Of a stretch of 28,373 nt of DNA, positions 1-28,373 are shown in pieces. The notes under the pieces were generated by a model, which ran no database searches, was not told where the DNA came from, and saw only the letters and a program-made list of their open reading frames with translations. Made by a program: the position numbers and the translations under genes. This stretch comes from a virus. The stretch is from positions 1-28,373 of IMG/VR virus record IMGVR_UViG_3300047472_000437. One strand, 5' to 3'. Each line of letters opens with the position of its first letter. Within the stretch, counting starts at the first letter, position 1.

Positions 1-2523
1 TCAGCTGGCCGGATCGGCGAAGGCCTGCGTGATTTCGCCGCCTTCATCCTTGTCCGTGAGCATCACGTGCGTCACCATCTGCCGCAGCTGGCTGTCCCAC
101 GATGGCTGAGAAACCTGCTGGCGCACACCGCGGCTGGTCTGGTCGACCATGGTGTGGGTGATCGTCGGCGCAGCAGACTTCGCGCCAGCCTCAGCGATCT
201 GAGAGACCACGCTGCCGGCGCCGCCAGTGCTCGCACTCTTGGGTGTAGGTGGCTTCCAGATGCTCGGTGCGATCGCTCCGCCGAGCTGGGCCAGGCCCGC
301 AATTGATCCGCCGCTGCTGTGGCCAAGCTGCACGCCGCCGGCGCTGTTCATCAGGTTCTCAAAGAAGGGCGCGATGAACTTCTGCTCGGCCATCTTGATC
401 GCCATGCGGTCAATGTCACTGAGGATGCTCTTCGCCATATCGGCGAAGCTCTGCTTGCCAGTGGCAGCTGATTCCGCGATCGACGAGACCATGCTCTCCA
501 TACCATCGGAGAGCTGCTTCCCGAAGTCGTTATTGCGATCGCGCCGGCCGAGTTTGTTGAGCTCTTCGCTCAGGTCCGCGGCCTTCTGCTTGTACGGGCC
601 GCCGAGCGTTTCCGCGAGTTCGGAGTACTCCTGCACAAGACTCTGCAGCGCGCGCACTTCATTCTGGTTCAGGCGCTGGATGTCCCGTGCACCACTGCGC
701 TTCGACTCATCGCCCTTGGTGACGGCATCATTAGTGTCTTCGACCCGCCGGCGATAGTCCGCCTCGACGTCGGAGATGCGCTGGCTTACCTGCTCGATCT
801 GCAGCTTCTTATCCTGCAGTTCACCGGATTGGCGGATGGCCGTTGCGTCCGCTTCGCTACCACCACCCGCATTCGATTTCTTGACCGCCTGGTCCGTCTC
901 ATAGGCAAGCAATGCCCGGCGGGCCGTGATGCTTTCATTGCGCTCCTTTTCGAGGTTTGCGGCGACGCGCAAGGATGCGATCTCGGATGCGAGATTTGCC
1001 GCGGAGACGTCGGCTACGTTGGTGCTGGTCACCTGAGCGCGGCGAACGGCGATCGTCTGGCGCTCCTCCTCAACCTTGGCCAGCTCTCGCTGCGTCTTCA
1101 GTTCCTCGGCGCTGACACCGTCCTTGCCACTCTTCAGCGCCCCGACCGAGCGTTGGTGGTCATACAGGCCCTGCAGCGTCTTCTGACGGGCATTGAGTGC
1201 GCTCTCCTCGGCGTCCAGCTCATCCGTCTGCAGCTTCAGTTTGCGCTCGAAGTACTCCTGGTCGTTGAGGAGCAACATCTTGTGTTGCGCGTCGACCTCG
1301 GCGATCTGGATCTGGTCTGCAGCTTTGCGCCTCGCTCCAGCAAGTTTGTCTTGCTCCTCCTGCAGCTTGGCCATAGCCTCGGCGATCGCATTGGCGGACG
1401 CGACCTTCGTGGTGTCGACCTCAGGCCCCGCACCTGGTCCGGTCCTCTTGCTCGGCGTGGCTGCCGCATCGGGCGGCGTCTTTCCGTTGGAAAGCTCCTC
1501 GAGCTCGCGTCCCTTCGCGAGCAAAGCGTCAGCGGCTGCCCAGTCGCGCCGGCCACTCTCTGTCAGCTTGCCGCCTTCCGCGACAGAGAAGAAGCGCTCG
1601 AGGGCAGAGGCTCCGTCGTAAGCGAGCGAGACCAGGCGTGCGATCGTGTTGGCGACGCCCTCGCCCCAACTCTTGAACATCGCATCCGATCCGGATCCTT
1701 CCGCGATGATTTCGAAGACCTTTGTGAGGCCGGGTGCAAGGCCATCGGTAAAAGCCAAGCCTGCACCAGTGACGCTCTCTTTCAGTTTGTCGAGTTCGTC
1801 ATCCAGCTTTGCGAGACGTTCGGCACGTAGCTCGTCCATCTTTACGCCGGCCTTCTCAGCGCCCGCGGAAAGCTCTTCGAACCTACTGCCAATGTCCATA
1901 ATGACCGGGATCAGCTCGACGCCGGCTTTGCCCATCAGCTGCTTGGCCAGGGCATCTCGCTTCTGAGCATCTTCCGTGTTGGCCAGGGTCGAGGCGAAGC
2001 GCTTGAACGCGACGTCGACGCCATCCGACTGGGCGGCGACATCCTTGGCATTGACACCGGTGCGCTGGAAAGCAGCAGCGAGGTTCTTGTTGCCGTTTGC
2101 GGCCGATTCCAGATTGATCGCGAGCTTGCCGATGCCGCTCTGCAGTTGGTCGAAGTCGGTGTGGGCAAGATCTGCAGCGTAGTGCAGGATGGAGAGCGAT
2201 TCCACGCTCATGCCGGTGCGAGCCGCGGCCTTCTGCATCTGCTCGCCGTATTCGGCCGAGCCGGCCGTCAGCTCCTTCAGCTGCTCGACGGCTTCGCGGA
2301 CGCCCATGTACAGGCCTACGGTTTCGAGCGCGCGGGTGACGCGCTCCATGGACTCAACGATGTGGCTGGATTCGCGTTCGGCGGTGTTGCCGGTGTCGCG
2401 AAGGTGCTGCTGCACCATCTCCAGGGCGCGGCGTGCGCTCTCTCCGTCACCCTCGATCTTGATGACGATGCCGCGGCCGGCAGCCTGGACAGATGAAAGG
2501 ACAAGACTTTTACGGGGTGCCAT
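1..2523 (-). CDS. Phage tail tape measure protein (lambda gpH-like)
   Basis: This 840-residue protein sets tail length and is threaded through the growing tail tube. Its length and position directly after the tail assembly chaperone are typical of siphovirus tape measures. It is rich in Ala, Glu, Lys and Gln with long predicted helices and coiled coils, especially around residues 370-650. The C-terminal part (about 685-760: QSFADMAKSILSDIDRMAIK, then a Gly/Ser-rich stretch) resembles the lambda gpH C-terminal family. The start ATG at 2523 overlaps the end of the frameshifted chaperone frame by 14 bases, which suggests translational coupling. The stop TGA occupies bases 1-3, so the gene is complete. 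I see no lysozyme or peptidase motif of the kind some tape measures carry. Family assignment is by pattern recognition and is secure from context. Confidence 0.93.
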   Translation of the reverse strand: MAPRKSLVLSSVQAAGRGIVIKIEGDGESARRALEMVQQHLRDTGNTAERESSHIVESMERVTRALETVGLYMGVREAVEQLKELTAGSAEYGEQMQKAAARTGMSVESLSILHYAADLAHTDFDQLQSGIGKLAINLESAANGNKNLAAAFQRTGVNAKDVAAQSDGVDVAFKRFASTLANTEDAQKRDALAKQLMGKAGVELIPVIMDIGSRFEELSAGAEKAGVKMDELRAERLAKLDDELDKLKESVTGAGLAFTDGLAPGLTKVFEIIAEGSGSDAMFKSWGEGVANTIARLVSLAYDGASALERFFSVAEGGKLTESGRRDWAAADALLAKGRELEELSNGKTPPDAAATPSKRTGPGAGPEVDTTKVASANAIAEAMAKLQEEQDKLAGARRKAADQIQIAEVDAQHKMLLLNDQEYFERKLKLQTDELDAEESALNARQKTLQGLYDHQRSVGALKSGKDGVSAEELKTQRELAKVEEERQTIAVRRAQVTSTNVADVSAANLASEIASLRVAANLEKERNESITARRALLAYETDQAVKKSNAGGGSEADATAIRQSGELQDKKLQIEQVSQRISDVEADYRRRVEDTNDAVTKGDESKRSGARDIQRLNQNEVRALQSLVQEYSELAETLGGPYKQKAADLSEELNKLGRRDRNNDFGKQLSDGMESMVSSIAESAATGKQSFADMAKSILSDIDRMAIKMAEQKFIAPFFENLMNSAGGVQLGHSSGGSIAGLAQLGGAIAPSIWKPPTPKSASTGGAGSVVSQIAEAGAKSAAPTITHTMVDQTSRGVRQQVSQPSWDSQLRQMVTHVMLTDKDEGGEITQAFADPAS

Positions 2524-3276
2524 TCATATCCTCCTGCTGTGGTGCCCGCAACGTGGCAGGCATGCGTGCCAGCAGCTGCTCCACGGCTGCATTCCCCTCT
2601 GCTTCCTTGGCAGCGAGTACTTCCTCTTCCGTGCCCAGCAACTGTTCCTTCGTGACGACGGTGCCGGTCTGTGCGGAAAGCAAGTAGGACATCCATTCGG
2701 CGCGACGTGCGCGTTCTTCCTCGGCCGCGAGATAGTGACCTTGCAGGGCCAAGTTGAACTCAGCGATCGACGTGGACCAGAACTCTATCGGCGTTTGCTT
2801 GAGGATCCCGTACGCGAACCTTTGCGCCTCTGCGAAGTCGAAGCCCCTGGACCCTTCTTCGCGGTCGCGGCCGGGCTCGCCGTCGCCGCCGAAGTTTTTC
2901 CCGGCGGTACCGGCGCGTGGATCCCAAGCGTAAGTGCAACCACCACGGCATTCGAGATCGCTCGAAAGGTCGACGGGATGACCCAGTCCTCGACCTGCGC
3001 CTCAGTCAACTCCTCATCGTTTTCGCGCGCATCGAGCTGCAGGCCTGCAAAGAGAAAGAAAGCCAGGACGTCGACGTCCTTGACCTCGGCGCGCAGGATG
3101 GGCCTGGCACCTTTCTTAACGGCGTCCGGGTTGTCGATTTTTGCGCTGTAAAGCGATGCAGGAAATTCGTCGCCGTACTTCTTGACGAGCGCTGCTGTGG
3201 CGAACTTATCGAAGAAGACGACGCGCTGACGGTCGAGATCGAGCGGCATGCCGCCGCGGGCGATGAGCGGGTTCAT
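2510..3276 (-). CDS. Tail assembly chaperone, -1 frameshifted long product (lambda gpGT analogue)
   Basis: A -1 shift at the in-frame heptamer G GGA AAA (2902-2896) joins zero-frame residues 1-127 to 128 residues of the second frame, giving 255 residues. The second frame upstream of its first possible start (TTG 2752) is open and clearly protein-like: it contains GFDFAEAQRFAYGILKQTP and then EFWSTSIAEFNLAL. The W-x-x-T/S-x-x-E-x-x-x-AL pattern recurs in phage tail assembly chaperones. The second frame has no credible start of its own for this conserved part, so it is most simply expressed by frameshifting. In lambda the heptamer is GGGAAAG and the gpG:gpGT ratio is critical. The stop TAA at 2512-2510 lies 14 bases inside the tape measure gene. 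Confidence 0.8.
2785..3276 (-). CDS. Tail assembly chaperone, zero-frame product (lambda gpG position)
   Basis: This 163-residue protein lies between the major tail protein and the tape measure gene, the invariant place of the gpG-type chaperone that coats the tape measure during tail assembly. Residues 1-127 look folded and typical (RQRVVFFDKFATAALVKKYG near the start, then LTEAQVEDWV). After the slippery site at 2896-2902 the zero frame gives a low-complexity Ala/Ser/Arg tail, as expected of the unshifted form. It starts at ATG 3276 without a strong Shine-Dalgarno sequence. A UUCG-loop terminator lies upstream at 3319-3336, so read-through or a separate promoter must supply its transcript. 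Confidence 0.85.
   Translation of the reverse strand: MNPLIARGGMPLDLDRQRVVFFDKFATAALVKKYGDEFPASLYSAKIDNPDAVKKGARPILRAEVKDVDVLAFFLFAGLQLDARENDEELTEAQVEDWVIPSTFRAISNAVVVALTLGIHAPVPPGKTSAATASPAATAKKGPGASTSQRRKGSRTGSSSKRR
2896..2902 (-). other. Programmed -1 ribosomal frameshift site (GGGAAAA)
   Basis: On the minus strand the heptamer reads G GGA AAA in the zero frame of the upstream chaperone ORF (codons GGA at 2901-2899 and AAA at 2898-2896). This is the X XXY YYZ form needed for tandem slippage into GGG AAA. The stretch just downstream is very GC-rich (codons for Gly, Asp, Gly, Glu, Pro, Gly), which could slow the ribosome. I did not resolve a defined pseudoknot. Confidence 0.8.
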
Positions 3277-3305
3277 GCGTAGGTGTAAGTCTGAGCGGGC
3301 CGAGC

Positions 3306-3336
3306 GGTCAAAAGAGAAGCCCCACCGAAGCGGGGC
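3306..3336 (-). terminator. Rho-independent terminator after the major tail protein gene
   Basis: On the minus strand GCCCCGC-TTCG-GTGGGGC (3336-3319) forms a 7-bp stem, with one G-U pair, closed by a cUUCGg tetraloop. It is followed by TTCTCTTTTGA. It lies 30 bases past the major tail protein stop and before the chaperone gene, so it would lower expression of chaperone and tape measure relative to the abundant tail tube protein. Confidence 0.72.
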
Positions 3337-3366
3337 ATCTTTGTGGGGAAGGGTTAGATACCCAGT

Positions 3367-4236
3367 TTAACTGGTGGGCACCTGTGCGGACTGGCCGGTG
3401 ACCGTGTTGGGGTTGGCGATGGGCGCGGACTGGACCAGCATGGTGAGCGGGCCTGTGCCCTTGAGCGAGACGTCCGTACCGACGCACTTGCCCATGCCTG
3501 TGGAGATGTCGATACCGTCGACGATCGCCTGCCCCTGGAATGCTGCGCGGCCGGTCTCCACCGTGGGGAAGAAGTTCCAAAGCGACGAATCGTTCTGCAG
3601 CGTGTTGATTGCGGCAAGGACGTATGTGTTCTGCGACGTGTCGCCATCGATGAACATGTACTTGCTCTTGACGGTCCAGCTCTTCGTGGATCCGAGCGAG
3701 CTCTCATACTCGGCATCGTCCGTGGTGGTGGCATCGGCCGTCTTCCGCTTCCAGCTGATGGTCCACTCGGCGAGGCCGACAACCTGCGTCTGTGTGCCCG
3801 TGACGAGCACAGACGTCTGCGCGAGATCGCCCAACAGCTTCTTGGGCGTGGGTGCAGTGGCCTGGATCGAATCCAGGACGGACAACATCTCGTCATAGTC
3901 GTATTCGTAAGCGGTGTCGATCGACGCCGTGATCTCGGTGATGAGACCGGCCTCGTCATACTTCAACGACTCCGGATCCACGCGACCGCCGACACGCTCC
4001 GTCATAGCGAGGATGTCTTCGCCCGTGACTTCGCGGTACTCGAACTCAAGCTGGGTTGCAGAGGCCGAGAGGTCAACGCCACCGCGGTGCGCGACATGAG
4101 GCGTCAGCGCAGTGGCGTTGACAATGGCGAGCGCGGCCAATGCGGTGAAGTTCAGCCACTTGGTGGACTTGATCTTTAGTGGGCCAAGCGAGACCTCGAT
4201 CTCTTTGGTGACGTCTGCAAACTTTTCGTCCTGCAT
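3367..4236 (-). CDS. Major tail tube protein (lambda gpV position)
   Basis: This 289-residue protein is assigned as the tail tube subunit from position (after the tail terminator gene, before the chaperone), size and composition. The sequence is rich in beta-prone Thr, Val and Ser, with acidic patches (TAYEYDYDEML) and a Gly-rich C-terminal part (DISTGMGKCVGTDVSLKGTG), as in many siphovirus major tail proteins. It starts at ATG 4236, and the upstream AGGAGG-like sequence (minus strand of 4240-4245, TAAGGAGGAAGC) is a strong ribosome binding site, fitting high expression. It is followed by a terminator at 3319-3336. An N-terminal stretch (ALAALAIVNATAL) is hydrophobic but does not form a convincing signal peptide. 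Confidence 0.85.
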   Translation of the reverse strand: MQDEKFADVTKEIEVSLGPLKIKSTKWLNFTALAALAIVNATALTPHVAHRGGVDLSASATQLEFEYREVTGEDILAMTERVGGRVDPESLKYDEAGLITEITASIDTAYEYDYDEMLSVLDSIQATAPTPKKLLGDLAQTSVLVTGTQTQVVGLAEWTISWKRKTADATTTDDAEYESSLGSTKSWTVKSKYMFIDGDTSQNTYVLAAINTLQNDSSLWNFFPTVETGRAAFQGQAIVDGIDISTGMGKCVGTDVSLKGTGPLTMLVQSAPIANPNTVTGQSAQVPTS

Positions 4237-4245
4237 GCTTCCTCC

Positions 4246-4686
4246 TTAGTACCCAGCCAGCGTGGGATCGCTGCGGGACGTTGAAAACTCACATTCCCAG
4301 GTCGAAACCAGGGACATCTGTTGCAGCTCTTTGCTCTCCATGTGCCACTCGCGGGAGACGTACTTGACGCGGCGCACCAGGCCGCCCAGCGTGGGGTCTG
4401 CGTTCAAAAGCCTGAAGGCTCGCACGAACCGCGCATCGGCAATGGCATCGGTGCCGCTGGCGCCTTGCACCTGGTGCACGATCTGAAAGCGGTGGAGCAG
4501 CTCCGTATCGTCGGTGGTGTCCTCTTCCGAGGTTTCCTTCTCTGGAAGCACGTTGTCGGCGCCGCCGTTCGCAAGCTCCGCCTCGCTGAAGTTGCTCAGC
4601 TTGCACCGGTGCGCGTTCGCTGCCTTGCCACCGAGAACGGCGGTGACAGCGCGGAGGATCTCGAACTGGATGGTGTGATCGCTCAC
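4246..4686 (-). CDS. Probable tail terminator / tail completion protein (lambda Z/U position)
   Basis: This 146-residue protein sits between the FII-like head-tail joining gene and the major tail protein. The C-terminal half (RFVRAFRLLNADPTLGGLV, then a short Arg/Lys turn and EWHMESKELQQM) resembles tail terminator proteins. These proteins cap the tail tube, stop its polymerisation and form the interface with the head. Its ATG at 4686 overlaps the preceding gene's stop by four bases (ATGA), indicating coupled translation. Residues 47-60 are a Glu/Asp/Thr-rich loop. The choice between a Z-like and a U-like role is inferred from synteny only. Confidence 0.7.
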   Translation of the reverse strand: MSDHTIQFEILRAVTAVLGGKAANAHRCKLSNFSEAELANGGADNVLPEKETSEEDTTDDTELLHRFQIVHQVQGASGTDAIADARFVRAFRLLNADPTLGGLVRRVKYVSREWHMESKELQQMSLVSTWECEFSTSRSDPTLAGY

Positions 4687-5048
4687 TGCTCGTCATCCTC
4701 GGCCGCATCCCCATCGGTCACGCGGAGGAGCCGGTAACACTGGAAGGCGCCGTCGTCTTCGGCCGTGGGTGGATCCACGGTGTAGTCGGTGGATACGCCC
4801 AGGTCGGTGACAGTGACGATGTCGCCGGCGTTGGGCATGGGAGAGAAGGCGTCAAAGGGAAGCCGCAGCTCAGGAGCAGCTGCCTGCATGCCGGCGGCGC
4901 CGCGTTCTCCGAGGTCCAGGCTCTGCGGGCGATCGAAGAGTCCGCGGATGGCCGAGCCATCATCGGAGTACTTCGACACGCCCGCGAAGCTGACCAGCAC
5001 GCCCATCGGCGGCCGGCAGAACGCTCGGAGATCACTGGATCCGATCAC
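4683..5048 (-). CDS. Head-tail joining protein (lambda FII-like)
   Basis: This 121-residue protein occupies the FII position. The sequence has the small beta-barrel look of the head-tail attachment family: a variable N-terminus, a hydrophobic LVSFAGVSKYSDDG stretch, then NAGDIVTVTDLGVSTDYTVD, where Gly-Asp-x-Val leads a beta strand, and an acidic tail. It would bind the filled head's connector and receive the tail. It overlaps both neighbours by four bases (ATGA at each end), so it belongs to a tightly coupled set. Function is inferred from position and fold impression. Confidence 0.65.
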   Translation of the reverse strand: MIGSSDLRAFCRPPMGVLVSFAGVSKYSDDGSAIRGLFDRPQSLDLGERGAAGMQAAAPELRLPFDAFSPMPNAGDIVTVTDLGVSTDYTVDPPTAEDDGAFQCYRLLRVTDGDAAEDDEQ

Positions 5049-5404
5049 TTGCCCTTGCTGCCCTTGCTTGACGCCGCAGCGACTTCTTCATCGGTGGCTT
5101 CCACTGCGCGACCCATAGTGGCGAGCAGCTTCGCGTCGGTATCCGTCACCTGTACGATGTCGCCCTCATCGACGTACTGGCCTGCAACCAGGTGGGGCGT
5201 AAGCGCACGGACGTATACGAAACTCCCGGACGGCTGGATGTAGCTTCGGATTGCCTGCGCCTGGATGGTCTCAACGGTCTCACCATCGGTTTTAGCCGTC
5301 TCGCCACTGGCTGCAAGGGTATCGACGACACCGCCCTCAGCCGTATGCGCCGGGTACCGCGCCGCCAACTGAGCGCCAATTACTGCTGCTGTGATCAAAC
5401 GCAT
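5045..5404 (-). CDS. Small head-associated protein of unknown function (lambda FI position)
   Basis: This 119-residue protein lies directly after the capsid gene. The middle (SGSFVYVRALTPHLVAGQYV, then DEGDIVQVTD) looks like beta strands of a compact domain. The C-terminus is a charged Ser/Lys/Gly tail (ASSKGSKGK). An AGGAG Shine-Dalgarno sequence lies about eight bases upstream of ATG 5404 (minus strand, CTCAGGAGCAAAAAC). The 83-base gap from the capsid stop leaves room for a processing site but shows no clear terminator. It could be a DNA-packaging accessory like FI, a head completion protein or a decoration protein. I do not recognise the family securely. Confidence 0.6.
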   Translation of the reverse strand: MRLITAAVIGAQLAARYPAHTAEGGVVDTLAASGETAKTDGETVETIQAQAIRSYIQPSGSFVYVRALTPHLVAGQYVDEGDIVQVTDTDAKLLATMGRAVEATDEEVAAASSKGSKGK

Positions 5405-5487
5405 GTTTTTGCTCCTGAGAAGGTTTGCCTAGCGTGAAATGTGGGGTGGCCAGAGGGCACTATGTGCCGACCGGCCACGCTCGAGCC

Positions 5488-6888
5488 TTACTGCGGCAGG
5501 GCGGACGTGCAGACGCAGAATGCCGCGAGTTGCCGAACGAAGATGTCGTAGTACGCGTGCTCGGTGATCTTCACCATCGCGTTCGCCGCACCGGTGTAGG
5601 GATCGATCACGACTTCGCTGAGATCCCAGTCGCCGATCACGATCTGGTCAAAGACGCCCATGATGACCGCATGGAGGTTACTCACGCTGTTGGCGGTGAA
5701 GCCCGTGAGCACCGGGTTCGCAGTGACGAGGGAACGATAGCCAAGCGGACCTTCCTGCACACCGTTAGCGACAGGAGAGGTGGGCCAGACGTAATCGGTA
5801 TTCGTGCCAGGCGTCTTCGGCGTGCTACGACCGCCCGCGCGGACCTTGGGGGTGGTGATGATTCCCATGGTGCCGATATCACCGTTGTTCGTGGAGATCG
5901 CGGCTTCCATGTTGTTGTAGTCCACGAAGGTCATGGGGACGCCGCCGGCACCGGCGGTCACCGTCCCGTTGGCAGCACGGGTGGTACCGGCCAGGATTGC
6001 TGCAAGACCAGAGCGGTTGAGCAGGCCCAGGGGAACCGGAAGTACACCGGATCCTGCGAGGCCCGCCGAGTCTAGCGACCGCGCGGTGACATTCTGCCGA
6101 TCGTTCGCCAGAAAACCATCGATCGCGAGACCGGACTGTGCAAGAAAGTCGCGGAAGTAGCTATTCGCGATACTCATGCGCTTCGGCTGCATGGTGGACG
6201 ATCCGAGCGTCGGGTCCGAGCTGGTGACCGCCGAGCCTTCCGTCAACCAAGAGCTGGTGGCAGCTCCAGTCTGACCCGGCATCTGGAAGGCCCCATGGAG
6301 GCCGGGCATGTATCGTGCGCCCATCGAAAGCAGGGCAGTGCGATAGCGCAGGAGCTCGATCACCTCGTTTACTACCGTAGTGAAGTTGGTTGCGGTACCG
6401 GCATTGCCGCCGGAAGCGATCGTCCGCTCTTGTGCGAGCTGCGGAGCAAACACTCGACTGTTGGCGCTTGGCACCAGAATGCCGCCACCGAGGTCCGTGA
6501 TGCCGCGCACCGCAGCGTCCTTCCGCAGTTCCTGCGAAACTTCACGCTCGAACCCTGCTTCGCTGCCTTTGTCCATGAAGGTGCCAGGCATGCGCTCATT
6601 GATTGCGCGAGCATAGACGTTGCGAAGCGAATAGCCGTCGCGCTCACGCTGGCTCATCGCACCGAACAACCGCTCCGAAGCCGTGGGAACATGCGAGTTC
6701 TCGGCCTGCTTGATGATGGCGTCGGCGATCGCAGTGCGAACGTCGGTCACGCTCCGCGTACCGGAGAGGTCGTCGAGAAGCTGAGTCTCGGAGTAGTGGG
6801 TACCGTACTGCGTTCGCAGCGCGCGAAGGCCCTCGATACGGGTTTTGTTGTCTGCGGCGGGATCGGCTACGACTGCGACAGTTGCCAT
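5488..6888 (-). CDS. Candidate nested product: major capsid protein alone (internal start)
   Basis: An in-frame ATG at 6888-6886 (Met257 of the fusion) is preceded on the minus strand by AAAGGA (6902-6897) at an 8-base spacing, a good ribosome binding site. Starting here gives a 466-residue protein that is just the delta region plus mature capsid domain, and the start falls exactly at the domain boundary after the linker. Lambda uses the same device to make Nu3 from within gene C. The nested product would supply excess capsid subunits relative to the protease fusion. Inference from sequence only. Confidence 0.55.
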   Translation of the reverse strand: MATVAVVADPAADNKTRIEGLRALRTQYGTHYSETQLLDDLSGTRSVTDVRTAIADAIIKQAENSHVPTASERLFGAMSQRERDGYSLRNVYARAINERMPGTFMDKGSEAGFEREVSQELRKDAAVRGITDLGGGILVPSANSRVFAPQLAQERTIASGGNAGTATNFTTVVNEVIELLRYRTALLSMGARYMPGLHGAFQMPGQTGAATSSWLTEGSAVTSSDPTLGSSTMQPKRMSIANSYFRDFLAQSGLAIDGFLANDRQNVTARSLDSAGLAGSGVLPVPLGLLNRSGLAAILAGTTRAANGTVTAGAGGVPMTFVDYNNMEAAISTNNGDIGTMGIITTPKVRAGGRSTPKTPGTNTDYVWPTSPVANGVQEGPLGYRSLVTANPVLTGFTANSVSNLHAVIMGVFDQIVIGDWDLSEVVIDPYTGAANAMVKITEHAYYDIFVRQLAAFCVCTSALPQ

Positions 6889-7656
6889 GGTCTGAGTCCT
6901 TTGCTGGGTGGGTTGGTCGGTGCTTGAGGTGGTGACTTCGGGAGTTGCAACAGCGGCCGCCTCAGCAGCACGGGTGCGCTCCTCGTCGTCGAGATCTTCG
7001 CCTTCGCCCTCATCCCCTTCGGGATCGGTGTCGTCGGAATCGAGCTTGCGAAAAGAAACTTCGACTTCGGTCACGCCGGCGGTGGACCGATTCACACCAA
7101 CGGAGTAGTCGGCGGGCACTGTGACTGAGGAGTTTTCAAACAGCACCCACTTCGCGATGAAGTACGTGCGGACTCCGTTCTTGTCCTCGGTGATGTCGAC
7201 CTTTGTTGGCTGATAGCCAATGGAAACGTCGACCAGGATCTCGTCGGCGACATCCTGCTCTTTCTCCTTCGCGAGCGGATTGGTACCGAAGCGATTGGTG
7301 ATGGACAGCTTGCCGTCTTTGATCGCATAGGCCTGAGAACGGCCGAGGTGCGCATCCCAGTTGTGGTTGAACAGGTAGGGAATCCCCTGATCGAGCCGGC
7401 CGGTGTCGATTGCACCTGGAGCGTGGCTCAGTACTTCGTACCCGCCATAGCGCTCAATAGGTGTCTCGGAGCTGACCGTCATGGTGACGGTGTGGTTCTC
7501 CGCGTCGTAGCCGCCCTTTTGGACGGCCGCCTGCATGCGACGAAACTGAGGTTGCCCAAACTCTGCGGGGAGCGGATTCTCATCGAGCGCACGCGTGGCC
7601 GCGGCGCTGAGGCTGGCAAGAACGGTCGTCAGGATTACGCGAGGGGCGTCAGACAT
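5488..7656 (-). CDS. Fused prohead protease and HK97-fold major capsid protein
   Basis: This 722-residue ORF joins two functions usually encoded separately. Residues about 35-205 match the U35/S78-type prohead protease. YLFNHNWDAHLGR supplies the His, VDVSIGYQP the Ser nucleophile, and WVLFENSSVTVPAD the conserved acidic position before the Val-Pro-Ala motif. Residues about 205-256 are an acidic, then Gln/Thr-rich linker. Residues 257-722 are a HK97-type capsid protein: a helical delta-like region (about 257-380), then the mature domain beginning near the Gly-rich DLGGGILVP stretch. An internal in-frame ATG at 6888 (Met257) carries its own AAAGGA Shine-Dalgarno sequence. The main start at 7656 has no visible Shine-Dalgarno and sits next to a hairpin at 7660-7677. 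The protease would cleave the scaffold-like delta region during maturation. Confidence 0.92.
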   Translation of the reverse strand: MSDAPRVILTTVLASLSAAATRALDENPLPAEFGQPQFRRMQAAVQKGGYDAENHTVTMTVSSETPIERYGGYEVLSHAPGAIDTGRLDQGIPYLFNHNWDAHLGRSQAYAIKDGKLSITNRFGTNPLAKEKEQDVADEILVDVSIGYQPTKVDITEDKNGVRTYFIAKWVLFENSSVTVPADYSVGVNRSTAGVTEVEVSFRKLDSDDTDPEGDEGEGEDLDDEERTRAAEAAAVATPEVTTSSTDQPTQQRTQTMATVAVVADPAADNKTRIEGLRALRTQYGTHYSETQLLDDLSGTRSVTDVRTAIADAIIKQAENSHVPTASERLFGAMSQRERDGYSLRNVYARAINERMPGTFMDKGSEAGFEREVSQELRKDAAVRGITDLGGGILVPSANSRVFAPQLAQERTIASGGNAGTATNFTTVVNEVIELLRYRTALLSMGARYMPGLHGAFQMPGQTGAATSSWLTEGSAVTSSDPTLGSSTMQPKRMSIANSYFRDFLAQSGLAIDGFLANDRQNVTARSLDSAGLAGSGVLPVPLGLLNRSGLAAILAGTTRAANGTVTAGAGGVPMTFVDYNNMEAAISTNNGDIGTMGIITTPKVRAGGRSTPKTPGTNTDYVWPTSPVANGVQEGPLGYRSLVTANPVLTGFTANSVSNLHAVIMGVFDQIVIGDWDLSEVVIDPYTGAANAMVKITEHAYYDIFVRQLAAFCVCTSALPQ

Positions 7657-7659
7657 TGC

Positions 7660-7677
7660 GCGTGGGTTATCCCACGC
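7660..7677 (-). promoter_or_regulatory. Hairpin in the leader of the protease/capsid gene
   Basis: GCGTGGG (7660-7666) and CCCACGC (7671-7677) form a perfect 7-bp stem with a 4-base loop, ending three bases before the ATG at 7656. No T-run follows on either strand, so it is unlikely to be a simple terminator. It would sit where the Shine-Dalgarno sequence should be, so it may restrain initiation of the full-length fusion or mark an mRNA processing site. Confidence 0.45.
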
Positions 7678-7727
7678 CGGGCCGAAACCCTGTCAAATCT
7701 GACCAATTCGGGACATCAAGTAAACGC

Positions 7728-9422
7728 CTAGTCGGCATGCTCCCTAATCACTCGATAGAAGACGCGCGCGCGCTCGATGAGGGCGGCGCGATCGTCTGAA
7801 TCCAGTTCCAGCAGGCGGGCCTTTGTCGGCTTCTTGGTACCGCTCGGCTTGCCATCCTGTGTGGGCTGGCTGTCCATGGTGTCGTCTTCGGCTGTATCCG
7901 CCTGGCCGCGGATGTCCGTGCCAAGCGTAATGCCGAGCGCTTCGATGAAGGCCTGCTCCTGCGCACGCTCCGTCATCGCCTCCTCGAAGTCGATACCCAG
8001 ATCTGCAAGCGCCTTCGCATAGGTGATGAGACCGTTCTGCAGCTTGAGGACGATCGCCTGCGCATCCTTGAGCGGGTCGACCCAGTCCCAGCCGCGTGCC
8101 TGCCACACCATCTGCTCCATCTGCAGCGGTGTGAGCGTGATGTCGGAGAGCGTCGTCGTTAGTGCCATGCTCAGCCACGCCTGCTGTATTGGGGAGCAGT
8201 AGTCCTCGATAAACCAGCGCTGGATCACGCGATAGGCATCCCGAACGTCGAGCATGCCGGCGCGGATGGACGAGAAGTTCACGCCTTCCAGGTCGTTCGC
8301 AAGAGTGGGGTAGTCGGCGAGCAGCCCGGTGGCAAACTCGCGCACCATGGTCTGCATGAATTGTTTGTGGTTCGCAGTGGGGAAGCGCGGGTCTACGAAA
8401 TTGAGGTGCTCGCCATTCTCCAGGCGAAAGCCCTCGCCGGAGTTGGCGGAGTAATTACTCTGGAGTTCGCTGCCGGCTTCATCTGCCTCATCGTCCTCAT
8501 CACCGGTATAGAGGCCTTCGGCTTGGGTCTTCTCGATCGCGAAGAATTTCGCGGCGGAAGCACGAGCCGCTACCACGACGGCTTCGCTGTAGCCGCTGTA
8601 GTGATTCAGGCTCTGCACAACTGCGGAAGCCCAGGTAAATCCACGCGTCTGTGCCGGACGCTCCCACACGGCGGCATGATTGATGTACTCGGCGGGGACG
8701 CGTTTCCGTTCACGGTTGCGCCGCCCGAAGATGTCGAACGGATGCCCGGTGAAGAGGTGATAGGCAACTGGACGGTAGTACTCGTCGACCTCGACGCCCA
8801 TCCGCACCTGGTTGCCGTTGTCGACGGCCGCCATCATCGTGTCGTCGAGCTGGTCGTTATCCAATGGCTGCAGCGTGAAAGCGGTGCGATTGAACTGGCG
8901 GCCATAGACATACTTGGTGAGGCTTTCACCTTCGCTGGCAGCCAGGCGGATAGCCAGGTGCTGCACCCGCACCCAGGAGAACTTGCCGTCGGCGGTGCAG
9001 CTGCCGCGCATGCCCCAGCGCTTCCACTCCTCTTCGATTCGCTTGTTGATACGCTTCGCGGGAGATCCATCGGCGTTGCGAACATCGGATTTGAGGAGGA
9101 TGCCAGTGGGCCCCACCACGTTTTGCGCAATCATCGCTAGCCACTTGCGCACGTAGGGATTGTTGAGCGCGAGCAGCCGCATGCGGGCGCGCATCTTCGG
9201 GTTCGAGTCGAAGAGTTCCGTATCGGCCGAGACGAGGCGACCGATGAAGTCCTGGGTGAGGCGATCGATGCGTGCGGCCGCGGCGCCCGCAGAACCGCCC
9301 CCGTTCAATGCTCCTGGAGGCAACGTCCCTGGATCGCCGAGAGTACGCTTTTGGGTTGGCGCAGGCCTGCGCGAAGCATAGCCTTCGATGGGGGCAGCGC
9401 CGTGAAGGTCAAGAATCGCCAT
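7728..9422 (-). CDS. Portal protein (lambda gpB family)
   Basis: This 564-residue protein forms the dodecameric portal through which DNA enters and leaves the head. It matches the lambda-type family in length and signature stretches: ARMRLLALNNPYVRKWLAMI and QNVVGPTGILLKSDV near residues 80-120, RVQHLAIRLAASEGESLTKY around 150-170, then the domain that includes GDEDDEADEAGSEL and the helical C-terminal half (RAGMLDVRDAYRVIQRWFIE). The C-terminus is a variable charged tail. It starts at ATG 9422, immediately after the stop of the 37-residue upstream ORF (TAA then ATG), whose last codons contain a GAGG that can serve as Shine-Dalgarno. No internal truncation is visible. Confidence 0.93.
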   Translation of the reverse strand: MAILDLHGAAPIEGYASRRPAPTQKRTLGDPGTLPPGALNGGGSAGAAAARIDRLTQDFIGRLVSADTELFDSNPKMRARMRLLALNNPYVRKWLAMIAQNVVGPTGILLKSDVRNADGSPAKRINKRIEEEWKRWGMRGSCTADGKFSWVRVQHLAIRLAASEGESLTKYVYGRQFNRTAFTLQPLDNDQLDDTMMAAVDNGNQVRMGVEVDEYYRPVAYHLFTGHPFDIFGRRNRERKRVPAEYINHAAVWERPAQTRGFTWASAVVQSLNHYSGYSEAVVVAARASAAKFFAIEKTQAEGLYTGDEDDEADEAGSELQSNYSANSGEGFRLENGEHLNFVDPRFPTANHKQFMQTMVREFATGLLADYPTLANDLEGVNFSSIRAGMLDVRDAYRVIQRWFIEDYCSPIQQAWLSMALTTTLSDITLTPLQMEQMVWQARGWDWVDPLKDAQAIVLKLQNGLITYAKALADLGIDFEEAMTERAQEQAFIEALGITLGTDIRGQADTAEDDTMDSQPTQDGKPSGTKKPTKARLLELDSDDRAALIERARVFYRVIREHAD

Positions 9423-9536
9423 TTAGAACCTCGGGCCGATGTTGGAGAGGCCGATGACGGCAAGCACCGTTACGCAGAGTGCGCCCACGACTACGCCTGC
9501 CAGAAACACGAGTGCGTAGACTTCGTGCTGGTTCAC
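9423..9536 (-). CDS. 37-residue single-span membrane microprotein between gpW-like and portal genes
   Basis: A GTG-started ORF of 37 codons fits exactly between its neighbours. Its GTG (9536-9534) overlaps the upstream stop as GTGA, and its TAA (9425-9423) abuts the portal ATG. The product starts MNQHEVYALVFLAGVVVGAL and continues through a hydrophobic stretch to GLSNIGPRF, so residues 6-29 form one transmembrane helix. The overlaps and codon pattern argue for real translation. Its last codons provide the portal ribosome binding site, so it may act partly as a coupling cistron. A membrane function (holin-like or exclusion) cannot be told from sequence. It is far shorter than usual holins. Confidence 0.55.
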   Translation of the reverse strand: MNQHEVYALVFLAGVVVGALCVTVLAVIGLSNIGPRF

Positions 9537-9952
9537 AGCCAACCTCCGGAAGGACCGAAGGTGATGCGCGAGGCTAGAGCCTCCTTGGCTTTACGGCGAC
9601 GGATCTGCGCGGTGACACGCGCCTCCAGGCTAGCCTCGAGGCGCATGAGATCAGGGATCGGGATCTTCGCGAGCTCGCGGCCGCCGATCTTGTACATGGC
9701 GACGTCGTCGAGCGTCTTGCCCTCGAGGAGTGCACGGATGTTGGCAAGTACGCGACGATTCCAGCCGAGGCTACCGCCCGGAGGCACCATGGGAATGCCA
9801 TCTTCGCCCGAGGCCTGCAGGTCGACGGTGGAGAGGTCTGCGGCTTTGATTTCGTCCGCGAGTTCGCCAACACTCCAGCGGATGCCGGCGGGCGCGATGG
9901 TCTTTGCGACCAGCAGAAGGATGCGGAGGGCGAGCTTTTCGGTGAACGTCAC
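9533..9952 (-). CDS. gpW-like head-tail joining protein with N-terminal extension
   Basis: This 139-residue protein lies between terminase and portal, the gpW position in lambda. Residues about 88-128 (YKIGGRELAKIPIPDLMRL followed by a basic helix) resemble gpW-type proteins, in which a Gly-Arg turn precedes an Ile-Pro-x-x-Asp-Leu helix. gpW is needed for head completion and tail attachment. The family core is about 65-70 residues, so the first 75 residues here are an added domain of unknown role. It starts at GTG 9952 (no in-frame ATG is suitable and an in-frame stop lies just upstream). The Shine-Dalgarno is not evident. The gene is followed by a GTGA overlap with the 37-residue ORF. Confidence 0.6.
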   Translation of the reverse strand: MTFTEKLALRILLLVAKTIAPAGIRWSVGELADEIKAADLSTVDLQASGEDGIPMVPPGGSLGWNRRVLANIRALLEGKTLDDVAMYKIGGRELAKIPIPDLMRLEASLEARVTAQIRRRKAKEALASRITFGPSGGWL

Positions 9953-9981
9953 GCCGTAGTGGATAGCTGTGGATCGCGCGC

Positions 9982-10206
9982 ATGGTCAAATCGGGCATGC
10001 GTCAGAAGAGCCGCAAGCTACCTGATTTCGACCTATCAACTACGTGCACCGAGTGCGGCGAGAAGATTCAGCCGCCACAAATCGTGCGGCTAGACTTCGA
10101 TCGTCAACGCTGTCCGTATTGCGGCAAAGTCTTCGTCGAGACGAGCAAGAGCAACACGAGCCAACTCGGCGGCTCTAAATGGGGCACTAAATCGGAGGCG
10201 AGATAA
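9982..10206 (+). CDS. Small zinc-ribbon protein on the opposite strand inside the packaging module
   Basis: This 74-residue protein has two CxxC knuckles (CTECGEK near residue 22 and CPYCGKVF near residue 44) separated by about 18 residues, a compact zinc ribbon. The stretch PDFDLSTTCTECG followed by KIQPPQIVRLDFDRQRCPYC reminds me of short chromosomal proteins common in Acidobacteriota. It is the only plus-strand gene in the late region and sits between the large terminase and gpW genes, with a hairpin between it and the convergent terminase. A second in-frame ATG at 9997 is possible. It is probably an independently transcribed moron acquired from a host. The function is unknown; binding nucleic acid or protein is the general expectation for a zinc ribbon. 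Confidence 0.6.
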   Translation: MVKSGMRQKSRKLPDFDLSTTCTECGEKIQPPQIVRLDFDRQRCPYCGKVFVETSKSNTSQLGGSKWGTKSEAR

Positions 10207-10217
10207 GCTGGGCGAAA

Positions 10218-10243
10218 GGCGGGTAATTTTATTACCCACCGCC
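10218..10243. terminator. Hairpin between convergent zinc-ribbon and large terminase genes
   Basis: GGGTAAT (10221-10227), loop TTT, ATTACCC (10231-10237) form a perfect 7-bp stem. It can extend by GGC/GCC (10218-10220 with 10241-10243) across a 3-base bulge. It lies at the convergence of a plus and a minus gene and overlaps the terminase stop codon. There is no long T-run on either side, so termination efficiency is uncertain. Confidence 0.45.
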
Positions 10244-12274
10244 TCGAATCCACCCAGAATTGGGCAAAATTATGCGTTTACGGAGTTTTTTATGCAGCTT
10301 TTTCACAGGCTGCGGCGAGACGGATTGAGCCGAGGACTCCGTAGATTCTGATGGTGGGCCTATTAGCGCGAGCTTTGCTGCGGCTGCTCCGCGCATCTTC
10401 CACTGTGGTGTTTCGGGTAACTGGCCGGCTGCCCGAAGCTTTTCGACCCGCGCCCATAACAGGGCGTGGAGCTGCTTCATGTTCACGCCTTTCAGCGCCC
10501 GCAGCAGTGCGAATGCTGCGAAGTTGTACACCGCGCAGTCCAGTGTTTCGTTCCGTTTTCCGTCCTGACATTCCCATCGCGATTCCTCTCCACGGTTCGT
10601 TTTTCGGGTTACCAGCTTTTCGGCAGTCAGCTGCGCGAAGTAAGTCGCGTCGCAACCCGACTCAGCGTCGTCGGGAAAATGAATGGCGCCTGGCTTGTCT
10701 TTGTCTACGATTCCCAGTCGGGCGTAGATCATGTCCTTCGCGGTGGAGGTTCCCACCATGACAAGCGGCGTCTTGTGCTCACCTGCCGGTCGTGGCCGGT
10801 TGGCGAGTGGCGCTCCGTTGGAAGAGCTGCCTTTGCATGCAAAGACGCCCTGCCTGGTTCTGGAGCGAGTGTAACGATAGACGGCGGCTGTGCGGTTACC
10901 GTCGCCTGAGTCAACAAACGTCACGGCAGAAGGTAGCGTGAGACCAGACTCGTGCTGCACCTGGCGTCGGCGCCATGTGTCGAACTCGGCCCATACGTCG
11001 GAGCGCTCCGGATCGCCCATGAAGATGCGATGTTCCAGGGCACCGGACTGTTCATACATACCCCAGCCCCAGCGCGTGGCCTCAATGCGATTCTTCTGCA
11101 CGTCAGCCCCGATCGTGACCAGCACCACCCACGCCGGCGCCTCCGCGGCATAAGGCTCTGCACCCTTCGCAACCTCGTTGAGGTCGATGCCTTCGGCCTG
11201 CTCGTCCCAGGGGAGACCGAGCTTGGTGTTGAGGAATGGCTGCAGCCGATCGGGAATACCCTCACAGGCCAAGTACTCCTCAATGAGTTCGGACCATGTA
11301 TAGCCCAAAGGACTGTAGAGCGCGGAAAGGTGGAAACCGGCTGTCTTGCCGTCACCGTTGCCTGGCTTGTGTGCACGCCACTTTCCCTGCCGGATCATGG
11401 CGTACTTGTCCATCTCAGTGATGTGGTATTCGCAGGCCTCGCACTCGTACCAGCAATCTTCCAGTGTGTAGCTGCCGGGCTCGAGGCTGACGCGGATGTA
11501 CTTCAGCCGCTCGAAATAGAGGGTCTGCATATGCCCGCATTCGGGGCACGGCACGTAATAGTGGCGCTGATCGGAGAGCTCGAAGTCGGCCGTGGTCTCA
11601 CAAGTGCGACGGAGGCGCGGCGACGAGATCTTGAGATGCCGACGGATGCGTGGGAAGGTCGCCATACGAGCGCGAATGATCTTGCTCGGACTGCCTTCTT
11701 TGATCTGGCCGGCCAGGTACGCGCTGTATTCGTCAGACACGACCCAGGGCGCAGGCCGACCGGCGAGGGAGAGCGGAGAACTCGCCCACACGAAGTTCGT
11801 TTGGCCACCGGGATATCGCTTAGAGAAAATATCGTTGCCGGCGCCCTTTGATCCCTGTTTGCCAAACAACGGAGCAAGCCGCGGACAATCGCGGATCATG
11901 GGATTAATTCGCTCCTGGACAACCATCCGAGCCAGGCCTTCGTCGGGCTCCATGAAGATGATGGGACCAGGATCGTGTTCCATATGGAAAGCCGTAAACC
12001 ATAGCGCGATCTGCGTCTTTCCGACCTGAGACGACCACATTAGAACGACTGTCTCGAACCCGGTGCCTGGGGAGAGCACTTCCATCGGTTCGCGCTGGTA
12101 TTCCGCATTCGACGTGTACCACTTGCCTGGCTTCGCCGATCCCTCTGGAGAGAGATAGCCGTACTTGTCAGCCCATTCGGCGATCGTCAGCTTCTCGGGC
12201 GGCCGCAGCAATACGCAAGCGTCGAGCAGCGATCGCTCGAAGGCCTCAATGCTCTCAGAACTCGATGGAAGCAT
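10232..12274 (-). CDS. Terminase large subunit (lambda gpA family)
   Basis: This 680-residue packaging motor couples ATP hydrolysis to DNA translocation and cuts concatemers at the packaging site. Visible motifs: Walker A-like SSQVGKTQ at 81-88, Walker B-like WVVSDE with the acidic pair at 181-182, and two CxxC knuckles at 243/246 and 278/281, the zinc element of the gpA family. TIGADVQKNRIEATRWGW near 395 is the start of the RNase H-like nuclease domain with its first Asp. Length is close to lambda gpA (641). Its ATG at 12274 lies 20 bases inside the small subunit gene, as in coupled terminase pairs. The C-terminus is Lys-rich (KKLHKKLRKR). The gpA type suggests cos packaging, although the cos site itself was not identified. 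Confidence 0.95.
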   Translation of the reverse strand: MLPSSSESIEAFERSLLDACVLLRPPEKLTIAEWADKYGYLSPEGSAKPGKWYTSNAEYQREPMEVLSPGTGFETVVLMWSSQVGKTQIALWFTAFHMEHDPGPIIFMEPDEGLARMVVQERINPMIRDCPRLAPLFGKQGSKGAGNDIFSKRYPGGQTNFVWASSPLSLAGRPAPWVVSDEYSAYLAGQIKEGSPSKIIRARMATFPRIRRHLKISSPRLRRTCETTADFELSDQRHYYVPCPECGHMQTLYFERLKYIRVSLEPGSYTLEDCWYECEACEYHITEMDKYAMIRQGKWRAHKPGNGDGKTAGFHLSALYSPLGYTWSELIEEYLACEGIPDRLQPFLNTKLGLPWDEQAEGIDLNEVAKGAEPYAAEAPAWVVLVTIGADVQKNRIEATRWGWGMYEQSGALEHRIFMGDPERSDVWAEFDTWRRRQVQHESGLTLPSAVTFVDSGDGNRTAAVYRYTRSRTRQGVFACKGSSSNGAPLANRPRPAGEHKTPLVMVGTSTAKDMIYARLGIVDKDKPGAIHFPDDAESGCDATYFAQLTAEKLVTRKTNRGEESRWECQDGKRNETLDCAVYNFAAFALLRALKGVNMKQLHALLWARVEKLRAAGQLPETPQWKMRGAAAAKLALIGPPSESTESSAQSVSPQPVKKLHKKLRKRIILPNSGWIRGGG

Positions 12275-12908
12275 AGATCTCCACGAGGTCTTTCACGAGC
12301 TCGTCCAGTTGTTCTTCGGTGGGATCTTCGTCGGCCGCTGCGGAGAGCTCGAGCATGGCTTCGTCGTCCGCCTGGATGCCGACGATGGTGCCGCTTGAGA
12401 GATCCCTGCAGAGCACTTCCATCTCTTCCTTGATCGTGGCCTCGATCGTGTTCAAGTCCTTCACGCCGGCCAAGCGCGTGGCGAGCTTAGGCCCCATGCC
12501 GAGCAGCTGCGTGCGCAGGTTGCCGAACGTGCGATCGACACGCACCTTCGCATCCATGATGGTGATGACTTCACCCCGTAGCCGCGAGAGCGCGAGCTGC
12601 TTGAGATCGGCCTCGGCTTTCGTCTTGCGGAGCGTTGCGGAGCGGATGTCTTCGGGCTTCTGAGGCTCGGAACCGGGCTCGGCCGTTTCCATCTCGGCCT
12701 CCTCATTTCCCTGATTTCCCGTTCCCGTTTCCAACGACCATTGGTAGTCGACCCACCATGCCAGGACGTCCCGCCAGATGAAATAACGGTTGCGCCCGTC
12801 GCCATGGTTAGGCATTCCCTTTAGATTCATATAGTTGCGAATCATCTTGGGTGTCTTGTCCAGGAGCGCGGCTACTGTGTCGAGATCAATCTGGTCGAAC
12901 TGTGCCAT
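12255..12908 (-). CDS. Terminase small subunit (lambda Nu1-like)
   Basis: This 217-residue DNA-recognition subunit has an N-terminal winged helix-turn-helix (LDTVAALLDKTPKMIRNYMN, then a short wing and RYFIWRDVLAWWV) of the type that reads packaging sites in Nu1. A Pro/Glu-rich linker follows (about 65-85), then a helical oligomerisation region (RKTKAEADLKQLALSRLRGE; VRVDRTFGNLRTQLLGMG) and an acidic C-terminus expected to bind the large subunit. The start ATG 12908 has GAGG about seven bases upstream. It is the first gene of the morphogenesis operon, directly after a 215-base non-coding region that probably carries its promoter and perhaps cos. Confidence 0.9.
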   Translation of the reverse strand: MAQFDQIDLDTVAALLDKTPKMIRNYMNLKGMPNHGDGRNRYFIWRDVLAWWVDYQWSLETGTGNQGNEEAEMETAEPGSEPQKPEDIRSATLRKTKAEADLKQLALSRLRGEVITIMDAKVRVDRTFGNLRTQLLGMGPKLATRLAGVKDLNTIEATIKEEMEVLCRDLSSGTIVGIQADDEAMLELSAAADEDPTEEQLDELVKDLVEIYASIEF

Positions 12909-13123
12909 CCGAAGCCCTCATGGAAGTGGGAAATGCCCTTTTTTGTTTTTGAGTAGCGCTCCCGTGCGGTGGCGCGTTATCCGCAACGCACAACTTTTGG
13001 GGAGGACCCGCCGCGATCGCAGCCGACTGAGACCCCTCCTTGCGTCCGGTCCACGCTCGGTGAGGGCCGCAGTCAGCTGCCACGGTGCAAGGGTGATAAG
13101 AGAGGTTAAGAACAACGGTCAAA
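12909..13123. other. Non-coding region upstream of terminase genes (candidate cos/late promoter region)
   Basis: No convincing gene lies in these 215 bases on either strand. Place is the main argument: in Nu1/gpA phages cos is next to the small terminase gene. GC-rich stretches around 12995-13050, including an 8-base GCGATCGC-type palindrome near 13013, could belong to such a site. I could not define a cohesive end, R-type repeats or a sigma-70 promoter. Confidence 0.3.
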
Positions 13124-13654
13124 TCAGGCTGCTGCCATAGGTGTGAACAGGTCGAACGCATCGTCCGGATCACCGTGGCACACTCCTGCCACATCCTCGT
13201 AGTCAGCAGGGTGCACGAGCGGCATCAGGAACTGGCGAGCGATCGCAGTCGGTGAGCCGGCACATGCCATCACACAACCACGACGCACATAGATCGCCAT
13301 CTGCAGATGATCGAGCGCTGCAGCCTGAATAGTTGCATCCACCTTGGCCAACAACCTGGTGCGTTCACCCTCGACGTCGTCGATCGACAACCAACCGCAA
13401 GCGCACTCGAACGAGCACTGCCATTCATGTTTGTCTGTGCGGGGTGGTTTGGCTTCGAGCCATGCTCGCTGCAGCAGTGCAATGTCAGTGGGCACACCAG
13501 CGCGTGTTCTGCAGGCATCGGATACTGCATGATCGATGAGGCGACGCCACATCAGCAGACGGGGATCTGCTTTGAGCTTTGCACGAGCTGGCGCAGCCGC
13601 GGCGTCCACAAGGCTTCGGTTGGACTTGGCTGCGTCTACCTGGACCGGAGGCAT
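13124..13654 (-). CDS. Hypothetical phage protein upstream of terminase
   Basis: This 176-residue protein is of unknown function. Visible features are an N-terminal Ala-rich helix, a central region with Trp and Cys (HEWQCSFECACGWLSIDDV) followed by a charged helix (EGERTRLLAKVDATI), and a C-terminal hydrophobic and acidic part (DPDDAFDLFTPM). The SFECACGWL-x5-10-ERxRLL pattern recalls a small family seen in other phage genomes just upstream of terminase, but I cannot name a function. A role in late gene control or packaging is only a positional guess. The start ATG 13654 lacks a clear Shine-Dalgarno. Codon usage matches the neighbouring late genes. Confidence 0.55.
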   Translation of the reverse strand: MPPVQVDAAKSNRSLVDAAAAPARAKLKADPRLLMWRRLIDHAVSDACRTRAGVPTDIALLQRAWLEAKPPRTDKHEWQCSFECACGWLSIDDVEGERTRLLAKVDATIQAAALDHLQMAIYVRRGCVMACAGSPTAIARQFLMPLVHPADYEDVAGVCHGDPDDAFDLFTPMAAA

Positions 13655-13688
13655 GACATAGTGACTATGCCATTGCTACAGCAGTGTT

Positions 13689-13862
13689 TCAGCCATGCGT
13701 GTACATGTTCTTTTGGTGTTGGACGAACTCAATGACCTCTTCTTCCAGCTTCTGCTTGCACGCCGGGCAGAGACAGTGGTGCTGATTGCCTATCATGAGC
13801 GGCGTGTGACAGTTCGAGCAGTTCGCCGGCCTTGCGAATGGATCCCCAATGATCGTGATCAT
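13689..13862 (-). CDS. 57-residue zinc-ribbon protein (overlaps the 125-residue ORF)
   Basis: This small ORF starts at ATG 13862 with AGGAG nine bases upstream (minus strand GGAAAGGAGTCGACCAGA). The product contains CSNCHTPLM and CLCPACKQKLEEE, giving two CxxC pairs about 14 residues apart, then a Glu-rich helix and a short polar tail (NMYTHG). The motif density and strong ribosome binding site make it more convincing than the overlapping reading frame of the 125-residue ORF, whose last 43 residues cover the same bases. It may form a zinc ribbon used in protein or nucleic-acid contact. A 16-base palindrome, AATGATC-GT-GATCATT (13848-13863), covers its start codon. Confidence 0.6.
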   Translation of the reverse strand: MITIIGDPFARPANCSNCHTPLMIGNQHHCLCPACKQKLEEEVIEFVQHQKNMYTHG

Positions 13863-14106
13863 TCTGGTCGACTCCTTTCCAGCTCTGTTGGGCTAAATCC
13901 CAACTCGATAACTCGGGTGCCTGCATGATCAGCTCTTCGATGATCCCGTTCCAGGGCCTGCGACGTCCGGCAAGATCGGGCGGAGCCAATCGCTCCAGCT
14001 TCGCACGCACTTCCGGCCGGAAATCGATGCGGTAACTCTTCTTCTGACGTGGCAGATGCAGCCGCTTGCGCGGTGTTGGTGCGATCGAGTTGGACAGAGT
14101 GCCCAT
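13729..14106 (-). CDS. Putative ribbon-helix-helix-type DNA-binding protein
   Basis: This ORF has 125 residues. Residues 1-80 look genuine: a basic N-terminus (PTPRKRLHLPRQKKS), a strand plus helix (YRIDFRPEVRAKLERLA) and a second helix (WNGIIEELIMQAPEL). That is the order strand-helix-helix of small ribbon-helix-helix regulators. Residues 83-125 run across the zinc-ribbon ORF in another frame and look like out-of-frame translation. The natural end may once have been near residue 82, or the two ORFs may be one gene split by a frameshift. It is divergent from the SWIM gene at 14231, so the 14107-14230 spacer probably holds promoters for both, and it could regulate them. Confidence 0.5.
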   Translation of the reverse strand: MGTLSNSIAPTPRKRLHLPRQKKSYRIDFRPEVRAKLERLAPPDLAGRRRPWNGIIEELIMQAPELSSWDLAQQSWKGVDQNDHDHWGSIRKAGELLELSHAAHDRQSAPLSLPGVQAEAGRRGH

Positions 14107-14230
14107 GGCTGCTCTTCTTACTTTGCCCTGTTTCCCCTGTCGATGTCACCATGCGCGTGCCATGCCAAGCACCCCTTCGTGGAAACACAAACGACCAGCA
14201 CCGCGCAACGCCGCTGGTTCGCCGCCGCTT

Positions 14231-14770
14231 ATGAACGACATTGTCAACTGGACGCGCATCGTCGAACCACGCGAGCGCTACCGCATCCTGTACCAGGGCA
14301 GCGACGGTCTGCGGACCGAACGTGAGATCACGCTCAGCAAAGTGGGCGAAAGCCGCGGCCGTATCTATTTCGCCGTCACCGATCGCGGCAAGCCCAAGAC
14401 GTTCCGTGCTGACCATGTGCTCGAAGTACTCGAGCAACTCACCACTGGCCACGCACCCAGCATTCACGCTGCACCCAACTACGCCACAAAGCTGCCAGCA
14501 TTCCCGATCGCCGGCGCCGTCTACAAGATCGGCACCATCGCAGTCAGCAATCGTTCCTGGACGGTCGACCTCAACAAGTACACCTGCAGCTGTCCGGAGA
14601 AGCGGATCCGCAGCGGCCTCGGTTACGAGCCCGGCCAGGTCGGCTACGTCTGTGCACACATGGCGAAAGCCATCCTGGAACACCTGCCCGCAGGCACACC
14701 TGGCTGGACGGACGAACTGCGCGCCTTCCTGGCTGATCCGCGTCGCATTCATATCGACAACCTGAGTTGA
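14231..14770 (+). CDS. WYL-like domain fused to a SWIM zinc finger
   Basis: This is a 179-residue protein with ATG 14231; an in-frame ATG at 14162 would add 23 less convincing residues, and neither start has a strong Shine-Dalgarno. Residues about 16-68 (RYRILYQGSDGLRTEREITL ... YFAVTDRGKPKTFRADHVLE) follow the WYL/Sm-like beta-barrel pattern seen at the C-terminus of WYL regulators, ending in an Arg-x-Phe-like TFRADHV. Residues 110-145 form a SWIM finger, CxC-x19-CxH with Cys119, Cys121, Cys141 and His143. SWIM domains bind DNA or protein partners, and WYL-type barrels sense ligands such as nucleic acids. It opens a plus-strand island lying between the two minus-strand operons. A regulatory or DNA-sensing role is inferred. 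Confidence 0.65.
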   Translation: MNDIVNWTRIVEPRERYRILYQGSDGLRTEREITLSKVGESRGRIYFAVTDRGKPKTFRADHVLEVLEQLTTGHAPSIHAAPNYATKLPAFPIAGAVYKIGTIAVSNRSWTVDLNKYTCSCPEKRIRSGLGYEPGQVGYVCAHMAKAILEHLPAGTPGWTDELRAFLADPRRIHIDNLS

Positions 14771-14781
14771 GGGGAACAGAC

Positions 14782-15141
14782 ATGATCTCGCGGATTGATC
14801 AATGCCGAAAATGCCGGAAGCATGACGACGGGAGTGATGAATTTCTGTCGCCTTACACGGGGTTGTGTAGGCAATGTAGTGCACCGAAAGCCTTGACTGA
14901 GAAGCGCACATGGGAAGAGTTTCGGCGGATCGGCATGCTGTGGTGGGTGAACCGAGCGCTTCATTTGTTCGGGTGGGCGCTCGTCGCTGTGGTGGAAACA
15001 GACGGCTCTGTGAGCTCAATGTATCCAGCACGTACGGTATTTCGTGGTTTCAGCATGGCCGAGGAGACAGAGGGCTTCACTGCGTTGACGAAGCACCTGC
15101 AACAGAACGCCGAGGCCTTGGTTCGAGAGGTGGAGGCATGA
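14782..15141 (+). CDS. Small phage protein with N-terminal zinc knuckles
   Basis: This is a 119-residue protein. I chose ATG 14782 because GAGGGGA sits 8-13 bases upstream; a TTG at 14767 would add five residues. N-terminal CRKCRK (residues 8-11) and LCRQCSAPK form a two-knuckle zinc site. The rest (LHLFGWALVAVVETDGSVSS, then YPARTVFRGF) is a pattern I associate with phage hypothetical proteins of unknown role, probably a small mixed alpha/beta domain. It follows the SWIM gene by 11 bases and its stop overlaps the next tiny ORF as ATGA, so it is in the same transcript as the endolysin. Confidence 0.6.
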   Translation: MISRIDQCRKCRKHDDGSDEFLSPYTGLCRQCSAPKALTEKRTWEEFRRIGMLWWVNRALHLFGWALVAVVETDGSVSSMYPARTVFRGFSMAEETEGFTALTKHLQQNAEALVREVEA

Positions 15142-15185
15142 AGGGCGTCAAGGTATTCGGACAGACCAAGCGGAAGGCGAACTGA
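15138..15185 (+). CDS. 15-codon coupling ORF before the endolysin
   Basis: The ORF ATG 15138 to TGA 15185 encodes the basic peptide MKGVKVFGQTKRKAN. It overlaps the preceding stop as ATGA and the endolysin start as TGATG, so a ribosome could pass through all three reading frames without leaving the mRNA. GGAAGG inside it also serves as the endolysin Shine-Dalgarno. The peptide itself may have no function. Confidence 0.35.
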   Translation: MKGVKVFGQTKRKAN

Positions 15186-15949
15186 TGGCTACTTACATCA
15201 ATCCACTCGGCGCACCACGTGTCGCATACAGCGGCCGCATCAACTACACGCACGACGAGCTCGCAGCATCCTGCCGCTTCTACGGCTCTCAGCTCCACGT
15301 CCCGCAAGGCATGGATGGTGCGCAGCTGCTGTGGGCGATCGCCGGCAAAGAGAGCAGCTTCGGCGCAAACTGCACACCGCGGCACGAATCGGCCTATTGC
15401 ACCGGGAAGTACTCGCGCGCGCTGATCACTGAGACTCAGAAATATGGCCACTCCGCACACTGCAGCTTTAGTCCGTGGCAGCTGCTCTACGCCAACACTC
15501 CAAGGCATAAGTCACCCGACCTCACATTCGCGTCGATCGATGATGGCGCCGCAGCCGTCGTCACCTTCCTGAACTATGAGATCCTTGGGCGCCAGCGCGC
15601 CACAACCATCGAAGACATTGCCGACGCTTACAACACCGGCAACTTTCGCGATGCCATCATCCCGTCTGCATACGTTGCGGCCGTCGTGTCCAACTATCAC
15701 AACGTCCCCATGCCGGCAGTGCCCGTCATCTCCGTCCACGCATCCGGCATAGACGCACAGGATCTCTACAACGATCTCAACGACGCCATCGAAGGCCTCG
15801 GCATGGGCATCCATCCTGGTGCGCTGGTCGGTGTGCCGCTGCAGCTGCTGGTCGACGATCGCACGCTCACTGTGTCCGAACACCGTGTCCAGTGGACCAG
15901 CGACGAACGCGGCAAGCGGATCGATTGCATCACGCTCAAAGCAAACTGA
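15185..15949 (+). CDS. Endolysin-like lytic transglycosylase / lysozyme-fold protein
   Basis: This 254-residue protein is likely to cut peptidoglycan at the end of the lytic cycle. LLWAIAGKESSFGANC (49-63) carries the catalytic-type Glu56 in the E-S-x-F-G motif of the goose-lysozyme/SLT fold. SFSPWQLLYAN (about 97-107) corresponds to the G-x-x-Q-[LI] block, and IADAYNTGNF (about 144-153) to the A-x-x-YN-x-G-N block. There is no signal peptide. The C-terminal 75 residues form a separate small domain (IDAQDLYNDLNDAIEGLGMG...), perhaps for cell wall or virion binding. Its plus strand location, away from the late operon, is unusual. Alternatively it could be a virion-associated muramidase used at entry. 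No holin is recognisable next to it. Confidence 0.72.
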   Translation: MATYINPLGAPRVAYSGRINYTHDELAASCRFYGSQLHVPQGMDGAQLLWAIAGKESSFGANCTPRHESAYCTGKYSRALITETQKYGHSAHCSFSPWQLLYANTPRHKSPDLTFASIDDGAAAVVTFLNYEILGRQRATTIEDIADAYNTGNFRDAIIPSAYVAAVVSNYHNVPMPAVPVISVHASGIDAQDLYNDLNDAIEGLGMGIHPGALVGVPLQLLVDDRTLTVSEHRVQWTSDERGKRIDCITLKAN

Positions 15950-15957
15950 TTCCTCAT

Positions 15958-15991
15958 ACTTCAGGCATGCCACTACCGGCATGCCTGAAGT
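15958..15991. repeat. Perfect 14-bp inverted repeat after the endolysin gene
   Basis: ACTTCAGGCATGCC (15958-15971), loop ACTACC, GGCATGCCTGAAGT (15978-15991). It starts nine bases after the endolysin stop and ends 21 bases before the XRE gene. It has the stability of a terminator but no T-run on either strand, so it may be a terminator of another type, an mRNA-stabilising stem-loop, or an operator for the XRE protein. Confidence 0.6.
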
Positions 15992-16011
15992 GACGGCCTG
16001 ACCATGTTTCA

Positions 16012-16221
16012 ATGGCCGTCGACATCCGTATCCAGGTAGGCAGGCGCATCCGCCAGCTGCGCAGAAACCGCACATGGAGACAGATCGATCTCTGCGAGAA
16101 GTCCGGGATCAGCGCCTCACACCTCAGTGACTTGGAGAATGGCCGGCGAGAGATCTGCCTGCTCACCATCGAGCGGTTGGCAAAGGCCTTCGGAATCCCA
16201 CCAGCCGATCTGCTCCGCTAA
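16012..16221 (+). CDS. Small XRE-family helix-turn-helix regulator
   Basis: This 69-residue protein consists of a single XRE/Cro-type HTH: VGRRIRQLRRNRTWRQIDLC, then EKSGISASHLSDLENGRREI (recognition helix SASHLSDLENG), then LLTIERLAKAFGIPPADLL. There is no effector domain, so it would bind operator DNA as a dimer. It starts at ATG 16012 without a clear Shine-Dalgarno. It ends tail to tail with the last gene of the early operon; the two stop codons overlap (CTAA, 16218-16221). The neighbouring 14-bp inverted repeat is a possible target. It may act on the island or on late genes. Confidence 0.75.
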   Translation: MAVDIRIQVGRRIRQLRRNRTWRQIDLCEKSGISASHLSDLENGRREICLLTIERLAKAFGIPPADLLR

Positions 16222-16430
16222 GATTTCCATTGAACCAATGGAACGTCCACATCCAGCGTGATCCGCACCGTATCTGGTCCATTAGCCGGTCCGCCTATCG
16301 TCTGGAAATTGTGAAATCGCATATTTACCTCGCCGATCGTGTGCCCCACCACAAGTTCGAGGAGTGCACTTCGAAGGTCCTCTTTGAGCTCGCGCTCAAG
16401 CTCGTCGACGCGAAAGATTCGGATACTCAA
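16218..16430 (-). CDS. Small hypothetical protein, last gene of the early operon
   Basis: This is a 70-residue protein of unknown function. It begins at TTG 16430, overlapping the previous stop as TTGA. It has a charged N-terminal helix (VDELERELKEDLRSALLELV) followed by beta-prone DTVRITLDVDVPLVQW. No known motif is seen. The exact overlap with the upstream gene and the typical amphipathic pattern support it as real. Confidence 0.5.
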   Translation of the reverse strand: MSIRIFRVDELERELKEDLRSALLELVVGHTIGEVNMRFHNFQTIGGPANGPDTVRITLDVDVPLVQWKS

Positions 16431-16810
16431 GCGTGTCTCCTGTGTTCCAGAGCGCGGGTGCAGGTCGCAAAGTGCGATCGAGCGGGTGATTGCAGCGTGG
16501 GCATCGGGTCGTAGGGTGCAGGTTTACCGGAAGGCGTCCGGAACCACTGAATCGGCATACCGCACGACCGGCAGTCACCATTGCCCGTCACCTGGTAGCC
16601 CTGTTTCAACAGATCCTCGCGCGTGTTCGGCCGAACCTGCTTGAGCGCTTTGCCCTTCAACAGAGCCTGGCGTTCCTTCTCCAGCTTCTGATCCGCCTTC
16701 ACCTTCGTCAGGTAGGTATGCCGGGGGCACATATCGCTGCCCTCGTCCGCAAACAGGCCGCAGTTCTCCTCGCTGCCTGGCTTCTCTCTCCATTTGCATT
16801 TATCCGGCAT
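16427..16810 (-). CDS. Phage protein with two zinc-binding clusters
   Basis: This is a 127-residue protein. The N-terminal cluster is Cys5, Cys17, Cys28 and His31 (ending DMCPRH). A Lys/Glu-rich helix spans about 35-57. The C-terminal cluster is Cys80, Cys83, His112 and Cys116 (CRSCGMPIQWF, then SHFATC). The second cluster, with Trp and a T-x-x-GK-x-x-P segment between the pairs, is common in small phage proteins whose role is unknown. The ATG at 16810 overlaps the upstream stop by 11 bases. A nucleic-acid or protein-binding role is inferred only from the zinc sites. Confidence 0.65.
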   Translation of the reverse strand: MPDKCKWREKPGSEENCGLFADEGSDMCPRHTYLTKVKADQKLEKERQALLKGKALKQVRPNTREDLLKQGYQVTGNGDCRSCGMPIQWFRTPSGKPAPYDPMPTLQSPARSHFATCTRALEHRRHA

Positions 16811-17285
16811 GGCGCATCTCCTCGGGGTTCACACCGCTCTGGATCTGGTTGTGCACACGCTTGTGGCGATCGGCTTCCTGCTTGGCTTCCAGCCGCTCAA
16901 TAGCTCCGGGCAATGCGCGGAACAAGTGACGATGTACGTCTTCCGCTGCAATGCCCACGTCGACGGCGATCACCGCATCGTGCTCGCGGATCACGATCAC
17001 CACTTGCGCGCCGGCGTTCTTGCGCAGGTAGCCGGCTGCGGCCTCCAGCGAATTCGTACTGGTCAGGTCCCACTTAGGCTTCTTCTCCGTCTCGCTCGCA
17101 GCCAGGCGAACCTCATAGCCATTCCCGCGCAACAGCGCAGCGTGGGTGTCACACCGCACCACCTGAGCGGTATGACCACCTTTGCTCGCATCCCATGTGC
17201 GCCCCGGCTGATTGCAGAATTCCGTGTACTGATAGCCGCCCGAGTCGATCTTCCTGGGTGGAGCTTCACACGCGAGAATCGGCAT
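16800..17285 (-). CDS. Hypothetical early protein, Cys-rich N-terminus
   Basis: This is a 161-residue protein. I chose ATG 17285 because GGAGG lies five bases upstream (minus strand, CTCGGAGGTGGCC) and the frame upstream is Arg/Ser-rich out-of-frame sequence. Residues 1-60 contain CEAPPRK, EFCNQPG and VVRCDTH, a possible zinc site with three Cys and a His. The rest has a hydrophobic core (AQVVIVIREHDAVIAVDVG) and a basic helical tail (ERLEAKQEADRHKRVHNQIQ). It overlaps the end of the previous gene by 20 bases. No function recognised. Confidence 0.6.
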   Translation of the reverse strand: MPILACEAPPRKIDSGGYQYTEFCNQPGRTWDASKGGHTAQVVRCDTHAALLRGNGYEVRLAASETEKKPKWDLTSTNSLEAAAGYLRKNAGAQVVIVIREHDAVIAVDVGIAAEDVHRHLFRALPGAIERLEAKQEADRHKRVHNQIQSGVNPEEMRHAG

Positions 17286-17709
17286 GGCCACCTCCGAGAC
17301 GTTTCTGCTCCACCTGCTGGGTGAAGGCTGCATACATCTGCTGGCCGTTGGCGAGCATCGCGTATGGCATGAATACCTGCCCCATCTCGGCCTGGTTCGA
17401 TTCAACGAGCGCGATTTGTACCTCAACCCAGTCCTTCACGATGCGCCATGCCACACGCTCAGCTTGCTCGCGCTGCGTTGCCCCGCTGCGCTTGATCTTG
17501 CGCATGTGCGCATGGACGCCATCTACGTTGACCGGCAGATAAAACTTCACAGGCTCGCAGGCAACCTGGAAGACGAACGAGATCCCGACGATACGCCCAG
17601 CAGTGAATTGCTGATGCACCTCAAGCGCGCCCTTGCGGCCGAGGATGTTGACTATCTCCCCGGCCGTCTTCATGGAATCTACTTTGGTGGTGTAGTTGAG
17701 AATCGGCAT
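17266..17709 (-). CDS. Hypothetical early phage protein
   Basis: This is a 147-residue protein of the type that appears beside replication genes in many phages. The central block (GRIVGISFVFQVACEPVKFY, then LPVNVDGVHAHM) and the following helix (EQAERVAWRIVKDWVEVQIA, then LVESNQAEMGQVFMPYAM) form a recognisable pattern: W-R-x-x-K-D-W-x-x-x-Q near a C-terminal YAMLANGQ. I have seen this in short phage hypotheticals without assigned function. The ATG at 17709 overlaps the upstream stop (TGATG). No motifs for catalysis are seen. Confidence 0.65.
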   Translation of the reverse strand: MPILNYTTKVDSMKTAGEIVNILGRKGALEVHQQFTAGRIVGISFVFQVACEPVKFYLPVNVDGVHAHMRKIKRSGATQREQAERVAWRIVKDWVEVQIALVESNQAEMGQVFMPYAMLANGQQMYAAFTQQVEQKRLGGGHADSRV

Positions 17710-18035
17710 CAGTGCACCAGCCTTCCGTCGGGCCTGCCCGGCATGTTGTGAAGCGTGATGCCCAGACGTTCCGCGAGCTGCAGGACATCGGCACGAGTCT
17801 GTGTAGCGTTCGCAGCAGTGATTACCCGGATGTTCTCAGCGAAGATCGCAATGCACATCTGCAGGATCGCGTCCGGGTGGCTATGACCTACAGCGGAATG
17901 CATGGACTCGATGAAGAAGGCCGTTGCATTCATCACCTGCAGGCTTCGCCCCAGGCTCAGCACCATGGGATCGTCGACGACCTTGCCTTCCTCGTCGATC
18001 AGCGTCTCAATCTGCATCAATGGAGCGGCCATCAT
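17709..18035 (-). CDS. Small hypothetical early protein
   Basis: This is a 108-residue protein starting at ATG 18035 (ATGA overlap with the ParB-like gene); a second ATG follows directly. It is mostly helical with a Met- and His-containing middle (MNATAFFIESMHSAVGHSHP) and a C-terminal helix (TRADVLQLAERLGITLHNM) that resembles the first helix of an HTH but is too short to call. Unknown function; co-transcription with the ParB-like gene is clear from the overlap. Confidence 0.6.
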   Translation of the reverse strand: MMAAPLMQIETLIDEEGKVVDDPMVLSLGRSLQVMNATAFFIESMHSAVGHSHPDAILQMCIAIFAENIRVITAANATQTRADVLQLAERLGITLHNMPGRPDGRLVH

Positions 18036-20053
18036 GCACCCGCCGTTTCCGCTGCGGGTGCAGACTTCTTCGACTGGTTCGCGGCCCAGCGCTTCTTGAG
18101 GTTGTCGGCGATGCGCTGGCGTGCCTCGGGCGATAGTCGTGTCTTCTTCGCAGGGGCCTTCTTAGCCGGCGCCTTCTTCGCGACAGCTTTCGCTGCTACC
18201 GGCGCCGCGGGCTCAGTCGGGTGCTCGGCATCCCACGATTTCTCGGCATCGGAAGCGAAGCGCTTGATGCCTTCCTTCAGCCCGTTCGCCTTCGCCAGCT
18301 TGTCCAGGCGCAGCCTATCGGAAGCCATCTCGGTTTCGTTGTCCACATCATGCAGCAGCTCGTGATTGGTGAACAGGAAAGCCAGGTCGAAGAGCTCACC
18401 TTCGTCGCTCGTTTTCGTAATCAGCTTGTCAATTGCCAATTCGGCGGCATTCCGATCCTTCGGCATGGGCGACACCGGCATATCCATAGCGTGCGCAATG
18501 AAGACAGGGTCTGCACTCCACTCTTCGTTCGACAGTTCCTGAACCATCCGCCTGAGCAGCGGCAGCGTCTCGATCTTGTACTGGTTGAGGATGGCGCGGA
18601 AGACGCAAACGCGAACGTAGGTCTCACGCTCCTGGTACCGCTTCAGCTTTGCTGCCTCAGCTTCCTGCTCTGCTGTCGACTTCTTCGGCGACGAGCTCGC
18701 GGAGATCGACGTCACCTTCTTCACGACGGTGTGCTTGTGCACCTTGCACTGCTGATCCGGGCACACAAAGCGCAGCTTGCCTTTGTCCACGCCGTCGACC
18801 ACAAGCGCTTCAATCGTCGCGTTGCACTCGCCTTCCTTCGCAGGCACCCACTGACCCTGCTTCACCTTCTTGCGAGTCACTTCGGTGGCGCCCTTCACCA
18901 CCTGCACAGCTTTCTCTTCCAGCGGCGCATAGTCCGTCGCGGCAGAGATCTTCAGCAGCTGCTTGCCGCTCGTCTTCGCGGCTTCCACCTGGCGCTTCTG
19001 CTGTGCTTCCTGTTTTTCGCCAAAGCACGCGGAATCCAGGCAGACGTCGTCGGCCGTGGTGATGTCCGCGAACAGCGCAGCGTTCGCTCCGGAGCGCTTG
19101 GGGCAATCCACGCACGCGCCGGCGATCGGCAGCAGGGAAGCATCGCCCAGGTGCCAGGGAACGTCTGCCAACTGCAGCAGCACGTTGGTGCTGATCCAGT
19201 CCTTCAGCTGGGTCTCTGTCATGTCGACCAGGCGACGGCCGTGCATGTATTCGCGCTTGAGGTTATCGAGACGTGACTTGATCAGCTGATCGATCGGCGT
19301 CTTCGTCCAGTCTCCGGATCCACTGAGAAGCGTGCGCAGCGCGCGCTCCTGGTCCTTCGGTGTCAGCCTGGCCAGCAGTAGCGCATGGCCCAGTGTCAGG
19401 TGGCCATCTGCGAAGAGTTGCGTCGCGTCGACCTCGAGCGTGAGCAGCTTCACGATCTTCTGCACGTGGCCCACGGTCTTGCCGCTCTTCTTTGCGACGT
19501 CTTCCACGGTGGCGCCGTGGTGCATCAACGCGCGGTAGCCCTCGGCCTCTTCCACCGGGTGCAGATCCGCACGCTGCAGGTTCTCGATCATCTGGATGTC
19601 GAGCGCCTCGTCATCTGTCAGATCGCGGACAACGGCGGGAACGCTCTCCAGCTTGGCGGCCGTGGCAGCGCGGTACCGCCGCTCACCGCTCACAATCTCG
19701 AACGCAGGATCCTCAGCGTTGAGCTCTGCAATACGTTTCGCCGCAGCTTCCTCGTTAATATCGATGTTTTCAAACATTCCTCTTTTTTTGAAAACTTCGA
19801 TTGGCTTCGCGCTGTCGTAGATGATTCCGCCGTCCGAGTTGAGTCTGTAGATGGACCAGCCGTGGTTTTCTTGGATCTTGATGTAGCGCGTGATAGGCCG
19901 GAGCAGCAGGGGCTGGGTGACGCCCATCGCCTGGACGGAGTGGGTCAGCTCGTCGAGCGCGAGCTGGTCGAAGTGCTTCCGTGGGTTCGTCCCGGATGGA
20001 CGAATGGCGGAGAGCGGGATAGATTCAAAACTGCCGAGCTGGGGTTGGTTCAT
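18032..20053 (-). CDS. Large ParB-like protein with split N-terminal domain and histone-like tail
   Basis: This is a 673-residue protein. ATG 20053 is chosen for the GGAAGGAAC Shine-Dalgarno. ParB hallmarks: IPLSAIRPSGTNPRKHFD (11-29), the CTP/nucleotide-binding SGERRYRAA (122-130), MIENLQRADLHPVEEAEGY, then a HTH (VEDVAKKSGKTVGHVQKIVK) and LTLGHALLLARL. About 60 residues (54-117) are inserted between LLLRP and FEIVSGERR, which are adjacent in ordinary ParB. A Cys cluster follows (CVDCPK ... CLDSACF), as in many plasmid/phage ParB-like proteins. The last ~58 residues carry AKKAPAKKAPAKK repeats and LSPEARQRIADNLKKRW, a histone-H1-like basic tail. No ParA gene is present. It is probably a DNA-binding CTPase of the early region; partitioning is not required in an integrating phage, so its role is open. 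Confidence 0.85.
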   Translation of the reverse strand: MNQPQLGSFESIPLSAIRPSGTNPRKHFDQLALDELTHSVQAMGVTQPLLLRPITRYIKIQENHGWSIYRLNSDGGIIYDSAKPIEVFKKRGMFENIDINEEAAAKRIAELNAEDPAFEIVSGERRYRAATAAKLESVPAVVRDLTDDEALDIQMIENLQRADLHPVEEAEGYRALMHHGATVEDVAKKSGKTVGHVQKIVKLLTLEVDATQLFADGHLTLGHALLLARLTPKDQERALRTLLSGSGDWTKTPIDQLIKSRLDNLKREYMHGRRLVDMTETQLKDWISTNVLLQLADVPWHLGDASLLPIAGACVDCPKRSGANAALFADITTADDVCLDSACFGEKQEAQQKRQVEAAKTSGKQLLKISAATDYAPLEEKAVQVVKGATEVTRKKVKQGQWVPAKEGECNATIEALVVDGVDKGKLRFVCPDQQCKVHKHTVVKKVTSISASSSPKKSTAEQEAEAAKLKRYQERETYVRVCVFRAILNQYKIETLPLLRRMVQELSNEEWSADPVFIAHAMDMPVSPMPKDRNAAELAIDKLITKTSDEGELFDLAFLFTNHELLHDVDNETEMASDRLRLDKLAKANGLKEGIKRFASDAEKSWDAEHPTEPAAPVAAKAVAKKAPAKKAPAKKTRLSPEARQRIADNLKKRWAANQSKKSAPAAETAGA

Positions 20054-20084
20054 GGAGTGTTCCTTCCTCTGGTTTCTGGCAACG

Positions 20085-20110
20085 GCGCCGGGAGTTACAG
20101 CTCTCGGCGC
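20085..20110. promoter_or_regulatory. Leader hairpin upstream of the ParB-like gene (copy 1)
   Basis: A 10-bp stem (GCGCCGGGAG, 20085-20094, with CTCTCGGCGC, 20101-20110; one G-U pair) closes the loop TTACAG. On the minus strand the loop reads CTGTAA. It sits between the small upstream gene and the ParB-like start. A second hairpin with the same loop lies at 20409-20439. Confidence 0.55.
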
Positions 20111-20129
20111 TTTGCTGTTTACGTTTTGG

Positions 20130-20324
20130 CTACTTGGTCTCGATCCAGAAGTAGCGAACGGTACCGTCGCCCTCTCTGCTCGCTCCAAGCGTGTCGCCGT
20201 TAGCGTCCGCAATCTTCTTCAGAGCAGTGCGCACGCTTGTGCCCTGGCTGGCGTTCTCAAACTCAACGCGAATTGCCTGCCCAAGCTTCAAATCCTGCAT
20301 CTTGGTGTACAGAAGAGCGGCCAT
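20130..20324 (-). CDS. Small early protein, probably missing its N-terminus through a poly-G frameshift
   Basis: From ATG 20324 this gives 64 residues (MAALLYTKMQDLKLGQAIRV ... VRYFWIETK), with LKLGQAIRVEF followed by a helix and a final beta strand. This ATG has no normal Shine-Dalgarno, only an 11-G tract. A well-placed start exists upstream at ATG 20385 (or 20394) behind AAAGGGAGG, but it reads one base out of frame across the G tract. With 10 or 13 Gs the two parts join into an 84-residue protein beginning MKVSTVAIEAVPTTRGGG, whose N-terminus looks natural for this sort of small phage protein. So the gene is either phase-variable or carries an assembly error. Function unknown. Confidence 0.6.
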   Translation of the reverse strand: MAALLYTKMQDLKLGQAIRVEFENASQGTSVRTALKKIADANGDTLGASREGDGTVRYFWIETK

Positions 20325-20331
20325 AGAAGTA

Positions 20332-20342
20332 CCCCCCCCCCC
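20332..20342 (-). repeat. 11-base G homopolymer inside a small early gene
   Basis: Eleven C on the plus strand (G on the coding strand) lie between a strong start signal and the body of the gene at 20130-20324. Tract length modulo 3 decides whether the two are in frame: 10 or 13 Gs in frame, 11 as given out of frame. It is the longest homopolymer I noticed in the window. Confidence 0.9.
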
Positions 20343-20408
20343 GCGTCGTTGGTACAGCCTCAATGGCAACAGTGCTAACCTTCATCTCAGACATCCTCCC
20401 TTTGGTTG

Positions 20409-20439
20409 AAGCGCCTTGGAGTTACAGCTCCGGGCGCTT
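20409..20439. promoter_or_regulatory. Leader hairpin upstream of the G-tract gene (copy 2)
   Basis: AAGCGCC (20409-20415) pairs with GGCGCTT (20433-20439), and inside GGAG (20418-20421) pairs with CTCC (20428-20431) around the loop TTACAG. It lies between the stop of the 164-residue gene and the strong Shine-Dalgarno at about 20395-20402. On the plus strand it is followed by TTTCTGTTT, so it could also terminate plus-strand transcripts. Confidence 0.55.
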
Positions 20440-20457
20440 TTCTGTTTGTGGATTGGT

Positions 20458-20952
20458 TTAAAAGCCGGTGTCATCGTTCTCGTCGTCATCATCGTGAGGC
20501 TCGTAAGTGTCGACAAGGACGACGGGCTTAGGTGGATTAAGTGCCTTCGCAGCATCCGAACGCTTCAGCAACTCACGTGCACTCCACTCGCTCACAGGCG
20601 CAGTCGTGATCTCTTGTGCAGCCATCAGAGCGGTCTCTTCGTCGACCGGTGTGATCGCATAGATAGCCACGGTGCCGAAGTACTTCGTGAGCGGCTGCTT
20701 GTCCCCAACGGCTGGAACGTCGACGCGTAGCAGCTTGCCGCCGCCGATCTCCGCCTCGGTCACCTTGCCTGCGATGCGTGTGTGGCCCATGAGCTCGACA
20801 ATCGCCCACGATTCAAAGCCAGTCTTTTCCATCTCTTTCTCCTTTGGTTTGTCCAAACAGGTGCAGGCGTACAAGCGCTCATGGCATCCAGCACAAACAA
20901 AGTCGCCATCATCCATGACCACTTCGTTCTCGCAGCACACGGGGCACTTCAT
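20458..20952 (-). CDS. Zinc-ribbon plus conserved phage domain, with possible second start
   Basis: This is a 164-residue protein. ATG 20952 overlaps the previous stop as ATGA. Residues 1-32 carry CPVCCENE and FVCAGCHERL (CxxC/CxxC zinc ribbon). From Met41 (ATG 20832) begins a domain I recognise from many phages, MEKTGFESWAIVELMGHTRI, continuing AGKVTEAEIGGGKLLRVDVP and later KYFGTVAIYAITP, probably a small beta-rich fold of unknown function. Met41 has its own AAGGAG at a 6-base spacing, so both a 164- and a 124-residue product may be made. The C-terminus is an Asp-rich tail. It looks like a recent fusion of a zinc ribbon to an originally separate gene. Confidence 0.7.
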   Translation of the reverse strand: MKCPVCCENEVVMDDGDFVCAGCHERLYACTCLDKPKEKEMEKTGFESWAIVELMGHTRIAGKVTEAEIGGGKLLRVDVPAVGDKQPLTKYFGTVAIYAITPVDEETALMAAQEITTAPVSEWSARELLKRSDAAKALNPPKPVVLVDTYEPHDDDDENDDTGF

Positions 20953-21146
20953 GCGGCGACCAAAGTCGCCCTGGTTACGCCAGGCAACGCACGGGCGACA
21001 TCGAACGCACGAAGCATCGCTGCTTCTGCTTCTTCGGCCGTCGCAAATTCATGGCGATCGATCTTCGGGATATGTCCTTTGCGCGTGAGCGTCATGGAGA
21101 CCATCCGCGTTCCTTCGAGCTTCACAGTGAGTGTTGCTTTGGCCAT
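20949..21146 (-). CDS. Small hypothetical early protein
   Basis: This is a 65-residue protein from ATG 21146, preceded by AAAGGAACACTCCCG. The sequence is MAKATLTVKLEGTRMVSMTL, then IDRHEFATAEEAEAAMLRAF and a short hydrophobic end: a two-strand hairpin plus helix, typical of small phage proteins. Longer in-frame sequence upstream is Arg/Ser-rich shadow coding and was excluded. No function recognised. Confidence 0.6.
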   Translation of the reverse strand: MAKATLTVKLEGTRMVSMTLTRKGHIPKIDRHEFATAEEAEAAMLRAFDVARALPGVTRATLVAA

Positions 21147-21177
21147 CGGGAGTGTTCCTTTCGTTTTCTGCATTTCG

Positions 21178-21372
21178 TTAAAACTTGAAATTGAGCAGGT
21201 CTTGCACGCGGCACCAGAGCCTTGTGAATCCTGCGTTGACCACCCACATCGGGATCGTGTTGCAGATCTCTTCAACCTCGAGGCCGTCCTCCCGCCAAAC
21301 GGGAAGGTGCTTCGGATCCCCGAGTACGTCGAATGCCCAGGTGCAGCGTTCGCCATGAACCGTGATCTGCAT
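21178..21372 (-). CDS. Small hypothetical early protein
   Basis: This is a 64-residue protein from ATG 21372 (GGAAG close upstream). A GTG at 21411 would add 13 basic residues that overlap the shared AAAGGAACACTCCC leader. The middle (CTWAFDVLGDPKHLPVWRED) and the Trp-rich end (IPMWVVNAGFTRLWCRVQDL) are plausible globular sequence. Unknown function. Confidence 0.5.
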   Translation of the reverse strand: MQITVHGERCTWAFDVLGDPKHLPVWREDGLEVEEICNTIPMWVVNAGFTRLWCRVQDLLNFKF

Positions 21373-21431
21373 GCGCTTCCGGATGGGAGTGTTCCTTTCG
21401 TGCCGCTTCACGCGGCGGGGTTGTGTTGCGT

Positions 21432-22460
21432 TCAGTTCACGTAGGCACCGACACTCGCACCGTTGCGCTGTCGTTGCTTATCCCGGTCGATGGGCCACGC
21501 CTGCCAGTTGCGCCAGTGGCCTTCTTCGAAGAATTTGCGAATGCCCCAGCGGTACTCGAGCAGCTCGCCCAATTGCACGTACTCCGCATAGTTCGCGACC
21601 ATCAGCTCCGCGATGCTCATCGCGTGATCCTCCGGAGGCTTGTCCACGCGCTTGCACTCGCTCTCGATCGCGAGCCACACCGGCACATGCAAATGCACCG
21701 CCTGCAGGCCGCTCACGGAACACTTCTCCAGCACATGCTCCGTCGCTCGATCCAGCGCTTGACCAGGACCTGTGCTCTTCGCCGCCTCTACCTTCGCCGC
21801 CAACAGGCGACGGGAATTCTTCCGCAAAGGCGGAGAGATTCCCCTCTGCGAAGGCAGAGGGGTAGGGGAGTTACTTGGCACAGGAACAGGATCAGGAACA
21901 GGCTCTGGTAGTGCACTTACGTGCGCACACGTGCCCTTTTGTGCGCACGTGGCTTCTTCGCCCTCTGCAACCGTCGCAAAGGCGTCGGCTGTGGAGTTTT
22001 CCTCTTCACTGTCCGCAACGGCGTCCAGCAGGGGGAAAGGAAGCACGGGCGCCGGCGGGGCATTCATTTGAGCCAGCAGTTCTTCGCGTTCTTTCTTCGA
22101 AAGCTTGGTCATGCGCGGCATCGCGCCGTTCGCATAGAGCTGCAGCGACCTGGCCAGCCGGTTGTCCACGGCGTCATCGCAACGGCGATGCCAGTTGTGA
22201 ACGATCAGCCGGTATCTGTCATCGCGGTCCAGGAAGCCGGCGTTCACCATGGCTGCAACCAGGGCGCGCGCGTCGCCGCTGTAGAAGATCGCCATGGCCA
22301 TGTCTTCGTCGCTGATGCGGCCGATGCCACCATTTGGTGCGGTGTCGGCTGTGGCATGCCAGAGGGCTTCCATGAGTCCCAGCGCATGCGGTGGATCAAT
22401 GCCAAGCAGCAAAGCCAGCTTGCGGGTCTTACGGTGTGTCAATGCGCCGCGCAGGGCCAT
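21432..22460 (-). CDS. Phage replication initiator-like protein (lambda O-like organisation)
   Basis: This is a 342-residue protein. Residues about 1-105 form a winged-helix-type domain (ALTHRKTRKLALLLGIDPPH, GLMEALWHATADTAPNGGIG, NAGFLDRDDRYRLIVHNWHR) as in phage replication proteins that bind the origin. Residues about 140-225 are a low-complexity linker (PEPVPDPVPVPSNSPTPLPS). The C-terminal part (ESECKRVDKPPEDHAMSIAE ... WGIRKFFEEGHWRNWQAWP) would contact the host replication machinery. The linker DNA carries origin-like repeats (21821-21950). No helicase or loader gene is recognisable beside it. It follows the 112-residue gene without a gap (ATG at 22460, stop at 22461). Confidence 0.72.
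   Translation of the reverse strand: MALRGALTHRKTRKLALLLGIDPPHALGLMEALWHATADTAPNGGIGRISDEDMAMAIFYSGDARALVAAMVNAGFLDRDDRYRLIVHNWHRRCDDAVDNRLARSLQLYANGAMPRMTKLSKKEREELLAQMNAPPAPVLPFPLLDAVADSEEENSTADAFATVAEGEEATCAQKGTCAHVSALPEPVPDPVPVPSNSPTPLPSQRGISPPLRKNSRRLLAAKVEAAKSTGPGQALDRATEHVLEKCSVSGLQAVHLHVPVWLAIESECKRVDKPPEDHAMSIAELMVANYAEYVQLGELLEYRWGIRKFFEEGHWRNWQAWPIDRDKQRQRNGASVGAYVN
21821..21950. other. Candidate replication origin inside the initiator gene
   Basis: Within 130 bases: hairpin TCCGC-AAAG-GCGGA (21821-21834); hairpin CCCCTCTGC-GAAG-GCAGAGGGG (21841-21862); two direct repeats CAGGAACAGG at 21881-21890 and 21893-21902 (12-base period); and an 11-bp inverted repeat ACGTGCGCACA/TGTGCGCACGT (21919-21929 and 21940-21950, 10-base loop). 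All fall in the low-complexity linker of the initiator, as lambda's origin does inside gene O. Confidence 0.5.
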
Positions 22461-22799
22461 CTATGCGACGTCCTTTCCGAATGCCCGGAGCCAATCGATG
22501 AAGGACATATCAAAGTCCATCCGGAGGTATGCCTTATAGCGGCGCTGTGCGCGGGTGAATGTCGGAGGCTTCGGGCTTGCCTCGATCATGGCTCGCCTGC
22601 CTGCACGCGTCACACTGAACATCGGGTCTGGAAGCCATGAGCGCGATTCATGTTCCTGCATGAAACCAAGCGCGACTAGTTCCCGGCAGATCACTACATC
22701 ACCACCGCCAGCGCAGAAATGATTGCGGTCTGCACGTGAGCGCCCGTACTCATCGGCGCCCACGCTGTGCTGCAGGATCTGGAGTTGCTCAGGTGTCAT
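22461..22799 (-). CDS. Conserved small phage protein of unknown function
   Basis: This is a 112-residue protein I recognise as a widespread phage/prophage hypothetical: RNHFCAGGGDVVICRELVAL, then FSVTRAGRRAMIEA and RAQRRYKAYLRMDFDMSFIDWLR-type ending. The first block followed by a V-T-x-A-G-x-x-A helix resembles a small winged-helix fold, so DNA binding is possible. The stop abuts the replication gene start. It starts at ATG 22799, directly next to the stop of the preceding gene. Confidence 0.7.
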   Translation of the reverse strand: MTPEQLQILQHSVGADEYGRSRADRNHFCAGGGDVVICRELVALGFMQEHESRSWLPDPMFSVTRAGRRAMIEASPKPPTFTRAQRRYKAYLRMDFDMSFIDWLRAFGKDVA

Positions 22800-23018
22800 C
22801 TACTGCTGTCCTTCCATCGCCTGACGCTGTTTCAGCGCATGATTCTCGAGAGCGTCTTCCACAGAAGACAGTTGTTTCTTTAGCAAGGTGACATATCGCC
22901 AAGCGGCATCATGGTCGACCAGTCGCATGTTGCATATCAGGGCGTCTAATTGCGCCGTTGACATGATGTCGACCGCTTCCTTCAGAAGGTGTTGGAGACG
23001 TACTGGATCATTGGCCAT
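22800..23018 (-). CDS. Small helical early protein
   Basis: This 72-residue protein is almost entirely helical with a heptad-like C-terminal half (WRYVTLLKKQLSSVEDALEN), suggesting a small coiled coil. ATG 23018 overlaps the previous stop (TGATG). The last residues RQAMEGQQ repeat the ending of the neighbouring protein (HQAMEGQN) because of an 18-base direct repeat. Unknown function. Confidence 0.6.
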   Translation of the reverse strand: MANDPVRLQHLLKEAVDIMSTAQLDALICNMRLVDHDAAWRYVTLLKKQLSSVEDALENHALKQRQAMEGQQ

Positions 23019-23365
23019 CAGTTCTGTCCTTCCATCGCCTGGTGCCAGGCGCTCTGCAATGTTTCAAAGTCGGAGTAGCACTTGCCGCGGCTCCAGCGCA
23101 GCATGGCTTCGTAGCCGGGTAGCTCGCGCTCCTGGTTGTGCACCATGGCCCAGAACTCTTCTTCGCTGGCCACTTCCCACAGGTCGCCACCACACACGGG
23201 GCACACCGGTACCAGATCCTTTTCGAAGCGCGGATCTTCGCCGTGGCTGGAGACGTCCACATCCACGGGCTTCTGCCCGGACGTCCAGATCCGGCCATGC
23301 CAGGTGCATTCGCCGTAGACGTAGCGCTGGTCGTCGATCTGCCGGGGGATGGTGCAACGGTTCAT
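23018..23365 (-). CDS. Hypothetical early protein with putative zinc site
   Basis: This is a 115-residue protein starting at ATG 23365 (ATGA overlap with the membrane protein upstream). CTWHG near residue 20 and CPVCGG near residue 55 could form a CxxH/CxxC zinc site. The middle (SEEEFWAMVHNQERELPGYE) and the C-terminal SDFETLQSAWHQAMEG are helical. The pattern resembles short phage proteins near replication genes, without a known role. Confidence 0.6.
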   Translation of the reverse strand: MNRCTIPRQIDDQRYVYGECTWHGRIWTSGQKPVDVDVSSHGEDPRFEKDLVPVCPVCGGDLWEVASEEEFWAMVHNQERELPGYEAMLRWSRGKCYSDFETLQSAWHQAMEGQN

Positions 23366-23538
23366 TGGGTTCTCCGGGAAGCAATCGCGCGCAGCACGAG
23401 GTTGGTAGCAATCAGCAGAACGTTGGCCAGCAAAAGCACAACGAGAACGCGCATCAAGTCGAAGTGCAGCCAGTGGATCAACACAAAAGCAGTGAAAAGA
23501 AGGAAGCAGTCGTAAGCGAATGTGCGGAGCATCTTCAT
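23362..23538 (-). CDS. 58-residue two-span membrane protein
   Basis: This ORF is defined by exact overlaps at both ends: ATG 23538 overlaps the previous stop as ATGA, and its TGA (23364-23362) overlaps the next start as ATGA. The product has two hydrophobic helices, FAYDCFLLFTAFVLIHWLHF and VLVVLLLANVLLIATNLVLR, joined by a short DLM-Arg turn, and ends in a basic tail (ASRRTQ). It is probably an inner membrane protein. Place in the early operon suggests exclusion or host interference rather than lysis, but a pinholin-like role cannot be ruled out. Confidence 0.62.
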   Translation of the reverse strand: MKMLRTFAYDCFLLFTAFVLIHWLHFDLMRVLVVLLLANVLLIATNLVLRAIASRRTQ

Positions 23539-24059
23539 GCGGCAGCCTTTCTGTCTTCGGCCATGCGGCGTGCGGCGTCGAGCAGGGTGCGACGCTCGAT
23601 GTCGGTCAGTTTGGAAACAAAGGGCGCCATCTCCGCGAGGAATGGACCCATCACCGGGAGTTGTTCCGTGGTGAAGAAGTGATGGAACGGCACATCGAGC
23701 GCGGCGCCCAACCGGGCAATGGATCGCAGCGACGGAGAGGCCTTTCCGTTTTCGAGCTTCGAGATGTGGGTACGCGGTACGTCCATGCGAGCTGCGAGTT
23801 GGCTCTGGCTCCAGCCGCGCAGATCGCGCAGCCCGCGGATGCGCTTCGGCAACAACGCGACCGGGTCAAGGGGCTTCGCTGCAACTGCGGCCGGTTCAGA
23901 CGGAGTTGCCGGCAGTTCATCTGCAGGCGGCTGCAGCGGCTTGTGGCACTTTCGGCACTCGCCGCTCAGCGTTACGAACTGGACAAGGCGGCAGTGCGGG
24001 CACCGCAATGATGGCCGCGGCAGACGGAGATTGGTGGAGATGGCGGCGGAGGAGATCAT
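23535..24059 (-). CDS. Zinc-ribbon and XRE helix-turn-helix regulator
   Basis: This is a 174-residue protein. Residues 20-39 carry CPHCRLVQF and CRKCHKPL, a CxxC/CxxC zinc ribbon. A Pro/Ala linker (45-67) leads to an XRE HTH: KRIRGLRDLRGWSQSQLAAR, MDVPRTHISKLENGKASPSL. A C-terminal helical part follows (about 125-174, FHHFFTTEQLP, LTDIERRTLLDAARRMAE), perhaps for dimerisation. It starts at ATG 24059 (ATGA overlap). As the third gene after the leftward early promoter it is a likely regulator of early or late expression, analogous in position to lambda cII or N, although the fold differs. Confidence 0.75.
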   Translation of the reverse strand: MISSAAISTNLRLPRPSLRCPHCRLVQFVTLSGECRKCHKPLQPPADELPATPSEPAAVAAKPLDPVALLPKRIRGLRDLRGWSQSQLAARMDVPRTHISKLENGKASPSLRSIARLGAALDVPFHHFFTTEQLPVMGPFLAEMAPFVSKLTDIERRTLLDAARRMAEDRKAAA

Positions 24060-24139
24060 CGGCGTCCGCCACCAGCCACAATTGCGACGAACAAACCCGC
24101 GAAGACGACGTAGACAACAATCTCGATGAGAAGTGGCAT
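24056..24139 (-). CDS. 27-residue membrane microprotein
   Basis: ATG 24139 to TGA 24056, coupled on both sides (TGATG upstream, ATGA downstream). The product is one hydrophobic helix with a basic end: MPLLIEIVVYVVFAGLFVAI then VAGGGRR. The exact fit between neighbours, rather than length, is the reason to call it. Unknown function; it may work with the neighbouring membrane proteins. Confidence 0.45.
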   Translation of the reverse strand: MPLLIEIVVYVVFAGLFVAIVAGGGRR

Positions 24140-24423
24140 CAGTACCAGCCCTTCACCCACACCACCAACCCGGACACCAGGCAGGCTGCGGAGACAAACG
24201 AAAGGCCGTAGGCAAACATGCGCGTCAGGCTGCGCGACACGCGGACGTCGCCGCCGTAGTGCTCGTCGAACAGGGCCGTCGTGCGGTTGGGTAGCATTTG
24301 CGCAAAGCTCGATCGGCATCCGAACGCCGACGCAACCGGCGGCGGGCAGTGTGCCAACTCACAAACTTCGGTGGCAGGGATCTGGTTCAGAGTGTGGAAT
24401 GGGTCGGGCGCATTATGCGTCAC
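24139..24423 (-). CDS. First gene of the leftward early operon, C-terminally membrane-anchored
   Basis: This is a 94-residue protein. I chose GTG 24423 because GAGG lies eight bases upstream and because an earlier TTG (24465) would lie upstream of the predicted -10 box. The N-terminal part is polar with His and Cys (MTHNAPDPFHTLNQIPATEV, CELAHCPPP). The C-terminus ends in one transmembrane helix (MFAYGLSFVSAACLVSGLVV) and WVKGWY. The presence of a membrane protein first after the early promoter recalls superinfection-exclusion or host-takeover genes. No family recognised. Confidence 0.55.
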   Translation of the reverse strand: MTHNAPDPFHTLNQIPATEVCELAHCPPPVASAFGCRSSFAQMLPNRTTALFDEHYGGDVRVSRSLTRMFAYGLSFVSAACLVSGLVVWVKGWY

Positions 24424-24432
24424 AGGAATCAC

Positions 24433-24447
24433 CTCGTGAGTCACGAG
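24433..24447. promoter_or_regulatory. Operator-like palindrome at the leftward promoter
   Basis: CTCGTGA-G-TCACGAG, perfect 7-bp arms with one central base, located over the expected transcription start of the leftward early operon. It is a good candidate binding site for the repressor or the Cro-like protein. Confidence 0.6.
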
Positions 24448-24451
24448 ATGA

Positions 24452-24480
24452 ATCAGACCATGCAAGACAAGTCATGTCAA
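24452..24480 (-). promoter_or_regulatory. Leftward early promoter
   Basis: On the minus strand: -35 TTGACA (24480-24475, perfect), 17-base spacer, -10 TCTGAT (24457-24452, four of six matches). Start of transcription would fall near 24445, inside the 15-bp palindrome. The -35 box lies inside a 17-base motif also found in the repressor/cro intergenic region. Confidence 0.6.
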
Positions 24481-24527
24481 GAATAATTCCACATAAGATT
24501 ACGCTCACTCACGTTAAGGTGATCCCC

Positions 24528-25034
24528 ATGCGGAAATTGATATTTGGATTGTTGATCGCTAGTGCAGCGGCTGCACAGAGCAATGCGATTGTGACCATCT
24601 ATACGCCGGGCGGCTATTTCAAAGGCTCTGGCCGAGATGCACTGACACTTTCTACAGGCAAGCACACAGCTACGGCGTCGAGTGGTTGGTTATTCGACGG
24701 AGACGTTGAACTCGCGAATCTGGCACCACATCAGTTCGTGACATTTGAGCTGCCTGCGGGTGAACATAGGCTGTCAGCTGCGAACGCGCCAAAGCCAAAA
24801 AGTGTAGATCCGCTAGTAGTCGTCCTCGAACCGGGCAAGCACTACTTTCTCCAACTCACGACCACCAAATCTGGCGTATACATCGTGCAATCCTTCCATT
24901 CAAAGTTGGTGGACGTCTCATGCGAGGATGCACGCGCCGAAGCAGACACGAACAAGCCTGTCAAGGTAAGCAGGGTTAATAAAGCCTACCGAGACAAGCT
25001 TGTGGACGGAACCTATTTCCCGCGCTGCCAGTGA
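24528..25034 (+). CDS. Secreted protein, probable lysogenic-conversion gene (DUF2846-like)
   Basis: This is a 168-residue protein. It starts at ATG 24528, where an N-terminal signal peptide (MRKLIFGLLIASAAAAQS) begins; longer upstream frames are not credible. After cleavage it is a beta-rich domain: ELANLAPHQFVTFELPAGEH, then LVVVLEPGKHYFLQLTTT. The pattern of an L-x-P-x-x-F/Y strand, P-[AG]-G-x-H and EPGK-x-YFL resembles DUF2846-type envelope proteins. A conserved-looking C-terminal Cys pair (Cys in VDVSCEDA, and FPRCQ at the end) could form a disulfide. It lies opposite to both neighbours, between the early promoter and the repressor, where morons expressed in lysogens usually sit. Possible roles are surface modification or superinfection exclusion. 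Confidence 0.65.
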   Translation: MRKLIFGLLIASAAAAQSNAIVTIYTPGGYFKGSGRDALTLSTGKHTATASSGWLFDGDVELANLAPHQFVTFELPAGEHRLSAANAPKPKSVDPLVVVLEPGKHYFLQLTTTKSGVYIVQSFHSKLVDVSCEDARAEADTNKPVKVSRVNKAYRDKLVDGTYFPRCQ

Positions 25035-25041
25035 GTGAGGA

Positions 25042-25716
25042 CTACCAGTATTGCCGGTGCTCCGTGACGCCGCCGACGATGCTGATCTTGTCTATCTCTG
25101 AAGAAAACGTGCGAAATGCCCGGTTTCGCGGGACGGCTTCGAATTTTTGATTTCCCTCCGAGTCGTGTCCTCGGTCATGAAAGAAGCGCAAAATTACAGT
25201 GTCACCTTCGACCGCATTTGGCAGAAGGAATGCGACGATGCTGTTCGGTTTTGCCGCTCGTTCGGGATCGACGATTGCAAGCATACCGGGTGTAAGGATT
25301 GGCGCCATTGCATCGTCTGGAACTTTGATTCCGAAGCTCTCTTTTGAATAATCTTTGTCTGTGAGCACGTACGCTTGATCCTGGGATAAGTCTCGAATTG
25401 CTTTGCGTGTTGGCGAAGAATAGACGAAAGAGGCCGCCGTTGAATAGTCCCATACCGGTAGTTTGCGGGTGCCAGTACCCGAGGCAACAATAGCATTCTC
25501 TTTTGGTATTTCCTCGTTTGCATCCTCTCGAAAAAGGAAAGCCACGGGCACATTAAGTGCCTCTGCAAGTGCTATAAGCTTCGTGCGACCGATCCACGTG
25601 CGACCGTTCTCGATCTTGGATAAATTCCCCTGTTGCATACCGACCAGGTCACCAAGCTGTTGGGTGGTGAGGCCTCGCGCCTCTCGAAGGGTTCGAACAT
25701 TATTCCCAAAGTGCAT
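25042..25716 (-). CDS. CI-like repressor with inactive S24 peptidase domain
   Basis: This is a 224-residue protein. ATG 25716 is chosen so that the product begins right before the HTH (an ATG 30 bases upstream adds residues without HTH similarity). Residues 5-60 are an XRE HTH (GLTTQQLGDLVGMQQGNLSK, IENGR). Residues about 125-215 follow the LexA/CI S24 fold (FGIKVPDDAMAPILTPGMLA, then IVDPERAAKPNSIVAFLLP). The catalytic Ser of the S-M-x-P motif is Ala136 here, and the usual Lys near EGDTVILRFF is also absent. The domain can still dimerise but should not self-cleave. The region's lower GC differs from flanking genes. Divergent from the Cro-like gene, as in typical immunity regions. Confidence 0.85.
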   Translation of the reverse strand: MHFGNNVRTLREARGLTTQQLGDLVGMQQGNLSKIENGRTWIGRTKLIALAEALNVPVAFLFREDANEEIPKENAIVASGTGTRKLPVWDYSTAASFVYSSPTRKAIRDLSQDQAYVLTDKDYSKESFGIKVPDDAMAPILTPGMLAIVDPERAAKPNSIVAFLLPNAVEGDTVILRFFHDRGHDSEGNQKFEAVPRNRAFRTFSSEIDKISIVGGVTEHRQYW

Positions 25717-25801
25717 AACGGAAGTTTGCTTGACAGTCCATCTCACTCAAGTCACTACATGAATATTCGCTGGCAAAGAATGCCAGAAAGGTATTCCTGA
25801 C
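25717..25801. promoter_or_regulatory. Immunity control region between repressor and Cro-like gene
   Basis: This 85-base divergent spacer contains a perfect TTGACA on the plus strand (25730-25735; no convincing -10 at standard spacing), the 17-base motif CAAGTCAnnnCAnGAAT (25748-25764), an 8-base palindrome GAATATTC (25761-25768) and the interrupted palindrome CTGGCA-AAGAA-TGCCAG (25770-25786). These are the likely operators of the genetic switch. AAAGG (25787-25791) is the Cro-like gene's probable Shine-Dalgarno. Confidence 0.55.
25770..25786. promoter_or_regulatory. Interrupted palindrome, candidate switch operator
   Basis: CTGGCA (25770-25775) and TGCCAG (25781-25786) with a 5-base centre, 16 bases upstream of the Cro-like start codon. 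The spacing of half sites fits a dimeric HTH repressor. Confidence 0.5.
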
Positions 25802-26029
25802 ATGAAAGATTCGCGACTTCTGCTTGCGAGACGGCGGCGCAATCTCACCCAGATGGAAGTGGCGGCTGCTTGCGGTCTAACGCAGAGCTTCTATGGAAAG
25901 ATCGAGACGCGCGAAGCTTCGCCCTCGCCAGAGACTGCAGAGAAAATTGCAAGGTTCTTCGGCCATGAAGTCACCGAAATGCAGCTGCTTTACCCGGAAC
26001 GCTACGAAACAGCTACGGCGGAGGTCTAG
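25802..26029 (+). CDS. Cro-like XRE regulator
   Basis: This is a 75-residue protein made of one XRE HTH domain: SRLLLARRRRNLTQMEVAAA, CGLTQSFYGKIETREASPSP, then a final helix pair (ETAEKIARFFGHEVTEMQLL). It has no peptidase domain. It starts at ATG 25802 and is transcribed divergently from the repressor, the position of Cro. It probably competes for operators in 25717-25801 and at 24433-24484. A convergent membrane-anchored gene follows after 17 bases. Confidence 0.8.
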   Translation: MKDSRLLLARRRRNLTQMEVAAACGLTQSFYGKIETREASPSPETAEKIARFFGHEVTEMQLLYPERYETATAEV

Positions 26030-26046
26030 TGGTGAGCAGCCTAGGG

Positions 26047-26691
26047 CTATTTCTTTTTCGGAACCGGCAAGTCCTTTTCTCCAGAAGCGATTGCTTGTCT
26101 CACCCGCTCGCCTTTCATCCACATGCGAAGAATGCTCTTGACCAGAAGCGGGTTCGTAGGGCGCTCCAAACCAGTCCATCGGAGACCTTCCGCCCAAAGA
26201 TGGAATTCCATGAAGCGCAGACTGTCTCGATCATGTCCGGTGACAAAGTAGTACAGATTTGGGGTGTACTGGTTTGCTCGTGGGTGAAAGATCGCGTGAA
26301 AACCATAGTGCACGCCCTCGATTTGAACCTTGGCGCTCACCAGTGCTTTTCCCCAGCTGAGATCCGCTGGGACAGTCTCCTCAATGGTGAAGTCGTCAGT
26401 GTGACCCCGCCTTCCGGCTGGCACATGCACTTCAACAGTCCCGCCACTTGTCTTGGCTATCTCCTGCATCTTCGCCACAAATTCGTCGTCGAAGGGATCT
26501 CTCTTCGCCCGTTTTGGGCTGTATCTGTTCGTAGGCTGGGATGTGTCTTCAACATTTCTTCCCCACCTGTACCACGCCAACAAGAGCACACCTGCCAAGA
26601 TTGCGATGAAGAACATCACTCCGCCGAAGTCGGAATCATCGTGGGCAGGGGATGCCTTCAGCAGCGTGCACAGCGCAACAGAAAATCGCAT
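26047..26691 (-). CDS. Membrane-anchored protein of unknown function (probable moron)
   Basis: This is a 214-residue protein with one transmembrane helix near the N-terminus (VMFFIAILAGVLLLAWYRWG, about 25-44) and a large polar C-terminal domain expected in the cytoplasm by the positive-inside rule (RWGR, then KRAKR). The C-terminal domain has strands (GGTVEVHVPAG; YYFVTGHD) and an Arg/Lys-rich end (RMWMKGERVRQAIA ... VPKKK). It is convergent with the Cro-like gene and divergent from the AlpA-like gene, so it has its own promoter and is a candidate for expression in the lysogen. No family recognised. An exclusion or defence role would be inference from location only. Confidence 0.6.
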   Translation of the reverse strand: MRFSVALCTLLKASPAHDDSDFGGVMFFIAILAGVLLLAWYRWGRNVEDTSQPTNRYSPKRAKRDPFDDEFVAKMQEIAKTSGGTVEVHVPAGRRGHTDDFTIEETVPADLSWGKALVSAKVQIEGVHYGFHAIFHPRANQYTPNLYYFVTGHDRDSLRFMEFHLWAEGLRWTGLERPTNPLLVKSILRMWMKGERVRQAIASGEKDLPVPKKK

Positions 26692-26723
26692 GACGCTTAT
26701 CGTATCGGGGTCTCAGTCATTGA

Positions 26724-26741
26724 TTCCGTCGAAATACGGAA
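26724..26741. promoter_or_regulatory. Palindrome between divergent membrane-protein and AlpA-like genes
   Basis: TTCCGT-CGAAAT-ACGGAA, two 6-bp arms with a 6-base centre, inside the 61-base divergent spacer (26692-26752). It could be an operator for the AlpA-like regulator or the repressor. Confidence 0.45.
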
Positions 26742-26752
26742 AGCGGCCTGAA

Positions 26753-26956
26753 ATGGGAATCAAGAGGATCCTGCGTATCCAGGAAGTGAAGCACGTGACC
26801 GGGCTATCGCGAACGTCGATCTATCGCCAGATGGCTGCGGAACAATTTCCAGCCGCGGTCCGCCTTGGCCCACAGGCGGTCGGCTGGTTCGAGCACGAAA
26901 TACAGGCTTGGATCGAATCGCTGGAACGAACACGAGACTTCAGAGGCGAATCCTGA
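26753..26956 (+). CDS. AlpA-family / excisionase-like regulator
   Basis: This 67-residue protein has the AlpA/MerR-type HTH pattern: RILRIQEVKHVTGLSRTSIY, then RQMAAEQFPAAVRLGPQAVG and WFEHEIQAWIES. In this family the first helices bind DNA and the R-L-G-x-x-[AS]-V-G-W block forms the wing. AlpA activates intA excision in E. coli prophage CP4-57. It starts at ATG 26753 (GGAAAG 12-17 bases upstream); an upstream in-frame ATG at 26690 would add 21 residues. It stands first in the integration module, so it is likely to control excision. Confidence 0.75.
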   Translation: MGIKRILRIQEVKHVTGLSRTSIYRQMAAEQFPAAVRLGPQAVGWFEHEIQAWIESLERTRDFRGES

Positions 26957-27014
26957 AACAAGAACACTTGGCGGGAAACGGTTAAGTATCAACAAGTATC
27001 AAGGAGGTATGATT

Positions 27015-27209
27015 GTGGCTCAGTTTGAACAGTATTGGACTATGGAGCAGATCGCGGAACGCGTTCATGCTTCTGTGCCCTCGGTGAAACGCTGGATAGG
27101 CAATGGCTCATTGAAGAAGACCAAGGCTTCCGGCAAGACTCTGATCTCAGAGTCTGCACTTCAGGATTTCCTGCGGGAGTCCACTGAAAGGGCCACATCA
27201 GCCGCATGA
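27015..27209 (+). CDS. Excisionase-family helix-turn-helix protein
   Basis: This is a 64-residue protein. I prefer GTG 27015, which is seven bases after a perfect AAGGAGG (27001-27007); the ATG at 27009 is too close to it. The sequence follows the excisionase/MerR HTH pattern: WTMEQIAERVHASVPSVKRW, IGNGSLKKTKASGKTLISES, ALQDFLRE. Such proteins bend DNA at att sites and steer the integrase toward excision. Two tandem 10-base repeats, AAGTATCAAC and AAGTATCAAG (26984-27003), lie directly upstream and could be binding sites. The integrase gene follows after 30 bases. Confidence 0.7.
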   Translation: MAQFEQYWTMEQIAERVHASVPSVKRWIGNGSLKKTKASGKTLISESALQDFLRESTERATSAA

Positions 27210-27239
27210 GCGCCAGTGGTCCAGAACGAGGAGTGACGA

Positions 27240-28373
27240 GTGCGTCTCTACAAGCGCGGCAACATCTGGTGGTACGAACTCGACTTCAATACGAAGCAGA
27301 TCCGAAAGAGTACGAAGACACGCAATAGAGTCGTGGCTGGTCAGGTTGCTTCGGCCGCGCATCTCGCCCTGATTAAGGGTGAGGTCGGCATCTTTGAAAA
27401 GAAGAAGGCGCCCACGTTCCGAGAAGCCATGAAGGCATTTCTTGGGTGGTCGGCGATCGAACACCACGAACATCCAGCTACCACGAAGCGATACAAGACC
27501 AGCAGCAAAGCTCTTCTGGCTCACTTCCGGGATGAAACGCTGGACCGCATCACCCCCAAAGAAGCTGATGACTACAAGCAGAAGCGATCGCGAGCAAAAG
27601 GCCGCGGCGGCAAGCAGCTGAAGCCTGCGACTGTGAATAGGGAACTCGCCTGCATGCGAGCGATGTTTAACCACGCAATCAAGTCCAGCCAGGACCTTCG
27701 TAATCCGATCAGCAAACAGACGGGCGTAAAGCTGCTGGCCGAGAACAATCAACAGGAACGCGTCGTCACCTATACGGAGGAAGAGAAATATCTTGCTGCT
27801 GCGCGGCAGCCTCTTGCGGACATCGCCACACTGATGGTGGAGCAGGGTTTTCGGCCGGAAGAGGTGTGCAAGCTCAAAGCCAGCGTTGTCGATCTGGATA
27901 GGAATACAGCCCGGGTCACGCACGGTAAGACCCCATCCGCACGCCGTCTGATCGAGCTGACGCCACGCTCCCATGCGGTGCTCAAAAGGAGGATTGCGGA
28001 GCGGCCCATCGGGTACCTATACCCCAACGGACGAGACGATAGCCGGCCATTGCCTTCGCCGCAGAAAGCTCATGACGATGCGCTGCGGATTAGCGGCGTC
28101 GCGAGGTTTCGCCTCTATGATCTGCGCCACACGTTTGCGACACGCGCGGCAGAGGGGGGCATGGATCTCGTGACACTAGCAGCTGTGTTGGGGCACTCGC
28201 GTATCCAGATGGTGATGCGCTATGCGCACCCGACTCAACTACATCAGGCGATGTCGATGGCGAAGGTGAACGCACACAAGATCGAACAACGAGAGCTTGA
28301 GCGTCATCGCAACAAGGCAGAGCAGGAACGCACGCAGAGGCCAGGAATGCACATTGTAAAGAGAAGTGCGTAG
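27240..28373 (+). CDS. Tyrosine recombinase integrase
   Basis: This 377-residue protein integrates and excises the prophage at att sites. The N-terminal 55 residues form a small arm-type DNA-binding region (LYKRGNIWWYELDFNTKQIR, then KSTKTRN). Residues about 58-160 are the core-binding SAM-like domain. The catalytic domain shows the Arg (EQGFRPEEVCKL), the Lys of the beta hairpin (THGKTPS), the second box LYDLRHTFAT (Tyr where His is more common, Arg present), LGHSRIQMVM and the Tyr nucleophile in RYAHPT. All essential residues appear present. It starts at GTG 27240 with GGAG seven bases upstream; the stop TAG is the last three bases of the window. An attachment site is expected just beyond the right edge. 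Confidence 0.95.
   Translation: MRLYKRGNIWWYELDFNTKQIRKSTKTRNRVVAGQVASAAHLALIKGEVGIFEKKKAPTFREAMKAFLGWSAIEHHEHPATTKRYKTSSKALLAHFRDETLDRITPKEADDYKQKRSRAKGRGGKQLKPATVNRELACMRAMFNHAIKSSQDLRNPISKQTGVKLLAENNQQERVVTYTEEEKYLAAARQPLADIATLMVEQGFRPEEVCKLKASVVDLDRNTARVTHGKTPSARRLIELTPRSHAVLKRRIAERPIGYLYPNGRDDSRPLPSPQKAHDDALRISGVARFRLYDLRHTFATRAAEGGMDLVTLAAVLGHSRIQMVMRYAHPTQLHQAMSMAKVNAHKIEQRELERHRNKAEQERTQRPGMHIVKRSA

Follow-up and report, generated by a model that had tools for sequence, protein, structure and literature searches.

We asked whether a tract of eleven Gs, lying between the start signals and the body of a small early phage gene, marks a broken gene, a misread one or a gene built to be switched. 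The gene is located in a 28.4-kb IMG/VR virus record, which was analysed over its whole length of 28,373 nucleotides and is called the window here. It carries a tyrosine integrase gene at one end, together with genes for a lambda-type terminase, a ParB-like protein and a replication initiator. As the closest relatives of the integrase are encoded in Acidobacteria MAGs (48% and 44% identity), the window is likely to be an Acidobacteriota prophage, and the small gene belongs to a soil phage whose host is probably an acidobacterium.

The gene is read from the minus strand. A Shine-Dalgarno site seen in the sequence, AAAGGGAGG (20395-20403), is followed by ATG 20394 and ATG 20385 (MSEMKVSTVAIEAVPTT), the latter being the better-spaced start. 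These two codons belong to an N-terminal coding part (20343-20394), identified by an ungapped alignment with three homologues and a register test, which ends in CCAACGACGC. The 11-G tract (20332-20342), one G over for the frame, then leads through TACTTCT to ATG 20324 and a conserved body of 64 amino acids plus stop (20130-20324), recognised by homology and modelling and predicted to be alpha-beta-alpha-beta-beta. A preliminary description had placed start and body in different frames around the tract; they are indeed one base apart (20394-20324 = 70 = 3n+1). The start frame reads GGG across the tract and stops at 20263, yielding the 43-amino-acid out-of-frame product listed among the open reading frames (20263-20394), which would represent an OFF state. 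The body frame is open down to its stop at 20130-20132, and the sole start codon that it offers upstream, before a stop is reached, is a TTG lacking a Shine-Dalgarno site. Tract length decides between an intact and a broken frame: 11 Gs give the 43 residues, and 10 Gs give 84 residues from ATG 20385 or 87 from ATG 20394. The 84-residue protein expected earlier for 10 or 13 Gs is thus correct for 10 Gs with the start at 20385, and 13 Gs add one Gly to it.

A hairpin-forming intergenic element (20409-20440, minus strand), detected as direct repeat D1, by pattern search and by RNA folding, lies upstream of the small gene. It has the form AAGCGCC..GGAG-CUGUAA-CUCC..GGCGCUU and a predicted folding energy of -17.1 kcal/mol (z -2.3). 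A second copy (20077-20117, minus strand) precedes the gene for the 673-amino-acid ParB-like protein (18032-20053, minus strand), which immediately follows the small gene in this same integrase-bearing phage. Both copies possess an identical GAGCUGUAACUCC core with partly different outer stems, and each follows a stop codon and precedes the next Shine-Dalgarno site.

Relatives of the small gene were then sought. The 64-amino-acid body alone as query gave no match in the viral contig and genome contig collections. A relative of the body was found in a prophage of a Terriglobales genome (G126, locus L020/L024; E 4e-8), and an alignment of the window and G126 proteins as query led to L030 (contig 3300042090_002079) and to L027, L028 and L029, which come from three metagenomes and are 100% identical over 8.2 kb. 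There are therefore four intact loci in all: the window, L020, L030 and L027. The gene lies within the replication or early region in all relatives, and the prophages have neighbouring early genes in common; the replication initiator gene and the 16800-17426 gene are common to the window and G126. A further scan revealed L058, where just the C-terminus is left, directly upstream of a replication initiator gene; this remnant (L058:636-908) preserves only the C-terminal SSKSDGGKTRYFWLEKL and contains frame changes. Because L058 holds only a remnant, the small gene is dispensable in some phages. About 1,180 genome searches (all within the class concerned or below, with some genomes repeated) gave no other convincing member, and we therefore regard the family as rare. 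No real homologue was found in phage and plasmid records, where matches in Streptomyces phages (E 0.5) were dropped, and short matches in G334, G081, G035, G112 and G140 (E 0.0015-0.04) were judged to be chance or unrelated. The ParB-like protein as query yielded no related locus, the exact sequence pattern adjoining the tract had no other copy, and in L004 and L005, found through a 164-amino-acid neighbour, the small gene was unrecognisable beside that neighbour.

To which frame does conservation point? Translated with 10 Gs, the window protein gave an 87-column alignment to the three homologues that was free of gaps, also across the tract. In the 10-G register, the 17 residues that precede the tract scored 12.3, against negative scores at all 12 of the other offsets; 936 of 200,000 shuffles reached 12.3, and the body frame as assembled scored -8.3. 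Between L020 and L027, the segment joining the tract zone to the body showed a dN of 0.22 and a dS of 2.0, with 11 third-position against 5 other differences, which places it under purifying selection in the frame of the extension. From the gap-free alignment, the register test and the dN/dS comparison, we infer that the conserved product is one protein with an N-terminal extension. The continuity of the alignment across the tract likewise argues that the extension is real and that the internal Met (20324) is not the ancestral start. The preliminary description had allowed for start part and body being a single protein, and this is borne out: the extension is fused in frame and at equal spacing in all three homologues, and homologues beginning at the internal Met were looked for and not found, this residue being Ile or Val there.

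Comparison of the N-terminal parts revealed a 10-11-nucleotide run of G or C in all three intact homologues. In L020, ATGACAAAAGTAGCAGTG is followed by G10 and the frame is off by +1, as in the window. L030 possesses a G11 near codon 11, in frame, and L027-29 a C10 within VPEPPPRN, also in frame. The PPPRN of L020 and L030 is encoded by mixed codons without a tract where L027 has its C10, so that the homologue tracts occupy two places in the N-terminal part; the window tract falls in the same linker as that of L027. Two loci are thus off (L020, window) and two on (L030, L027). The C10 is identical in the three metagenomes, with no length variation among them.

How unusual is such a tract? Within the window, other C runs reach at most 5 and other G runs at most 6, and with a run extension of about 0.16 per base we estimate about 1e-4 runs as long as G11, indicating that chance and base composition do not account for the tract. 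The 6.4-Mb G126 genome contains eight G/C runs of at least 10, about one per 0.8 Mb (focal run included, contig-end run left out), and its host runs, inspected as background, are mostly intergenic. In a simulation that kept the proteins fixed and drew codons randomly from each phage's own usage, the probability of a run of at least 10 was 0.003 for the window, 0.013 for L020, 0.024 for L030 and 0.016 for L027. The product for the three homologues is 5e-6, or 4e-4 if the L020 and L030 tracts were inherited jointly. These values are conservative because runs were counted over the whole gene and the simulated genes kept their Gly and Pro stretches.

Two other runs were noted in these phages. A different small early gene (L004:8627-8848) carries a C11 at codons 3-6, in frame (MIPPPPAIETP...) and directly following a good Shine-Dalgarno site; its body has a weak likeness to the window 16800-17426 gene, and it is a possible second contingency gene in such phages. 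On the L030 contig, an intergenic C14 (L040:2227-2240; 30726-30739 of the contig) lies about 26 nucleotides upstream of the ATG of a gene, possibly a tail gene, that starts with MKVKYLGVPVWMNG; this run could vary the expression of that gene.

We consider it fairly probable, on these comparisons, that the small gene is a contingency locus, in which an early gene of a temperate phage undergoes slipped-strand phase variation. During replication, the polymerase would slip on the long G (or C) tract early in the reading frame, adding or removing single bases at a high rate; we infer that the slippage occurs in DNA and is reversible. A tract whose length leaves the proper remainder modulo 3, as 10 or 13 Gs do here, would let a ribosome entering at ATG 20385 make the complete 84-85-residue protein, and any other length, including the assembled 11 Gs, would direct it into the wrong frame and to a stop after about 40 residues. 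As 11 Gs lead into the wrong frame, the window as assembled would contain the gene in an OFF or N-terminally truncated form. G/C tracts in 5' coding sequence, with both frame states among the relatives, fit such variation. G11 is a long run (about 8 or more) in a coding region, of the kind that marks contingency loci, and the tract is kept among relatives with ON and OFF states in a sample of four. The following count against a switch: 1) the three copies of L027 agree in tract length, so that variation inside a single phage population has yet to appear; 2) the family comprises just four intact loci, and the tract site of L020 and L030 is perhaps common to both by descent; 3) Gly/Pro linkers of GC-rich phages gain such runs by codon choice alone at the percent level; and 4) phase variation mostly affects surface or modification genes.

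Homopolymers are a classic place of sequencing and assembly errors, and a miscount by one, with a true tract of 10 Gs and a gene that is ON, is the alternative that survives best, although we hold it to be unlikely. It accords with the conservation of the 10-G reading and with the tract being the sole lesion in the gene. However, L020, an independent assembly, is likewise off by +1, and the identical calling of C10 in three metagenomes implies that runs of about ten can be assembled reproducibly. A miscount would also account for the window copy only, not for the tracts in all intact homologues. The slipped-strand design proposed in the preliminary description is accordingly favoured over a single-assembly accident by the recurrence of the tracts, with the miscount kept as its rival.

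Slippage, programmed or tolerated, might instead take place at expression, with RNA polymerase or the ribosome producing a fixed fraction of full-length protein from an out-of-frame gene. The window and L020 both need the same -1 correction, and bacteria offer well-documented cases of transcriptional slippage at homopolymers, namely A/T runs of about 9 (PMC5009743). We nevertheless find this explanation improbable: L030 and L027, two of the four loci, are in frame as they stand and would lose product by slippage, the L027 tract consists of C rather than G, and the precedents found concern mainly A/T runs. RNA slippage may still add a leak on top of a DNA switch.

An internal start is more improbable again. 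Here the G run would serve as Shine-Dalgarno site for translation of the body from ATG 20324, and the upstream part would be a separate leader peptide. Poly-G can pair with CCUCC, and the run lies 7 nucleotides upstream of this ATG; we rejected this as the main reading because the C10 of L027 is unfit as a ribosome-binding site and the Met is unconserved, and the residues upstream of the tract are, in addition, conserved in register. Gene decay, with the extra G as an ordinary inactivating frameshift, finds a parallel in L058, where the remnant takes up the corresponding position upstream of the replication initiator gene, but is highly improbable for a window body that is intact and conserved apart from the tract.

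Next, the nature of the product was considered. The protein had no significant match in Pfam, PHROG or PDB sequences. The L030 and window proteins were modelled with AlphaFold; in both models, confidence was fair for an alpha-beta-alpha-beta-beta body and low for the N-terminus. In structure comparisons with both models, SpoVS ranked first (Z 8.2, 2.4 A, 75 aligned; Z 7.0, 2.9 A, 64 aligned) and Alba proteins were close behind. The Alba/SpoVS fold is beta-alpha-beta-alpha-beta-beta, and its first strand is modelled here without confidence; the Z scores of 7.0-8.2 may reflect a common arrangement rather than kinship. No match to Alba or SpoVS appeared in Pfam scans or PDB sequences, where a shallow alignment can miss distant kin. 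An Alba/SpoVS-like fold is weakly predicted. The idea that the tract cuts off the first beta strand was dropped, as this strand has a pLDDT of about 40 in L030 and is absent from the window model. From the predicted fold and the place of the gene among replication genes, our working guess is that the product is a nucleic-acid-binding early regulator.

If the small gene is phase-variable, a broader and more doubtful proposal can be made, which we offer tentatively: temperate Acidobacteriota phages of soil keep a hypermutable G/C tract in a small early regulator and hedge an intracellular decision by stochastic DNA slippage, not by receptor switching, with the tract re-created at different places of the gene. 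Such re-creation would point to selection for switching itself, and the decision hedged would be replication, lysis/lysogeny or counter-defence. If an early gene of soil phages has retained and, as it appears, regained such a tract, phage phase variation would reach beyond receptor-binding proteins, for which it is documented, to intracellular decisions. Phase variation that targets an early gene, not a receptor gene, appears to be new for these phages, and a limited literature search found no description of prophage phase variation in Acidobacteriota. In practical terms, automatic annotation will lose or shorten the small gene in every assembly with an out-of-frame tract.

Known systems offer several parallels. 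Receptor-binding proteins of Campylobacter phages are reported to be phase-variable through polyG tracts (PMC11868660 and PMC10579305, citing Sorensen et al. 2021, Cell Rep 35:109214). There, as here, a hypermutable G tract is proposed to switch the expression of a phage gene; in contrast to our small early gene of a probable Acidobacteriota prophage, for which switching is a proposal, the gene concerned encodes a receptor-binding protein and its switching has been demonstrated. Campylobacter jejuni cj1421, cj1422 and cj1426 are contingency genes with an N-terminal coding polyG tract of about 9-10, in which a single base means on or off, as would be the case here; they are host surface-modification genes with many loci per genome and measured variation, whereas ours is a phage gene (PMC8713573). 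Orsi et al. (2010, PMC2831843) put forward homopolymeric tracts at the 5' end as an off-switch of general use in prokaryotes. Those tracts, too, lie near the 5' coding end and a slip leads to a very short product, but they are poly(A) or poly(T) in chromosomal genes rather than G/C tracts in a phage gene. Finally, the poly-C tract of group A Streptococcus mga resembles our proposal in that slipped-strand mispairing affects a C tract that lies within a regulatory gene; mga is an experimentally tested chromosomal virulence regulator, and the gene described here belongs to a phage (PMC10330708).
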